Positions 1 through 64,000 of a stretch of 64,000 nucleotides of DNA are shown here, piece after piece. The notes beneath the pieces were generated by a model that saw only the letters and a program-made list of their open reading frames with translations, was not told the origin of the DNA and did no database searches. Made by a program: the position numbers and the translations under genes. Within the stretch, counting starts at the first letter, position 1. Each line of letters begins with the position of its first letter. The DNA is from Pseudoxanthomonas daejeonensis (GTDB lineage: Bacteria; Pseudomonadota; Gammaproteobacteria; Xanthomonadales; Xanthomonadaceae): contig NZ_PDWN01000008.1 of assembly GCF_010093205.1 (NCBI RefSeq), forward strand, positions 1 to 64,000, written 5' to 3'.

Positions 1-67
1 GCGGTGGCGTGCTGCGATCCGTGAACTGGCACAGGACGCCAAAGGGCTTGTTGAACGCGACCAGCAT
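1..67 (-). CDS. rRNA large subunit pseudouridine synthase (RluE-like), N-terminal fragment
   Basis: Only the first 22 codons are present; the gene runs off the left edge. The reverse strand reads MLVAFNKPFGVLCQFTD, which matches the start of RluE/RluB-type pseudouridine synthases, where 'xNKPxGVLxQFTD' opens the catalytic domain. RluE modifies a uridine in 23S rRNA helix 89. The ATG lies 15 bases after the stop codon of the upstream monooxygenase gene, and that stop (TGA, 83-85) is in frame, so the start cannot be further upstream unless it is one of the few non-ATG codons between. No clear Shine-Dalgarno is visible. Family assignment is fairly sure; the RluE subtype is inferred from the 'QFTD' context. 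Confidence 0.72.
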   Translation of the reverse strand, partial: MLVAFNKPFGVLCQFTDRSTPP

Positions 68-82
68 CGGAAGGGGCTGGAC

Positions 83-382
83 TCAGGCCAGGTGCAGGCC
101 GTGGCCACCCAGCGGCCGGGTTTCGCTGCGTGAATCGAAGCCGGCGATCAGCGGCCGTCCGCGCGCGATGGCGTCCTTCACCGCGGGCAGTGCCAGCGAA
201 CCCTGGTGGCTGGCCGCGCTGTCCCAGACTTCGGTGATCCACAGCGCGTCGTCATCGGCCGGGTCCTCGGCGATGACGTAGCTCAGGCAGCCGGGCATCG
301 CGGCCGTTCCTTCGAGCAGGACATCGGCCAGTGCCGCGCGTTGCCCCGCGATGGCGCGAATCCTTCCGATCAGTCCGTACAT
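83..382 (-). CDS. Antibiotic biosynthesis monooxygenase (ABM) family protein
   Basis: A 99-residue protein beginning MYGLIGRIRAIAGQ. The pattern (GLIGR at the N-terminus, 'ALADVLLEGTAAMPGC', then 'YVIAEDPADDDALWITEVWDS' split across strands, then 'ASHQGSLALPAVKDAI') is that of small dimeric ferredoxin-like ABM-fold proteins (YgiN/quinol monooxygenase type), which oxidise quinols or act on reactive small molecules without cofactor. I chose the internal ATG because everything upstream is low-quality and the family starts here. It lies just before the RluE-like gene and 149 bases after the methyltransferase gene, all on the minus strand. Substrate unknown. Confidence 0.8.
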   Translation of the reverse strand: MYGLIGRIRAIAGQRAALADVLLEGTAAMPGCLSYVIAEDPADDDALWITEVWDSAASHQGSLALPAVKDAIARGRPLIAGFDSRSETRPLGGHGLHLA

Positions 383-531
383 GGGCGCTCCGTTCGCGAC
401 AGGCAGGGCCGGGATCGACGCGCCGTGCCAGCACCGAATGAATCCGCGCCGGTCCACGGGTGGCCAATGGATCGCGGCGACGTTGCGGGAAGGGGTCGCG
501 CGCGCGGCGCGACCGCCCCTCGCCTCCTGTC

Positions 532-1398
532 TTACTCCTGGCCCGCCTTCTTCACGAAGCGCAGGGTCATCCGGTCGCTCTCGCCGATCGCCTGGTACTT
601 CGCGCGGTCGGCCTCCGGATGGTTGTTCGAAGGCGGCAGCGTCCACACGCCGTTCGGATGGTCCTTGGTGTCGCGCGGGTTGGCGTTGACCTCGCTGCTG
701 CCGGCCAGCTCGAAGCCGGCCGCCTTAGCCAACGCGATGACCTGGTCCTGGCCCACGTAGCCGCTCTTGTCGTCGGCCGGCACGTCGCCCTTGGCGCGGT
801 GCTCGACCACGCCGAGCACGCCGCCGGGCTTGAGCACGTCGTAGAAGCCCTTGAACATGCCCTCGGCCTGGCCGGCGCTGCGCCAGTTGTGCACGTTGCG
901 GAAGGTCAGCACCAGGTCGGCCGAGCCCGGCGCGCCGAACGACGGCGACTTCGGGTCATAGGCCACGACCGCGGCCTTGTCGAACTGCGCCGCGGCACCG
1001 GCGAATTTCTTGGCCAGGCCGTCCTTGCCCTTCTGGTAGTAGTCGCGCTGGCGGCCGGCCTCGTACGCGGCCGGATCCACGATCGCGGCGACGTACTTGC
1101 CGTCTTCGCGCAGGTAAGGCGCGAGGATCTCCGCATACCAGCCACCACCGGGGGTGATCTCCACGACGGTCTGGTCGGGCTTGATGCCGAAGAAGGCGAG
1201 GGTTTGTCCGGGATGGCGATAGGCGTCGCGCGGCGTGTTGGCCGGATCGCGCCACTTGCCGTCGATGGCAGCCTGCAGCGCGGCATCGGGCGCGGGCAGC
1301 GTGGCCGTGTCGGCCGGTTTGACGGCCTGCGCCATCGGCGCGGCGATCGCGAGGGACAGGCCCAGCAGGCAGGCACGGGAAAGCGGAATACGTGACAT
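532..1398 (-). CDS. Exported class I SAM-dependent methyltransferase
   Basis: 288 residues. An N-terminal signal peptide (about residues 1-25, ending ...APMAQA) precedes a Rossmann methyltransferase domain. Motif I is present in the modified form VVEITPGGGWYAEIL, followed by 'LVLTFRNVHNW' and 'LKPGGVLGVVEHR', as in the predicted methyltransferases of the COG4798 group. Proteins of this group are annotated as methyltransferases although a periplasmic location for a SAM enzyme is odd; the substrate is not known. A TAGGCT hexamer (minus strand, 1428-1433) sits about 29 bases before the ATG with GGAGCG between, so it probably has its own promoter. Fold call is confident; activity is inferred. Confidence 0.83.
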   Translation of the reverse strand: MSRIPLSRACLLGLSLAIAAPMAQAVKPADTATLPAPDAALQAAIDGKWRDPANTPRDAYRHPGQTLAFFGIKPDQTVVEITPGGGWYAEILAPYLREDGKYVAAIVDPAAYEAGRQRDYYQKGKDGLAKKFAGAAAQFDKAAVVAYDPKSPSFGAPGSADLVLTFRNVHNWRSAGQAEGMFKGFYDVLKPGGVLGVVEHRAKGDVPADDKSGYVGQDQVIALAKAAGFELAGSSEVNANPRDTKDHPNGVWTLPPSNNHPEADRAKYQAIGESDRMTLRFVKKAGQE

Positions 1399-1553
1399 CG
1401 CGACGCTCCGGTTCAGAAGTTGCGCGAGCCTAGCACGGGGTCCTTAAGGCGACGTCCATGCGGGTGCTGGAACCAGGGTGCGCATGCACATCGACGACCG
1501 GATGCACGGCGTATCCTCCGGGCCATCGATGCCACGGCACGGGAGCAGCACGC

Positions 1554-2579
1554 ATGACGACCAATACGCGAATCGTCCTGGCCTCGCGGCCCACGGGCGA
1601 GCCCCAACCCGCCAACTTCCGCCTCGAACAAGCCACGATACCGGTGACCGGTCCAGGCCAGGTCCTGCTGCGCAACCTCTACCTGTCGCTGGACCCGTAC
1701 ATGCGTGGTCGCATGAATGCCGGCCGGTCCTACGTGCCGCCGATCGCCATCGATGGCGTCATGGATGGCGGCACCGTGTCGCAGGTGGTGGAGTCGCAAC
1801 ATCCGGACTGGCATGCGGGCGACCTCGTGCTTGCCCACGGTGGCTGGCAGACGCACGCCCTGGTCGAGGGCAGCCAGCTGCGCCGTCGCCTCGATCCGGC
1901 CACCGCGCCGCTGACCACCGCGCTGGGCGTGTACGGCATGCCCGGTTTCACCGCATACGCGGGTCTGCGCGAGATCGGCAAGCCGCAGCCAGGCGAAACG
2001 GTGGTGGTGGCCGCGGCCGCCGGACCGGTCGGCGCCACCGTCGGCCAGATCGCCAGGCTGCAGGGCGCGCGCGTGGTCGGTATCGCCGGAGGGCCGGACA
2101 AGGTCGCCTGGCTGCGCGACGAACTCGGCTTCGACGCGGCCATCGACCATCGCGCGCCGGACTTCGCCGAACAACTGCGTGCCGCCGCGCCGGGTGGCAT
2201 CGATGTGTACTTCGAGAACGTCGGCGGCAAGGTGTTCGATGCGGTGCTGCCATTGCTCAACGATTTCGCGCGGGTTCCGGTCTGCGGCGTCGTCGCGCAC
2301 TACAACGCCACCGCCCTGCCCGAGGGTCCCGATCGCGTGCCCTGGCTGCTCACCCTGGTGCTGCAGCGCCGGATCACGCTGCGCGGCTTCATCCAGTCCG
2401 ACTTCATGCACCTGTACCCGGAGTTCGTGCGCGAGATGGGCGCATGGCTGCGCGATGGCCGCATGCGCTACCGGGAAGATTTCGTCGATGGACTGGAGAA
2501 CGCGCCGCAGGGCCTGATCGGCATGCTCCGCGGCGACAACTTCGGCAAGCGGATCGTGCGCATCGCGGCGCCGGCATGA
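1554..2579 (+). CDS. NADP-dependent oxidoreductase, CurA/zinc-free MDR family
   Basis: 341 residues starting MTTNTRIVLASRPTGEP. It has the features of the medium-chain leukotriene B4/curcumin reductase family: 'LYLSLDPYMRGRM' in the N-terminal GroES-like domain, the nucleotide motif 'VVVAAAAGPVGATVGQIAR', then 'YFENVGGKVFDAVL' in the Rossmann domain. Zinc ligands are absent. These enzymes reduce alpha,beta-unsaturated ketones and aldehydes with NADPH. The ATG is chosen because GGGAG lies about ten bases upstream and family members start at this motif. The gene converges on aceK. Physiological substrate unknown. Confidence 0.9.
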   Translation: MTTNTRIVLASRPTGEPQPANFRLEQATIPVTGPGQVLLRNLYLSLDPYMRGRMNAGRSYVPPIAIDGVMDGGTVSQVVESQHPDWHAGDLVLAHGGWQTHALVEGSQLRRRLDPATAPLTTALGVYGMPGFTAYAGLREIGKPQPGETVVVAAAAGPVGATVGQIARLQGARVVGIAGGPDKVAWLRDELGFDAAIDHRAPDFAEQLRAAAPGGIDVYFENVGGKVFDAVLPLLNDFARVPVCGVVAHYNATALPEGPDRVPWLLTLVLQRRITLRGFIQSDFMHLYPEFVREMGAWLRDGRMRYREDFVDGLENAPQGLIGMLRGDNFGKRIVRIAAPA

Positions 2580-2674
2580 GGTCATAGCCGCAGCGCAGCG
2601 GGACGAGGTCGCCCGCCGCGGAACGGAAGCTGTCGTTCGCCGGGCCTGTGCCGCTGCCCGCACGACCCGGTGGC

Positions 2675-4384
2675 TCAGGCCAGCTTCAAGGCTTCCGGAT
2701 ACGGCGGCGTGTCCGGCCATTCGCCGCGGCGCAGCTGCGCCTGCAGCAGCTGCCACCACTGCGGATCGAACAGTTGCCCATGCACCGCCTTCAGCGCCGC
2801 GGCCAGCGGTGCGGGCAGGGCCATGAACATCGCGAAGCGTTCGGGGAACACGTCGCCCGCGGCCACGTGGAACCACGGCTCGCTGGCGATCTGCTCCTCG
2901 TAGCTGGTGGGCTTGGGCCACTCGCGGAAATGGCACTCGCTGACCGCGCCGATCTCGTCGTAGTCGTAGAACACCACGCGGCGATGGCGCGACACGCCGA
3001 AGTTCTTCAGCAGCATGTCGCCGGGGAAGATGTCGTTGCGCGCCAGGTCGACGATCGCCTGGCCGTAGTCCAGCGCGGCCTGGCGTGCGCCATCGGCGGT
3101 CTGTTCGCGCAGGTACAGGTCCAGCGGACGCAGCCGGCGCTGCACGTAGCACAACCGCAGCACGACATCGTCGCCCTCCTCTTCCAGGCTGCCGGCGCAG
3201 GTCGCGCGCAGTTCTTCCAGCAATGCCGGATCGAAGCGCGCGCGTGGGAAGCGCAGGTGCCGGAACGGCTGCGCGTCGAGCAGCCGGCCGACCCGGTCCA
3301 GGCGGAACACGCGTTCGTACTGCGCCTGCACTTCGACCGGCGTCGTCCGCTTGGGCCATTCGAAGCGGTCGCGGATCACCTTGAACACCAGCGGCTGCCC
3401 GGGCAGGGTGAACACCGCCATCACCATGCCCGGCGTGCCCTCGGCACGGACCAGCCGTTCGGCCGGATGCGCGTGGAAATAGCGGAAGAAGCTGCGATAG
3501 CGCTCGGTCTTGCCCTGCTTGGCGCGGCCGAGCACGGTGTACAGCTCGTCGATGGGCTTGTGCGGCAGCACCGAGCGCAGGAACACCACCGCGTCGCCCA
3601 CGGTCGGCAGGTCGGCCTGGAAGTAGCTGCGCGAGACGCCGAACAGCTGGGCCACGTCGGCGCGCCGGGTCAGTACCGCTTCGGCGCGGATGCCGTCCTC
3701 GCCGTGCACCAGCGCGATCACGCAGGGCGAGAAGCGGTGTTCGCCGTATACGCGGCCGACCAGGTACGCCCGGCGTTCGCGATAGAACACCGTGTCCAGC
3801 AGCTCGATGCCGCGCACCGGATGCTCGCCCCAGTGCGCCAGGTCGTCCTGCAGGCGGATGGCTATTGCCGCCGCGCAGCGGGTGCGGTGCGCGTACGGCA
3901 CGGCGAAGCGGTAGTTCTCCAGTACCCGCATGAAGGTGTCGGTCGGCCGCGTCTCGGAGACGGCGTAGCTGTGCCGTGCCACCGGCAGGGTGATCGCATC
4001 GGTCGGCTCGATGTCCAGGGCGACGAACTCGATCGCCGGATCCACGCCGCGGCTGCGGAAGAAGCGCCGGGTCAGCGTGTTGTAGAAGGTCTTGTACAGC
4101 TCGACGTCGATCAGTCCGTCGATCAGGCCCGAATAGGCGCCGCGCGCGGCGCCCCACAGCGGGCGGTCGTGGGCCTGCATGCCCAGCAGCGCGGCCAGGC
4201 GGCGGCCGCACGCGTCGATGCAGGTGTCGTACAGGCCCAGGCGTTCGGCCGCGTCCTCGCGCGCGCCGGGCCAGTCGCGCGTTTCGAAGCGCCGCTGCGC
4301 GCGCCGGCTGATCGCCGCGAAACGCGCGTGGTAGTCGTCGAAGGCGTCGCGGATCTGCGCGGCGATGGCGTCGGCCTGGGTCAT
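2675..4384 (-). CDS. aceK: Isocitrate dehydrogenase kinase/phosphatase AceK
   Basis: 569 residues, close to the usual 570-580. AceK phosphorylates and dephosphorylates isocitrate dehydrogenase to set flux between the TCA cycle and the glyoxylate shunt. Visible signatures: the nucleotide loop 'AEGTPGMVM' (about 314-322), Lys335 in VFKVIRDRF, catalytic Asp456 in [11 protein letters not shown] and Asp474/Asp476 in FYDYDE, matching the essential E. coli Lys336, Asp457 and Asp475. The start at MTQADAI is preceded on the minus strand by TACCAT exactly six bases upstream, suggesting a leaderless transcript. aceA and aceB are not in the window, but a monomeric isocitrate dehydrogenase gene lies about 1.9 kb away, also on the minus strand. 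Confidence 0.97.
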
Positions 4385-4390
4385 GCGCGC

Positions 4391-4396
4391 ATGGTA
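4391..4396 (-). promoter_or_regulatory. -10-like TACCAT six bases before aceK ATG
   Basis: The minus strand reads TACCAT, GCGCGC, ATG. Spacing places the expected transcription start at or next to the A of the ATG, so aceK mRNA may be leaderless. No good -35 is apparent. The same six-base spacing recurs at rlmI, rmuC, the DUF1905 gene and the sterol desaturase gene. Confidence 0.4.
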
Positions 4397-4449
4397 GGGC
4401 GGGATTCGGCCCCGCCGCCACGGCACGTCTGGCGCAAAGCACGCGCTGG

Positions 4450-4467
4450 AGCGGGGCTTGCCCCGCT
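4450..4467. terminator. Hairpin downstream of the OB-fold gene
   Basis: AGCGGGGC, TT, GCCCCGCT forms a perfect 8-bp stem with a 2-base loop, 44 bases past the stop of the OB-fold gene and upstream of aceK. No T-run follows, so termination would be weak or Rho-assisted. Confidence 0.4.
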
Positions 4468-4511
4468 GCTTGCTCCGATGGGCCGCCTACAGCAGCGGGA
4501 CAGGCCCGGGG

Positions 4512-4868
4512 CTACGGAGCCAGCACTTCCAATGTCTGCACATCGATGTAGCGACCGCCGAAGCCGCGTTCGATCTCGCCGGTGATCCGCACCTTGTCTT
4601 CCGGCCCGACCTTGCGGCCCTGCCAGGTCTTGTTCTCGATCTCGACCCGGATCTCGCCGGTCTCGTCGCGGAAGGTGAAGTACTCGTCGCGCAGGTGGCC
4701 AACGACATTGCCGGTCAGGGTGACGTCGCTGCCCACCCGGGCATTGCCGACCGCCGCGACGGTGGACGCCTGCGGCGACGCGCTGGGGCCGGTGAACTGG
4801 GCGGTTGCCGGGAGGGAAAGGGAAAGCACGGAAAGGGACAACGCGAAAGCGAAGACGATCCTCTTCAT
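4512..4868 (-). CDS. Periplasmic OB-fold stress protein, YgiW/YdeI (BOF) family
   Basis: 118 residues: signal peptide (MKRIVFAFALSLSVLSLSL...ATAQ) followed by one OB-fold domain with the family pattern 'VGSDVTLTGNVVGHLRDEYF', then 'TFRDETGEIRVEIENKTW' and 'VRITGEIERGFGGRYIDVQ' (each run shorter than the whole). YgiW/YdeI proteins are periplasmic and linked to peroxide, acid and cationic-peptide stress in enterobacteria; the ligand is not established. The start follows a good AAGGAG ribosome-binding site. It stands alone between the LysR gene and aceK, with 102 bases upstream for a promoter and a hairpin downstream. Confidence 0.87.
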   Translation of the reverse strand: MKRIVFAFALSLSVLSLSLPATAQFTGPSASPQASTVAAVGNARVGSDVTLTGNVVGHLRDEYFTFRDETGEIRVEIENKTWQGRKVGPEDKVRITGEIERGFGGRYIDVQTLEVLAP

Positions 4869-4970
4869 CGCATCTACTCCTTGGGGAATGCCGTCCCGGT
4901 CGTGGGCGCCTGGCATCGGCATCCCGATTATGCGCATCCGCACCGGCGGACCATGAATGCGCGTGTCCGC

Positions 4971-5846
4971 TCAGGCGCTCGGCCCGGCGGCCTGCTCCAG
5001 CAACCATTCGCGCATGATCGCGAAACCGGGATGCGACACGCTGCGCTCCGGATACACGAGGTAGTGGCCGAATCCGGCCGGCAGGTGCTCGCGCGCCAGC
5101 GGGACCAGGCGCCTGGCGCGGACCAGGGGCTCGGCCAGCGTCCAGCGCGCCAGGGCCACGCCCATGCCCTGCACCGCGGCCTGGTGCAGGGTCTCGGTGT
5201 CGTCGAAGCGGGCGACGTAGCGCTCGGGCGCTTGCCCGCCGAAGCGCGCGAACCAGTCCTTCCAGCGATCAGCCGGATCGCCCAGCAGCGGGAGTTCCGC
5301 CAGTCGATCCAGCGCCGGCTCGCCGTGGCGCTCGACCAGCGCGGGACTGGCGACCGGCACGATCGATTCGTGGAACAGCAGCTCGGCGCGCACGCCCGGC
5401 CAGTGGCCTGCGCCCAGGCGCAAGGCCAGGTCCACCGGCTCGCGTTCGAAGTCCACCACGTGCGTGCTCGACTGCAGGTTCAACGCGAGCTCGGGATGCC
5501 CAGCCAGGAACGCCGGCAGCCGCGGCACCAGCCAGGCGGTGGCCATCGACGGGATCAGGCTCAGCGTCACCGTGTTGTCGCTGCGCACGCTGGCATGCCG
5601 CAGGGCGTGCTCGATGGTGGCCAGCGGTCCGGCGATCGCGTCGAACAGGCGCTGGCCCTCGGGAGTGGGTTCGACCCCGCGCGGACCGCGGGCCAGCAGG
5701 CGATGGCCCAGGCGTTGTTCGAGCAGGCGCATGCGATGGCTCAGCGCGCTCACGGTGAGGTTCATGCGCTCGGCCGCGCGGGTCAGGTTGCCGAGCCGGG
5801 CGGCGGTGACGAAGGCTTCGACCTGGTCCAGCGGGAGCCGGCTCAT
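4971..5846 (-). CDS. LysR-family transcriptional regulator (GcvA-like)
   Basis: 291 residues. The N-terminal winged helix-turn-helix is clear: LDQVEAFVTAARLGNLTRAA, then MNLTVSALSHRMRLLEQRLG (about residues 6-48). The C-terminal substrate-binding domain has the GcvA-like wording 'DNTVTLSLIPSMATAWLVPR', 'VDFEREPVDLALRLGAGHWPG' and 'QGMGVALARW'. Such regulators usually control a divergent neighbour; here that is the small unknown gene at 5955. AGGTGA upstream supports the ATG. A TTG-N9-CAA dyad at 5922-5936 in the shared promoter region is a candidate LysR box. Effector and regulon unknown. Confidence 0.93.
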   Translation of the reverse strand: MSRLPLDQVEAFVTAARLGNLTRAAERMNLTVSALSHRMRLLEQRLGHRLLARGPRGVEPTPEGQRLFDAIAGPLATIEHALRHASVRSDNTVTLSLIPSMATAWLVPRLPAFLAGHPELALNLQSSTHVVDFEREPVDLALRLGAGHWPGVRAELLFHESIVPVASPALVERHGEPALDRLAELPLLGDPADRWKDWFARFGGQAPERYVARFDDTETLHQAAVQGMGVALARWTLAEPLVRARRLVPLAREHLPAGFGHYLVYPERSVSHPGFAIMREWLLEQAAGPSA

Positions 5847-5920
5847 CTTGAATTCACCTCAACCCTGATGCGCAGATGTTTCGCTTTTTGCTCGGCAATC
5901 GTGGACCTATCTTGGCAGCC

Positions 5921-5937
5921 GTTCAAGCCGGAGTGCC
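5921..5937. promoter_or_regulatory. Candidate LysR box CTTG-N9-CAAG
   Basis: CTTG (5921-5924) and CAAG (5934-5937) form a dyad with nine bases between, of the T-N11-A type recognised by LysR regulators. It lies between the LysR start (5846) and the divergent small gene (5955), just upstream of the latter's ribosome-binding site. It overlaps a TATCTT hexamer (5918-5923) that could be a -10 box. Assignment by position and symmetry only. Confidence 0.35.
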
Positions 5938-5954
5938 GGCAACGGAGCGGTGTC

Positions 5955-6182
5955 ATGGATAGCACGAACAACGGGTGGTGGCGGCAACTGGCGGCGATGT
6001 ACCAGGGACTGTTGTTCCTCGACGGCCATATCGTCGACCCCCCCGCCGCCGCCGGGGAGGATCGCGACGGCGCCGGGCAGGTGCTCGAAGGCGCACGGGC
6101 CGGGCATCGGCACCCGCGTGCCCGGATACGCCTCGACGCACGCCGGCTGCGCGCGGGCATCGCGTTTTCGCTGTTCCGCTGA
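5955..6182 (+). CDS. Small hypothetical protein divergent from LysR gene
   Basis: 75 residues beginning [22 protein letters not shown] do not recognise a family. A GGAG ribosome-binding site lies eight bases upstream of the ATG, and the gene is divergent from the LysR regulator, which supports it being real. The first 30 residues look like protein (amphipathic, with aromatic residues); after a run of seven C bases at 6038-6044 the composition shifts to Arg/Ala/Gly-rich low complexity ([16 protein letters not shown]). The tail may therefore be out of frame or degenerate. Possibly a target of the neighbouring LysR. Treat the start as fairly likely and the C-terminus as doubtful. Confidence 0.45.
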
Positions 6183-6217
6183 CGGTGGTCGCCCGCCGCG
6201 CAGCGCGCGCAAACGAC

Positions 6218-6241
6218 GACGCCCGGCCGGAGCCGGGCGTC
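6218..6241. terminator. Hairpin between the small gene and icd
   Basis: GACGCCCGGC, CGGA, GCCGGGCGTC: a perfect 10-bp stem with a 4-base loop between two convergent genes. On the minus strand (downstream of icd) it is followed by GTCGTCGTTT, giving a short T-rich tail. Likely bidirectional. Confidence 0.65.
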
Positions 6242-6280
6242 TGGAGGGCATTGCGGTGACGCGGCTTTCGCCGCGCCGAC

Positions 6281-8859
<2,579 letters not shown>

Positions 8860-10041
8860 ATGGATACCCACTACCCCACCGTACGGCTGAAGAACGCCTG
8901 GCGTTCCAGCCATCCCTGGATCTTCCAGAAACTGGTCGACAAGCCCGCGCAGAAGCCCAAGCCGGGCGAAATCGTCGACGCGTTCGACGTCGAGGGCCAG
9001 TTCATCGGCCGCGGCTTCTACAACGGCCACTCGCGCATCGCGCTGCGCATCCTCGAGAACGACCCGGCGGTGGCCGTGGATGCCGGCTGGTTCACCCGCA
9101 GGATCGGCGAGGCGATCTCGCTGCGCCGCGACGTGTTGAAGCTCGACGAGGTCTCCGACGCCTGGCGCGTCGTGCATTCCGAGGGCGATGGCCTGTCCGG
9201 GCTGGTGGTGGACCGCTACGCGGACCTGCTGGTGGTCGAGTTCTTCAGCGCCGGCATGTACCGCCATCGCGAATGGATCTATGCCGCGCTGCGCGAACAT
9301 TTCCCGGGCGCGCGCATCTACAGCTTCGCCGACGAGCACGTGCAGAAGCAGGAGAGCTTCGACTACCGCCCGGTCTACAGCGGCGGCGGTTCGCCCGAGC
9401 CGGCAGTGATCACCGAATACGGGATCCGCTTCCGCGCCGATCCGGCCGGCGCGCACAAGACCGGCTTCTTCGCCGACCAGCGCGAGAACCGGCAGTGGTT
9501 CTCGCAGCAGGTGGCCGGCAAGACCGTGCTCGACCTGTGCTGCAACACCGGCGGATTCGCGGTCTACGCCGCGGCGCGCGGCGCGGCCGAGGTCACCGGC
9601 ATCGACATCGACGAGGCGGTGATCGAAATCGCCAAGGGCAACGCGCGCCTCAACGGGGTCAAGCCGCGCTTCGTGCAGGCCGACATCTTCCCGTGGCTGC
9701 GCGACGCGGCCAATCGCGGCGACCGCTACGACGCGGTGATCCTGGATCCGGCCAAGATGACCCGCGACCGCGACCAGGTCATCCCCGCGCTGAAGAAGTA
9801 CCTGGACATGAACAAGCTGGCGCTGGGCGTGGTCAAGCCCGGTGGCCTGTTCGCCACGTTCTCCTGCACCGGCCTGGTGGCCGAGGACCAGTTCCTGGAC
9901 ATGCTGCGCCGCGCCGCGTTCTACGCCGGGCGCACGGTGCAGGTGCTGAAGGTGGCCGGCGCCGGCGCCGACCACCCGTTCCTGGCCAACGTGCCCGAGT
10001 CGCGCTACCTCAAGGCGGTGTTCTGCCGCGTACTCGACTGA
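8860..10041 (+). CDS. rlmI: 23S rRNA m5C1962 methyltransferase RlmI-like (PUA + MTase)
   Basis: 393 residues, like E. coli RlmI (396). An N-terminal PUA domain (about 1-75, 'NAWRSSHPWIFQKLVDKPAQ' to 'GFYNGHSRIALRIL') is followed by an EEHEE insert and a Rossmann methyltransferase domain with 'HKTGFFADQRENRQW', motif I 'VLDLCCNTGGFAVYAAARGA' and the segment ILDPAKMTRDRDQV. It methylates a cytosine in 23S rRNA using SAM. Note DPAK where many relatives have DPPK. The catalytic Cys in 'FSCTGLVAEDQF' is present. Its transcript is probably leaderless (TACAAT six bases before ATG). Divergent from icd, convergent with an amino-acid permease gene across a strong hairpin. Confidence 0.92.
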   Translation: MDTHYPTVRLKNAWRSSHPWIFQKLVDKPAQKPKPGEIVDAFDVEGQFIGRGFYNGHSRIALRILENDPAVAVDAGWFTRRIGEAISLRRDVLKLDEVSDAWRVVHSEGDGLSGLVVDRYADLLVVEFFSAGMYRHREWIYAALREHFPGARIYSFADEHVQKQESFDYRPVYSGGGSPEPAVITEYGIRFRADPAGAHKTGFFADQRENRQWFSQQVAGKTVLDLCCNTGGFAVYAAARGAAEVTGIDIDEAVIEIAKGNARLNGVKPRFVQADIFPWLRDAANRGDRYDAVILDPAKMTRDRDQVIPALKKYLDMNKLALGVVKPGGLFATFSCTGLVAEDQFLDMLRRAAFYAGRTVQVLKVAGAGADHPFLANVPESRYLKAVFCRVLD

Positions 10042-10047
10042 GCCAGC

Positions 10048-10072
10048 CGCCGGCGGAAGGTTTCCGCCGGCG
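10048..10072. terminator. Bidirectional hairpin between rlmI and permease gene
   Basis: CGCCGGCGGAA, GGT, TTCCGCCGGCG: a perfect 11-bp stem with a 3-base loop in the 40 bases between two convergent genes. No T-run. Position and symmetry support a shared terminator. Confidence 0.6.
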
Positions 10073-10081
10073 ATGCCCCGC

Positions 10082-11491
10082 TCAGGCGCGCGCCAGCTGG
10101 CTGTTGCGGCGCGCGTACACCAGGTACAGGACGAAGCCGAACACGTTCCAGGCCAGGAAATACAGCTGGGTCCGCTGCGGCAGGCTCCAGAACAGGTAGG
10201 CGCAACCGGCAATGGCCAGCGGCGCGATCACCCACGCCAGCGGTGTGCGGAAGCCACGCGCACGATCGGGCTCGCGCTTGCGCAGCACCAGCAGGCATAC
10301 CGACACGGCGATGAACGCGACCAGGGTGCCGGCATTGGCCAGCGCGGCGATCTCGTCCAGGCGGGCCACGCCGGCCAGCGCGGCGACCAGGATCGCGGTG
10401 AACACGGTGATCGTCACCGGCGTGCCGGTCTTCGCATTGACCTTGGACAAAGAGCGCGGCAGCAGGCCGTCGCGCGACATCACGAAGAAGATCCGGCTCT
10501 GGCCATAGAAGAACGCCAGCAGCACGGTCGGCAAAGCGACCACCGCGGCGACGCCGATCGCCGCGGCCGCCGGGCCGTGGCCCAGCTCGCGCAGGATCAG
10601 CGCCAGCGGCTCGGCGCTCTGGCCGAACACGGTGTAGCTCAGTGCACCGACCGCGGCCAGCGCCACCAGCACGTAGATGATGGTGCAGCCGACCATCGAA
10701 CCGATGATGCCGATCGACAGGTTGCGGCTGGGATCCTTGGTCTCTTCGGCGGCGGTGGAAATCGCGTCGAAACCGTAGAAGGCGAAGAAGATGATCGCTG
10801 CCGCTGCCATGACCCCGCGTTCCACGCCGTCGGCACCCATCGACTTGGGGAAGCCGTAAGGCATGAACGGCTGCAGGTTCTCGGCGTTGAACGCCGGCAG
10901 GGCGATGGCGATGAACACCGCCAGCGCGACCAGCTTGACCACCACCAGCACCGCGTTGAGCGTGGCGCTCTCGCGGGTGCCGGCCATCAACAGCCCCGCC
11001 ACGGCGAAGGTGATCAGGATCGCCGGCAGGTTGATGATGCCGCCGGCGTGCGGCCCGGCTGCCAGCGCGGGCGGGATGGTGACGCCGACCCATTGCATGA
11101 AGCCGACGAAGTAGCCCGACCAGCCCACCGCGACGGTGCTGACTACCAGCGAATACTCCAGGATCAGGCTCCAGCCCACGATCCAGGCCAGGGTCTCGCC
11201 CAGGGCGGCGTAACTGTAAGTATAGGCACTGCCGGCCGCCGGCATCATCGTCGCCATTTCGGCATAGGCCAGTGCGGCGCATGCGCAGACCACGCCGGCG
11301 ATCACGAACGAAAGCAGCACCGCCGGACCCGCCTTGTCGGCGCCGACCCCGATCAGGGTGTAGATGCCGGTGCCGACGATGGCGCCGATGCCCAGCGCGA
11401 CCAGGTGCGGCCAGCCCAGGGTCGGGACCAGGCGGCGACCTTCCTCGTGCTGGGTGATGGTGTCGAGCGACTTGCGGCGGTGCCAGCTCAT
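10082..11491 (-). CDS. APC-family cationic/neutral amino acid permease
   Basis: 469 residues with about 12 to 14 hydrophobic membrane segments. The N-terminus has the APC signature 'LVALGIGAIVGTGIYTLIGV' and TM helix 3 includes 'LAYAEMATMMPAAGSAYTYS', both typical of the CAT (cationic amino acid transporter, YfnA-like) branch; 'FFAFYGFDAISTAAEETKDP' is the conserved TM6-loop. It likely imports amino acids across the inner membrane by proton symport or exchange. The start MSWHRRKSLDTI matches relatives with a short soluble 'RRKxxD' lead. Monocistronic as far as visible. Substrate cannot be told from sequence by eye. Confidence 0.93.
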   Translation of the reverse strand: MSWHRRKSLDTITQHEEGRRLVPTLGWPHLVALGIGAIVGTGIYTLIGVGADKAGPAVLLSFVIAGVVCACAALAYAEMATMMPAAGSAYTYSYAALGETLAWIVGWSLILEYSLVVSTVAVGWSGYFVGFMQWVGVTIPPALAAGPHAGGIINLPAILITFAVAGLLMAGTRESATLNAVLVVVKLVALAVFIAIALPAFNAENLQPFMPYGFPKSMGADGVERGVMAAAAIIFFAFYGFDAISTAAEETKDPSRNLSIGIIGSMVGCTIIYVLVALAAVGALSYTVFGQSAEPLALILRELGHGPAAAAIGVAAVVALPTVLLAFFYGQSRIFFVMSRDGLLPRSLSKVNAKTGTPVTITVFTAILVAALAGVARLDEIAALANAGTLVAFIAVSVCLLVLRKREPDRARGFRTPLAWVIAPLAIAGCAYLFWSLPQRTQLYFLAWNVFGFVLYLVYARRNSQLARA

Positions 11492-11580
11492 GGATGTCCA
11501 GGACGGATGCGAAGCGCGGAGTGTGGCGCAACGCAACGCAGCAAAGCCATCGACCGCCGCGGGCCGGGGTGCGTTCCGCC

Positions 11581-11964
11581 CTAGGCGCCGGCGTTGCCGC
11601 TGCCGTGCAGCAGGTAGTCGCGCAGGGCCACCGCGTTGTTGTGCTCTTCGTCGTGGGCGGCGTAGAGCAGGGTCACCGGTCCACGGACCAGGTAGCCACG
11701 CAACCGGGCCAGGGCCTCGGGATTGGCTTCCAGCTCAGCGAAATAGCGCGTGCGGAAGCCGTCCCAGCGCGCCGGATCATGGCCGAACCACTTGCGCAGC
11801 GCGGTGCTGGGCGCCAGCGCCTTGAGCCAGGCTTCGGCCTGCAGCGTTTCCTTGCGCAGCCCGCGTGGCCACAGTCCGTCGACCAGCAGGCGCTGGCCGT
11901 CGCCGGCTTCCGGCTCCTCGTAGGCGCGCTTGAGATGGATGGGGTGGCGGGTGCGGCTGGCCAT
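11581..11964 (-). CDS. DUF488 family protein (YeaO-like)
   Basis: 127 residues. DUF488 signature words are present: 'HLKRAYEEPEAGDGQRLLVD', 'GLWPRGLRKETLQAEAW', 'LAPSTALRKWFGHDPARWDGF' (each as separate runs), and 'VTLLYAAHDEEHNNAVAL' near the end. Function of the family is not established; members are small cytoplasmic proteins found widely in proteobacteria. The start is the ATG of MASRTRHPIHLKRAY. It is divergent from rmuC across 140 bases and follows the permease gene's promoter side. No partner gene suggests a role. Confidence 0.88.
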   Translation of the reverse strand: MASRTRHPIHLKRAYEEPEAGDGQRLLVDGLWPRGLRKETLQAEAWLKALAPSTALRKWFGHDPARWDGFRTRYFAELEANPEALARLRGYLVRGPVTLLYAAHDEEHNNAVALRDYLLHGSGNAGA

Positions 11965-12092
11965 GGCGGGGCATCCGGAAGTGCCCGCAGTCTGGGAGCG
12001 GGGCGGGAAGGCGGGAGTGAAGGCCCCGGCCTGGCGACCGGGTGCAGGCGAGGATGGGCGCCACGCGTCGCGTCCCCTGCGACCATGGCCGC

Positions 12093-12098
12093 TACACT
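12093..12098 (+). promoter_or_regulatory. -10-like TACACT six bases before rmuC ATG
   Basis: TACACT, TTCGGC, ATG. Same geometry as at rlmI and aceK. Suggests leaderless transcription of rmuC; no Shine-Dalgarno lies in the gap. Confidence 0.42.
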
Positions 12099-12104
12099 TT
12101 CGGC

Positions 12105-13670
12105 ATGAACCCAGCCGTCCTGCCCTATGTGATCGTCGTCCTCCTGCTCGCGGCGCTGGTGCTGCTGGCCCTGCTGCTGTGGGGCCGTTCGCCCGGCCGT
12201 TCCGAGGGCGCGGTAGGTGAGCTCGACAGCGCGCGCGCCGCCGCACAGGCCGCCGCGGTGGAATCCGGGCAGCTGCGGGGTCGCCTCGAATCCGTGCAGC
12301 TGGAGCTGGAGAACGAGCGGCAACGCGCCGCCGCGCAGCTTCAGGCGCTGGATGCGGCACGGCAGAGGATCGAGCGCGAGACCACGCTGCTGGCCGAACG
12401 CGAGACGCGCCTGGCCGAGCGCGACGCCGCCCTGGCGCGCGCGCAGGAACGCATCGGGATGCTCGAGGGCGAGCTGGACGCGCAACGCGGTGCCTACCGG
12501 CAGCTCCATGGCGAGCACGCCCGCGCGAGTGCGGACCTCCAGCATTCGCGGCAGGCGCAACAGGAGCTGCGCGCCTACCTGGACACCGCGCAGGAAAAGC
12601 TTTCGGGCGCGTTCGCCGAGCTGGCCGGCAAGGTGTTCGACGAGCGCGGCCAGCAGTTCGAGAAGAACGTGCGCCAGGCCACCCTGCAATCGCGCACGGA
12701 CATGGAAGGCCTGCTCAAGCCGTTCTCCGACAAGCTGGGCGAATTCCGCCAGCGGGTGGACACCGTCTACGGCGACGAGGCGCGCGAGCGCGCCAGCCTG
12801 CTCGGTGCGGTCGGCGAACTGAAGACGCTCAACCAGGACATGGCGATGCAGGCCGCCGCCCTGACCAGCGCGCTCAAGGGCAGCGCGAAGGTGCGCGGCG
12901 ACTGGGGCGAGCTGATGCTGGACAACGTGCTGCGCGGTTCCGGCCTGGAGGAGGGCGTGCACTACCGGCGCCAGCAGCATGCCGTCGACGACGAAGGCGC
13001 GCGGCTGCGCCCGGACGTGGTCGTGCACTTCCCGGACCAGCGCCAGGTGGTGGTCGACAGCAAGGTCAACCTGGTCGCCTGGCAGGAAGCGATGAACGCG
13101 ACCACGCCCGAGCAGCACGACGAGGCGCTGCGCCGGCACGCGATCGGCCTGCGCCAGCACGTCAAGGACCTGGGCGACAAGAACTATCCCAAGGCCGTCG
13201 GTGGCGAGGCGCTCGACATCACCATCGCTTTCGTGCCGATCGAGGGTGCGCTGTCGGCCGCGCTGGGCGCCGACGCGGACCTGCAGGGATACGCGTTCGA
13301 TCGGCGCGTGGTGTTCGCCTCGCCGAACACGCTCATGGCGCTGTTGCGCGTGACCGAGCGGTTGTGGACCCGCGACAAGGTGCAGAAGCAGGCGCTGGAG
13401 ATCAGCGAGGTCGGGGGTCGCGTGCTTGATGCGCTCACCGCCTTCCTTGCCGAGTTCGACACCGCGGGCAAGCGGCTCGATGACGCCAGCCAGGCCTTCA
13501 GCCGTGCGCGCAACCGGCTGGTCGATTCGCCGCAATCCGCGTTCAACCGTGCGCGCAAGCTCGCCGAGCTCGGCAGCAAGGCCAGGCGCGCGCTGCCGGC
13601 CGAGCTGCAGCCGGACACGATCCAGCAGCTGGCCGCGCCCGCGGCGGGCGACGGGGACGTGCAGGAGTGA
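12105..13670 (+). CDS. rmuC: DNA recombination protein RmuC
   Basis: 521 residues. An N-terminal membrane anchor (about 3-27, LPYVIVVLLLAALVLLALLL) is followed by a long coiled coil (about 35-160, Glu/Arg/Ala heptads) and the RmuC nuclease-like domain: 'LKGSAKVRGDWGELMLDNVL', 'RPDVVVHFPDQRQVVVDSKV', 'YPKAVGGEALDITIAFVPIE' and 'VVFASPNTLMALLRV'. The 'GDWGE...D...DSK' pattern resembles a PD-(D/E)XK core. RmuC limits inversions at short inverted repeats in E. coli. The start has a TACACT box six bases upstream. Followed 49 bases later by the glutathione peroxidase gene on the same strand. Confidence 0.94.
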   Translation: MNPAVLPYVIVVLLLAALVLLALLLWGRSPGRSEGAVGELDSARAAAQAAAVESGQLRGRLESVQLELENERQRAAAQLQALDAARQRIERETTLLAERETRLAERDAALARAQERIGMLEGELDAQRGAYRQLHGEHARASADLQHSRQAQQELRAYLDTAQEKLSGAFAELAGKVFDERGQQFEKNVRQATLQSRTDMEGLLKPFSDKLGEFRQRVDTVYGDEARERASLLGAVGELKTLNQDMAMQAAALTSALKGSAKVRGDWGELMLDNVLRGSGLEEGVHYRRQQHAVDDEGARLRPDVVVHFPDQRQVVVDSKVNLVAWQEAMNATTPEQHDEALRRHAIGLRQHVKDLGDKNYPKAVGGEALDITIAFVPIEGALSAALGADADLQGYAFDRRVVFASPNTLMALLRVTERLWTRDKVQKQALEISEVGGRVLDALTAFLAEFDTAGKRLDDASQAFSRARNRLVDSPQSAFNRARKLAELGSKARRALPAELQPDTIQQLAAPAAGDGDVQE

Positions 13671-13719
13671 GCTTCGCGGGCGGCGCATAATCCAGGGCCC
13701 GCCACCTGGACCTGCCGCC

Positions 13720-14265
13720 ATGACCGAAACGCTCGACACGATTCCGCTGGCCACCATCGACGGCCGGCCCGCCACCCTCGGCGACTGGAGCGGCAAGGTG
13801 CGGCTGCTGGTCAACGTCGCCTCCAAGTGCGGGCTGACCCCGCAATACGAAGGCCTGGAGCAGCTCTATCGCGAGAAGAAGGACGCGGGCCTGGAAGTGC
13901 TGGGGTTCCCGGCCAACGACTTCATGGGCCAGGAGCCGGGCAGCGAGGCGGAGATCGCCAGCTTCTGCTCGGTCAACTTCGACGTGACCTTCCCGATGTT
14001 CGCCAAGATCGCGGTGACCGGCGACGGCGTCCATCCGCTGTACCGCGCGCTGGTGGCGGCCCGGCCCGACGCGACTGGCGAAGGCCCGATGCGCGACAAG
14101 CTGGCCGGCTTCGGCATCGCCGCCAACCCGGCACCGGGCGTGCTGTGGAACTTCGAGAAGTTCCTCGTCGGGCGCGACGGCAAGGTCGCAGCCAGGTTCT
14201 CGCCGGACGTCACTGCCGAAGATCCGCGCCTGCGCGCGGCCATCGACGCCGCCCTGTCCGCCTGA
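13720..14265 (+). CDS. Glutathione peroxidase family (BtuE-like) with altered active site
   Basis: 181 residues, the size of E. coli BtuE. It reduces hydroperoxides with thioredoxin or glutathione. The peroxidatic Cys37 lies in NVASKCGLTPQY, and the C-terminal 'VLWNFEKFLVGRDGKV' carries the Trp-Asn pair. However, the second active-site loop reads GFPANDFMGQEPG: the usual FPCNQF becomes FPANDF, so the tetrad Gln is Asp67 and the nearby Cys is Ala65. Cys83 (ASFCSVNFD) might act as resolving Cys. Activity is therefore likely but altered. The start is the ATG of MTETLDTIPL; a strong hairpin follows the stop. Confidence 0.92.
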   Translation: MTETLDTIPLATIDGRPATLGDWSGKVRLLVNVASKCGLTPQYEGLEQLYREKKDAGLEVLGFPANDFMGQEPGSEAEIASFCSVNFDVTFPMFAKIAVTGDGVHPLYRALVAARPDATGEGPMRDKLAGFGIAANPAPGVLWNFEKFLVGRDGKVAARFSPDVTAEDPRLRAAIDAALSA

Positions 14266-14282
14266 GTGGTACCGGAAAGAAG

Positions 14283-14310
14283 GAAGGCCCGGGAGTGATC
14301 CCGGGCCTTC
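14283..14310. terminator. Bidirectional terminator between gpx-like gene and mlaA
   Basis: GAAGGCCCGGGA, GTGA, TCCCGGGCCTTC: a perfect 12-bp stem with a 4-base loop, 18 bases after the peroxidase stop and facing the convergent end of the mla operon. No T-run on the plus strand. Strong candidate by stability and position. Confidence 0.72.
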
Positions 14311-14352
14311 GTGCTCCTGCGTGCGTGCTCCTGCGTGCTGCGGGGTGCCCGG

Positions 14353-15423
14353 TCAGCCGCCGGGCAGCGGCAACGGCATCGCGTCGGCCGGCACGATCGG
14401 ATTGCGCTCTTCCTCTTCGCGCAGGTAGTCCGGCAGGTCGCCTTGCTGGGTGGCCCGGTTGCGGCGGTCGCCCTCGATCTGGAAGGTGCGGCGCTGCAGC
14501 CAGGCATCGCGCACCAGCGCGTAGTCGTCGGCGGCATCCGCGCGCATCGCATCCAGCGACAGCAGCTGTGCGCGCGTGTCGACCAGTTGCAGGCCCTGCA
14601 GCGTGACCCGGATCTTGTCCTCCTCGACCCGGCGCACGACCGACAGCGGCATGTCGCCGGCCAGGCCGAACACGTCGCGCAGGGTGCGCGGACCGAACAG
14701 CGGAAGCTCCACGAACCGCGAGCTGCGCCAGCCCCACATGCCCAGGGTCTGGCCGAAGTCCTCGCTGCGGCGCTTCATCTTCAGGTCGCTGGCCGGATCG
14801 AACACGCCGCCGATGCCCAGGGTCGAATTGACCACGAAGCGCCCCAGGGTCTGCACCGCGTCGCGCGGCCGGCCCTGCAGCACCTGGTTGACGAAGGTCA
14901 GCGGCGAGCCGAGGTTGTCGAAGAAGTTGGTCACGCCCAGCCGCAGCGGCTGCGGGACCACCGCCACGTAGGCCTGGGCCAGCGGCCGCGCGACCGCGCG
15001 GTCGACCGCATTGTTGAACGCGTGGATCTTGCGGTTCATCGGCTCCCACGGATCGTAGGACGAGCGCGCGGCTGTCGCCGGATCCGCGGCGTCCGCATCC
15101 TGCGGGGTGGCCGCCGGTGCCTCGCCGTACAGCGCCGCGTAGTCGTCCTCGGCCGCGGTCGGTGCAGCGGTGGCCGCCGCGTCCACCCCGGGTGCCAGGC
15201 TGGCCTCTTGTGCCGGCGTCGCAGCGGTCTGCGCGAGCACACCGCCTTCGGCCGTTTCCTCCAGCGACGGGTCGGGCGCCCGCGCGGCGTCCGCAGGCAC
15301 CGTCGTCCCGGCCACGGGCGTGGCCAGTGGCGCCGCGGCGTCAGCAGCGGGCTTGGGTGCACTGGCGCACGCGGCCAGCATCAGCAGCAGTGCGGGCGCG
15401 AGGAGCCTGGACGCAAGGATCAT
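14353..15423 (-). CDS. mlaA: MlaA/VacJ outer-membrane phospholipid lipoprotein
   Basis: 356 residues, about 100 more than E. coli MlaA (251). Lipoprotein signal with lipobox LAAC (Cys19). Residues about 20-120 are an Ala/Pro/Asp-rich linker of low complexity; the conserved MlaA domain starts at 'SYDPWEPMNRKIHAFNNAVD' and includes 'RFVVNSTLGIGGVFDPASD', 'FGQTLGMWGW' and 'LPLFGPRTLRDVFG'. MlaA sits in the outer membrane with a porin and removes phospholipids from the outer leaflet, handing them to MlaC. It is the last gene of the operon; its ATG overlaps the mlaB stop (ATGA), implying translational coupling. Confidence 0.96.
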   Translation of the reverse strand: MILASRLLAPALLLMLAACASAPKPAADAAAPLATPVAGTTVPADAARAPDPSLEETAEGGVLAQTAATPAQEASLAPGVDAAATAAPTAAEDDYAALYGEAPAATPQDADAADPATAARSSYDPWEPMNRKIHAFNNAVDRAVARPLAQAYVAVVPQPLRLGVTNFFDNLGSPLTFVNQVLQGRPRDAVQTLGRFVVNSTLGIGGVFDPASDLKMKRRSEDFGQTLGMWGWRSSRFVELPLFGPRTLRDVFGLAGDMPLSVVRRVEEDKIRVTLQGLQLVDTRAQLLSLDAMRADAADDYALVRDAWLQRRTFQIEGDRRNRATQQGDLPDYLREEEERNPIVPADAMPLPLPGG

Positions 15424-15728
15424 GGCGCCGGATCCGCGAAGCCGAGCGCCGCGTCCAGCCGGTAGGCGGCACGCAGTTCGGCCAGTCCGTCCGGGGTGCC
15501 GACGATCACCGGCGCGTCGAGGCGCTCGAGGGCTTCGGCGAGTAGCGCCAACCCGGCGCTGTCCAGGCGCTGCACGCCGGACAGGTCCACGGTGCGCACA
15601 CCTTCCAGCTGCGGCAGCAGCGCTGGCCACGCCCCGGTGGCCGCGGCGCGGTCGAGGAGACCGCCCAGGCGCAGGACCGACCCGTCGCGATGCAGCGACA
15701 GGCCGTGGCCCGGATCAGTGTGCGCCAT
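15420..15728 (-). CDS. mlaB: STAS-domain protein MlaB
   Basis: 102 residues forming one STAS domain: 'VLRLGGLLDRAAATGAW', then the diagnostic 'VRTVDLSGVQRLDSAGLALL' with the conserved DSAG loop. MlaB binds MlaF and is needed for the MlaFEDB ABC complex at the inner membrane. I use the ATG of MAHTDPGHG; another ATG two codons earlier (15734) is possible. Either start overlaps the 3' end of mlaC by 14 to 20 bases, and the stop overlaps the mlaA start, so the gene is embedded in a tightly coupled operon. Short compared with some homologues but complete for a STAS domain. Confidence 0.9.
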   Translation of the reverse strand: MAHTDPGHGLSLHRDGSVLRLGGLLDRAAATGAWPALLPQLEGVRTVDLSGVQRLDSAGLALLAEALERLDAPVIVGTPDGLAELRAAYRLDAALGFADPAP

Positions 15729-16380
15729 CGGCATCTGCTTGCGGCTGGAGGGTGCCGGCGCGCAGGTCCGCGGCGACCTGCGCGATCGACTTCTGCCGCA
15801 GCGGCGCATCGAACTGGCTGCGGAAGGTCTGCACGTAGGACACGCCTTCGACCATCACGTCGAAGATCTTCCAGCCGCCGTTGTCGCGCATCAGGTAGTC
15901 GACCGGGATCGGATTGCCGCCTTCGCGCAGCACCTCGGTGGAAACCTTGACGCCGCGGCCACCCGGCAGCGGGGTTTCGGATTTCAGGCGGATCCGCGGC
16001 TTGCCTTCGATGGTCACCAGCGCCGCGCCGTAGCGTTGCATCAGGTTGTCGGTCATCGCGTCGGCGAACAGCTTCACGTCGGCGTCGCTGGCGCCACGGC
16101 CATGCGGGCCCAGCACCAGCTTGGCGGCGTATTCGCGGTCGAACACGCTGCGCAGTTCGCTGTCGATGAAGGTGCGCAGCGCGGTCGGGTTCTTCTGGAA
16201 CTCGGCCCGGCGCGCCTGCAGCGTGGTCAGGATGCGGGTGCCGTTGTCGACGACCTGCTTGCCGGGCGTGGCGGCCGGCGTGGCGGCCGGCGTGGCAGCC
16301 TGCTGGGCGTGGACGGCGACCGGCGCGACCGCGAGCAGTGGCAGGGCCAGGACGAGGGACAGGATCAGGGCTCGGTTCAT
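15715..16380 (-). CDS. mlaC: MlaC periplasmic phospholipid-binding protein
   Basis: 221 residues. Signal peptide of about 25 residues (MNRALILSLVLALPLLAV...HAQ), then a short repeat AATPAATPAATPG encoded by near-identical 12-base units, then the MlaC/Ttg2D domain: 'LRTFIDSELRSVFDREYAAK', 'LVLGPHGRG', 'PIPVDYLMRDNGGWKIFDV' and 'MVEGVSYVQTFRSQF'. MlaC carries phospholipid across the periplasm between MlaA and the MlaD ring. The start ATG overlaps the mlaD stop (ATGA). The ATP-A repeat could vary in copy number between strains. Confidence 0.95.
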   Translation of the reverse strand: MNRALILSLVLALPLLAVAPVAVHAQQAATPAATPAATPGKQVVDNGTRILTTLQARRAEFQKNPTALRTFIDSELRSVFDREYAAKLVLGPHGRGASDADVKLFADAMTDNLMQRYGAALVTIEGKPRIRLKSETPLPGGRGVKVSTEVLREGGNPIPVDYLMRDNGGWKIFDVMVEGVSYVQTFRSQFDAPLRQKSIAQVAADLRAGTLQPQADADGAH

Positions 16381-16898
16381 TGCGGTGTCGCTTCCGTGGG
16401 GGACGGGTCTTGGGACGTTGGCGGAGGCGGCGCACCTGCACCGGCACCACCGAACATGTACTTGCCGACCAGCTGGATCAGGTCGATCGCCGGCTGGGTG
16501 TAGGCGATCTCGTCGCCCGGCTGCAGCGGCTCGGGATCACCGCCCGGCTGCAGGCCGATGAAGCTTTCGCCGAGCAGGCCGCTGGTGAGGATGCCGGCGG
16601 AGGTGTCGGCCGGCAGGTCCTTGTAACGATCGTTGATGGCCAGGGTGACCACCGAATCGAACTTCACCGGATCCAGGTCGATCTTCTCGACCCGGCCCAC
16701 GACCACGCCGCCGATCTTCACCGGCGCCTGCAGGCGCAGCTGGCCGAGGTTGGCGAAGCGCGCGACCAGCGGATAGCTGCCGCCGCCAAAGCCGAACTGG
16801 CGGTTGGTCGAGGCGAACGCCAGCACCAGCAAGGAGGCCAGCGCCAGCACGAGGAAGGCGCCGACCGCGAATTCGAGTCTTGGACCACGGATTGCCAT
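16377..16898 (-). CDS. mlaD: MlaD inner-membrane MCE protein
   Basis: 173 residues. One membrane helix (about 11-30, VGAFLVLALASLLVLAF) and a single MCE domain (about 40-125) with 'PLVARFANLGQLRLQAPVKI', 'GGVVVGRVEKIDLD' and 'TSGLLGESFIGLQPGGD'. MlaD forms the hexameric lipid-passing ring on the MlaFE transporter. The C-terminus is Gly/Pro/Thr-rich and ends PTEATPQ. Its stop overlaps mlaC, but 109 bases separate it from mlaE, the only real gap in the operon; that gap holds a hairpin. Confidence 0.95.
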   Translation of the reverse strand: MAIRGPRLEFAVGAFLVLALASLLVLAFASTNRQFGFGGGSYPLVARFANLGQLRLQAPVKIGGVVVGRVEKIDLDPVKFDSVVTLAINDRYKDLPADTSAGILTSGLLGESFIGLQPGGDPEPLQPGDEIAYTQPAIDLIQLVGKYMFGGAGAGAPPPPTSQDPSPTEATPQ

Positions 16899-16971
16899 GG
16901 GGATTACCTATACGAGCCGGTTTGAACGGAGTGACAACTTGAGGGCGGGAGCCCGGGGTTTCATTCAGTGT

Positions 16972-16989
16972 CCGCACATGGATGTGCGG
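16972..16989. promoter_or_regulatory. Hairpin in the mlaE-mlaD gap
   Basis: CCGCACAT-GG-ATGTGCGG is a perfect 8-bp inverted repeat with two central bases, located 18 bases after the mlaE stop and 73 bases before the mlaD start (minus strand). It could be an RNA processing or attenuation site, or simply an intercistronic stabiliser. No T-run. Confidence 0.4.
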
Positions 16990-17007
16990 GCATTGCGAGG
17001 ACTCGCA

Positions 17008-17757
17008 CTAGCGGAACAGCAGCGCCGACATCACGAAGTTCAGCATCAGCACCAGCAGCGAGGCGTTGACCACCGCGCGCGTGGTCGCCACCGAGGTGCC
17101 TTCGATGGTCGGCTCGGCGTGGAAACCCACGTACGAGGCGACCAGCGCCGCGGTACCGCCGAACACGGCCGACTTCAGCAGCGCCACGCCGAAGTCGTCC
17201 CAGAAGTCGACGCTGCCCTGCAACGCCGACCAGAACGTGCCGTTGTCCAGGCCCAGCACCTGCACGGCCTGGAACCAGCTGGCGCTGATCGCCAGCGAGC
17301 AGAAGAACACCGTCAGCAAAGGCACGCACAGCACCGCGGCCCAGAAGCGCGGCGCGACCACCTTGGCGATCGGATCGATGGCCATCAGCTCCAGCGCCTT
17401 GATCTGGTCGGTCGCGCGCATCAGCCCCAGCTCCGCCGCGATCGAACTGCCTGCGCGGCCGATGAACAGCAGAGCGGTCAGTACCGGGCCCAGCTCGCGG
17501 TACAGCGACAGGCCCAGCAGCGTCGACAACGCATCGGCGGCCCCGAAGGTGGTCAGCGTGCGATAGCCCTGCAGGGTCAGCACCAGGCCCACGAACGCGC
17601 CGCCCACGGCGATGATCGGCAGCGAGCGGCCGCCGATCTTGTAGATTTCGCGCACGAGTTCGGCGAAGAAATCGCGGGTAGGCAGGGAGGCGCGCAGCAC
17701 CGACAGCGAGAACAGGCCGGCGCGGCCCAGCGATTGCACGGTGGCGGCGATGGCCAT
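17008..17757 (-). CDS. mlaE: MlaE permease of the Mla ABC transporter
   Basis: 249 residues with five to six hydrophobic segments. The hallmark MlaE/YrbE cytoplasmic loop is present: LYRELGPVLTALLFIGRAG, then SSIAAELGLMRATDQIKALE. It is the membrane subunit that moves phospholipids extracted by MlaF ATP hydrolysis. The start codon shares one base with the mlaF stop (TGATG), so the two are translationally coupled. Followed by a 109-base gap to mlaD. Length is typical (E. coli 260). Confidence 0.96.
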   Translation of the reverse strand: MAIAATVQSLGRAGLFSLSVLRASLPTRDFFAELVREIYKIGGRSLPIIAVGGAFVGLVLTLQGYRTLTTFGAADALSTLLGLSLYRELGPVLTALLFIGRAGSSIAAELGLMRATDQIKALELMAIDPIAKVVAPRFWAAVLCVPLLTVFFCSLAISASWFQAVQVLGLDNGTFWSALQGSVDFWDDFGVALLKSAVFGGTAALVASYVGFHAEPTIEGTSVATTRAVVNASLLVLMLNFVMSALLFR

Positions 17758-18557
17758 CAGCCTGCCTCCGCGCGGGTGCGTTCGAGGGGGGCGCTCTCGA
17801 AGGGAATGGGACCATCCGGTTCGCCGCGCAGGAACTGCCGCAGCAGGGGATCCTCGCTGGCCTCCAGCTGCGCGGGGGTGCCGTCGAACACGATGCTGCC
17901 ATTGGCGATCACCACCGCCTGGTCGGCGATGGGCAGGGTCTCGTGCACATGGTGCGAGACGATGATGCTGGTCAGGCCCAGGCTGCGCGACAGGCGCCGG
18001 ATCAGGCTCATGATCACGCCCGAAGCAATCGGATCCAGCCCGGTCAGCGGCTCGTCGTAGAGCATCAGCGGCGGATCCAGCGCCAGCGCGCGGGCCAGCG
18101 CGACGCGCCGGGCCATGCCGCCGGACAGTTCGCGCGGATACAGGCCGGCGGCGGCGCGCAGGCCGACCGCATTGAGCTTCATCGCCACCAGCCGCTGCAG
18201 CACCGGCTCGGGCAGGCGGGTGTGGGTGCGCAAAGGCAGGGCCACGTTCTCGGCCACGCTCAGGTCGGTGAGCAGGCCGTTGCCCTGCAACAGCACGCCC
18301 AGGCCCTTGCGCATCTCCAGCAGCTCGCGGCTGCGGCGCGGCACCGCTTCGCCGAACACCTGCACCGTGCCGGTCGCCGGGACCAGCTCGCCGGTCAGCG
18401 CCGCCAGCAGGGTCGACTTGCCGGTGCCCGACGGGCCGAGCACGGCGGTGATGCTGCCCGCCGGGACCACCAGGTCGAGGTCGCGCAGGATCGTGCGCCC
18501 ACCCCGGTCGAGGCGGACACCCTTGAGGGTGACGGCATTGGCAGTCTGGACAGGCAT
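17757..18557 (-). CDS. mlaF: MlaF ATP-binding subunit of the Mla ABC transporter
   Basis: 266 residues, a complete ABC ATPase. Walker A GPSGTGKST with Lys47; signature LSGGM at about 145-149; Walker B LMLYDEP with Asp169-Glu170; switch His203/His204 in IIVSHHVHE. The C-terminal extension (to residue 266) is where MlaB docks in E. coli. First gene of the operon mlaF-E-D-C-B-A. Upstream on the minus strand lie a 15-base palindrome (18586-18600) and a TAAGAT -10-like hexamer (18612-18617), which may drive the operon. Confidence 0.96.
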   Translation of the reverse strand: MPVQTANAVTLKGVRLDRGGRTILRDLDLVVPAGSITAVLGPSGTGKSTLLAALTGELVPATGTVQVFGEAVPRRSRELLEMRKGLGVLLQGNGLLTDLSVAENVALPLRTHTRLPEPVLQRLVAMKLNAVGLRAAAGLYPRELSGGMARRVALARALALDPPLMLYDEPLTGLDPIASGVIMSLIRRLSRSLGLTSIIVSHHVHETLPIADQAVVIANGSIVFDGTPAQLEASEDPLLRQFLRGEPDGPIPFESAPLERTRAEAG

Positions 18558-18585
18558 GGGGGCGTTGCGGTCGCGTGCGACAAAC

Positions 18586-18600
18586 GACGCATCATGCGTC
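18586..18600. promoter_or_regulatory. Palindrome GACGCAT-C-ATGCGTC upstream of mlaF
   Basis: A perfect 7-1-7 palindrome 29 bases upstream of the mlaF ATG, downstream of a TAAGAT hexamer (minus strand 18612-18617). As DNA it could be an operator; as RNA a 5' leader hairpin. ACTGAA direct repeats at 18607-18612 and 18626-18631 flank the hexamer. Confidence 0.38.
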
Positions 18601-18792
18601 GAGGAAACTGAATCTTAACCTATCGACTGAACCCCTCAGTACAGGAATTCCAGCACGCCACTGGAACGCAGCAAGGTCCTGCGTCGAGTGAATGCTCATG
18701 CCCGGCGAACCCGGTTTCCTTTGCGGCGTAGGCCGGGTGCGCCGGCGCGGCGCGTCTCGCCTGCTGCGATGCCGCTGCGGCAAGATGGGGCG

Positions 18793-21700
18793 ATGACCGG
18801 CCCGGCCACCGACTTCCGCCTCTACCACTCCAATGCATTGGACGTGCTGGCCGGCATCCTGGCCGAAGTGCTGCACGAACCGGCGCCCGGGCAGTCGCTG
18901 CTGGCGCCCGAGGTCGTGCTGATCCCGCAGGTGGCGATGCGCCGCTGGCTGCAGGCCACCCTCGCCGCCGCGCACGGCGTGGCCGCGAACCTCGAATTCC
19001 TCACCCCCGGCGAATTCGTCGGCCGCGCGCTGGCGGCCAATCCGCCGCCGGGCGAGGCGGCGGTGCGTGACGAGCCCCGCGACGAACTCGATGCGGCCAG
19101 CCTGCACTGGCACCTGTATGCGGCGCTGACCGACCCGGCACTGCTGGCGGATCCGGCGCTCGCCGGCATCGCCGCGCACGTCGGTGGCGGCGATCCGCTG
19201 CGCGCCTGGTCGCTGGCCGGCGAACTGGCCGGCGTGTTCGAGAAATACCAGGCCTGGCGCCGTGACTGGCTGCTGCGCTGGGAAGCCGGGGCCGACCCCG
19301 GCGACCCGCAGGCCATCCTCTGGCGCCGCGTCGCCAGCGGCCGCGCGCACCGCGCCCGTCGCATCCAGCAGTACCTCGAACGCTTCGGCACGGCCGGCGG
19401 CCCGCTGCCGGCCGGACTGCCGCCGCGGCTGTCGGCGTTCGCCACGCTCAATGTCTCGCCGGACGTGCTGCGGGTGATCGCCACCCAGGCGCGGGTCGGC
19501 AGCCTGCACTGCTTCGTGCCCTCGCCGGTGGCCGATTACTGGGGCGACCTGCAGCGCCTGCGTCGCGGCGAACCGCGCGACGACACCGCCGAGCACCCGC
19601 TGTTGCAGCGCTGGGGCGCGGCGGGCGTCGACTTCATGCGCATGGTCGGCGACTACGAGGTGGTGCACGCCTCGGCCGACTTCGCCGTGCACGTCGATCC
19701 GGGCGAAGGTGGCGGCGCGCTGCACGGCAGCCTGCTGCGTCGCCTGCAGTCGGACCTGTTCCATCGCCGTGCGATGCCGGGCGGACCGGCGCGCGCCGGG
19801 ATCGACCGCAAGGATCCCAGCCTGCAGCTGCACGCCTGCCACACCCGACTGCGCGAACTGCAGGTGCTGCACGACCAGCTGCGCGGCCTGTTCGACGACC
19901 CGCGCTTCGATCCGCCGCTGCAGCCGCGCGAGGTCGCGGTGCTGGCGCCGGACATCGATCCGTACCTGCCGTACCTGGACGCGGTGTTCGGCCGTCGCGG
20001 CCAGGACGACGCCATTCCCTACGCGCTGGCCGACGCCAGCCCGCTGGCCAACGAGCCGCTGGCGGAACTGTTCCTGCGCCTGCTGGCGCTGCCGGTCTCG
20101 CGCTTCGGCCTGCATGAAGTACTCGACCTGCTTTCCACGCCGGCGCTGGCCGAGGCCAACGGCCTGGACGCACCGGCGCTGGAACGGCTGCAATCCTGGC
20201 TGGAAACGGCCGGCGCGCGCTGGGGCATCGATGCCGGCCATCGCGCACGGCTGGAGGCGCCGGCGGACGAGGCCTATACCTGGGCCTTCGCCCTGGACCG
20301 GTTGCTGCTCGGCCACGCCACCGGCAGCGAGCAGCCGATCGTGCTGCCCGGCGGCCAGGTGCTGGCGCCATTGCCACTGCTCGAAGGCGGCGCGCTGGAT
20401 GCGCTGGATACCCTGGTGCGGCTGCTGCGCGTGCTCGCCTTGCATGCGCGCGTGCTCGGCGAAGCCATGCCCCCGTCGCAATGGCGCGAGCGCCTGCTTC
20501 GCCTGCTCGACGCGTTGCTGCCGCGCTCGCCATCGAGCCCGGCCACGCAGCGCGCGCTGGACCGCCTGCGCAGCCTGGTCGACGCCTTCGCCGCCACCGC
20601 CGGTCGCGCCGGCTACGACGCGCCGGTGCCGGCCGAAGCGGTGCGCGCGCACTTCGCCGACGCGCTGGCCGAAGCCGATACCCGCGCGCCGCTGCTCACC
20701 GGCGGCGTCAGCATCGGTCGCATGGTGCCGATGCGCCTGCTGCCGTTCCGCGCGATCTGCGTGCTGGGCATGAACGATGGCGAGTTCCCGCGCCGCGATC
20801 CGGCCGCCGGCCTCAACCGCCTCACCGCCGAACTGGGCACCGCCGATCGCAGGGCAGGCGACCGTTCCACCCGCGACGACGACCGCTTCCTGTTCCTGCA
20901 GCTGATGGTCGCCGCGCAGGACGTGTTCTACGTCAGCTGGATCGGCAAGGATCCGCGCGACGGCAGCGAGCGTGAGCCGTCGGTGCTGGTGTCCGAGCTG
21001 ATCGACGTGGCCAGGGCCCACCACGCCGATCCGGAAGCCGCGGCGCGCGACCTGGTCGTGCACCACCCGCTGCAGCCGTTCTCGCCGGCCGCGTTCGGTG
21101 CCGGCGACGAGCCGCGCCGCTTCTCCTATCGCGAAGCCTGGCGCGCCGCCGCGGCGCAACCGGCGACCCGGCGCACCGCGCTGCCGCCCTGGTTCGCCGG
21201 CGAAGCGTTGCCGGCCACGATGGAAGATGCCGACGCGTCGCTGCAGGTCGACGAACTGCGACGTTTCCTGTTGCACCCGGCGCGCGCGCTGGTGCGGCGC
21301 ATGGGCCTGCAGCTGCCGGAGGTCGAAGCCGCGGGCGAGGATATCGAACCGTTGTCCGGTCCCGGCGGCGGCCTGGAGAAGGCGCGCCTGCAGCAGGCCG
21401 TGTTCGAAGCGCTGCTGCGCGACGAGGACGCCGCCACCACCCACGCGCTGCTGCGCGCCCGGGGCCTGCTGCCGTCGGGCGCATCGGGTCGACGCGTGCT
21501 GGCCGCGATGCGCGGCGAGCTGGCGCCGTACGCGGAAGCCTTCCTCGACTGGCGCGGCGCGGCGCAGCCGCAGTCGCTCGCGCTGCCTGAGATGGAGGTC
21601 GAAGGCGTGCGCCTGCACGGCCGGATCGAGAACGCCTGGTCGCACGGCCTGGCCCGCCTGCGCTTCGGCGAACGCAACGGGCCCTCGGCGATCCGCCACG

Positions 21701-22179
21701 GCCTGGACTGGCTGCTGGCCTCCGCCGCCGGCATGGCGCTGCCGCTGGTGGAGTTCCACGAGACGAAAGACCATGGGCCCGGCCCGCACCTCCGCGAGCC
21801 GCTGTCGCCCGCGGTGGCCAGGCAGGTGCTGGGCCGGCTGCTGCAGCTGCGCGCGCAGGGCCTGCGCGAACCGCTGCCGTTCGCCCCGTACAGCAGCTGG
21901 GAGCTGTACCGCTACAGCGAGCGCTTCGATTTCGGAGTGAAGCAGGCCAGCGCGAAGTGGCGCGGCAACGGCCAGGGCTTCGCCGAAGGCGAGGACCCGG
22001 CGCTGCGGCTCGCCCTGCGCGGGCGCGATCCGTTCGCCGATGACGCCATGCTGTTGCAGTTCGCCGACACGACGATGGCGGTGTTCGCCGCGGTGGTCGA
22101 AGGCAAGGTCTACGCAGGCGTGGATCCGGAAGCTCTCAGCGGCCTGGCCGATGCCTGGGACGCGGAGGACGCCGCGTGA
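18793..22179 (+). CDS. recC: Exodeoxyribonuclease V gamma subunit RecC
   Basis: 1128 residues (E. coli 1122). RecC holds RecB and RecD and reads Chi, in double-strand break repair. Family text includes 'FRLYHSNALDVLAGILAEVL' at the N-terminus, 'QVAMRRWLQATLA', 'GRMVPMRLLPFRAICVLGMN', 'DDRFLFLQLMVAAQDVFYVS' and 'PREPLPFAPYSSWELYRY'-type C-terminal text (here LREPLPFAPYSS). The start is the ATG of MTGPATDF; CAAGAT lies six bases before it, similar to other genes here. Its stop overlaps the recB GTG start by four bases. First gene of recCBD. Confidence 0.95.
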   Translation: MTGPATDFRLYHSNALDVLAGILAEVLHEPAPGQSLLAPEVVLIPQVAMRRWLQATLAAAHGVAANLEFLTPGEFVGRALAANPPPGEAAVRDEPRDELDAASLHWHLYAALTDPALLADPALAGIAAHVGGGDPLRAWSLAGELAGVFEKYQAWRRDWLLRWEAGADPGDPQAILWRRVASGRAHRARRIQQYLERFGTAGGPLPAGLPPRLSAFATLNVSPDVLRVIATQARVGSLHCFVPSPVADYWGDLQRLRRGEPRDDTAEHPLLQRWGAAGVDFMRMVGDYEVVHASADFAVHVDPGEGGGALHGSLLRRLQSDLFHRRAMPGGPARAGIDRKDPSLQLHACHTRLRELQVLHDQLRGLFDDPRFDPPLQPREVAVLAPDIDPYLPYLDAVFGRRGQDDAIPYALADASPLANEPLAELFLRLLALPVSRFGLHEVLDLLSTPALAEANGLDAPALERLQSWLETAGARWGIDAGHRARLEAPADEAYTWAFALDRLLLGHATGSEQPIVLPGGQVLAPLPLLEGGALDALDTLVRLLRVLALHARVLGEAMPPSQWRERLLRLLDALLPRSPSSPATQRALDRLRSLVDAFAATAGRAGYDAPVPAEAVRAHFADALAEADTRAPLLTGGVSIGRMVPMRLLPFRAICVLGMNDGEFPRRDPAAGLNRLTAELGTADRRAGDRSTRDDDRFLFLQLMVAAQDVFYVSWIGKDPRDGSEREPSVLVSELIDVARAHHADPEAAARDLVVHHPLQPFSPAAFGAGDEPRRFSYREAWRAAAAQPATRRTALPPWFAGEALPATMEDADASLQVDELRRFLLHPARALVRRMGLQLPEVEAAGEDIEPLSGPGGGLEKARLQQAVFEALLRDEDAATTHALLRARGLLPSGASGRRVLAAMRGELAPYAEAFLDWRGAAQPQSLALPEMEVEGVRLHGRIENAWSHGLARLRFGERNGPSAIRHGLDWLLASAAGMALPLVEFHETKDHGPGPHLREPLSPAVARQVLGRLLQLRAQGLREPLPFAPYSSWELYRYSERFDFGVKQASAKWRGNGQGFAEGEDPALRLALRGRDPFADDAMLLQFADTTMAVFAAVVEGKVYAGVDPEALSGLADAWDAEDAA

Positions 22180-25100
22180 GCGCGCAGGACGCCTACCTCG
22201 CGTTGCCGCTGTCCGGCGTGCGCGCGATCGAAGCCTCGGCCGGCACCGGCAAGACCTTCACCCTGGCCACCCTGGTGGTGCGGCTGGTGCTGGAACGCAC
22301 GCTGCCGGTCGAACGCATCCTCGCCGTCACCTTCACCGAGGCGGCCACCCAGGAACTGCGTGCCCGCGTACGCCGGCGCCTGCTGCTGGCCGCCGACATC
22401 GCCGCCGGCACGCCGTACGACGGCGCCAGTCCCGAGGCCTCGCTCACCGCCGCGCTGATCGAAGCGCACGTGGAGGCGAGCGGCGAACCGCGCGAGGCCG
22501 TGCAGCGCCGCCTGAGCGCCGCCGCCGACGGCATCGACCAGGCCGCCGTGTTCACCATCCATGGCTTCTGCGCACGGGTGCTGCGCGAGCACGCGCTGGA
22601 AAGCGGCCAGGGCTTCCACGCCCCGGAACTGCTGGCCAACGACCTCGCCCTGCGCGAGGCCATCGCCGCCGACCTGTGGCGCGCGCATACCCGCGACGAC
22701 GACAGCGTCGAGGACCTCGCCGCATTGTGGCCGCAGGGTCACGAGGCGCTGGCGCAGGACCTGCCATTGCTGGTCCGCGAAGCGGTGCTGCAGCCGCCAC
22801 TGCCTGCTCCCCTGCCCGACCCGATGCCGGCACTGCACGCCGCCGCCGCAGCGCTGGTGGAATCGGCGCGCACCCATGGGGACGGCTTCCGCGAATCGCT
22901 GCTGGCGGCGGTGGACGGCAAGGTCCTGCATGGCGGCAGCTACAAGGTCGAGTGGATCGAAGACCTGTTCGCCGCGCTGCGCCGCTGGTGCGCGGCCGGC
23001 GATCCACGGCGGCCATTCGAGCATGCCAAGCTGCCGCAGCTGCACCGGCAGACCCTGCAGGCGCGCACCAACGGCAAATTCGCCGGGCGCACGCCCGACT
23101 CGCCGCTGTGCGGCGCCGTGGAGGATTACGCCGCCGCACTGGCGGCGATGGGCGACTACCAGGAGGCGCGCCGCACCACGCTGCTTCATCGCATCCGCGA
23201 GGACGCGCGACGCCGCCTGGCCGCGCAGAAGCAGCAGTTGCGGGTGCAGACCTACGACGACCTGATCGACCGCGTCGCCGATGCGCTGGACGGCGAGCAC
23301 GCCGACGGGCTCGCGCGGCAGTTGCGCGCGCAGTACGCCATCGCCCTGGTCGACGAGTTCCAGGACACCGACCCGCGCCAGTGGAGGATCTTCGACCGCG
23401 TGTTCGGCGCCGGCAACGACGACCCGGCGCTGTTCGTGATCGGCGATCCCAAGCAGGCCATCTACGGCTTCCGCGGCGGCGACGTGGAAACCTACCTGGC
23501 CGCGCGCGCCACCGCCGAACAGGCGCCGCCGCTGTCGCACAACTTCCGCTCCCGTCCCGCCGTACTCGGCGCGATCGAGGCGCTGTATGCGCAGGCCGAC
23601 GTCGCGGCCGGCAACGACGACAAGCTGGGCCCGCCCTTCGTCGACCCGCGCATCGAATTCCACGCGGTGCAGCCCGGCGGCAAGCGCGCCGATGCCGACT
23701 ACCTGCGCGACGGCACGCCCGCACCGGCGCTGGTGCTGTGGCAGGCGCCGCCACCGGAGCAGAAGGCGCACAGCGCCGGCCGTTCGCGCGAACTCGCCAC
23801 CAGCGCCTGCGTGGCCGCGATCTACGCCGTGCTCACCGACGCCCGCGCCGGTCGCGCCGCGATCGACGGCCGGCCGGTGCAGCCGGGCGACATCGCCGTG
23901 CTGGTGCGCAAGCACAGCGAGGCCACGATGATCCGCGAGGCCCTGGCCCGGGTCGGCATCCCCGCGGTGGCCGCCGGCAGGCAGAGCCTGTTCGCCACCG
24001 CCGAGGCGCACGAACTGCATGTGCTGCTGGAAGCGCTGCTGCATGGCGGCGACGAACAACGCCTGCGTGCGGCGCTGGCCACGGTGCTGGTCGGTGAGGA
24101 CGCGCAACGCCTGGCCACGCTGGAGGGCGACCGCCCGGCGTTGCGCCAGTGGCAGGACGCCGCTCTCGGCTGGCGCGAGCGCCTGGACCGCGGCGGCCCG
24201 CTGGCCCTGGTCAGCGATCTTTGCGCGCAGCACGCCACCCGCCTGCTCGGCCTGCTCGATGGCGAGCGTCGCCTGACCAACTACCTGCAGCTGGCCGAGC
24301 AGCTGCAGGAAGCGCTGCGCGCCGCGCCGGGCCTGCACGGCCTGGTCGACTGGCTGGAGCAGGCGATTGCCGTCGCCAGCGCCGACGACGATGCGCAGCT
24401 CCTGCGCCTGGAATCGGATGCGCGCCGCGTGCAGGTGGTGACCCTGCACAAGAGCAAGGGACTGGAGTACCCGCTGGTGTTCCTGCCTTTCGTGGGCATC
24501 GGCGGCAAGTCGCCGGAACCCGGCCGCCGCGTGGTGGTGCATGGAGGCGATGGCCGGGTGCTGCACTGGAAGCTGCAGGCCGCGACCAGCGGTTGGGCGG
24601 ACGCGGCCGAGGCGTGGAAGCGTGCGCAGCGCGCCGAGGACGCACGCCTGCTCTACGTAGGCCTGACCCGCGCCCGCGACGCGCTGTGGCTGGCCACCGG
24701 CGCGTTCTACAACCACGCCCAGTCGCCGTTGTGGTCGATGGTGCAGGACCCCGCCGCGCTCGCCGCGCGCGCACCCGGCAGTATTGCCGTCGATCCGAAG
24801 CAGGCGCCGGCGTCGCTGCCCTGGCTGCCGCCGCAGGCCGAAGGCGAAGTGCCGCCCGCGCGTCGCCCGACCCGTTCGCTGGCCAGCGACTGGTGGGTCT
24901 ACAGCTTCACCCAGCTGGCCAATGCCGACACCGGCCACGATCCTTCCAGCGCCGCCACCCAGCCGGCCGCTGGCGGCCGCGACGAGCCTGCCGCGGCTGA
25001 GGACGCCGCCGCCCTGGCGAACGCGGACGACGGCTTCGACCCGCGCTTCGCCGGCGCGCGTTTCGGCGTGGTCCTGCATGAAGTGTTCGAGCACGCCGAT

Positions 25101-25802
25101 TTCACCGCCTGGCGCGACTGGCGTGCCGGCGATCCCGCACCGGCCGGCGAGCACGAACGCGTCGTCGAAGCCCTGCGCCGCGGCGGCTACGCCGCCGACG
25201 AAGTCGAAGCCGGCATCGACGTGCTCACGACGCTGGCCGGGCAGACGCTCACCGTCGCCCTGCCCGAAGGCGTACGCCTGGCCGAGCTGCCCGGAGCGCA
25301 GCGCCGCCCCGAAATCGAGTTCCAGTTCGCGCTTGCACCCACGCGCGTCGACCGCCTGCTCGCCCTGCTGCACGCGCATGGCCTGCTGCGCACGCGCCAG
25401 GGTTTCGGCGGCCGCCGCCAGCTCGAGGGCCTGATGACCGGCCTGATCGACCTGACCTATCTCCACGACGGCCGCTGGTACGTGCTCGACTACAAGTCCA
25501 ACCGCCTGCCGGCCTACAACGCGCCGGCCATGGCCGAAGCCATGGAGCACAGCGAGTACCCGCTGCAGGCGCTGGTCTACACCGTCGCACTGCACCGCTG
25601 GCTGCGCTTCCGCCTTGGCGCGGCCTACGACTACGCGCGCGACTTCGGCGGCGTGCGCTACCTGTTCTGCCGCGGGCTCGACGCCAGCCGCGCCTGCTCG
25701 TCCGGTGTGTCGCCCGGCGTGCAGGCCTGGCGCTTCGATCCCGAACTGGTGCACGCGGTCGACGCGCTGTTCGCCGGCCTGGCGCAGGGAGCGGCGGCAT
25801 GA
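22176..25802 (+). CDS. recB: Exodeoxyribonuclease V beta subunit RecB (helicase-nuclease)
   Basis: 1208 residues (E. coli 1180), starting with GTG inside GTGA that overlaps the recC stop. UvrD-type SF1A helicase: Walker A EASAGTGKTFTLA near residues 19-31, 'ILAVTFTEAATQELRARVR', Walker B 'ALVDEFQDTDPRQWRIF', 'VVTLHKSKGLEYPLVFLPF' and 'LLYVGLTRARDALWL'. The C-terminal nuclease keeps Asp1092 (GLIDLTY) and Asp1105/Lys1107 (VLDYKSN), spaced 13 residues as in E. coli Asp1067 and Asp1080. All catalytic motifs for the 3'-5' helicase and the nuclease are therefore present. Overlaps recD by four bases. Confidence 0.97.
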   Translation: MSAQDAYLALPLSGVRAIEASAGTGKTFTLATLVVRLVLERTLPVERILAVTFTEAATQELRARVRRRLLLAADIAAGTPYDGASPEASLTAALIEAHVEASGEPREAVQRRLSAAADGIDQAAVFTIHGFCARVLREHALESGQGFHAPELLANDLALREAIAADLWRAHTRDDDSVEDLAALWPQGHEALAQDLPLLVREAVLQPPLPAPLPDPMPALHAAAAALVESARTHGDGFRESLLAAVDGKVLHGGSYKVEWIEDLFAALRRWCAAGDPRRPFEHAKLPQLHRQTLQARTNGKFAGRTPDSPLCGAVEDYAAALAAMGDYQEARRTTLLHRIREDARRRLAAQKQQLRVQTYDDLIDRVADALDGEHADGLARQLRAQYAIALVDEFQDTDPRQWRIFDRVFGAGNDDPALFVIGDPKQAIYGFRGGDVETYLAARATAEQAPPLSHNFRSRPAVLGAIEALYAQADVAAGNDDKLGPPFVDPRIEFHAVQPGGKRADADYLRDGTPAPALVLWQAPPPEQKAHSAGRSRELATSACVAAIYAVLTDARAGRAAIDGRPVQPGDIAVLVRKHSEATMIREALARVGIPAVAAGRQSLFATAEAHELHVLLEALLHGGDEQRLRAALATVLVGEDAQRLATLEGDRPALRQWQDAALGWRERLDRGGPLALVSDLCAQHATRLLGLLDGERRLTNYLQLAEQLQEALRAAPGLHGLVDWLEQAIAVASADDDAQLLRLESDARRVQVVTLHKSKGLEYPLVFLPFVGIGGKSPEPGRRVVVHGGDGRVLHWKLQAATSGWADAAEAWKRAQRAEDARLLYVGLTRARDALWLATGAFYNHAQSPLWSMVQDPAALAARAPGSIAVDPKQAPASLPWLPPQAEGEVPPARRPTRSLASDWWVYSFTQLANADTGHDPSSAATQPAAGGRDEPAAAEDAAALANADDGFDPRFAGARFGVVLHEVFEHADFTAWRDWRAGDPAPAGEHERVVEALRRGGYAADEVEAGIDVLTTLAGQTLTVALPEGVRLAELPGAQRRPEIEFQFALAPTRVDRLLALLHAHGLLRTRQGFGGRRQLEGLMTGLIDLTYLHDGRWYVLDYKSNRLPAYNAPAMAEAMEHSEYPLQALVYTVALHRWLRFRLGAAYDYARDFGGVRYLFCRGLDASRACSSGVSPGVQAWRFDPELVHAVDALFAGLAQGAAA

Positions 25803-27694
25803 GCCTGCTCGACGCCCTGCGCGGCCAACTGCGTACCGTCGACCATGCGCTGGGCCTGAGCCTGCGCCGGCTCGATCCGGATACACCCGACGAAGTCGCC
25901 ACCGCCGCGGCGTTGGCCTCGCTGGCGGTCTCCGCCGGCCATGCCGGGTTCCGTCTTTCGCGTCCGCACGACCTGGTCGATGCCGCGATCGACTGGCCAG
26001 CGCCGGTCGAATGGCAGCGCGTGCTCGAAGCTTCGCCCTGGGTCGCCACGCCGCAGGCGGGCGATGCGGAAACCGCCGCCGACGCACCGCTGGTGCTGGA
26101 ACACGGCCTGCTCTACCTGCGCCGCTACCGCGAGTACGAACGCCGCCTGGCCGCCGGCCTGAAGCGGCTCGGCGGCGCCGACTCCAGCGACGATGTCGCT
26201 CTGGCCGCGCTCGCACCGCTGTTCACGCGCCTGTTCCCGCACGCCGGCGGCGGCGACGACCGCCAGGCCCGCGCCGCCGCCGTGGCCCTGCGCCAGCGCC
26301 TGCTGCTGGTCACCGGCGGACCGGGTACCGGCAAGACCACCACCATCGCGCGCCTGCTGGTCCTGCTGGCCGCGCGCGCCGCCGCTGCGGGGCAGGCCGC
26401 GCCGTGCATCGCCCTGGCCGCGCCCACCGGCCGCGCCGCCGAACGCATGGCCGAAAGCCTGCGCAAGGCCGCGCAGCTGCTCGCCGCCGACGGCATCGAG
26501 ACGGAACTGCTGGCGCCGCTGGCCACCACCGGATCCACCCTGCACCGCCTGCTCGGCACGCGCCCGGACGCACCCGAGTTCCGCCACCACGCCGGCAACC
26601 CGCTGGAAGTGGACCTGGTGGTGGTCGACGAAGCCTCGATGATCGACCTGCCGCTGATGGCCAAGCTGGTCGAAGCGGTGCCGGACGGCGCGCGCCTGGT
26701 CCTGCTCGGCGATCCCGACCAGCTGCCGTCGGTGGAAGCCGGCGACGTGCTCAGCGGCATCCTCGCCGCCGCCGGCGATGGCCTGCGCCTTGCGGCCGAA
26801 GACGCGACCGCGCTGCACCCGCTGCTGGGCGGCATCGATGCATCGGCCATCGATGCCGGCGACGCGCGCAGCGCCTTCCCCGCCCGTCACGTGCACCTGT
26901 TGCGCGGCTGGCGCCAGTCCGCCGCGCTCGACCTGGCGCCGCTGGCCGCGGCCGTGCGCGAAGGCGACACCGGCGAAGCGCTGCGCCTGCTGCGCGCCGG
27001 GCAGCTCGACGGCGTGCACTACCACCCCACGCTGGCCGATCCACTCGCCGAAGCCCCCCAGCGCGAACGCCTGCTCGCGCACTGGGGCGCACTGGCCAAC
27101 GCACCCGATCCGGCCACCGCACTGGCCCGGGCCGGCGAGCTGCGCATGCTCACCGCCGTGCGCGACGGTCCACAGGGCGCGCGCAGTCTCAACACGCGGA
27201 TCGAAGCGCTGCTCACGGGTCGCCTCGCCGCCGCGCCGGCGCGCGGCAATGCCCATCCCGCGCGCGGCGACGCCGCCTTCTTCCACGGACGCCTGCTGCT
27301 CGTCACCGAGAACAGCTACCGCCACCGCCTGTTCAACGGCGACACCGGCATCTGCCTGCGCGACGCCGCCGGCCAGCTGATGGCGTGGTTCCCCGGCGAA
27401 AGCGCCGACGAGCCGCGCGCGTTCCATCCGGCGACCCTGCCCGCGCACGAAAGCGCCTTCGCCATGACCGTGCACAAGGCGCAGGGCTCGGAGTTCGACG
27501 AGGTCTGGCTGCAGCTGCCGGGCAACGACAGCCGCGTGCTCTCGCGCGAACTGGTCTACACGGGCCTTACCCGCGCCCGCCGCGAACTGCATCTGGCAGC
27601 CAGCGGCCCGATCCTGGAAGCGGCGCTGGCCCGGCACGCCAGCCGCGTGTCGGGATTGGCCGCGCGGCTGCGAGGCGCCTCGGGTTCCACGTAG
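25799..27694 (+). CDS. recD: Exodeoxyribonuclease V alpha subunit RecD
   Basis: 631 residues (E. coli 608). SF1B 5'-3' helicase: Walker A TGGPGTGKTTTIARL (Lys179), Walker B 'VVVDEASMIDLPLMAKLVEA', 'LLGDPDQLPSVEAGDVLSGI', and the C-terminal UvrD_C_2 motif 'AMTVHKAQGSEFDEVWLQLP' followed by 'LVYTGLTRARRELHL'. The ATG is within ATGA overlapping the recB stop. The N-terminal about 110 residues are the RecD-specific domain that contacts RecC. Last gene of the operon; convergent with a histidine kinase gene 97 bases on. Confidence 0.96.
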   Translation: MSLLDALRGQLRTVDHALGLSLRRLDPDTPDEVATAAALASLAVSAGHAGFRLSRPHDLVDAAIDWPAPVEWQRVLEASPWVATPQAGDAETAADAPLVLEHGLLYLRRYREYERRLAAGLKRLGGADSSDDVALAALAPLFTRLFPHAGGGDDRQARAAAVALRQRLLLVTGGPGTGKTTTIARLLVLLAARAAAAGQAAPCIALAAPTGRAAERMAESLRKAAQLLAADGIETELLAPLATTGSTLHRLLGTRPDAPEFRHHAGNPLEVDLVVVDEASMIDLPLMAKLVEAVPDGARLVLLGDPDQLPSVEAGDVLSGILAAAGDGLRLAAEDATALHPLLGGIDASAIDAGDARSAFPARHVHLLRGWRQSAALDLAPLAAAVREGDTGEALRLLRAGQLDGVHYHPTLADPLAEAPQRERLLAHWGALANAPDPATALARAGELRMLTAVRDGPQGARSLNTRIEALLTGRLAAAPARGNAHPARGDAAFFHGRLLLVTENSYRHRLFNGDTGICLRDAAGQLMAWFPGESADEPRAFHPATLPAHESAFAMTVHKAQGSEFDEVWLQLPGNDSRVLSRELVYTGLTRARRELHLAASGPILEAALARHASRVSGLAARLRGASGST

Positions 27695-27791
27695 GCGATC
27701 GTGTTCCCCATGCCGGCTCGTGCACGCCGGTATCGCGACCCGTGTCAGCGCGTCCGGCAGGCAGGTGATCGCACCGCCACCGTTGCGTCGC

Positions 27792-29039
27792 TCAGTGCGC
27801 GCCGGCCTTCAGCGGCAAGGAGAACTCGAACAGCGTGTCCGCCGCTTCGGAGGAAAACACGCGCAGCTCCCCGCCGTGGGCCACGGCGATCTGCGAGGCG
27901 ATGTACAGGCCCAGGCCGAGCCCAGGTGCCAGCCGACGGTCGGCGGGCCGCTCGAACGGTTCGAAGATGCGTCCGACCTCGTCGACCGGGATGACGCCGC
28001 GGTTGGCCACGCTGATCCGCAGCGTCGTGTCGGTGGTCACCGCCATCACCTGGATCGTGGTTTCGGTGCTGCCATGCACCAGCGCGTTGATCAGCAGGTT
28101 GCTGAGCATCTGTCCCAGCCGCGACTCGTCGCACTCCACCGCGTGGTCGATGTCCAGCACGGCCAGCACCCGCCGTCCCGGATGGCCCTGCCGGACTTCA
28201 TCGACCACTCCCGCCAGGTGCGCCTGCAGCGTGGCGCAGGGCCGCACGTCCAGGGCGATGCCCCCGGCCAGGCGTCCGCGCGCGAAATCCATGGTCGTTT
28301 CGATCAGCTCGCTCATCCGCTCGGCGCTGCGATGAAGGTGCGAGACCAGGCGCTCCTGTGCCGCCGGGAGCGCGGCCATCCCGAACATCTCGGTGGCCAT
28401 GCGGATGGCCTGCAGGGGATTTCGCAGGTCATGGGCCAGTACCGCGATGAACTCCTCGCGCAGCTTGGCCACGGCCTGCGCGTCGAACAGTTCCTGCCTG
28501 GATTCCGCAAGCGCCAGTCGGGACTGGGTGAGTCGCAACGCGCTGTCGGTCAGTTCGACGCTGGCGGAGAGGCGGTCGCTGGTGTCGTCGAGCAGCGCGC
28601 CGAACAGGCGGGCCAGGCGCTGCATGCCCTCGACCATCGCGGCGCTGACCGGGCGCGGTTGCGCATCGAACGCGCACAGCGTGCCGAACAGGCGGCCGTC
28701 GCGGGTTCGCAACGGCACCGCGACATGGCTGTGGATGCCGTGTTCGCGCACCAGCGGGCTGTCGCGGAAACGCGCTTCCAGCCCGGCGTTGCCGAAGTAC
28801 ACCGGCTCGCCGCGGGCACGCACCTCGTTGCAGAACGTCAGTGCCGGGTCCAGCGCGCTGCCTGCCCGGACCCCCAGCCTGCACTGGCCGTGCACCGCCA
28901 CCGCGCGCCATGCCGAGGGGGTGACCTCGGCGGCCAGCACGCATTCCATCCCGGTGACGAGCGCGCCCAGGGCCAGCAGGTCGGCACCCACGGTCCGTGT
29001 CGTCGCGGCATCACCGACCCTTCCCGGTTCCACTTCCAT
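27792..29039 (-). CDS. Soluble GAF-domain sensor histidine kinase
   Basis: 415 residues without membrane segments. A GAF domain (about 20-155; 'IHSHVAVPLRTRDGRLFGTL', 'CAFDAQPRP') is joined by a coiled segment to HisKA with the phospho-acceptor His203 in AVLAHDLRNPLQAIRMA, then HATPase: N box Asn314/Asn318 (LSNLLINALVHG), F box 'IFEPFERP' and G2 GLGLGLYIA (373-381). The G1 'DxG' position reads ANRG, as in some GAF kinases. No response regulator lies next to it, so it is an orphan; the sensed signal is unknown. The start at MEVEPGRVG is my best choice; the upstream extension looks non-coding. Confidence 0.88.
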   Translation of the reverse strand: MEVEPGRVGDAATTRTVGADLLALGALVTGMECVLAAEVTPSAWRAVAVHGQCRLGVRAGSALDPALTFCNEVRARGEPVYFGNAGLEARFRDSPLVREHGIHSHVAVPLRTRDGRLFGTLCAFDAQPRPVSAAMVEGMQRLARLFGALLDDTSDRLSASVELTDSALRLTQSRLALAESRQELFDAQAVAKLREEFIAVLAHDLRNPLQAIRMATEMFGMAALPAAQERLVSHLHRSAERMSELIETTMDFARGRLAGGIALDVRPCATLQAHLAGVVDEVRQGHPGRRVLAVLDIDHAVECDESRLGQMLSNLLINALVHGSTETTIQVMAVTTDTTLRISVANRGVIPVDEVGRIFEPFERPADRRLAPGLGLGLYIASQIAVAHGGELRVFSSEAADTLFEFSLPLKAGAH

Positions 29040-29326
29040 ACCTGTCCGGCGCCCCCTGCTTTCCGAAAAATCTGCCCACGTGGCCACGCGGTGTCCACAG
29101 GCCCCGGTCAAATCATGGGCGAAATCGCGGCGAACCTCATGAACGGTTAAAAAAGCGGACCATTCGCGGAGCTGGCGCAGTTGCCCTCGCTTCGGCTCCG
29201 GCTCCCGCACCCGCACCCCTGCTGCAGCCCCGGGCGTCCATTGACGCTGGTCCCTTGCAGCCGGAGTATCCAGCGCACATCCCCTGGGGAGGGGAACGGT
29301 TCCGCGTCGAGCGCGGCAGGGGCGAC

Positions 29327-29965
29327 ATGGAGAACACGTCGGGGGGCGGCGACGCCGCAGTGGTGCCGCCGGAGATCGATCGCTGGAACTGGGGAGCATT
29401 CGTGCTCACCTGGATCTGGGGAGTGTGCAACAACACCTTCATCGCGCTGCTCATGTTCGTGCCGTTCGCCAACATGGTGATGCCGTTCGTGCTGGGCGCC
29501 CGCGGCAGCGCCTGGGCGTGGCGCAACAAACGCTGGGAAAGCGTCGAGGCGTTCAAGGCCGCGCAGCGCAAGTGGGCGTGGTGGGGACTGGCCGCGCTGC
29601 TGCTGTTCGTGTTGCTGCTGGTCGGCATCTTCGCGGCGGTCTTCGCCACGCTGAAACATTCCGAGCCCTACCGGCTCACCGTCCAGGCGCTGGAGGCCAA
29701 CCCCGCCGCCGTGGACTTGCTGGGCCAGCCGATTTCCACCGGCATCCCGATGGGCGGCATCCAGACCTCCGGTCCAGACGGTGAAGCCAATCTGTCGTTC
29801 AGTGCAGAAGGACCCAGGGGCGAAGGCACCGTCTACATGAAGGCCACGAAGAGTTTCGGCCAGTGGGTGGTCGACCGGGCGGTGCTGCAGGACGAGGAAA
29901 CCGGACAGCGCCTGGAGCTCGTGGAAGGTGCTTCGTCCGGTCCCCTGCCGGGAGTCGAGCCGTGA
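29327..29965 (+). CDS. Coa1/cytochrome oxidase assembly-like membrane protein
   Basis: 212 residues. The N-terminal half is a membrane module: 'IDRWNWGAFVLTWIWGVCNN', 'TFIALLMFVPFANMVMPFVL', 'SAWAWRNKRWESVEAFKAAQ', then a helix WWGLAALLLFVLLLVGIFAA. The C-terminal part (about 130-205) has the Coa1-type pattern 'VQALEANPAAVDLLGQPIST' and GEANLSFSAEGPRGEGTVYM. This fusion of a WNWG-type helix pair with a Coa1 domain is common in xanthomonads and related bacteria; its role in oxidase assembly is inferred from the eukaryotic name only. CAGGGG precedes the ATG. Overlaps the next gene by four bases (GTGA). Confidence 0.8.
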   Translation: MENTSGGGDAAVVPPEIDRWNWGAFVLTWIWGVCNNTFIALLMFVPFANMVMPFVLGARGSAWAWRNKRWESVEAFKAAQRKWAWWGLAALLLFVLLLVGIFAAVFATLKHSEPYRLTVQALEANPAAVDLLGQPISTGIPMGGIQTSGPDGEANLSFSAEGPRGEGTVYMKATKSFGQWVVDRAVLQDEETGQRLELVEGASSGPLPGVEP

Positions 29966-30267
29966 GGAACCTCATCGTCCTGCTGTTCTTGGGCACACTC
30001 GCCTGGTACGGCTACGGCAAGTTCAAGGAACGCAGTCCCGGGCCCGAAGCGCAGGTAGCCGACCTGGCCCGTCGCGCGCAGCCGGCCGCGGACGCGCCTG
30101 CGCCGGCCCGTGCGCCCGAAGCGCAGCGCTTCACCTGCGATGGACGCACCCACTGCTCGCAGATGCGCTCCTGCACGGAGGCGACGTACTTCATCCGCCA
30201 CTGCCCCGGGACGAAGATGGATGGCGACAACGACGGGGTGCCCTGCGAGCAGCAGTGGTGCAACTGA
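29962..30267 (+). CDS. Membrane-anchored Excalibur calcium-binding domain protein
   Basis: 101 residues starting with GTG in the GTGA overlap with the upstream gene. One N-terminal membrane helix or uncleaved signal (VRNLIVLLFLGTLAWYGYG), an Ala/Pro linker (about 30-58) and a C-terminal Excalibur domain: FTCDGRTHCSQMRSC, then 'TEATYFIRHCPGTKMD' and the calcium loop DGDNDGVPCEQQWC. The acidic loop resembles the thermonuclease-associated calcium site. Coupled translation with the Coa1-like gene suggests they are made together. Function unknown. Confidence 0.85.
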   Translation: MRNLIVLLFLGTLAWYGYGKFKERSPGPEAQVADLARRAQPAADAPAPARAPEAQRFTCDGRTHCSQMRSCTEATYFIRHCPGTKMDGDNDGVPCEQQWCN

Positions 30268-30403
30268 GGGCGCGGACAACCCGCTGCACGCGCGGTAGCG
30301 ACTCGGCATCTGCAGGACTTGTGCGGGAGCGGCAGCAGGAACCGGCCAGTCGGATCCGCGCGTCCCGACCGGGGCAGCCATCAACCACCACAGGGGAATC
30401 GCA

Positions 30404-30802
30404 ATGGAAAATCCATACTCCGCACCCGCGGCCCACATCGGCGGGTCGAACGCGGACGTCCCGGACGAAGTCCTGAAGAAGATCAGGCACGCCTGGGTGG
30501 CGGCGATCTTCTCCGGCGGCATCACGCTCGCGGCCACGCTGGTCGCCATGTCGGGCACCGACGTCCTGGGCTTCTCGGCATGGGAGCTGATCGATGTCGC
30601 CCTGATCTTCGGCCTCGCGTTCGGCATCTACAGGAAGAGCCGCACCTGCGCCGTCGTCATGTTCTGCTACTTCATCGCGTCCAAGATCCTGCTGGCCATG
30701 CAGGTAGGGGTCACCGGCGTCCCGATGGCGATCATCTTCGGCTACTTCTTCTGGCAGGGCGTGTCGGGGACCTTCGCTTACCACAAGATCGCAAATCCCT
30801 AG
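30404..30802 (+). CDS. Small multi-pass membrane protein, unknown function
   Basis: 132 residues. The N-terminus MENPYSAPAAHIGG is the 'NPYSAPxA' opening seen on many xanthomonad and lysobacter membrane proteins of unknown role. About four hydrophobic stretches follow: HAWVAAIFSGGITLAATLVA, LIDVALIFGLAFGIY, CAVVMFCYFIASKILLAM and VPMAIIFGYFFWQGVSGTFA. AGGGGA upstream of the ATG is a good ribosome-binding site. It follows the Excalibur gene by 136 bases on the same strand. I cannot assign a function. Confidence 0.75.
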   Translation: MENPYSAPAAHIGGSNADVPDEVLKKIRHAWVAAIFSGGITLAATLVAMSGTDVLGFSAWELIDVALIFGLAFGIYRKSRTCAVVMFCYFIASKILLAMQVGVTGVPMAIIFGYFFWQGVSGTFAYHKIANP

Positions 30803-30846
30803 CCGCAGGAAATCCCTGCCGGTACCGGCCATCCGCCGCTGCGGTG

Positions 30847-30852
30847 TATCGT
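30847..30852 (+). promoter_or_regulatory. -10-like TATCGT six bases before DUF1905 gene ATG
   Basis: TATCGT, CCGCGC, ATG: same six-base spacing as at rlmI, rmuC and aceK. No Shine-Dalgarno. Suggests a leaderless transcript. Confidence 0.4.
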
Positions 30853-30858
30853 CCGCGC

Positions 30859-31407
30859 ATGCCCAAGGCCACTGCTCCCACGAGGTTCAAGGCCCGCCTG
30901 CTGCGCCCGGCAAAGCCGGCGGACGCCGACTGGCTGTTCTTCGTGCTGCCGCAGCAGGCAAGCGATGCGCTCCCCACCCGCAGCCAGGCGAGCGTCGACG
31001 GCACCCTGGAGGGTCAGCCGTTCCAGGCCACGCTGGATCCGGACGGCAAGGGCGGCCACTGGATGAAGGTCGAAGCGGAACTGGCGCAGGCTGCCGGCGT
31101 TGCAGCCGGGGCGACGGTCGCGGTGCAGGTGGCGCCCGTGGCCGAGGAGCCGCAGCCGAAGGTGCCGGCCGACCTGGAAGCGGCGCTGGCCGCGCAGCCG
31201 CCAGCACGCGCGACCTGGGACGACATCAGCGCGGTCGCGCGCCGCGACTGGATCCTGTGGGTCACCTCGGGCAAGAAGGCCGAGACCCGGGTCAAACGTA
31301 TCGCGGTGGCTTGCGACAAGCTCGCAAAGGGCCAACGGCGCGCCTGCTGCTTCGACCGCTCCGGCATGTACAGCAACTCCCTCTGCGCGCCGGAACCGGC
31401 TGAATAG
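30859..31407 (+). CDS. DUF1905 / YdeI-OmdA family protein
   Basis: 182 residues. The N-terminal half is a DUF1905 beta-barrel-like domain ('RFKARLLRPAKPADADWLFF', 'LPTRSQASVDGTLEGQPFQA', 'KVEAELAQAAGVAAGATVAV'), and the C-terminal part has the OmdA (bacteriocin-protection, YdeI-like) pattern 'PADLEAALAAQPPARATWDD', 'WILWVTSGKKAETRVKRIAV'. Family function is poorly known. The end 'GQRRACCFDRSGMYSNSLC' is Cys-rich and unlike many relatives. Transcript likely leaderless (TATCGT six bases upstream). Cytoplasmic. Confidence 0.85.
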   Translation: MPKATAPTRFKARLLRPAKPADADWLFFVLPQQASDALPTRSQASVDGTLEGQPFQATLDPDGKGGHWMKVEAELAQAAGVAAGATVAVQVAPVAEEPQPKVPADLEAALAAQPPARATWDDISAVARRDWILWVTSGKKAETRVKRIAVACDKLAKGQRRACCFDRSGMYSNSLCAPEPAE

Positions 31408-31592
31408 GCGGCGCGGCGCCGCCCGCCACAAGCCCAGGCCCTACCCGGCTGCTGCCCGTCGCCGCGCCGACGCCCGCGTCCGCGCGCGCTCCTCCGGCCC
31501 CCGACCCCCGACTTCCGGCACCCGTGCCTGATGTCGCATGCAACTACCCTGAGGGGCCGCCTGGCACGACCGCCACCGACCACGGAGATCCC

Positions 31593-33707
31593 TTGAAGAA
31601 GACCCTGCTGACCGCCGCGACCCTGCTGGCCCTTGGCTTCGCCGCCCAGGCGAGCGCCCACGACACCCACGCCTGCGCCGACGAGGCCTGCTCGCTGCAA
31701 TGGCTGTACGAGGGCGCCGGCGACAGCGCTGGCGGCAACACCACCGTCGCGACCCGCTATGGCAGCTGGGGCATCGACACCGCCGGCATGGATCGGGCCA
31801 CCGCGCCGGGCGCCGACTTCTTCGGCTACGTCAACGGCACCTGGGCGGAGAACACCCCGATCCCGTCCGACCAGTCCAGCTACGGCTCGTTCCGGGTGCT
31901 GCGCGACCTTTCCGAGGCGCGCGTGCGCGCGCTGGTGGAGGGCCATGCGCTCGGCGATCCGGCCAGCGGCGGCGATGGCGCGAAGATCGCCGCCGTCTAC
32001 CGCGGCTTCATGGACGATGCGGCGATCGAACAGCTCGGCGCCGCGCCGCTGCAGCCGATGCTGGCGCGCATCCGCCAGGCCGACAGCCACGCCGCGCTGG
32101 CCGCGCTGATGGGCGCGCGCGACACCTTCAACGTGACCCTGTTCGGCCTGGGCGTTTCCGACGACCAGCGCGACCCGGACCGCTACACCCTGTATATGAG
32201 CCAGTCCGGCCTGGGCCTGGGCGACCGCGAGATGTACCTGCGCGACAACTTCGCGCCGCAGCGCGAGCGCTACCTGGCCTACATCGCGCAGCTGCTGGAG
32301 CTGGGCGGCTGGAACGACCCGAAGGGCAGCGCGGCGGCGGTGCTGGCGCTGGAGACCCGCATTGCCGAAGCGCACTGGACCCGCGCCGAAAGCCGCGACC
32401 GCGACAAGACCTACAACCCGGTGCCGTTCGACCGCATCGAGTCCTACGCCCCGGGCTTCCCGTGGGCGACCTACTTCGCCGCCGCCGGCGTCGGCGACGG
32501 CGACCGCGCGGTGGTGCGCCAGAGCACCGCGATCCCGAAGCTGGCGAAGATCTTCGCCAGCGCCGACGTGGCCACGCTGCAGGCCTGGCAGGCCTTCCAC
32601 GCCATCGACGAGGCCGCGCCGCTGCTGTCCAGCCCGTTCGCCAACGCCCATTTCGAGTTCCGCGACAAGTTCCTGTCCGGTCAGCTCGAGCAGCGCGAGC
32701 GCTGGAAGCGCGGCGTCGCCCTGGTCGAAGGCAGCCTCGGCGAGGCGATCGGCCGCGAGTACGTGAAGCTGTACTTCCCGGCCGACGCCAAGGCCAAGAT
32801 GGACGCGCTGGTGGCCAACGTGAAGGCGGCCATGGGCGCGCGCCTGGACACCTTGGAGTGGATGAGTCCGGCGACCAAGGCCGAGGCCCACGCCAAGCTG
32901 GCGGGCTTCGGCCTGAAGATCGGCCATCCTGAGAAGTGGCGCGACTACAGCAGCCTGCAGGTCGCCAACGGCGACGTGGTCGGCAATGCGCTGCGTTCGC
33001 GCCAGTTCGAGTGGGATTACCGCCGCGCCCGCCTGGGCAAGCAGGTCGACAAGGCCGAGTGGGGCATGACCCCGCAGACCGTCAACGCCTACTACAACTC
33101 GGTCAAGAACGAGATCGTGTTCCCGGCCGCGATCCTGCAGCCGCCGTTCTTCGATCCCAAGGCCGACCCGGCGGTGAACTACGGCGGCATCGGCGGCGTG
33201 ATCGGCCACGAGATCATCCACGGCTTCGACGACCAGGGCCGCAAGTCCGACGGCGCCGGCGTGCTGCGCGACTGGTGGACGGCCGAGGACGCGGCCAAGT
33301 TCGAGGCGCAGGCCGCGAAGCTGGGCGCGCAGTACGAGGCCTTCAAGTTCCCGCAACTGCCGGACATGCACATCAATGGCCGCACCGCGATGGGCGAGAA
33401 CATCGGCGACCTCGGCGGCCTGACCATCGCCCTGGAGGCCTACCGCCGCTCGCTGGGCGGCAAGCCGGCGCCGGTGATCGACGGCTTCAGCGGCGAGCAG
33501 CGCCTGTTCCTGGGCTGGGCGCAGGTGTGGCGCACCCTGTGGCGCGACGACGCCCTGCGCCAGCAGCTGGTCAACGGCACCCATTCGCCGGGCCACATCC
33601 GCGCCTTCGCCCCGCTGCGGAACATCGACGCCTGGTACAGCGCCTTCGACGTCAAGGAAGGCGATCCGCTGTACGTCGCCCCGGAAGACCGGGTGCGGAT
33701 CTGGTAA
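31593..33707 (+). CDS. M13 family zinc metallopeptidase (PepO/neprilysin-like), secreted
   Basis: 704 residues with a TTG start. Signal peptide LKKTLLTAATLLALGFAAQA, then the M13 N-terminal lobe ('APGADFFGYVNGTWAENTPI') and catalytic lobe with H539-E540-I-I-H543 in VIGHEIIHGFDDQGR, third zinc ligand Glu602 in GENIGDLGG, and 'VNGTHSPGHIRAFAPLRN'. It cleaves peptides in the periplasm or outside. I prefer TTG at 31593 because GGAG stands nine bases upstream and the signal peptide begins there; the in-frame ATG at 31524 would add 23 residues and bury the signal. Followed by a GNRA-loop hairpin terminator. Confidence 0.94.
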   Translation: MKKTLLTAATLLALGFAAQASAHDTHACADEACSLQWLYEGAGDSAGGNTTVATRYGSWGIDTAGMDRATAPGADFFGYVNGTWAENTPIPSDQSSYGSFRVLRDLSEARVRALVEGHALGDPASGGDGAKIAAVYRGFMDDAAIEQLGAAPLQPMLARIRQADSHAALAALMGARDTFNVTLFGLGVSDDQRDPDRYTLYMSQSGLGLGDREMYLRDNFAPQRERYLAYIAQLLELGGWNDPKGSAAAVLALETRIAEAHWTRAESRDRDKTYNPVPFDRIESYAPGFPWATYFAAAGVGDGDRAVVRQSTAIPKLAKIFASADVATLQAWQAFHAIDEAAPLLSSPFANAHFEFRDKFLSGQLEQRERWKRGVALVEGSLGEAIGREYVKLYFPADAKAKMDALVANVKAAMGARLDTLEWMSPATKAEAHAKLAGFGLKIGHPEKWRDYSSLQVANGDVVGNALRSRQFEWDYRRARLGKQVDKAEWGMTPQTVNAYYNSVKNEIVFPAAILQPPFFDPKADPAVNYGGIGGVIGHEIIHGFDDQGRKSDGAGVLRDWWTAEDAAKFEAQAAKLGAQYEAFKFPQLPDMHINGRTAMGENIGDLGGLTIALEAYRRSLGGKPAPVIDGFSGEQRLFLGWAQVWRTLWRDDALRQQLVNGTHSPGHIRAFAPLRNIDAWYSAFDVKEGDPLYVAPEDRVRIW

Positions 33708-33712
33708 CGACG

Positions 33713-33736
33713 AAGGGGCCGCGAAAGCGGCCCCTT
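33713..33736 (+). terminator. Terminator after M13 peptidase gene
   Basis: AAGGGGCCGC, GAAA, GCGGCCCCTT: a perfect 10-bp stem closed by a GAAA tetraloop, six bases past the stop, followed by CCTTGTT. The convergent permease gene ends at 33789, so it may work both ways. Confidence 0.8.
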
Positions 33737-33788
33737 CCTTGTTGCGCTGGCGGAAGTACTTACGCCACGGGGTCGGGTATCGCGCCGC

Positions 33789-34835
33789 TCAGACCTCGCC
33801 CTTCTTCGACAGCAGCACCGCGATCGGCCGGCTGCCCTGGAATTCGGCAAGCACCATCACCAGGCTCGCCGTCACCGGCACGGCCAGGAACGCGCCGGGC
33901 ACGCCCCATAGCGCGGTCCACACGGTCAGGCAGACCAGGATCACGAACGGGCTGAGGTTGAGCGAGCTGCCCATGAGGTAAGGGTCGAGCAGGTTGCCGT
34001 TGAGGAATTGCACCACCGACAACGCACCGGCCAGCACCAGGGCGGCCTTGAGGTCGCCGAACTGCAGGAGCGCGAACAGCACCGGCAGCGCCACGCCCAG
34101 CACCGAGCCGATGTAGGGCACGTAGTTGAGCAGGCCGATGACCAGCGCCCAGAACGGCGCCAGCTCCACGCCCATCGCGGCCAGCACGATCCAGCTTACG
34201 AAGCCGAGCAGGATGCTCAGCAGGGTCTTCAACGCCAGGTAGGTGCCGATGCGGCGGTTGATGTCGCCGACGATCCGTCGCACGCGGGCGCCGCGCTGCG
34301 GATCGGGCGAGAGCGCGTCGAGCTTGGCGTCGAAGTGGCGGCGTTCGATCATCAGGAACGCCACGTACAGGCCGACCACGGTCAGGCCGCCGATCATCGA
34401 GGCGACCCAGCCCAGGGTCGAGCCGGCCAGCCTTTGCAGGTTGACCTGGGCCAGCACCGCGGTGCGGATGCCTTCCCAGCTGGGAGCCGACTCGACGCCC
34501 AGCAGCGCCGCGCCCTGCTGCACCATCGACACCAGCTGCGCCTGGTAATGCGGAACCTGCGCCAGCAGCTGGTCCACGCTGTCCATCGCAAGCCAGCCCA
34601 GCAACGCCAGCGCAGCGAGCATCACCAGCGTGGCCAGTGCGTACAGCGCCTGCACCGGCAGCGCCGGTCCGATCACCGGGATCCGGGCCAGCAGCCGCGT
34701 GGCGCCGAGGATGACGTACACCGCCATCACGCTGAACACGATCGGCACCAGGATGTCGCGGCCGATGTACAGCATCCAGCCCAGCAGCACCGTAAACACG
34801 GTGCCGTATACGAGTGCGCGGAAGCGTTCGTTCAT
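33789..34835 (-). CDS. AI-2E family transporter (PerM/YdiK-like)
   Basis: 348 residues with seven to eight hydrophobic segments. Family words: 'ILVPIVFSVMAVYVILGATR' near the N-terminus, 'LKTLLSILLGFVSWIVLAAM', 'FWALVIGLLNYVPYIGSVLG' and 'GNLLDPYLMGSSLNLSPFVI' with the conserved GNxLxPxxMG. AI-2E proteins include AI-2 exporters and Na+/H+ antiporters, so the substrate is open. GGGGATGG precedes the ATG. Convergent with the M13 peptidase gene; a 233-base region separates it from the next plus-strand gene and must hold both promoters. CACAAT near 34860 on the minus strand is a possible -10. Confidence 0.92.
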   Translation of the reverse strand: MNERFRALVYGTVFTVLLGWMLYIGRDILVPIVFSVMAVYVILGATRLLARIPVIGPALPVQALYALATLVMLAALALLGWLAMDSVDQLLAQVPHYQAQLVSMVQQGAALLGVESAPSWEGIRTAVLAQVNLQRLAGSTLGWVASMIGGLTVVGLYVAFLMIERRHFDAKLDALSPDPQRGARVRRIVGDINRRIGTYLALKTLLSILLGFVSWIVLAAMGVELAPFWALVIGLLNYVPYIGSVLGVALPVLFALLQFGDLKAALVLAGALSVVQFLNGNLLDPYLMGSSLNLSPFVILVCLTVWTALWGVPGAFLAVPVTASLVMVLAEFQGSRPIAVLLSKKGEV

Positions 34836-35068
34836 CGGCCATCCCCTGGGTGTCGCGGCCATTGTGGTCCAGCGCAGTGGCGCGCGCACCTGCCCCGGGC
34901 GGACCGGCTCCATCGTCGCCCACCCGGTTTCGTCGGCCGACAGCACGACTCGTCGCATGCCGGTTGTGGCTGCCACGGGCCGCCTGCACTGTGGCGCCCT
35001 GTCGCCAATGGAGGCGGCCGCGGGTGTCCACGAGGGGCGTCCGCATGCGGAACGAAGGAGTGCCTGCG

Positions 35069-35569
35069 ATGTTCCGACTCTGCGCGATCCTGTTGTCCCT
35101 GCTGCCGGGCGCGTCCGTGGACATCGCTCGGCCCGGACCCTTCGCCTTCGGCAGTTCCGTGGCGCAGGCGCAACAGCGCCCGGCACCGCTGTGCACGTCG
35201 CTGGAGATCCGGGTGCTTACGCCGCCGACCGCGCCGCTGGCCCGCATCAGCCGCCACCCGGTCGACTGCGCCGGCTTCGTCCATGCCGACCGGCCGCGCA
35301 CGGTTGAACTGGTATTCCAGGACTACCGCCTGGACCTGGTCTGGATCCTGTTTCCTGCGCAGCGGAAGACCGAACTCCTCCAGGCCTTCAGCACCCGCTA
35401 CGGCAAGCCGTCGCTGGAGGTGGAGTTCGGCAGCATCTACCTGGCCGCCAGCGCGGCCGCGCGCAACGCGCCCAACGGGGCCCTGTTCGCGTCCGAGCGC
35501 CAGGCCCGCGCAATGATGGCGAGGCTGCAGGCGCAGGCCGCGGCGGCATCGCCATCCACCTCACCCTGA
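35069..35569 (+). CDS. Small secreted protein, unknown function
   Basis: 166 residues. Signal-peptide-like start MFRLCAILLSLLPGASVD, possible cleavage after VAQAQ (about residue 32), then a compact domain 'LCTSLEIRVLTPPTAPLARI' and 'RTVELVFQDYRLDLVWILFP' with the segment AFSTRYGKPSLEVEFGSIYL, which recalls proteins that compare a 'trajectory' of Tyr-Gly-Lys-Pro, a motif common in small lipocalin-like or DUF exported proteins. I do not recognise the family with certainty. GAAGGAG sits ideally before the ATG. The next gene follows after 21 bases and is probably cotranscribed. Confidence 0.7.
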   Translation: MFRLCAILLSLLPGASVDIARPGPFAFGSSVAQAQQRPAPLCTSLEIRVLTPPTAPLARISRHPVDCAGFVHADRPRTVELVFQDYRLDLVWILFPAQRKTELLQAFSTRYGKPSLEVEFGSIYLAASAAARNAPNGALFASERQARAMMARLQAQAAAASPSTSP

Positions 35570-35590
35570 CCCATCCACGGAGAGTCGCCG

Positions 35591-35872
35591 ATGAAAACCC
35601 TGATCGCCCTGCTGGCCTGGTGCCTGCTGCTGGTGCTGTGCTGGCCGCTGGCGATCCTGGCGCTGGTGCTGTGGCCGCTGGTCTGGCTGATGTCGCTGCC
35701 GTTCCGGCTGGTCGGCATCACTTTCACCGCGCTGTTCGCGTTCCTGGCTGCGCTGCTGATGCTGCCGGCGCGGCTGCTCGGGGGTGGGTCGGGTCCGGCA
35801 GCGCGCGATAGCGGAAATCGCGAAAGCGCACCGGGGCATGGCCTGCGCTGTACAGGCCAGCACGCAGGCTGA
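35591..35872 (+). CDS. Small membrane protein with read-through-like C-terminus
   Basis: 93 residues. The first 62 form two to three very hydrophobic helices (MKTLIALLAWCLLLVLCWPL, LVLWPLVWLMSLPFRLVGIT, LFAFLAALLMLPARLLGG), a pattern I associate with short inner-membrane proteins of xanthomonads. The final about 30 residues (GSGPAARDSGNRESAPGHG) are polar and overlap the 3' end of the GH43 gene on the other strand by 149 bases. GGAGAGTCGCCG precedes the ATG. Likely cotranscribed with the secreted protein gene at 35069. The tail may have arisen by loss of an earlier stop. Confidence 0.65.
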   Translation: MKTLIALLAWCLLLVLCWPLAILALVLWPLVWLMSLPFRLVGITFTALFAFLAALLMLPARLLGGGSGPAARDSGNRESAPGHGLRCTGQHAG

Positions 35873-37421
35873 GGAAGCCGCCGAACACGTTGTGGTGGAT
35901 GCCCGACACTTCCATGCGGGTGCCGTGCAGCCGCCAGGTGCGGCCCCCGTCGTACGAGTAGCGCCAGGTCAGCACGTGCGCGTCATTCGTGAGCCGCACG
36001 CGGACCGCGCCGCTCCCTTGGCGAGGCACGCGTGCCCAGGGATGTTCCTCCGCGTACTGGAAGGTCTTCACCACTTCGGGCGTAACGCCCAGGCCGACGA
36101 AGGCCTTGTGGTTGTAGAACAGCAGCAGCCCACCTTCGCCCCCGTCGGGGACCTCTACGGTCACTTCGATCTCGTAACTGCGATCGACCATCGTGCACAG
36201 CAGCGGCGCACTGTCGGCCGGCGAGGAGCCTGATCCGGACAGTGCGAGTGCGCCGCCCGAGCGGCTGATCCGTGCCAGGCCGTCCGCGCCCGGCTGGAAC
36301 AGGCACCACTGCGTGCCGAGCCGGTCGCCGGAAAAATCGTCGGACAAAGCCGTACCCGCGCTTGGCCTGGATGACGGCAGCGGCTTGCGCAACGGACGCG
36401 AAAGATCGCCTCCCTTGGCGCGGAACCAGCCGTCATCGCCCCATTCGACTGGTTCCATCAGGGCCTGCCGCCCCAGCGTGCGAAAGCCGTTCTCGTAGCC
36501 GTGGTAGACCATCCATGCATCGCCCGCCGGGCCTTCGACCACGGTGGCGTGGCCACGCGACCACCACGGCTCGTCGATCGACAGCGTGCGCACCAGCGGA
36601 TTGTGCGGGCAGTGTTCCCATGGGCCGTGCACCGAACGCGAACGCGCGGCGATGACCATGTGCCCGGTGACCGGCCCGGCGGTGCCGCCCACCGCGGTGA
36701 CCAGGTACAGCCAGCCGTCGCGCCAGAACAGCTTGGGACCTTCCGGCGCGAAGTTCTCGGTGATCCACTCTTCCGGATAGCGCCACGGCTCGTAGGCCAT
36801 CTCCAGCATGCCGTCGGTGGCCAGGCCATCATCGGTGAGCCGGATCTTGCGGATGCCGTTGACGAACAGGTAGCGCTTGCCGTCCTCGCCGACCACGTGG
36901 CCCGGGTCGATGAAGTGCTCGATGCCCAGGTCGACCGGATCGCTCCAGCGGCCGCCGCGGATGTCGTCTGTCCAGATCACGAAGATCCGCCAGCCCTTGT
37001 CGCCCGGATTGGCCGGCAGGTAGATGTAGTAGCGATCGCCGTGCCTGCACAGGTCCATCGCCCACACGTCGCCCAGCGGCTGGCGCAGCGCCGGACCCAG
37101 CGGTGCCCAGTTCAGCAGGTCGGTCGAGTGCCAGATGACGATCCCGGGCACGTCGCGGAATGAGGAGAACGTCATGTAGTAGTCGTCGCCATCCTTGAGG
37201 ATGGTCGGGTCCGGGCGGTCGCCTGCCACGATCGGATTGAGATAGGTGCCGTCGCCCAGGTCGGCACGACGCTGGTTTTCCACGCCCCGGCGCCAGCGCG
37301 GCGGCGCCGGTACGCACGGTCCGGCTGGAGCGGCCTTGTCGCCGCCACCGGCAAGCGCGGCCAGCGGTGCGGCCAGCGCACCGGCGGCCATGGTCTTGAA
37401 GAGGTCCCTGCGCGTGGTCAT
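35724..37421 (-). CDS. Tat-exported glycoside hydrolase family 43 protein
   Basis: 565 residues. Tat signal with twin Arg in TTRRDLFKTMAAGALAAP. Residues about 40-355 form the GH43 five-blade propeller: 'NPIVAGDRPDPTILKDGDDY' carries the catalytic-base Asp, 'WAMDLCRHGDRYYIYLPA' the pKa-modulating Asp, and 'FAPEGPKLFWRDGWLYL' the acid Glu. A C-terminal concanavalin-like domain (about 365-545, 'SDDFSGDRLGTQWCLFQPG') is as in beta-xylosidases. It should act on xylan or arabinan-type side chains in the periplasm or outside. The last about 24 residues (PTHPRAAAPAASAAQPGTR) are low complexity and lie antisense to the small membrane gene. Start at the second ATG, with AGGA upstream. Confidence 0.9.
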   Translation of the reverse strand: MTTRRDLFKTMAAGALAAPLAALAGGGDKAAPAGPCVPAPPRWRRGVENQRRADLGDGTYLNPIVAGDRPDPTILKDGDDYYMTFSSFRDVPGIVIWHSTDLLNWAPLGPALRQPLGDVWAMDLCRHGDRYYIYLPANPGDKGWRIFVIWTDDIRGGRWSDPVDLGIEHFIDPGHVVGEDGKRYLFVNGIRKIRLTDDGLATDGMLEMAYEPWRYPEEWITENFAPEGPKLFWRDGWLYLVTAVGGTAGPVTGHMVIAARSRSVHGPWEHCPHNPLVRTLSIDEPWWSRGHATVVEGPAGDAWMVYHGYENGFRTLGRQALMEPVEWGDDGWFRAKGGDLSRPLRKPLPSSRPSAGTALSDDFSGDRLGTQWCLFQPGADGLARISRSGGALALSGSGSSPADSAPLLCTMVDRSYEIEVTVEVPDGGEGGLLLFYNHKAFVGLGVTPEVVKTFQYAEEHPWARVPRQGSGAVRVRLTNDAHVLTWRYSYDGGRTWRLHGTRMEVSGIHHNVFGGFLSLRAGLYSAGHAPVRFRDFRYRALPDPTHPRAAAPAASAAQPGTRTAR

Positions 37422-37548
37422 CGGCATTCCTGCGGCGTTCGCGGCGAATCTAGCGGGCGACCGTGCCGGCATGTCAGTCATGCCCGGGTGGCATGGCGCC
37501 GTTGCCCTGGCCCGGCAGGTGCGCGCGCCTGTCCCTCGCCCCATGCCG

Positions 37549-37554
37549 TACCCT
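37549..37554 (+). promoter_or_regulatory. -10-like TACCCT six bases before desaturase gene ATG
   Basis: TACCCT, CTGCGG, ATG(37561). Same six-base geometry as at four other genes in the window. It also favours 37561 over the in-frame ATG at 37543 as the start. Confidence 0.38.
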
Positions 37555-37560
37555 CTGCGG

Positions 37561-38490
37561 ATGCCTCCCTTCCAGGACACCACCACTCCCGCTGGCCGCC
37601 TGCGTGGCGGCGTAGCGCGTCTGTTGCGCGTAGCGGGGCATCCGCTGCTGCTGGCCGGCGCGCTGGCCTTGTGGTGGATGCTGGGCCAGGACGGGATCGC
37701 GCTGCTGGCGACCCTGGCGACGATGCTGCTGCTGATGGAACTGCTCGAGCGGCTGGTGCCGGCGCTGCCCGCATGGCGGCTGGGTATTGCTGCCAGGCTA
37801 CGCCTGCTGGGCGTGTACCTGTTCGGCCTGGCAGTCTCGGCCGCGCTGCTGGCCACCTACGAATCGTTCCTGCCGGCGGCGCTGGAACCGCTGCGCACGC
37901 GCGTGGGCGCGGTGCTGTGGCCGCAGTCATGGCCGTGGCTGCTGCAGGCACTGGTGCTCTACTTCGCTTCCGACCTCATCTACTACTGGGTGCATCGCGC
38001 CATCCACGCCTCGGCGCTGCTGTGGCGCCTGACCGGGCACGGTTTCCATCATGGCTTCCGGAACCTGCACGCGCTCAACGCCGGCTCCAACCATCCGTTC
38101 GAGCTGGTGCTGGTGGTGCTGCCGCTGGTGCTGCTGGCCGCGCTGACCGGCGCGCCGGGCGATGCGGTCGGCGCCGCGGGCGTGCTGCTGCTGTTCAATT
38201 CGATGCTGGCCCATTCCAACCTGGCGATGGCCACGCCGGTGTTCAGCCTGCTCTTCACTGCCAGCCACCAGCACCGGCGCCACCACTCGGCGGTATTCGA
38301 GGACAGCAACAGCAACTACGCCTGCGCGGCGATCGGGTGGGACCGGCTGTTCGGCACCTACAGCGAAGGCCCGGTCGCGCAGACCGGGATCGGGCCGCGG
38401 CAGCCGCCGGTGTGGCGCATGTACCTGCTGCCGTTCCGCGAGCCGGACGACGTGGACACGGTGGCCTCGCGCACGCGCGAAGACCGCTGA
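37561..38490 (+). CDS. Sterol desaturase / fatty acid hydroxylase superfamily protein
   Basis: 309 residues with about five membrane helices. The histidine clusters of the di-iron fatty acid hydroxylase superfamily are all there: HRAIH in YYWVHRAIHASALLWR, HGFHHG in 'GHGFHHGFRNLHALN', and HQHRRHH in TASHQHRRHHSAVFED, followed by 'NYACAAIGWDRLFGTYSEG'. Members hydroxylate or desaturate lipids in the inner membrane with O2 and iron; the bacterial substrate is unknown. ATG at 37543 is an alternative start adding six residues. Divergent from the GH43 gene; ends before a strong shared terminator. Confidence 0.88.
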   Translation: MPPFQDTTTPAGRLRGGVARLLRVAGHPLLLAGALALWWMLGQDGIALLATLATMLLLMELLERLVPALPAWRLGIAARLRLLGVYLFGLAVSAALLATYESFLPAALEPLRTRVGAVLWPQSWPWLLQALVLYFASDLIYYWVHRAIHASALLWRLTGHGFHHGFRNLHALNAGSNHPFELVLVVLPLVLLAALTGAPGDAVGAAGVLLLFNSMLAHSNLAMATPVFSLLFTASHQHRRHHSAVFEDSNSNYACAAIGWDRLFGTYSEGPVAQTGIGPRQPPVWRMYLLPFREPDDVDTVASRTREDR

Positions 38491-38512
38491 GTTCCCGGCG
38501 AACCGGTCGTGC

Positions 38513-38543
38513 GAAAAAAAGGCCCGGTTTGCGCCGGGCCTTT
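38513..38543 (-). terminator. Rho-independent terminator of the DUF885 gene
   Basis: On the minus strand AAAGGCCCGG, CGCAAA, CCGGGCCTTT forms a 10-bp stem that is followed by a run of T (plus strand A-run 38514-38520). This is the best intrinsic terminator in the window and serves the minus-strand lipoprotein gene; it may also stop the desaturase transcript. Confidence 0.85.
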
Positions 38544-38569
38544 CCATATCATCGAAGCCGGGCAGCGGA

Positions 38570-40462
38570 TCAGGCCGCCGACTTCTTCTCCGCGATCCAG
38601 GTGTCCACGCGGCGCTCCAGCAGGTCCAGCGGCATCGCGCCGCCGCCGAGGATGACGTCGTGGAAGCCGCGGATGTCGAACTTGTCGCCCAGTTCGGCCT
38701 CGGCCTTCTTGCGCAGCTGCTGGATCTTGATCATGCCGATCTTGTACGCGGTGGCCTGGCCGGGATTGACCAGGTAGCGCTGCACCTCGGACTTGATCGC
38801 CGCCGCCGGGACCGAGCTGTTGGCGGTGAAGTAGTCGATGGCCTGCTGCTCGGTCCAGCCCTTTGCGTGCAGGCCGGTGTCCACCACCAGTCGGATCGCG
38901 CGCCACATCTCCGACATCAGGCGGCCGAACTCGGCGTAATCGGTCTTGTAGGTATCCGGGATCTCCTTGGCCAGCCACTCCGAGTACAGCCCCCAGCCTT
39001 CGGCGTAGGCGGTGGTGTTGTACTGGGTGCGGAACTTCGGGATGCCGGTCAGCTCCTGGGCGATCGCGATCTGCATGTGGTGGCCCGGCAGGCCCTCGTG
39101 GTAGGCGATGACCTCCAGTTCGGTCTTCGGCATCGCGTTCATGTCCGACAGGTGCGCGTAGTACACGCCCGGACGCGAGCCATCGGGAGTGCTCGGGTAG
39201 TAGTGCTGGGCGGCACCCGGCTGCTCACGGAACGCTTCCACGCGCTTGACCACCAGGTCGGCCTTCGGCATCAGGCCGAAGTACTCCGGCAGGTGCTTCT
39301 TGATGTTGGCGATGTCGGCGGTGGCCTGGTCGATGTAGGCCTGGCGGCCGGCGTCGGTGTTCGGGTAGACGCGGGCCGGGTCGTTGCGCACGTGTTCGAA
39401 GAACGACTGCAGGTCGCCTTCCACGCCCATCTTCTTCTGCAGCGCCTCGAGCTCGCCGCGCAGGCGCGCCACTTCGGCCAGGCCGAGCTCGTGGATCTGC
39501 TCGGCGGTCATGTCGGTGGTGGTGTTCTGCTTGAGCTGGTATTCGTAGTAGGCCTTGCCGTTGGGATGGGTGGTGCCCACGCCGGTGGCGTTGACCGGGG
39601 CCTTGGACAGTTCCTCCTCGGCGAAGGCGATCACCTTCGCGTAGCCCGGCGCCACGTTCTCCAGCAGCGCCTTGCGCGCCAGTTCCTTCAGCTCGGCGGC
39701 GCGTTCGGCGGTGACCTTGCCGTCCTTGGCCAGCGCGTCGGCCTTGGCCTGGGCGTCGGTCCACAGCGCGCTGTCGGGGCCGGCGGTGAACGGCGCGCCG
39801 GCAACGACCTTCTTCGACTGGTCGATCACGCCCTCGTAGGCGAACTTCGGCGGACGGATGCCCTGCGCGGTCGAGGCGGCGGTGCGCCCGAGCAGCTGGT
39901 CGAACGCCACCGGCACCTTCTGCAGGCGCGAGACGTAGGCCAGGTAGTCCTTCTCGTCGTCGACCTTGTGGAAGTTGATCAGGAAGGTCGGCACCAGGTT
40001 CTGCATGCCGCTCATCTGGTCGAACGGATAGCCGTCGGCGAGGAACGGCATGCCGTCGCGCGCGTTCTCGTACTGGCGTTTCCACAGGTCCCAGGACAGG
40101 CGGGTTTCCGGGTCGAGCCTGGCGTAGTCAAAGGTCGATTCCATTTCCTTGACCGACGCTTCCAGCCAGGCGAGCTGCTTGCGCACGCCGGCTTCGGACA
40201 TGTCGTCGATCTGGTCGTTGAGTTCCTTGCGGCCCTGGAACGACAGCTGGATCGGGCTGAACTGCAGCTGCTCCTCGTACTTGGTGTCGAACCAGGCGTT
40301 GAGGCGCTCGGACTCGGCCTTGACCTGTTCGGCGGTCGGCGCGGCGGTCGCGGTGGCGCTGGAAGTGGCAGCGGAGTCGCCGGCCGGTTTGGAGCACGCC
40401 GGCAGGAGCAGGGCCAGCGACAGGGCGATGGCGAGGGGGGGCAGGACGGAGACTGGGCGCAC
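38570..40462 (-). CDS. DUF885 family lipoprotein, putative metallo-carboxypeptidase
   Basis: 630 residues from a GTG start. Lipoprotein signal [20 protein letters not shown] with lipobox LPAC, then a Ser/Ala/Thr linker and the mostly helical DUF885 domain (about 45-620). The zinc-binding-like motif [17 protein letters not shown], preceded by '[20 protein letters not shown]', and '[16 protein letters not shown]' are diagnostic. DUF885 is distantly related to M32 carboxypeptidases, so peptide hydrolysis in the periplasm is inferred. The start is at GTG because the lipoprotein signal begins exactly there. Strong terminator downstream; a 289-base region separates it from divergent folE. Confidence 0.9.
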
Positions 40463-40718
40463 GGCGGACTCTCGGGTGAAGGGACAGCCGATTCTGCGCC
40501 CAACCGCCGGCCATGGACCATGCGGATGGTCATGCTCCGACCCCTCCGCCGCTCCGGCGGGCGATGCGGTCGGGCGTTGCCGGCGGCACGGACACGGCCC
40601 CGGGCGCCCGGCCGTTCGCCTGCGGGCGCCTAGGGTGGAGATCAAGCCGGCGCCCCCGGCCCTGCGCGCCCGCGTGAGGCCGCACCCGGCCAAACCGGGC
40701 CAGCCGGCGCGACTCGGG

Positions 40719-40724
40719 TACGAT
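40719..40724 (+). promoter_or_regulatory. -10-like TACGAT upstream of folE
   Basis: TACGAT 27 bases before the folE ATG, preceded by GC-rich DNA without an evident -35. Plausible promoter for folE and the following ychJ-like gene. Confidence 0.3.
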
Positions 40725-40751
40725 GCACGCCCCGCCATCGGTGCCCCGACC

Positions 40752-41348
40752 ATGACCGACCAGGACACGTCCGCTCCCGTCACCCAGGACCAGGCCGAAG
40801 AGGCCGTGCGCACCCTGCTGCGCTGGGCGGGTGAAGATCCTTCCCGCGAAGGCCTGCTGGACACGCCCAAGCGCGTGGCCGAAGCCTATGGCGACTGGTT
40901 CAGCGGCTACCGCGAGGATCCGCGCGCCTACCTGGAGCGCACCTTCGAGGAGGTCGCCGGCTACGACGAGATGATCGTGCTGCGCGACATCGAGTACGAA
41001 AGCCACTGCGAGCACCACATGGCGCCGATCATCGGACGCGTCCATGTCGGCTACCTGCCCGACGGCAAGGTGGTCGGCATCAGCAAGCTGGCGCGGGTGG
41101 TCGAGACCTACGCGCGCCGCTTCCAGGTGCAGGAGAAGATGACCGCGCAGATCGCCCATTGCATCCAGGACGTGCTGCATCCGCTGGGCGTGGGCATCGT
41201 GGTGGAGGGCGTGCACGAGTGCATGACCACCCGCGGCATCCACAAGCGCGGGGTCAGCATGGTCACCTCGAAAATGCTCGGCAGCTTCCGCGAAGACGCG
41301 CGTACCCGCGCCGAGTTCCTGCGCTTCATCGAAAGCGGCCGGCGCTGA
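40752..41348 (+). CDS. folE: GTP cyclohydrolase I
   Basis: 198 residues. Converts GTP to 7,8-dihydroneopterin triphosphate, the first step of folate (and queuosine-type) synthesis. Conserved words: '[20 protein letters not shown]', '[19 protein letters not shown]' with zinc ligands Cys86 and His89 (and His88 in catalysis), and '[16 protein letters not shown]' with Cys157. Lys in '[20 protein letters not shown]' and 'LQVQE'-type text (here [12 protein letters not shown]) complete the type IA signature. The ATG follows a probable TACGAT -10 by 27 bases. The ychJ-like gene starts eight bases after its stop, so the two are likely cotranscribed. Confidence 0.98.
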
Positions 41349-41356
41349 GCCCGGCG

Positions 41357-41752
41357 ATGGCGGTGCAGGCCTGTCCCTGCGGCAGCGGCCTGGCGTATCG
41401 GCAGTGCTGCGGTCGCTGGCACGACGGCGAGCCGGCGCCGGATGCCGCGATGCTGATGCGCTCGCGTTACAGCGCCTACGTGCTGAAGCTGCGCGACTAC
41501 CTGCTCGCCACCTGGCATCCGGCCACGCGGCCACCGGCGGACGAACTGGGCCTGGAAGACGCGCCCGGCGCGCGCACCGCATGGCTGGGGCTGGAAGTGA
41601 AATCGCACCGGCCGACCGGGGCGGACACCGCCGAGGTCGAGTTCGTCGCCCGCTTCCGGGTCGGCGGAGGCCGTGCCCAGCGCCTGGCCGAACGCAGCCG
41701 CTTCGAACGCATCGACGGACGCTGGTATTACCGCGACGGTGACCTGGGCTGA
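41357..41752 (+). CDS. YchJ family protein with N-terminal SEC-C-like zinc motif
   Basis: 131 residues. N-terminal metal motif CPCGSGLAYRQCC (CxCx8CC, SEC-C type), then the YchJ domain: 'AAMLMRSRYSAYVLKLRDYL', 'LLATWHPATRPP', 'LGLEVKSHRPTGADTAEVEF' and 'RSRFERIDGRWYYRDGDL'. An NTF2-like fold is known for this domain; biochemical role is unknown. It lacks the second SEC-C motif that E. coli YchJ has at its C-terminus. Starts eight bases after folE, probably in the same transcript. Confidence 0.9.
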   Translation: MAVQACPCGSGLAYRQCCGRWHDGEPAPDAAMLMRSRYSAYVLKLRDYLLATWHPATRPPADELGLEDAPGARTAWLGLEVKSHRPTGADTAEVEFVARFRVGGGRAQRLAERSRFERIDGRWYYRDGDLG

Positions 41753-41820
41753 GCCGCCGCGCCGGTTGACTTCCGGCAGGTCACCCCGGCTCCGCGCCCG
41801 CTTAGAGTGGCGCGGCACCC

Positions 41821-43140
41821 ATGAGGAAGACCGGCATGAACAGCCCCGCCCCGCCCGTATCCCCGCCGCCTCGCAGGCCGCCTGGCCTGTTGCGTCGCCT
41901 GTTGCGCAGCCTGGGCTGGACGGCGCTGGTGCTGCTGGTGCTGGCCGCGCCGACGCTGGCCTACCACGCCCGCTGGAGCTGGCCGCGCGCCGTCGTGCCG
42001 GCGGTGGGGACGGCGCAGGAACAGCAGCGCGCTGCGGCGGGCATGGATCCGGAACTGGCCGCGCGGTTGATGGCGATCGTGCGCGACGCCCGTGCCACGT
42101 CCGGCCTGCCGTCGCTGTCGGCGGCGGTGGCGCGCACCGACGGACTGGACTGGGCCGGCGCCAGCGGCTGGGCCGACATCGATCGCGGCCAGGCCGCGGG
42201 CGTGGCTTCGCGCTACCGCACCGGCAGCATCGCCAAGCCGATCACCGCGGTGGCGATGATGCGCCTTGCCGAAGCCGGCGCGCTCGACCTGGATGCACCC
42301 GGCGCGGATGCGGTCGCCGGCCTGCCCCCGGGGCTGGCGCCGCTGACCGCGCGGCAGCTGGCCTCGCACACCGCCGGCGTGCGCCACTACTCGCCCATGC
42401 CCTACGGCTGGCTGTGGCCGGGCTGGTTCGAGGCCAACTCGCAGCGGCACTACCCCAGCGTGGAGGCCGGGCTGGCGATGTTCGCCGACGACCGCCTGCG
42501 TTTCGCGCCCGGCACCGGCTTCCAGTACTCCACTTTCGGCTATTCGCTGCTGTCGAGGCTGCTGGAGGGCGCGTCCGGACGCCCGTTCCCGGAACTGCTG
42601 GCCGCGCAGGTGTTCGCGCCGGCCGGGATGACCGGGACCGCGGTCGACACGCCCGACGCGATGCCCGACCGGGTCGCCTTCTACGTGGGCGAGGGCGGCC
42701 GCTATACCGCCGCGCGACCGGTCGATTCGAGCTTCCGCATCGCCGGCGGCGGCATGGTCTCCACGCCCGCCGACCTGGCGCGCCTGGGCGTGGCCTTGCA
42801 GGACGGCCGGCTGCTGTCGGCCGAAGGCATCCGGGCGATGTGGACCGCGCAGCCGCTGGCCGATGGCAGCGCCAACCCGCAGAACTACGCGCTGGGCTGG
42901 CGGGTGGACCAGTCGACGCGGCTGTTCGTCGACGGCCGGCCGTTGCAGGTGGTCCACCACGGCGGCACCCAGGCCGGCGCCGCCGCCTTCCTGCTGCTGG
43001 TGCCCGAACAGGGGCTGGCGGTGGCAGTGATGGCCAACTCCATCAGTGGCCGTGCGCAGGTGCAGGACACCGCCCTGGTGCTGGCGCAGGAGCTGCTGCA
43101 GGTGCCGGCGAAAGTGGAAGCAACTCCCGGCGCGGACTGA
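41821..43140 (+). CDS. Membrane-anchored serine hydrolase, beta-lactamase/LACTB-like fold
   Basis: 439 residues. One N-terminal membrane anchor (about 28-46, LGWTALVLLVLAAPTLAY), Pro-rich before it, then a class C beta-lactamase-like domain. Catalytic SxxK is Ser136-Ile-Ala-Lys139 in YRTGSIAKPITAVAMMRL; 'LASHTAGVRHYSP' follows; the Tyr motif is in 'GTGFQYSTFGYSLLSRLLEG'; the third motif is HHGGTQAGAAAFLL. This wording matches the LACTB/EstB-type group of peptidases and esterases rather than true beta-lactamases. Active site in the periplasm. Start could also be MNSPAPP (41836), which has AGGA upstream. Confidence 0.9.
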   Translation: MRKTGMNSPAPPVSPPPRRPPGLLRRLLRSLGWTALVLLVLAAPTLAYHARWSWPRAVVPAVGTAQEQQRAAAGMDPELAARLMAIVRDARATSGLPSLSAAVARTDGLDWAGASGWADIDRGQAAGVASRYRTGSIAKPITAVAMMRLAEAGALDLDAPGADAVAGLPPGLAPLTARQLASHTAGVRHYSPMPYGWLWPGWFEANSQRHYPSVEAGLAMFADDRLRFAPGTGFQYSTFGYSLLSRLLEGASGRPFPELLAAQVFAPAGMTGTAVDTPDAMPDRVAFYVGEGGRYTAARPVDSSFRIAGGGMVSTPADLARLGVALQDGRLLSAEGIRAMWTAQPLADGSANPQNYALGWRVDQSTRLFVDGRPLQVVHHGGTQAGAAAFLLLVPEQGLAVAVMANSISGRAQVQDTALVLAQELLQVPAKVEATPGAD

Positions 43141-43192
43141 GTGCGGCGCGCGTCGTGGCGAGCGTCGTGAACGCGGGCCACGCCGCGCGCCC

Positions 43193-43198
43193 TAGAAT
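43193..43198 (+). promoter_or_regulatory. -10-like TAGAAT before the transglycosylase gene
   Basis: TAGAAT, a 5 of 6 match to TATAAT, 13 bases before the ATG at 43212. GGAG at 43214-43217 could instead serve a GTG start at 43227. Confidence 0.4.
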
Positions 43199-43211
43199 GC
43201 GATGGCAGGCC

Positions 43212-45407
43212 ATGGAGACGGCAGCCGTGCACGCCCCCACTCTTCCAATACGCGTTCCCGCCCCGGTGCTTGCGCTGCTGCTGGCGCTGCCGTTCCCGGC
43301 GTGGGCGCAGGACGCCGCCTTCCAGCGTTGCCTGGCGGCGATGCAGCCGCAGGCCGCCGCGCGCGGGATCGATGCGGCCAGCTTCGCCCGCTACACCGCC
43401 GACCTGCAGCCCGACCCGACCGTATTGCCGCTGCTCGACGCGCAGCCGGAGTTCACCACGCCGATCTGGGACTACCTCGCCGGGCTGGTCGACGACCAGC
43501 GCGTGGCCGACGGCCGCGCCATGCTGGCGACCCACCGCGACCTGCTGGCGCGGCTGCAGGGCGAGTACGGCGTCGATCCGGCCACCGTAGTGGCGGTGTG
43601 GGGCGTGGAAAGCGACTACGGCCGGGTCACCGGCAAGCGTCCGCTGCGCGTATCGCTGGCCACGCTGGCCTGCGAGGGCCGGCGCCAGGCATTCTTCCGC
43701 GGCGAGTTCCTGGCCCTGCTGTCGCTGCTGCAGGCGGGCGACCTCGCCGATCCGCAACTCACCGGCTCGTGGGCCGGCGCGTTCGGGCAGACCCAGTTCA
43801 TTCCGACCACCTATGCGCGCATCGCCGTCGATGGCGACGGCGATGGACGTCGCGACCTGGTCGCGAGCATTCCCGATGCGCTGGCGTCGACCGCGAACTA
43901 CCTCGTGCGCGCCGGCTGGACCGCCGACCAGCCGTGGGGCTACGAAGTGAAGCTGCCCGCCGGCGTCGATGCGTCGCTGGCCGGCCGCACCCAGCGCCGA
44001 CCGCTGGCAGACTGGATCGCGCGCGGCGTCACCCGGGTCGATGGCACCGCACTGGCCTCCTCGTCGACGCCTTCGGCCCTGCTGCTGCCGGCCGGTCGAG
44101 AAGGACCGGCGTTCCTGGTCTTCGGCAACTACGACGCGATCTACGCCTACAACGCGGCCGAGAGCTACGCGCTGGCGATCGCGACCCTTGCTGACCGCCT
44201 GCGCGGCGGCAGCGGGATTGTTACCGCGTGGCCGACGGCCGATCCGGGCCTGTCGCGCGCGCAGCGCAAGGATCTGCAGTCCCTGCTGCTCGCGCGCGGC
44301 CACCCCATCGGCCAGGCCGACGGCATGGTCGGCATCGCCACCCGCCAGGCGATCGCGGTCGAGCAGCAGCGGCTGGGCATGCAACCGGTCGACGGCCGCG
44401 CCGGACAACGCATCCTCGACGCATTGCGCGCGGCTGCCGGGCCGGCGCCACTGCCGGCGAGCACGGCGTTCGCGTTGCCCGCCGCGTATCCTGCATTGCT
44501 GCATTCGCCCTCACCCACCACCCGCAAGGCGCTGAAGAAAATGCACGAGGTTCCCGGCCTGGCCCTGGGCAAGTTCCAGGGACTGGATGCTTTGCTGGTG
44601 GATACGCCGCTGGCGAAGGCGGCGGTGTCGCTGTTCGGCGGGCAGGTGGTGTCGTTCGTGCCGAGCGGCCAGGAGGACGTGTTCTGGCTGTCGCCGCTGC
44701 GCGCCGCGCTGCCTACGCCGATCCGTGGCGGCACCCCCGTGTGCTGGCCCTACTTCAGCCGCCAGGGCCAGGCCAACGACGTGCCGGCGCACGGCTTCGT
44801 CCGCACCCTGTCCTGGCAGCTTGTGGCCGCGCGTCGCGAAGCCGATGGCACCCTGGAACTGGAACTGGAACCCCCCCCGCTGCAGGACCTGTCGCTGCGC
44901 CTGCGCATGCAGCTGCGCATCGGTCGCACCCTGGAGCAGCGTCTGGTGACGCAGAACACCAGTGGCCAGCCCGTGCGCTTCACCGAGGCCCTGCACAATT
45001 ACTTCCGCGTCGCCGACGTGGAGCAGGTGCGCATCGAAGGCCTCGAGGGCCAGCCCTTCCTGGACAAGAACGATGGTGGCAACCGCCACGTCCAGCAGGG
45101 CGAATGGAACCTGCACGATCCGCGTGACCCGGGCCGTGCCGACCGCCTGTTCCCGGGAGCGGGTGGCAGCTACCGGCTGTTCGACCCGGGCCTGCGCCGG
45201 CGCATCGACCTGCAAGTGAGCGACGGCCGCACCGCGATCGTGTGGAACCCGGGCGAGGCCGGCGCCGCGCGCATGGCCGACGTCGGGCCGCACTGGCGCC
45301 AGTTCGTGTGCCTGGAGGCGGGCAACGCCGGCCCTGACGTGGTCGAGCTGGCGCCGGGCGCGACGCATACGCTGGTGCAGACGATTTCGGTCGCACCGCT
45401 GTTGTAG
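43212..45407 (+). CDS. Lytic murein transglycosylase (MltB family) fused in frame to D-hexose-6-phosphate mutarotase
   Basis: A single open frame of 731 codons. Residues about 10-30 are a signal peptide (VPAPVLALLLALPFPAWAQ); about 35-335 an MltB/SltB lytic transglycosylase domain with catalytic Glu133 in VWGVESDYGRVTG, 'GSWAGAFGQTQFIPTTYARI', 'DGDGDGRRDLVASIPDALAS' and 'NYDAIYAYNAAESYALAIA'; about 347-412 a peptidoglycan-binding domain (SRAQRKDLQSLLLARGHPIG). A 30-residue Ala/Pro linker then leads with no stop into a complete YeaD-type mutarotase (Met444 to the end). A periplasmic murein enzyme joined to a cytoplasmic sugar-phosphate enzyme is unexpected. Either the stop has been lost, or the mutarotase is mainly made from its own start at 44541. 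Start alternatives: 43197 or GTG 43227. Confidence 0.75.
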   Translation: METAAVHAPTLPIRVPAPVLALLLALPFPAWAQDAAFQRCLAAMQPQAAARGIDAASFARYTADLQPDPTVLPLLDAQPEFTTPIWDYLAGLVDDQRVADGRAMLATHRDLLARLQGEYGVDPATVVAVWGVESDYGRVTGKRPLRVSLATLACEGRRQAFFRGEFLALLSLLQAGDLADPQLTGSWAGAFGQTQFIPTTYARIAVDGDGDGRRDLVASIPDALASTANYLVRAGWTADQPWGYEVKLPAGVDASLAGRTQRRPLADWIARGVTRVDGTALASSSTPSALLLPAGREGPAFLVFGNYDAIYAYNAAESYALAIATLADRLRGGSGIVTAWPTADPGLSRAQRKDLQSLLLARGHPIGQADGMVGIATRQAIAVEQQRLGMQPVDGRAGQRILDALRAAAGPAPLPASTAFALPAAYPALLHSPSPTTRKALKKMHEVPGLALGKFQGLDALLVDTPLAKAAVSLFGGQVVSFVPSGQEDVFWLSPLRAALPTPIRGGTPVCWPYFSRQGQANDVPAHGFVRTLSWQLVAARREADGTLELELEPPPLQDLSLRLRMQLRIGRTLEQRLVTQNTSGQPVRFTEALHNYFRVADVEQVRIEGLEGQPFLDKNDGGNRHVQQGEWNLHDPRDPGRADRLFPGAGGSYRLFDPGLRRRIDLQVSDGRTAIVWNPGEAGAARMADVGPHWRQFVCLEAGNAGPDVVELAPGATHTLVQTISVAPLL
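44541..45407 (+). CDS. D-hexose-6-phosphate mutarotase (YeaD-like), possible separate start
   Basis: 288 residues from the internal ATG, equal to the family's usual length (E. coli YeaD 294). It interconverts anomers of glucose-6-phosphate and related sugars. Text: 'LDALLVDTPLAKAAVSLFGG', 'QEDVFWLSPLRAALPTPIRG', 'GTPVCWPYFSRQGQANDVPA', HGFVRTLSWQL, 'FTEALHNYFRVADVEQVRIE' and 'VVWNP'-type ending (here TAIVWNPGEAGAARMADV) with Glu in 'FVCLEAGN'. It shares the frame of the transglycosylase with no stop between. AAGGCG lies about ten bases before this ATG and a TATCCT hexamer at 44487-44492 could be a promoter. The TAG stop lies within a REP element. Confidence 0.8.
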   Translation: MHEVPGLALGKFQGLDALLVDTPLAKAAVSLFGGQVVSFVPSGQEDVFWLSPLRAALPTPIRGGTPVCWPYFSRQGQANDVPAHGFVRTLSWQLVAARREADGTLELELEPPPLQDLSLRLRMQLRIGRTLEQRLVTQNTSGQPVRFTEALHNYFRVADVEQVRIEGLEGQPFLDKNDGGNRHVQQGEWNLHDPRDPGRADRLFPGAGGSYRLFDPGLRRRIDLQVSDGRTAIVWNPGEAGAARMADVGPHWRQFVCLEAGNAGPDVVELAPGATHTLVQTISVAPLL

Positions 45408-45433
45408 GAGCGGGCACGACCGCGACACCGACG
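45403..45433 (+). repeat. REP-type palindromic element, copy 1
   Basis: Begins TGTAGGAGCGGGCACGACC and continues with CGCGACACCGACG. It matches 29 of 31 bases with the copy at 63442 and resembles the TGTAGGAGCGGC... REPs of pseudomonads and xanthomonads, with GCGGGC/GACCGC arms. Its TAG (45405-45407) is the stop codon of the mutarotase frame. Confidence 0.7.
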
Positions 45434-45572
45434 CCCTCGGCCAAGTCCTCCGTGATTGCGGCGCCCGCGCCGCCTTCGTGACCGCCCCGACAGGGCGCGC
45501 GCAGCCGCCATTCCCGATCCGCGCAGCCCGTCGCCGTCGCACCCGCTAAACTGCGCCCCTTCCGGTTGCATC

Positions 45573-45604
45573 GCCGGCACGCGCTGAAACAGCGTACGGC
45601 CGGC
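45573..45604 (+). promoter_or_regulatory. Leader hairpin upstream of the TetA-like MFS gene
   Basis: GCCGGC (45573-45578) pairs with GCCGGC (45599-45604), and CGCTG-AAA-CAGCG (45582-45594) forms the inner stem, with a small internal loop. TAAACT at 45547-45552 is a possible -10. The hairpin lies 31 bases before the GTG start and might act as an attenuator or leader structure; no T-run. Confidence 0.35.
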
Positions 45605-45635
45605 AGTCCCGGGCTCCCATTCCCGAGGCGCGTGC

Positions 45636-46913
45636 GTGGATCATCCTTTGCAGCACAGGCCCGGCGCGCGGCGCGCGGCGCTGGTCTTCATCTTCATCAC
45701 GGTGCTGATCGACGTGCTGTCGTTCGGCGTGATCATCCCGGTGCTGCCGCACCTGGTGGAGGAATTCACCGGCGGCGACATCGTCAGCGCCGCGCGCTGG
45801 GTCGGCGTGTTCGGCATGGTCTTCGCCGCGGTGCAGTTCGTGTCCACGCCGGTGCAGGGCGCGCTTTCGGACCGTTTCGGTCGGCGCCCGGTGATCCTGT
45901 TCTCCTGCCTGGGACTGGGCCTGGATTTCGTGTTCATGGCGCTGGCCACGTCGCTGCCCATGCTGCTGGTCGGCCGGATCATCTCGGGGGTCGCCTCGGC
46001 CAGCTTCACCACCGCCAACGCCTACATCGCCGACGTCACCGCGCCGGAGAAGCGGGCGAAGAGCTTCGGCATGATCGGCGCGGCGTTCGGCCTGGGCTTC
46101 GTCATCGGTCCGCTGATCGGCGGCTGGCTGGGCGGAATCGACCTGCGCCTGCCGTTCTGGTTCGCCGCCGGACTGGCCCTGCTGAATTTCCTGTACGGCT
46201 GGTTCGTGCTGCCCGAGTCGCTGCCGCCCGAGCGCCGCGCGCCGCGCTTCGATGCCTCGCATGCCAATCCGTTCGGTGCGCTGGCGCTGCTGCGCAGCTA
46301 CCCGCAGGTGTTCGGCCTGGCCGCGGTGGTGTTCCTGGCCAATCTGGCCCACTACGTGTACCCGAGCATCTTCGTGCTGTTCGCCGACTACCGCTTCCAG
46401 TGGGGTCCGCGCGAAGTGAGCTGGATGCTGGCGCTGGTGGGCGTGTTCAGCATCGTGGTCAACGTCGGCCTGGTGGGACGGACGGTGAAAGCGCTGGGCG
46501 AACGCCGCACGCTGCTGTTCGGGCTGGCCTGCGGTGTCGCCGGCTTCTTCATCTACGGGCTGGCCGACAGCGGCTGGCTGTTCATGGTCGGTCTGCCGGT
46601 GAGTGCGCTATGGGCGCTGGCCTCGCCGGCAACGCAGGCGTTGATCACCCGCCAGGTCGGACCCGAAGTGCAGGGCCGCATCCAGGGCGCGCTGATGAGC
46701 CTGACCAGCCTGGCCGGCATCATCGGGCCACTGTTGTTCGCCAACGTGTTCGCGCTGTTCGTCAGTGCCAGCGCACCGGCGCAGCTTCCGGGGGCGCCGT
46801 GGTTCCTGGCGGCGCTGCTGCTGGCCGGCGCGTGGGTCGTGGGCTGGCGCTATGCGCGCCCGGCACCGGCGGCCACGCACGAAGGCGCAGCCACCGGTGG
46901 CCCGGGTCACTGA
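45636..46913 (+). CDS. MFS transporter, TetA/TCR-like drug:H+ antiporter family
   Basis: 425 residues, 12 membrane helices, GTG start. MFS motif A is GALSDRFGRRPVIL between TM2 and TM3; TM4-5 reads 'LVGRIISGVASASFTTANAY', IADVTAPEKRAKSFGMIGA and GLGFVIGPLIGGWLGG, the wording of the TetA(A-H) and TCR/Tet group of DHA1 antiporters. Such proteins expel tetracycline or other small molecules, but many chromosomal members have other or unknown substrates, so resistance should not be assumed. No TetR gene is adjacent. A leader hairpin stands upstream; the PepSY gene converges, leaving only 3 bases between stops. Confidence 0.88.
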   Translation: MDHPLQHRPGARRAALVFIFITVLIDVLSFGVIIPVLPHLVEEFTGGDIVSAARWVGVFGMVFAAVQFVSTPVQGALSDRFGRRPVILFSCLGLGLDFVFMALATSLPMLLVGRIISGVASASFTTANAYIADVTAPEKRAKSFGMIGAAFGLGFVIGPLIGGWLGGIDLRLPFWFAAGLALLNFLYGWFVLPESLPPERRAPRFDASHANPFGALALLRSYPQVFGLAAVVFLANLAHYVYPSIFVLFADYRFQWGPREVSWMLALVGVFSIVVNVGLVGRTVKALGERRTLLFGLACGVAGFFIYGLADSGWLFMVGLPVSALWALASPATQALITRQVGPEVQGRIQGALMSLTSLAGIIGPLLFANVFALFVSASAPAQLPGAPWFLAALLLAGAWVVGWRYARPAPAATHEGAATGGPGH

Positions 46914-46916
46914 CGG

Positions 46917-47348
46917 TCAGTCGTTCTCGACGGCCAGGATGCGGCCGTCCTTGGCATCCACGCGCACTTCGACGTTCTTGCCGTCTTCGCGCTCGGCATC
47001 GGCCTTCCAGACACCGTCGTCGTAGTCGACGTCGTGCACCTTGGAGTACCCGGCCGCGGTGACCTTCGCCTTGATGTCTTCCTCGCTGAAAGTGGCGACC
47101 ACGTCTTCGGCGAAGATCTTGCCGCTGGCCGGATCCACGCGCACGTCGACGCGGTTGCCGTCGGCGCTGGTGGCGTCGGTCTCCCACATGCCGTCCTCGA
47201 ACTCCAGGTCGTCGATGCGGGTGTAGCCCTGTTTCGTGAGCAGTTCGCGGACCTGCGGCTCGGCCAGCGCGGTCGCCTTGTCGGCGGCGAACGCGGGGGC
47301 GGCAACGAACGTGGCAAGCAGCGCGAGGGAAAGGGAACGAAGCTTCAT
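46917..47348 (-). CDS. Secreted tandem PepSY-domain protein
   Basis: 143 residues. Signal peptide MKLRSLSLALLATFVAAPAF ending AFAA, then two copies of a PepSY-like unit: 'LLTKQGYTRIDDLEFEDGMW' with NRVDVRVDPASGKIFAED, and 'KVTAAGYSKVHDVDYDDGVW' with KNVEVRVDAKDGRILAVE. Each unit is about 48 residues and they align well with each other, so the gene arose by internal duplication. PepSY domains bind or inhibit peptidases in the periplasm. AGGAGAG precedes the ATG. Convergent with the MFS gene with a 3-base gap. Confidence 0.88.
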   Translation of the reverse strand: MKLRSLSLALLATFVAAPAFAADKATALAEPQVRELLTKQGYTRIDDLEFEDGMWETDATSADGNRVDVRVDPASGKIFAEDVVATFSEEDIKAKVTAAGYSKVHDVDYDDGVWKADAEREDGKNVEVRVDAKDGRILAVEND

Positions 47349-47503
47349 CGATGGCTCTCCTGATCGTGTCGGGACGCCACCTTGCCGCGTGCGACTTCAC
47401 CTGGAAGTGAATGCGGCGACGCACGCGCGGTTGCGGTTCAGCGCGGTGAACGTCGCATCCACGCGCGAAATCGCGGGTGCCAGACCTGCGTGCATCGCCA
47501 GAC

Positions 47504-48277
47504 TCAGCCGGCCGCGGGACCTACCGCCAGCCGCGTCTCGCCCAAGGCCACACCCATCGGCCCCCAGCGGCGTTCGATGATCGTTCCGTTGCCGTCGTGG
47601 TCGAGCGCAACCACCGTGCTCGCGCGGGTGCCGTAGTCCTCGCCGTGGATGAAGGCGGCCGACAGCCAGCGCTCGCGTTCCAGGCCGATGCCGGTATCGG
47701 GCAGCTGTGCGTCGGCATGGGTCGTGTCATCGGCGAGTGCATCGAACAGCGTCGCGAAGTCCGTGTCGCCGCCTTCGTCCAGCCAGGCGCGCAGGCGCTG
47801 GCCCAGCGCCGTCGCCTTGGGCCACGGCGTGTCCAGTTCGGCATTGGAAAGCACGTGCACGCCGCTGGAGGGCGCGGTCGTACGCACCCGCGGCCGGTTG
47901 CCCACCCACGCGCATCCGCGTGGATCGACCAGCAGCAGGTTGAATGGCCGGTAGCGGCCAGCATCGCCGAGCAATGCCTGCGCGTGGTCGCGCGCATCGC
48001 CGCGGCCGCGCAGGTAGTCGCTGGCCAGCAGGCCGCGCGAAAGTCCGGTCTGCGGCTGGCGGAAATCGCGCACGTTGGTCACCAGTGCACAGCGGCCGCG
48101 GGCATCCACGCCCAGCCAGGTGCCGCCGGCTTCCAGATCGCGGCCCGCGACGATCCCGGATCCGTCGTCCCAGCGCGCCAGTGCCGCCGTCGGCCGCGCA
48201 TGGAATTCGTCGCGGTTGCCGGCCAGCACCAGGCGCCAGCGCGGATGGGCGTCGATGGCGAAGGCGACCACGCACAT
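47504..48277 (-). CDS. NRDE (TANGO2-like) family protein
   Basis: 257 residues. Begins MCVVAFAIDAHPRWRLVLAG and then the family name motif NRDEFHARPTAAL; 'GRDLEAGGTWLGVDARGRCA', 'LVTNVRDFR', 'RYRPFNLLLVDPRGCAWVGN' and 'HVLSNAELDTPWPKA' follow. Cys2 could become an N-terminal nucleophile as in Ntn hydrolases. The human relative TANGO2 has been linked to haem and lipid handling; bacterial function is not settled. It lies 10 bases downstream of the methylglyoxal synthase gene on the same strand, so the two are probably one operon. Confidence 0.92.
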   Translation of the reverse strand: MCVVAFAIDAHPRWRLVLAGNRDEFHARPTAALARWDDGSGIVAGRDLEAGGTWLGVDARGRCALVTNVRDFRQPQTGLSRGLLASDYLRGRGDARDHAQALLGDAGRYRPFNLLLVDPRGCAWVGNRPRVRTTAPSSGVHVLSNAELDTPWPKATALGQRLRAWLDEGGDTDFATLFDALADDTTHADAQLPDTGIGLERERWLSAAFIHGEDYGTRASTVVALDHDGNGTIIERRWGPMGVALGETRLAVGPAAG

Positions 48278-48287
48278 GGCAGCGGCT

Positions 48288-49166
48288 TCAGGCGGCGCGC
48301 GAAGCGTGCGTGCGTGCGGCGGCGACCCAGCGCGCGGCGACCGCGGGCGAGGTGATGCACACCGCCTCGTCGGTCACCGTGGTCACGGCGCGCTCGAGCA
48401 ACTGGATGTCGGCCTCGTGCTGGCGCGCGACGTGTGGATCCTCGAAGAACACCGCGCGCTGGCACTGGTGCGCCAGGACCAGGTCGGCGATCTGTGCGTC
48501 GCCACCCATGGGACCGCTGAGGAAGCGGTGCACCCAGGGCGTGTCCTGCGGCCAGCCGCGGCTCCAGGCCATTTCATTGAGGCGCTGGCCGGTGGTGCCG
48601 GTGGCCACGCGCCGGGCGAAGCGTGACAGTACGTCGTAGTTTTCCGACGCAAACGCCAGCATCTGCGGCTTCATCGCATCGTGGGCGATCAGCGCCAGCG
48701 TCTGCGACTCGAAGGCATGGAAGCGTTCGGCGCCGGGATCCGGCACCAGGCCGGCATGGATACGTTCGTTCTCGATCCAGTCGCGCGCGCTGGCCACGGT
48801 GGAGATGAAGGGCTTGCCGTGGATCACGCACTGGCGCTTGAGCGCCACCGCTTCGGGGAAGATCGAGGATGGATCGACCGGATCGATCAGGTAGATCGCG
48901 CCATCCAGCGTGCGCGCATCGCCCTCCATGCCCACGACTTCGGCGACCAGCTTCATCAGCCCGCCTTCGCGTCCATAGGGATAGCGCTTCAGCCCGCCAT
49001 GCCCGGCGAGCATGCCGGCGGCGGCAATCGCGTCGTGGGTGCGGCCCACCGCATGCAGCTCGATGTCCAGCTCGCGGATGCCAGCCGCGCTGGCGCGCAG
49101 CCAGCGGAACAGCGCGGCGTCCTCGGTGGCGTGGTGCAGGCGGTTGGCGGCGAGGCCCAGGCGCAT
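48288..49166 (-). CDS. mgsA: Methylglyoxal synthase with duplicated MGS-like domain
   Basis: 292 residues, about twice E. coli MgsA (152). The C-terminal half (about 156-292) is a full methylglyoxal synthase: His162-Asp163 in LIAHDAMKPQML, phosphate loop VATGTTGQ (188-194), SGPMGGDAQIADL with catalytic Asp223, FFEDP (240-244), His250 and Asp253, mirroring E. coli His19, Asp20, Asp71, His98 and Asp101. It makes methylglyoxal from dihydroxyacetone phosphate. The N-terminal half (about 1-135) follows the same order ('HAVGRTHDAI', 'YPYGREGGLMKLVAEV', 'AIYLIDPVDPSSIFPEAVAL', 'STVASARDWI') but lacks the HD and GGD residues, so it is probably regulatory or structural. The NRDE gene follows closely. 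Confidence 0.85.
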   Translation of the reverse strand: MRLGLAANRLHHATEDAALFRWLRASAAGIRELDIELHAVGRTHDAIAAAGMLAGHGGLKRYPYGREGGLMKLVAEVVGMEGDARTLDGAIYLIDPVDPSSIFPEAVALKRQCVIHGKPFISTVASARDWIENERIHAGLVPDPGAERFHAFESQTLALIAHDAMKPQMLAFASENYDVLSRFARRVATGTTGQRLNEMAWSRGWPQDTPWVHRFLSGPMGGDAQIADLVLAHQCQRAVFFEDPHVARQHEADIQLLERAVTTVTDEAVCITSPAVAARWVAAARTHASRAA

Positions 49167-49316
49167 GGACGGCGTTCCGAGTGAGGTGGGGAGAGCCAGT
49201 CTAACCGGGTGCTGCGCGGGGCCAGCAGGCGCACCCGGCCGCGTCATCGTCCATCGCACTTCGCCATGCCCGCCACGCAGGACGATGCGATGACCTGCGC
49301 CGCCGCGCCGCGCGTG

Positions 49317-50507
49317 TCAGCTCCGGGACGGGCCGCGCTTCAGCCCCAGGCGCACGATCACGCCGGCCACCAGCCCCCAGAACGCGGCGCCGATGCCGAG
49401 CATGGCCAGGCCCGATGCGGTAACAAGGAAGGTGACCAGCGCCGCCTCGCGCTCGTCGTCCTCGCGCAACGCGGTGGCGAGGCTGCCACCGAGCGTGCCC
49501 AGCAGCGCGATGCCGGCGATCGCCACCACCAGCTCGTACGGGAACGCGGCAAGCAACGCGGCGACGGTCGCACCGAACACGCCGATGAGCAGGTAGAACA
49601 GGCCGGCCCAGACCGCGGCCATGTACCGGCGCGCCGGGTCCGGGTGCGCTTCCGGGCCCATGCAGATCGCCGCGGTGATCGCCGCCAGGTTCAGCGAGAA
49701 CGCACCGAATGGTGCCAGCACCAGCGTCGCCACTCCGGTCCAGCCGATCGCCGACGAAACCGGCACCGCATAGCCAGAGGCACGGATCACGGCGATGCCG
49801 GGCACGTTCTGCGAGGCCATGGTCACCACGAACAGCGGCAGCGCCACGCTCAATACCGCGGCCGCGCTGAAATGCGGCGTAGTCCATACCGGTCGCGCCA
49901 GTTCCAGTGCGAGCCTGCCGTCCTGCATCAGGCCCGATCCCCAGGCGATGGCCACGCCGACCAGCAAGGTTAGGATCACCGCGTAACGCGGCCACCAGCG
50001 CCGCGCCGCGAGCCAGGTGGCCAGCATCGCCAGCACCAGCAGAGGTTGGCCTTGGATCGCGCCGAACGCATCCAGGCCGAAGCGCAGCAGTACGCCGGCG
50101 AGCATCCCGGAGGCCAGCGACAGCGGGATCCGGCCGAGCATGCGTTCGAAGATCCCGGAGAAGCCCGCTATCACGACCAGCAGCGCGGCGAGCAGGAAGC
50201 CGGCGACCGCCTGTTCCATCGGCACGCCCGATGCGCTCGCCACCAGCATCGCCGCGCCGGGCGTCGACCAGGCGGTGACCACCGGCATCTTCCAGCGCAG
50301 CGACAGGAGCACGCAGCTCAGGCCCATGCCGATGCCCAGCGCCCACATCCACGAGGCGGTCTGCGCGGGCGTGGCACCCAGCGATTGCGCCGCCTGGAAC
50401 ACGATCGCCACCGAGCTGGCGAAGCCCACCAGTACGGTCACGAAACCCGCGGCGATGGCGGACAGGGACTGGTCGCGCAGCAGGCGACGGAGGGTGGATT
50501 CGCTCAT
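49317..50507 (-). CDS. Benzoate/H+ symporter family protein (BenE-like)
   Basis: 396 residues, 11 to 12 hydrophobic helices. BenE family wording: 'SLSAIAAGFVTVLVGFASSV', 'ATPAQTASWMWALGIGMGLS', 'MPVVTAWSTPGAAMLVASAS', 'MASQNVPGIAVIRASGYAVP' and 'GAFSLNLAAITAAICMGPEA', which holds the conserved NLAAITAAIC. It is expected to import an aromatic acid or related compound with protons. No benzoate catabolic genes are nearby, so the substrate is uncertain. CACAAT lies seven bases before the ATG. Transcribed away from nothing obvious; 150 bases separate it from mgsA. Confidence 0.93.
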   Translation of the reverse strand: MSESTLRRLLRDQSLSAIAAGFVTVLVGFASSVAIVFQAAQSLGATPAQTASWMWALGIGMGLSCVLLSLRWKMPVVTAWSTPGAAMLVASASGVPMEQAVAGFLLAALLVVIAGFSGIFERMLGRIPLSLASGMLAGVLLRFGLDAFGAIQGQPLLVLAMLATWLAARRWWPRYAVILTLLVGVAIAWGSGLMQDGRLALELARPVWTTPHFSAAAVLSVALPLFVVTMASQNVPGIAVIRASGYAVPVSSAIGWTGVATLVLAPFGAFSLNLAAITAAICMGPEAHPDPARRYMAAVWAGLFYLLIGVFGATVAALLAAFPYELVVAIAGIALLGTLGGSLATALREDDEREAALVTFLVTASGLAMLGIGAAFWGLVAGVIVRLGLKRGPSRS

Positions 50508-50612
50508 TGCCGCGATTGTGGCGTGCGCGCGCGACGCGCGGAACCAGCCGCGTGCGTGGCGGCATGCACGCGTGGGGGCTGCGATCGGCCCGGCATGCGA
50601 CCGGGCCTGCCG

Positions 50613-51200
50613 TCAGCGGATGAACGCGCCGCTGCGACGCAGGTTACGGGTGCGCGCCTGGGCCAGGAAGCTGATCACCGCCAGCAGCGCGAACACCACC
50701 AGCGTGCGCGAGTTCACCGGCATCATCCCGTTGGCGGCCTGCGCGCCGAAGATCAGGGCCAGGCCGGTGACGCTGAAGTAGGCGCCCGCGACCGCCGACG
50801 ACAGGATCGTGAGCCATTGGCCGAGGTAGCGGCCGCCGAATGCGCCTGCACCCACGCCGGCCAGCGCGAGCACGGTCAGCAGCCAGCTGCCGCCGATGCC
50901 GACCAGCGAAGCGAAGAACAACGCCACGACCAGGCCGAGGATCGCGCCGGCGGCATAGATGGCCAGGGAGGCGAACGAATACAGCACGCCACCCAGCGCC
51001 GCGCCCAGGATGATCGCGATGATGGTCTGGATCGCCGGAGTGGGTCCGCCGCCGATCGTGCCGAGCACGGCCGACACCACGCCAAAGCCGATGTAGAAGC
51101 CGGCGAAGGCAAGTACCACCCGGAACATGGTGGAGCCGTAGACGATCATTACCGTGCCGCAAGCCAGGGCGATGACGCCCCAGAGGAACGTATGGTCCAT
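50613..51200 (-). CDS. Multi-pass membrane protein, TMEM198/DUF4203-like
   Basis: 195 residues, seven hydrophobic segments with many small residues: 'LWGVIALACGTVMIVYGSTM', 'VVLAFAGFYIGFGVVSAVLG', 'TIIAIILGAALGGVLYSFAS', 'IYAAGAILGLVVALFFASLV', 'WLLTVLALAGVGAGAFGGRY', 'VAGAYFSVTGLALIFGAQA' and 'TLVVFALLAVISFLAQAR'. The Gly-rich repeating pattern is that of DUF4203/TMEM198 proteins. Function unknown in bacteria. TACGAT (minus 51233-51238) about 32 bases upstream may be its -10. Divergent from adhP. Confidence 0.78.
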   Translation of the reverse strand: MDHTFLWGVIALACGTVMIVYGSTMFRVVLAFAGFYIGFGVVSAVLGTIGGGPTPAIQTIIAIILGAALGGVLYSFASLAIYAAGAILGLVVALFFASLVGIGGSWLLTVLALAGVGAGAFGGRYLGQWLTILSSAVAGAYFSVTGLALIFGAQAANGMMPVNSRTLVVFALLAVISFLAQARTRNLRRSGAFIR

Positions 51201-51355
51201 CGCAGAACTCCCGCTCGGGTGGATGCGCCTGGATCGTAGCAGAGTTGTCCTGCGGCACCGGGGCCGCGCTGGCAGCCGGCTTGAGCCTGATCAACGCAAC
51301 GGTAACCCCGCAGGTATAGGGTGGAATCCCCCACAACCTCCCGCGAGGATCGCGC

Positions 51356-52384
51356 ATGGACAGGACGATGAAGGCCGCCGTGGTGCGCGGCTTCGGCCAG
51401 CCGCTGGTGATCGAGGAAGTCGTCGTGCCGCGCCCGGGTCCGGGCGAAGTGCTGGTGGAGATCGCCGCCTGCGGTGTGTGCCATACCGACCTGCACGCCG
51501 CCGAGGGCGACTGGCCGGTCAAGCCGAATCCGCCGTTCATCCCCGGCCACGAAGGCGTGGGCCACGTGGTCGCGGTCGGCGCGGGCGTCAGCCACGTGCG
51601 CGAAGGCGACCGGGTCGGCATTCCCTGGCTTTACTCGGCCTGTGGCCACTGCGAGCACTGCCTCGGCGGCTGGGAAACGCTGTGCGAGACGCAGCAGAAC
51701 ACGGGTTACTCGGTCAACGGCGGCTTCGCCCAGTACGCACTGGCCAATGCCGGCTACGTGGGCCACCTGCCCGCCGAAGTCGGTTTCCTCGAGATCGCGC
51801 CGGTACTGTGCGCGGGCGTCACCGTCTACAAGGGCCTGAAGATGACCGACGCACGCCCCGGCGAGTGGGTGGTCATCTCCGGCATCGGCGGCCTGGGCCA
51901 CATGGCCGTGCAGTACGCCAGGGCCATGGGCCTGAACGTGGCCGCCGTGGATGTGGACGACGACAAGCTCGCGCTGGCACGACGGCTGGGCGCGACCGCG
52001 GTGGTCAACGCGCGCACCACCGATCCGGCGGCGTTCCTGAAAAAGGAGATCGGCGGTGCGCATGGGGCGCTGGTCACCGCGGTGTCGCCCAGGGCCTTCG
52101 AGCAGGCCATGGGAATGATGCGCCGCGGCGGCACGGTGTCGCTGGTCGGGCTGCCACCGGGCAGCTTCCCGCTCGACATCTTCGGCATGGTGCTCAACGG
52201 GATCACGGTGCGTGGCTCGATCGTCGGCACCCGCCTGGACCTGCAGGAGTCGCTGGAGTTCGCCGCGCAGGGCAAGGTCGCCGCGACCGTGGCCGCCGAC
52301 CGGCTGGAGAACATCAACGAAATTTTCGCTCGCATGCACCGGGGCGAGATCGAAGGCCGCATCGTCCTGGACATGGCGGCCTGA
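51356..52384 (+). CDS. adhP: Zinc-dependent alcohol dehydrogenase, AdhP type
   Basis: 342 residues. Catalytic zinc ligands Cys42 ([16 protein letters not shown]), His65 (PGHEGVGHV) and Cys152; structural zinc Cys96, Cys99, Cys102 and Cys110 ([15 protein letters not shown]). NAD-binding motif [18 protein letters not shown]. This is the tetrameric ethanol-active bacterial ADH group (AdhP/AdhA), which interconverts short alcohols and aldehydes with NAD. A TATAGG hexamer at 51315-51320 is a candidate -10 and GCGAGGATC precedes the ATG. Converges on gltD across two hairpins. Confidence 0.96.
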
Positions 52385-52419
52385 CCGGAGTTTCTCCCCA
52401 CTCAGGCATACCTGTCTCC

Positions 52420-52460
52420 TCCGGCGTCCGGAGCGGCGGGACGTCGTCCCGGACGCCGGA
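52420..52460 (+). terminator. Large inverted repeat after adhP
   Basis: TCCGGCGTCCGG (52420-52431) and CCGGACGCCGGA (52449-52460) form a perfect 12-bp stem with a 17-base loop. It lies 35 bases past the adhP stop. The following bases (AAGCGCAAAAG) are not T-rich, so it may be a Rho-assisted terminator or 3' stabiliser. Confidence 0.55.
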
Positions 52461-52473
52461 AAGCGCAAAAGAA

Positions 52474-52494
52474 AGGCCGCGGTTTCCGCGGCCT
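52474..52494 (-). terminator. Terminator of gltD
   Basis: AGGCCGCGG, TTT, CCGCGGCCT: a 9-bp stem. On the minus strand it follows the gltD stop by 26 bases and is trailed by TTTCTTTT, giving an intrinsic terminator for the gltBD transcript. Confidence 0.72.
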
Positions 52495-52520
52495 CGTCGG
52501 ACTCCGCGCCCCGCAACCGC

Positions 52521-54245
<1,725 letters not shown>

Positions 54246-54272
54246 CTATGCGGAGCATGGAAGCGGCGCCCG

Positions 54273-58769
<4,497 letters not shown>

Positions 58770-58837
58770 CTGTGCCTCGACGAACATGCGTGCGGGGTGC
58801 TGACGCCCGGACGCGAGCGAAGGCGGCACCGCACACG

Positions 58838-58851
58838 GTTTCTTTCGAAAC
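58838..58851. promoter_or_regulatory. GTTTC-N4-GAAAC dyad in the gltB leader
   Basis: GTTTC (58838-58842) and GAAAC (58847-58851) form a 5-bp dyad about 70 bases upstream of the gltB ATG. Short, so may be chance; noted because it lies between the larger palindrome and the gene. Confidence 0.2.
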
Positions 58852-58894
58852 TTGCGCCACCAGATTGCCGCCGGATTCCCGACTAAAGCACAAG

Positions 58895-58912
58895 TGTTGC
58901 GGTGCCGCAACA
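58895..58912. promoter_or_regulatory. Palindrome TGTTGCGG-TG-CCGCAACA upstream of gltB
   Basis: Perfect 8-2-8 inverted repeat in the 227-base region between gltB (58769) and the I78 lipoprotein gene (58997). Length and symmetry fit an operator for a dimeric regulator of gltBD; the regulator is unknown. It could also be an RNA hairpin downstream of the I78 gene, since that gene is transcribed toward it and ends 85 bases away. Confidence 0.45.
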
Positions 58913-58996
58913 GCACCGCGCACAGGGAAAATACATGCAACTGCAACCGTCAGCCGGTGGCGACGACGGTTGCAGGACACGCCTGCCGGGAAGGGC

Positions 58997-59389
58997 TCAG
59001 CCGCAGCGGAGCGAGGTGATCTTGCCCGCTGCGTCGACTTCGATGCTCAGCCGTTCGCTGTCGAATTCCATCGTGACCATGTCGCCGGGCTTGAGCACCC
59101 GCACGCTCTTGGCGCCGGCGTCCGTGCGGGCCTGTTCGGTTGCGCTCTCTTCCAGCACCTGGCCGACCAGTCCTTGCAGCTGGGTGGCATCGCACTCCAT
59201 CGGCGGCGGCGGGGCGGCGTCGACCGGGCCTGCGGGCGGCGTAGCGGCGGATTCGGCGGCCTGTTGCGCGGCGGTGAGCGCCTGCTCCTGCTCGGCACCG
59301 TCGTCTTCCGATGGGCTTCCGGCCGAACAGGCGCCGAGCGCGGCGAGCAGGGCGAGCGGCAGCAGCAGGCGGGTCGTACGTGTGGTCAT
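58997..59389 (-). CDS. Peptidase inhibitor I78 family lipoprotein
   Basis: 130 residues. Lipoprotein signal with lipobox LGAC (MTTRTTRLLLPLALLAALGA-C), a Gln/Ala/Glu-rich linker with AAPPPP, then an I78 domain: 'MECDATQLQGLVGQVLEESA', 'RVLKPGDMVTMEFDSERLSI' and the C-terminal AGKITSLRCG. The I78 fold blocks serine peptidases by presenting a loop; the Asp/Met/Val 'GDMVTMEF' strand and terminal 'RCG' are diagnostic. GGGAG precedes the ATG. Expected in the periplasm on a membrane. A second I78 gene lies 1.2 kb away, on the other side of topoisomerase IB. Confidence 0.88.
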   Translation of the reverse strand: MTTRTTRLLLPLALLAALGACSAGSPSEDDGAEQEQALTAAQQAAESAATPPAGPVDAAPPPPMECDATQLQGLVGQVLEESATEQARTDAGAKSVRVLKPGDMVTMEFDSERLSIEVDAAGKITSLRCG

Positions 59390-59487
59390 GGGCGACTCCC
59401 TCGAGTGATGGCCCAAGCTTGCCGCAGCCGACATTCGCGATGCGTTAACCGTTAAGGACGCAGGGATGGCCTTGACGCGCTCGCCGC

Positions 59488-60603
59488 ATGACGGTGCCCA
59501 GACTGGATTGCCCGCCGCCAAGCGCCTGGATCGTGTCTCCAGCCTCCTCTCCGAACAGCACCGATGCCACCGATGATGCCGGCCGCGCCGGCCTCGTCCA
59601 CGTGGTCGATGGCTCGGCCGGCATCCGGCGCCGTCGGCACGGGCGTGGCTTCGGTTACCGCAATGCCCAGGGGACCGTGGTCCGCGATGCGCGCACGCTG
59701 GCGAGGATCAGGGCCCTGGCCATTCCGCCGGCCTGGCAGGACGTGTGGATCTGCGCCGATCCTCGCGGCCACCTGCAGGCGACCGGCCGCGATGCGCGCG
59801 GGCGCAAGCAGTATCGCTACCACCCGGAGTGGGCCCGGCATCGGGGCGCGGGCAAGTTCGAGCGGATCGTCGCCTTCGGCCAGGCGCTGCCGGCGCTGCG
59901 TCGGCGGTTGCGCAGCGACCTGGCTCTGCAGGGCCATCCGCGCGGGAAGGTCCTGGCAATTGTAGTCGCGGTGATGGACGAGACCCTGCTGCGGATCGGC
60001 AACGACGCCTATCGTCGGCAGAACCGATCCTACGGGTTGACCACGCTGCGCAACCGCCATGTCGAGTTCCTCGCCGGTGGCCGCGCGCGGATCGCCTTCC
60101 GCGGAAAAGGCGGCCAGCCGCAGGAGGCGGTGCTGGACGACCGCCGGCTGGTCGGGCTGATGCGGCGCTGCCGCGAACTGCCCGGGCAGAACCTGTTCCA
60201 GTACCGCGACGACGCGGGCGAGCTGGTCCCGGTGCAATCCAGCGAGGTCAACGAATACCTGCGCCAGGCCATGGGCGAGGCCTTCACCGCGAAGGACTTC
60301 CGTACCTGGGGCGGCACGCTGGCGGCGATGCGCGGTCTTGCGGCGCTGGACGACGTGCCCGCGGCCGAGCGCGAGTGCGCGCGCCTGCTGACCGGAGTGG
60401 TGCGCGCGGTTGCCGACGAGCTGGGCAATACCCCGGCGGTCTGCCGCAGCGCCTATATCGATCCGGCGGTGATCGACGGCTGGCGCCAGGGCGCGTTGCA
60501 GGGCGTCGCCGAACGCTGCCGGGGCCAGCGCCAGTGGGAGCAGGCGGCGCTCGCGTTCCTGCGGCGTGCGCACCGCCGCCCCCGGCGTCCGACCGGACGT
60601 TGA
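59488..60603 (+). CDS. DNA topoisomerase IB (poxvirus/eukaryote-like, bacterial type)
   Basis: 371 residues. N-terminal domain with 'AGIRRRRHGRGFGYRNAQGT' and 'LARIRALAIPPAWQDVWICA', then the catalytic domain: 'GRKQYRYHPEWARHRGAGKF', 'GNDAYRRQNRSYGLTTLRNR', 'FTAKDFRTWGGTLAAMRGLA' and the nucleophile Tyr323 in VCRSAYIDPAVIDGW. It relaxes supercoils through a 3'-phosphotyrosyl link. Bacterial members are non-essential and of unclear role. The ATG at 59488 is the only sensible start; the first 30 residues look poorly conserved. Flanked on both sides by minus-strand I78 inhibitor genes. Confidence 0.93.
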   Translation: MTVPRLDCPPPSAWIVSPASSPNSTDATDDAGRAGLVHVVDGSAGIRRRRHGRGFGYRNAQGTVVRDARTLARIRALAIPPAWQDVWICADPRGHLQATGRDARGRKQYRYHPEWARHRGAGKFERIVAFGQALPALRRRLRSDLALQGHPRGKVLAIVVAVMDETLLRIGNDAYRRQNRSYGLTTLRNRHVEFLAGGRARIAFRGKGGQPQEAVLDDRRLVGLMRRCRELPGQNLFQYRDDAGELVPVQSSEVNEYLRQAMGEAFTAKDFRTWGGTLAAMRGLAALDDVPAAERECARLLTGVVRAVADELGNTPAVCRSAYIDPAVIDGWRQGALQGVAERCRGQRQWEQAALAFLRRAHRRPRRPTGR

Positions 60604-60621
60604 CGGCGGGTGCTGCGCCGG

Positions 60622-60963
60622 TCAGCCGCAGCGCAGCGCGGTGATCGCATTGTTGCGGCCGGTCTCCACGGTCAGGCGGCTGCCTCCGGCGGAGCTCTCC
60701 TGGGCTTCGGGCAGCGTTGCCGAACCCGCCCGGTCCGAAGCGCCGCGTACCACCTGCAGCTCGGTGCTGTCGCTGTCCACTCGCGCACGCTGGATGGTCG
60801 CATCCGAGGCAGCCAGGCCGACCGCGCCGCGGACCATGTCGGTGTGGCACTGGCCGGAGATCACCCCGTCGATGGGTTGGACGCCGGCGATCTGCGGGCC
60901 GGCGCACGCGGTGGCGAGCAGGCAGGTGGCCAGGGCGAGGCTGCACGGGATCAGGCGGCTCAT
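60622..60963 (-). CDS. I78-like peptidase inhibitor lipoprotein (second copy)
   Basis: 113 residues. Lipoprotein-like start MSRLIPCSLALATCLLATAC, then 'QPIDGVISGQCHTDMVRGAV' with a conserved single Cys, 'DSTELQVVRGASDRAGSATL' and the I78-type ending RLTVETGRNNAITALRCG. It is diverged from the copy at 58997 but shares the Cys near the domain start, the helix-strand order and the C-terminal 'xLRCG'. Start could be MEPAMSR four codons earlier. It converges on topoisomerase IB with an 18-base gap and is divergent from the sugar transporter gene. Family call is by these motifs only. Confidence 0.78.
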   Translation of the reverse strand: MSRLIPCSLALATCLLATACAGPQIAGVQPIDGVISGQCHTDMVRGAVGLAASDATIQRARVDSDSTELQVVRGASDRAGSATLPEAQESSAGGSRLTVETGRNNAITALRCG

Positions 60964-61136
60964 GGCGGGTTCCATCGACGGGTGGAGGGTGGCCAGCGTG
61001 TCGCTACCGGCGTTGGCGCCGGATGAAGGCGGGTATTCCGCACGGCCATGCGCCGCCCCGCCGTGTGGCATATGCAGAAGAACGCGCGCGGATGCGCCAT
61101 GATCGGCGCCTTCGACACGCCGGGGAGGCAGCATCG

Positions 61137-62459
61137 ATGCACGTCAATCACTCACACGATTCCGGCGCCGCCGGCGCGCCCGCCAGCGGCTCCTCGCGGC
61201 TGCTGCCGCTGGTGATCGCGCTGTTCTTCGCCTGGGGCTTCTGCACGGTGCTGGTGGACGTGCTGATCCCCAAGCTCAAGGCGACGTTCTCGCTGAACTA
61301 CACCGAGGCGATGCTGACCCAGTTCTGCTTCTTCCTCGCCTACTTCGTGGTCTCCATTCCCGCAGGCCTGCTGGTCAGCCGGATCGGGTACCTGCGCGGG
61401 ATCGTCATTGGCCTGGTGATCATGGCCAGCGGCTGCCTGCTGTTCGCGCCGGCCGCGTCGATGGGCTGGTACCCGGGCTTCCTCGCCGCACTGTTCGTGC
61501 TCGCCGGCGGCATCACCCTGGTGCAGGTGGCGGCCAATCCGCTGGCCGCCGGGCTCGGCGATCCGGCCCGCGCGCACAGCCGGCTGACCCTGGCCCAGGC
61601 GTTCAACTCGTTCGGCACGATGATCGGCCCGCTGTTCGGCTCGGCGATGATCCTGGCCGCCGGCGTGTCCGAACCGGCCGCCGGCCTGAGCGGCCCGGCA
61701 CTGGAAGCGTTCCGCGTGGAGCAGGCCAGCCATGTGCGCGTGCCGTACATGATCATCGCCGCGGTGCTGGCGGGCCTGGCCGCGCTGTGCTGGTGGCTGC
61801 GCCGCTCGCCGGTCCCGGCGGTGCGCCCGGTCGGAAGCAGCGACTATCTGCGCCTGCTCGGTATCCCGCGGGTCAGCCTGGGCGCCCTGTCGATCTTCCT
61901 GTACGTCGGTGCCGAAGTCGCGATCGGCAGCGCGCTGGTCAACTACCTGATCATGGTCGGGGCGACGAATTCCGAGCACGCCGCCGGCAACCTGATCGCG
62001 GTGTACTGGGGCCTGGCGATGGTCGGCCGTTTCATCGGCGCGTGGGTGCTGCGCTTCGTCTCGCCGGGCCTGGTGCTGGCGGCGTGCGCGATCGGCGCCG
62101 GGTTGCTTGCGCTGCTGGCGGCGACCATGCTCGAAGGCACCGCCGCGGCGGTGGCGATCCTTTCGATCGGCCTGTTCAACTCGGTGATGTTCCCGACCAT
62201 CTTCACGTTGTCCATCGACGGCCTGGGAGAAGACACGCCCGGCGCTTCCGGCATCCTGTGCCTGGCGATCGTCGGCGGCGCGGTGATCCCCTTGCTGACC
62301 GGCGTGGTGGCCGACCGGATCGGCCTGGCGCTGGCCTTGCTGGTGCCGATGGTGTGCTACGGCTGGATCGCCTGCTACGGGTTGCTGGTGAAGTCAGGCC
62401 TGCTTGGGCGCCATGCGCCGGCGGCGGTCGCGGCACCGGCAGTCGCACCCGAAGCCTGA
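61137..62459 (+). CDS. Sugar:H+ MFS transporter, FucP (FHS) family
   Basis: 440 residues, 12 membrane helices. Family text: 'ALFFAWGFCTVLVDVLIPKL', KATFSLNYTEAMLTQFCFFL, AYFVVSIPAGLLVSRIGY, 'GITLVQVAANPLAAGLGDPA', 'RLTLAQAFNSFGTMIGPLFG', and 'VGAEVAIGSALVNYLIMVGA' with the Glu used for protons in FucP. FHS members import fucose, glucose, galactose, mannose or fructose. GGGGAGGC precedes the ATG. The PfkB kinase gene starts 8 bases after the stop, and a convergent AGE-family gene follows, which points to hexose such as mannose, glucose or fructose as substrate. Confidence 0.93.
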   Translation: MHVNHSHDSGAAGAPASGSSRLLPLVIALFFAWGFCTVLVDVLIPKLKATFSLNYTEAMLTQFCFFLAYFVVSIPAGLLVSRIGYLRGIVIGLVIMASGCLLFAPAASMGWYPGFLAALFVLAGGITLVQVAANPLAAGLGDPARAHSRLTLAQAFNSFGTMIGPLFGSAMILAAGVSEPAAGLSGPALEAFRVEQASHVRVPYMIIAAVLAGLAALCWWLRRSPVPAVRPVGSSDYLRLLGIPRVSLGALSIFLYVGAEVAIGSALVNYLIMVGATNSEHAAGNLIAVYWGLAMVGRFIGAWVLRFVSPGLVLAACAIGAGLLALLAATMLEGTAAAVAILSIGLFNSVMFPTIFTLSIDGLGEDTPGASGILCLAIVGGAVIPLLTGVVADRIGLALALLVPMVCYGWIACYGLLVKSGLLGRHAPAAVAAPAVAPEA

Positions 62460-62466
62460 TCCGCGC

Positions 62467-63399
62467 ATGCGCGAAAGCGATGCCACCGCCCTGCCCCGCC
62501 TGGTCGTTTTCGGCGAGGCGCTGACCGACCTCATGCGCACGGGTGATTCGACCTGGCACAGCGTGCCGGGCGGTGCCTGCTGGAATGTCGCGCGGGTGGC
62601 GTCCACGCTCGGCGCGCCGACCGGGTGGGGGGGGTCGGTCGGCGAGGACCTGTTCGGCCAGCGCATCCTCGCCCTGTCGCGCGAGGCCGGACTGGATGCG
62701 CGCTTCTGGCAGGTGGTGCGGCGATCACCACTGCTGGCCCTGGTCCACCAGCTCGATCCGCCGCAGTACTTCTTCGTCGGCGAGTCCGACCTGGGCTTCG
62801 ACGCGGCGCTGCTGCCGGATGGGTGGCAGCAGGCGTGCGAGTTCGCTCACTTCGGCTGCATCAGCCTGGTGCGGCAGCCGTTGGGGGCGCGACTGCTCGC
62901 GCTCGCCGAACTGCTGCATGCGGCCGGCGTGCCGGTCAGCTTCGATCCGAACTGTCGCAACCTGATGGATGCGGATTACCCGCCGCTGTTCGAGCGCATG
63001 GCCACGCTGGCCGACACGATCAAGGTCTCGGACGAGGACCTGCGCCACATCTATCCGGCCTTGGCCACGGTCGATGCGTTGGATCGCGTGCATGCGCTCG
63101 CCCCGCGCGCAACCGTGCTGTACACGCGCGGCGCCGATGGCATGACGGCCTATGCGCCCGATGGGGGCGTTTTCGAGCAGCCGGCCTTCAAGGTCGCCGT
63201 GGCCGATACCGTCGGCGCGGGCGACGCCTGCATCGGCGGATTCCTGGCCAGTCGACTGCAGCGTCCGGATGCCGGCCTGCCAGCACATGTACGTTTCGCC
63301 GCTGCCGCTGCGGCGGCCGCCTGCACCCGGCCGGGCGCGCATGCGCCTGGCAGGAGCGAGGTCGACGCGCTGCTGGCTGCCAATCCCGTGCAAGGCTAG
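62467..63399 (+). CDS. PfkB-family carbohydrate kinase (fructokinase-like)
   Basis: 310 residues. PfkB signatures: N-terminal RLVVFGEALTDLMRTG, 'VPGGACWNVARVASTLGAPT' with substrate-binding Gly-Gly, 'FDPNCRNLMDADYPPLF', 'IKVSDEDLRHIYP', and the anion-hole/catalytic motif DTVGAGDACIGGFLASRL with base Asp253. It phosphorylates a hexose, most often fructose, using ATP. It begins eight bases after the FucP-type transporter stop, so import and phosphorylation are coupled in one operon. With the AGE-family isomerase next door the likely product is fructose-6-phosphate. Exact substrate is inferred. Confidence 0.93.
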   Translation: MRESDATALPRLVVFGEALTDLMRTGDSTWHSVPGGACWNVARVASTLGAPTGWGGSVGEDLFGQRILALSREAGLDARFWQVVRRSPLLALVHQLDPPQYFFVGESDLGFDAALLPDGWQQACEFAHFGCISLVRQPLGARLLALAELLHAAGVPVSFDPNCRNLMDADYPPLFERMATLADTIKVSDEDLRHIYPALATVDALDRVHALAPRATVLYTRGADGMTAYAPDGGVFEQPAFKVAVADTVGAGDACIGGFLASRLQRPDAGLPAHVRFAAAAAAAACTRPGAHAPGRSEVDALLAANPVQG

Positions 63400-63441
63400 C
63401 CACGATAGCGAGAGGCTGCACCAACACCGCCGCGCTGTAGA

Positions 63442-63603
63442 TGTAGGAGCGGGCATGACCGCGACACCGGCGGCGTTGCAGCCACGAGAACGTCGGATGC
63501 CCGATGGCGTGACAGTTACATGGCAGCCAGAGCATCCATCGCGTTGCAGCCGTCGGCACGTGCGATCTCGAGTGTGTCGGTGTCGCGGTCATGCCCGCTT
63601 ACA
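63442..63603. repeat. Pair of inverted REP elements (BIME-like)
   Basis: Copy 2 at 63442-63472 (TGTAGGAGCGGGCATGACC, then GCGACACCGGCG) matches copy 1 at 45403 in 29 of 31 bases. Copy 3 at 63574-63603 is inverted; its 22-base core is identical to that of copy 2, but it lacks the GG after TGTA. The two face each other across about 100 bases that contain GTTGCAGCC twice. They fill the gap between convergent pfkB-like and AGE-like genes, where they may act as a bidirectional terminator or 3' stabiliser. Confidence 0.72.
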
Positions 63604-63631
63604 GTCGCTGCCCAATCTGGCTGCGTCGACC

Positions 63632-64000
63632 TCACACGGCCTTCAGCGCTTCGTAGCACGCGCCCATCGTGTGGTAATCGGTCTTCCCGGCTGGACTCTT
63701 CTCGTCGGTGAGCTTGCGGTTGTCCGGGCCGAGGATGCGGTACCAGGCGCCATGCGCATGGTCGACGAAGTGGGTCCAGCTGTAGTCCCAGAGGCGGTCG
63801 TACCACTGCCAGTAGCCCGGATCCCCGGTGCGGTCGGCGAGCAGTGCGGCGGTGGCCAGCGCTTCGGCCTGGACCCAAAAGTACTTGTCCTCGTCGTAGA
63901 AGCCGCCTTCCACGTCGTTGCCGTAGACCAGCCCGCCGTGGCGTTCGTCCCAGGCCATCGCCACGGCGCGATCGAAAAGTTCGCGTGCACGCGACAGGTG
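63632..64000 (-). CDS. AGE-family epimerase/isomerase, C-terminal part
   Basis: The last 122 codons of a gene that begins beyond the right edge. The reading enters as HLSRARELFDRAVAMAWDE and continues with 'RHGGLVYGNDVEGGFYDEDK', YFWVQAEALATAALLADRTG, 'WQWYDRLWDYSWTHFVDHAH', GAWYRILGPDNRK and ends 'KTDYHTMGACYEALKAV'. The WxQAE, H and 'KxDYHxxxAC' words are those of N-acylglucosamine 2-epimerase family (alpha6/alpha6 barrel) enzymes, with the closest feel to mannose isomerase (YihS-like) or cellobiose epimerase. With the adjacent transporter and kinase, mannose to fructose conversion is a sensible guess. Start and full length are not visible. Confidence 0.88.
   Translation of the reverse strand, partial: HLSRARELFDRAVAMAWDERHGGLVYGNDVEGGFYDEDKYFWVQAEALATAALLADRTGDPGYWQWYDRLWDYSWTHFVDHAHGAWYRILGPDNRKLTDEKSPAGKTDYHTMGACYEALKAV

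Follow-up and report, generated by a model that had tools for sequence, protein, structure and literature searches.

A conserved lytic transglycosylase–mutarotase fusion in Pseudoxanthomonas and its relatives, with a candidate internal start for a second, cytoplasmic mutarotase

In Pseudoxanthomonas daejeonensis, one open reading frame joins an exported lytic transglycosylase of the MltB family, a peptidoglycan-binding domain, and a YeaD-like aldose/hexose-6-phosphate mutarotase. The fusion is real and conserved among related genomes, and it belongs to the already known family of XAC4296 from Xanthomonas citri. We consider it probable that the full-length form is exported and that, in most lineages, a second, cytoplasmic mutarotase is produced from an inner start kept within the fused frame. 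Whether the gene is truly nested, with a periplasmic full-length product and a cytoplasmic mutarotase made from a ribosome-binding site preserved since before the fusion, appears evenly balanced on the comparative sequence evidence. What is new here are the exported descendants of the fusion and the comparative evidence for the embedded start.

Results and Discussion

Architecture of the fused gene

We analyzed a window of 64,000 nucleotides (positions 1 to 64,000 of contig NZ_PDWN01000008.1), in which the fused gene (P0001) and its parts lie on the forward strand at 43212–45407. Its translation gives 731 residues with a stop codon at the end only. A signal peptide (residues 6–32, 43227–43307), with cleavage after Ala-Trp-Ala as judged by eye, is followed by the SLT_2 transglycosylase domain (residues 37–328, 43320–44195; Pfam E-value 1.4e-105) and a PG_binding_1 domain (residues 349–405, 44256–44426; 7.4e-8). 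The alignments divide the linker into a variable Ala/Pro stretch (residues 406–417, 44427–44462) and a more conserved part (residues 418–443, 44463–44540), which in most sequences reads T-x-F-x-L-P and then Q/H-S-P. The mutarotase domain (44541–45404) closes the frame, with an Aldose_epim match at residues 467–725 (1.2e-30). Translation and domain search thus bear out the order of parts given in the initial annotation. The transglycosylase scored 366.6 bits with the NCBIfam model MltB_2 (TIGR02283), passing its curated cut-off of 248.45, and the previously highlighted Glu133 (43608), which we take to be the catalytic glutamate, is present in all 44 aligned fused homologues. Codon-position GC holds one phase across the junction between the two enzymes. 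GTG at 43227 is more likely the true start than ATG at 43212, with anti-Shine-Dalgarno pairing of −6.4 kcal/mol versus −2.1 and a Shine-Dalgarno-like GGAG upstream. Inverted repeats of at least 14 nt within 60 nt were not found in the fused gene. The frame is also open far upstream across a serine hydrolase gene, as a 1244-aa ORF (41673–45407), which is probably an effect of high GC content.

Distribution of the fusion and earlier descriptions

The full-length fusion is uninterrupted in seven of 17 genomes of the genus Pseudoxanthomonas, in 22 of 159 genomes in a draw from the family (the 22 falling into eight genera), and at 70 of the best 80 of 164 loci encoding relatives in named genomes. 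The family count combines 17 full-length uninterrupted matches with five genomes of genus g7, in which two matches share one open frame, and the 80 loci are the closest ones, which tilts that sample toward close relatives. The rest of these 80 are one fusion truncated where its contig stops and nine loci without a transglycosylase match in the stretch examined, one of which (L119) begins inside the gene and lies on the same contig as G008. Elsewhere in the genus, seven genomes carry the mutarotase but lack this transglycosylase, the second match in them being a paralogue of 36–40% identity; G013 carries both enzymes as separate genes with the mutarotase upstream; in G008, the fusion is cut by contig ends, with its parts in different frames; and in G011 (57% complete), the gene is broken by frame changes. 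One further full-length match in the family (G045) has three stops inside. In a class-wide draw of 274 genomes (E 1e-60, at most four candidates scored per genome), the full-length matches were the source genome and G044, both in the family. P0001 shares 64–85% full-length identity with 29 homologues, a set to which XAC4296 itself does not belong.

The initial annotation had set a true fusion against a recently lost stop or a sequencing error, and these counts support the former and not the latter: the same uninterrupted frame occurs in other genomes, which rules out chance and sequencing error. The idea that a sequencing or assembly error removed a stop codon therefore has practically nothing left to recommend it, since 70 of the best 80 of 164 named loci and, in the family, 22 of 159 genomes share the open frame, the codon phase is continuous across the junction, and X. 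citri is reported to yield an RT-PCR product of about 2200 bp for XAC4296 (PMC9143381). Two record names deserve a remark. A Stenotrophomonas-type fused gene in a record titled Bacillus subtilis SK7B5 (L165:2334–4430) is nested among Stenotrophomonas in the tree and is probably assembly contamination; the copy in a record titled Xanthomonas sp. XNM01 (L120) groups with Luteimonas and Pseudoxanthomonas copies, and its record name may be wrong.

The fusion was published as XAC4296 (XAC_RS21660), with homologues reported in Xanthomonas, Stenotrophomonas, and Pseudoxanthomonas (PMC9143381), and the same locus is discussed as XAC_RS21660 in PMC6304161. P0001 likewise joins SLT_2, PG_binding_1, and aldose 1-epimerase in a single frame and has full-length homology to the Xanthomonas and Stenotrophomonas fusions. 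The former article also describes the modules as overlapping genes in X. albilineans, and its authors read the X. citri deletion phenotypes partly as effects on central carbon metabolism and the epimerase as a central-carbon enzyme. Its main text, to the extent available, contains no mention of a signal peptide, linker, start codon, internal start, Shine-Dalgarno sequence, ribosome, or export, and mentions the periplasm or cytoplasm in connection with muropeptides or references only. A literature search found no second paper using the name XAC4296, and searches on the enzyme pair, exported mutarotases, and Xanthomonas initiation profiling listed no other paper on the fusion. In the literature found, seen in part, the fusion is known and the puzzle of a supposedly cytoplasmic enzyme joined to an exported one is not addressed; to this, the present analysis adds the descendants that export the mutarotase alone and the candidate embedded start.

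A candidate internal start at Met444

The ATG at 44541–44543 (Met444) was confirmed where the initial annotation had placed it, with AAGG, a candidate embedded ribosome-binding site, upstream at 44526–44529. Unfused relatives start their mutarotase at or near the aligned place: in a 4-nt ATGA overlap with the transglycosylase gene (G129, G031, G104), 40 nt past the transglycosylase stop behind AAGGAG (G085/G136), or, in G045, about 48 nt past the stop as counted by eye, the frame being shared and three stops intervening. The G045 start, in GAAGGCATCCCC-ATG, is close to AAGGCATCCCCC-ATG within fused Xanthomonas genes. Among 44 thinned fused genes, the codon equivalent to 444 is ATG in 26, GTG in five, and TTG in two, giving a start in 33; among 79 distinct fused genes, it is ATG in 56 and GTG or TTG in eight, giving a start in 64 with none in the other 15. 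Universal conservation of Met444 was rejected, as 11 of the 44 genes have no start codon there.

Codon choice around this site is unusual at the level of the clade. In Shine-Dalgarno excess over synonymous shuffles, residue 444 ranks first of 680 columns (z −4.7), with a mean of −3.06 for the 33 genes with a start versus +0.43 for the 11 without. When weighted by 11 lineages, which were made by hand, columns 442–446 take the first five ranks, 444 coming second. Column 444 is 600th in the two lineages that have no start (TTG does occur in two of their genes), 5th in the start-bearing lineages that lack the CGG-AGC motif, and 4th in the Pseudoxanthomonas lineage (including L120, no start). In the 24 genes encoding Arg-Ser at the site, the Arg codon is CGG in all 24, with CGG accounting for 12% of Arg codons, and this is the best kept of nine rare-consensus columns among 393; a Ser TCG follows with 96%, so rare codons are kept elsewhere too. 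A looser set of 28 genes has CGG in 24, AGG in one, and AGA in one of 26 Arg codons, and 39 conserved Arg columns average 10% CGG, the next highest reaching 42%. The signal is uneven: nine of the 33 start-bearing genes have no Shine-Dalgarno excess, P is below 0.1 in only 15 of the 33, and the encoded amino acids largely dictate the AAGG in Xanthomonas proper. A test on independent pairs, too few with three on supported branches and five in all, was not significant. P0001's own copy has a Shine-Dalgarno sequence no stronger than synonymous shuffles (excess −0.1, P 0.46). The TATCCT upstream of Met444, noted initially, found no support as a promoter, a simple consensus scan of 44200–44700 giving no sigma-70-type match.

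At the clade level, and without the codon bias in P0001's own copy, these observations suggest that a single gene gives two products in most lineages. The Met444 start likely gives an additional product alongside the full-length frame; the initial suggestion of a separate mutarotase made from Met444 thereby gains support from the codon comparison, at the clade level, as an extra product and not as an alternative that replaces the fusion. A simpler account, in which there is one exported bifunctional protein and the Met444 site survives from the former gene start without being used, seems to us unlikely, though it is the most serious competitor. It would accommodate the 11 of 44 fused genes without a start codon, the existence of exported stand-alone relatives, and the lack of Shine-Dalgarno excess in P0001. 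However, a relic should decay, and with within-lineage pS of 0.29–0.43 in the conserved linker and 0.17–0.39 in the mutarotase, the rare Arg codon is nonetheless kept in 24 of 24 genes, and the Shine-Dalgarno excess is missing where the start is missing.

A second stretch, at residues 129–139 (43596–43628, GVESDYG motif), also has a Shine-Dalgarno-like synonymous excess without an ATG. Residue 138 ranks fourth in the unweighted scan and 139 is also high; ATG occurs at residues 138–139 in none of the 44 genes, and another start-type codon occurs at 139 in about half.

Exported and split relatives

Eight relatives have no adjacent transglycosylase, namely seven Pseudoxanthomonas loci, which correspond to the seven genus genomes lacking that enzyme, and Luteimonas sp. 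4-12. By eye, the mutarotase opens with a lipobox-like sequence in seven of them and with a signal peptide in the eighth (L111). The fusion linker is recognizable in all eight, with T-x-F-x-L-P exact in five and one residue off in three, followed by QSP or HSP in seven, all but Luteimonas. In a mutarotase tree of 63 rows, which leaves out 34 fused rows of more than 95% identity, five loci removed by hand, and nine further fusions from the genome searches, the eight exported copies lie among the fused genes, and at least five changes of state are needed. Forcing all eight outside the fused clade was rejected (p-AU 0.0002), as was forcing out the split pair G085/G136 (p-AU 0.0003), with groups chosen after the tree was seen. 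Keeping G045 together with G068 outside was not rejected (p-AU 0.31); the unfused arrangement of G045 may be ancestral or a later split.

Because the trees derive the eight signal-bearing copies from the fusion, the mutarotase seems to have been kept exported, and so an export signal would accompany it where the transglycosylase is gone. For the same reason, the earlier statement that the membrane normally separates the two enzymes at work is not supported in this lineage. A crude hydrophobicity test detected a strong N-terminal hydrophobic stretch in 41 of the 44 fused genes; L115, among the three others, had been shortened by trimming of the sequence. Export is not always needed, since the split mutarotase of G085/G136 has no signal sequence. 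The pN/pS ratio is 0.55 for exported stand-alone copies (15 pairs from six of the eight loci) versus 0.19–0.37 for five groups of fused genes, which suggests weaker constraint on the former. In L111, a 33-nt stretch encoding part of the signal peptide (L111:3374–3406) matches the P0001 transglycosylase domain at 82% (E 0.001) and may be a leftover of the deleted transglycosylase part.

The exported copies also bear on a further reading, in which the full-length protein is translated, the cytoplasmic mutarotase from Met444 is the one that matters, and the exported copy is a by-product. The inner-start signal across the clade and the unfused, signal-less mutarotase behind the transglycosylase in G085/G136, G129, G031, G104, and G045 would suit it. 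We nevertheless regard it as improbable, given that eight relatives export the mutarotase without any fusion and that the Stenotrophomonas group, mostly without the inner start, keeps a constrained mutarotase (pN/pS 0.27).

The mutarotase domain

His527, Arg505, Arg531, His595, Asp602, and Glu702 are invariant in the 44 fused and eight exported copies, and position 517 holds Arg or Lys; a catalytic role of the domain is therefore probable in the fused and the exported form alike. The Aldose_epim domain is YeaD-like, its best solved relatives being the aldose 1-epimerase-related 2hta (E 1.6e-33), presumably the Salmonella protein, and the hexose-6-phosphate mutarotase 2ciq (E 2.7e-16), presumably yeast YMR099c. 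Both chains lack a transglycosylase, and we take both enzymes to be cytoplasmic. His595 and Glu702 align with His159 and Glu264 of 2ciq (numbered by hand), which we assume to be catalytic there. Conversely, soluble lytic transglycosylase B3 (5anz, 420 residues) and lytic murein transglycosylase 7qvd (380 residues) align with P0001 residues 6–407 and 35–408, respectively, and their chains are too short to hold a mutarotase as well. The genome carries two more Aldose_epim genes, one of them GalM-like but under that model's cut-off, so P0001 is not its sole epimerase. Transglycosylases leave 1,6-anhydro ends, which lack a free anomeric center, so the two enzymes need not act in sequence. An AlphaFold model of P0001 has a mean pLDDT of 70.7 and a pTM of 0.50; the mutarotase domain is mostly above 80, the conserved linker is at about 50–73, and the transglycosylase part, from an input alignment of 30 rows, is poor, so the model supports no particular packing of the linker or arrangement of the domains.

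A possible path from two genes to one

The explanation that we favor, of an exported fusion with a second, cytoplasmic mutarotase in most lineages, would begin with two genes, one for a transglycosylase and, downstream of it, one for a mutarotase lacking a signal sequence, which came into one frame in an ancestor common to Xanthomonas and Stenotrophomonas. The full-length product would be exported by the signal peptide of the transglycosylase, carrying the mutarotase into the periplasm, where the peptidoglycan-binding domain might place it near peptidoglycan. Most lineages might have retained, within the fused frame, the ribosome-binding site and start codon that the mutarotase had before the fusion, and the conservation of the codons suggests that a second, signal-less mutarotase could be made from them in the cytoplasm. 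Some lineages would have lost the inner start and make the exported form only; others may have lost the transglycosylase and kept a mutarotase with its own signal peptide or lipobox; and in at least one lineage, the fusion may have split, with a return to a signal-less mutarotase.

In Salmonella, mrcB, clpB, infB, and other genes have in-frame alternative starts yielding two proteoforms, some with a predicted different location (PMC11005335). The likeness lies in two proteoforms from one frame, which in P0001 are a candidate only. Unlike in those cases, the short form here would be the product of an entire, once separate gene that lies downstream of an enzyme with a signal peptide, as read from sequence. 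The relatives, with their detached exporters, split non-exporters, and fused copies that seemingly keep the old start, amount to a natural experiment that makes it directly testable whether genes have fused while still giving the original product, and they raise the question of what role a mutarotase has in the periplasm.

Neighboring genes

Between a YchJ-like gene and the fusion lies a PF00144 serine hydrolase (41821–43140), AmpH-like below the cut-off; of this gene and the transglycosylase domain, only short pieces align with the same place in L111. Downstream, an MFS transporter (45636–46913) scored 302.7 bits with the Tet(A)/Tet(B)/Tet(C) model, below its 475-bit cut-off, and is therefore not called a resistance gene.
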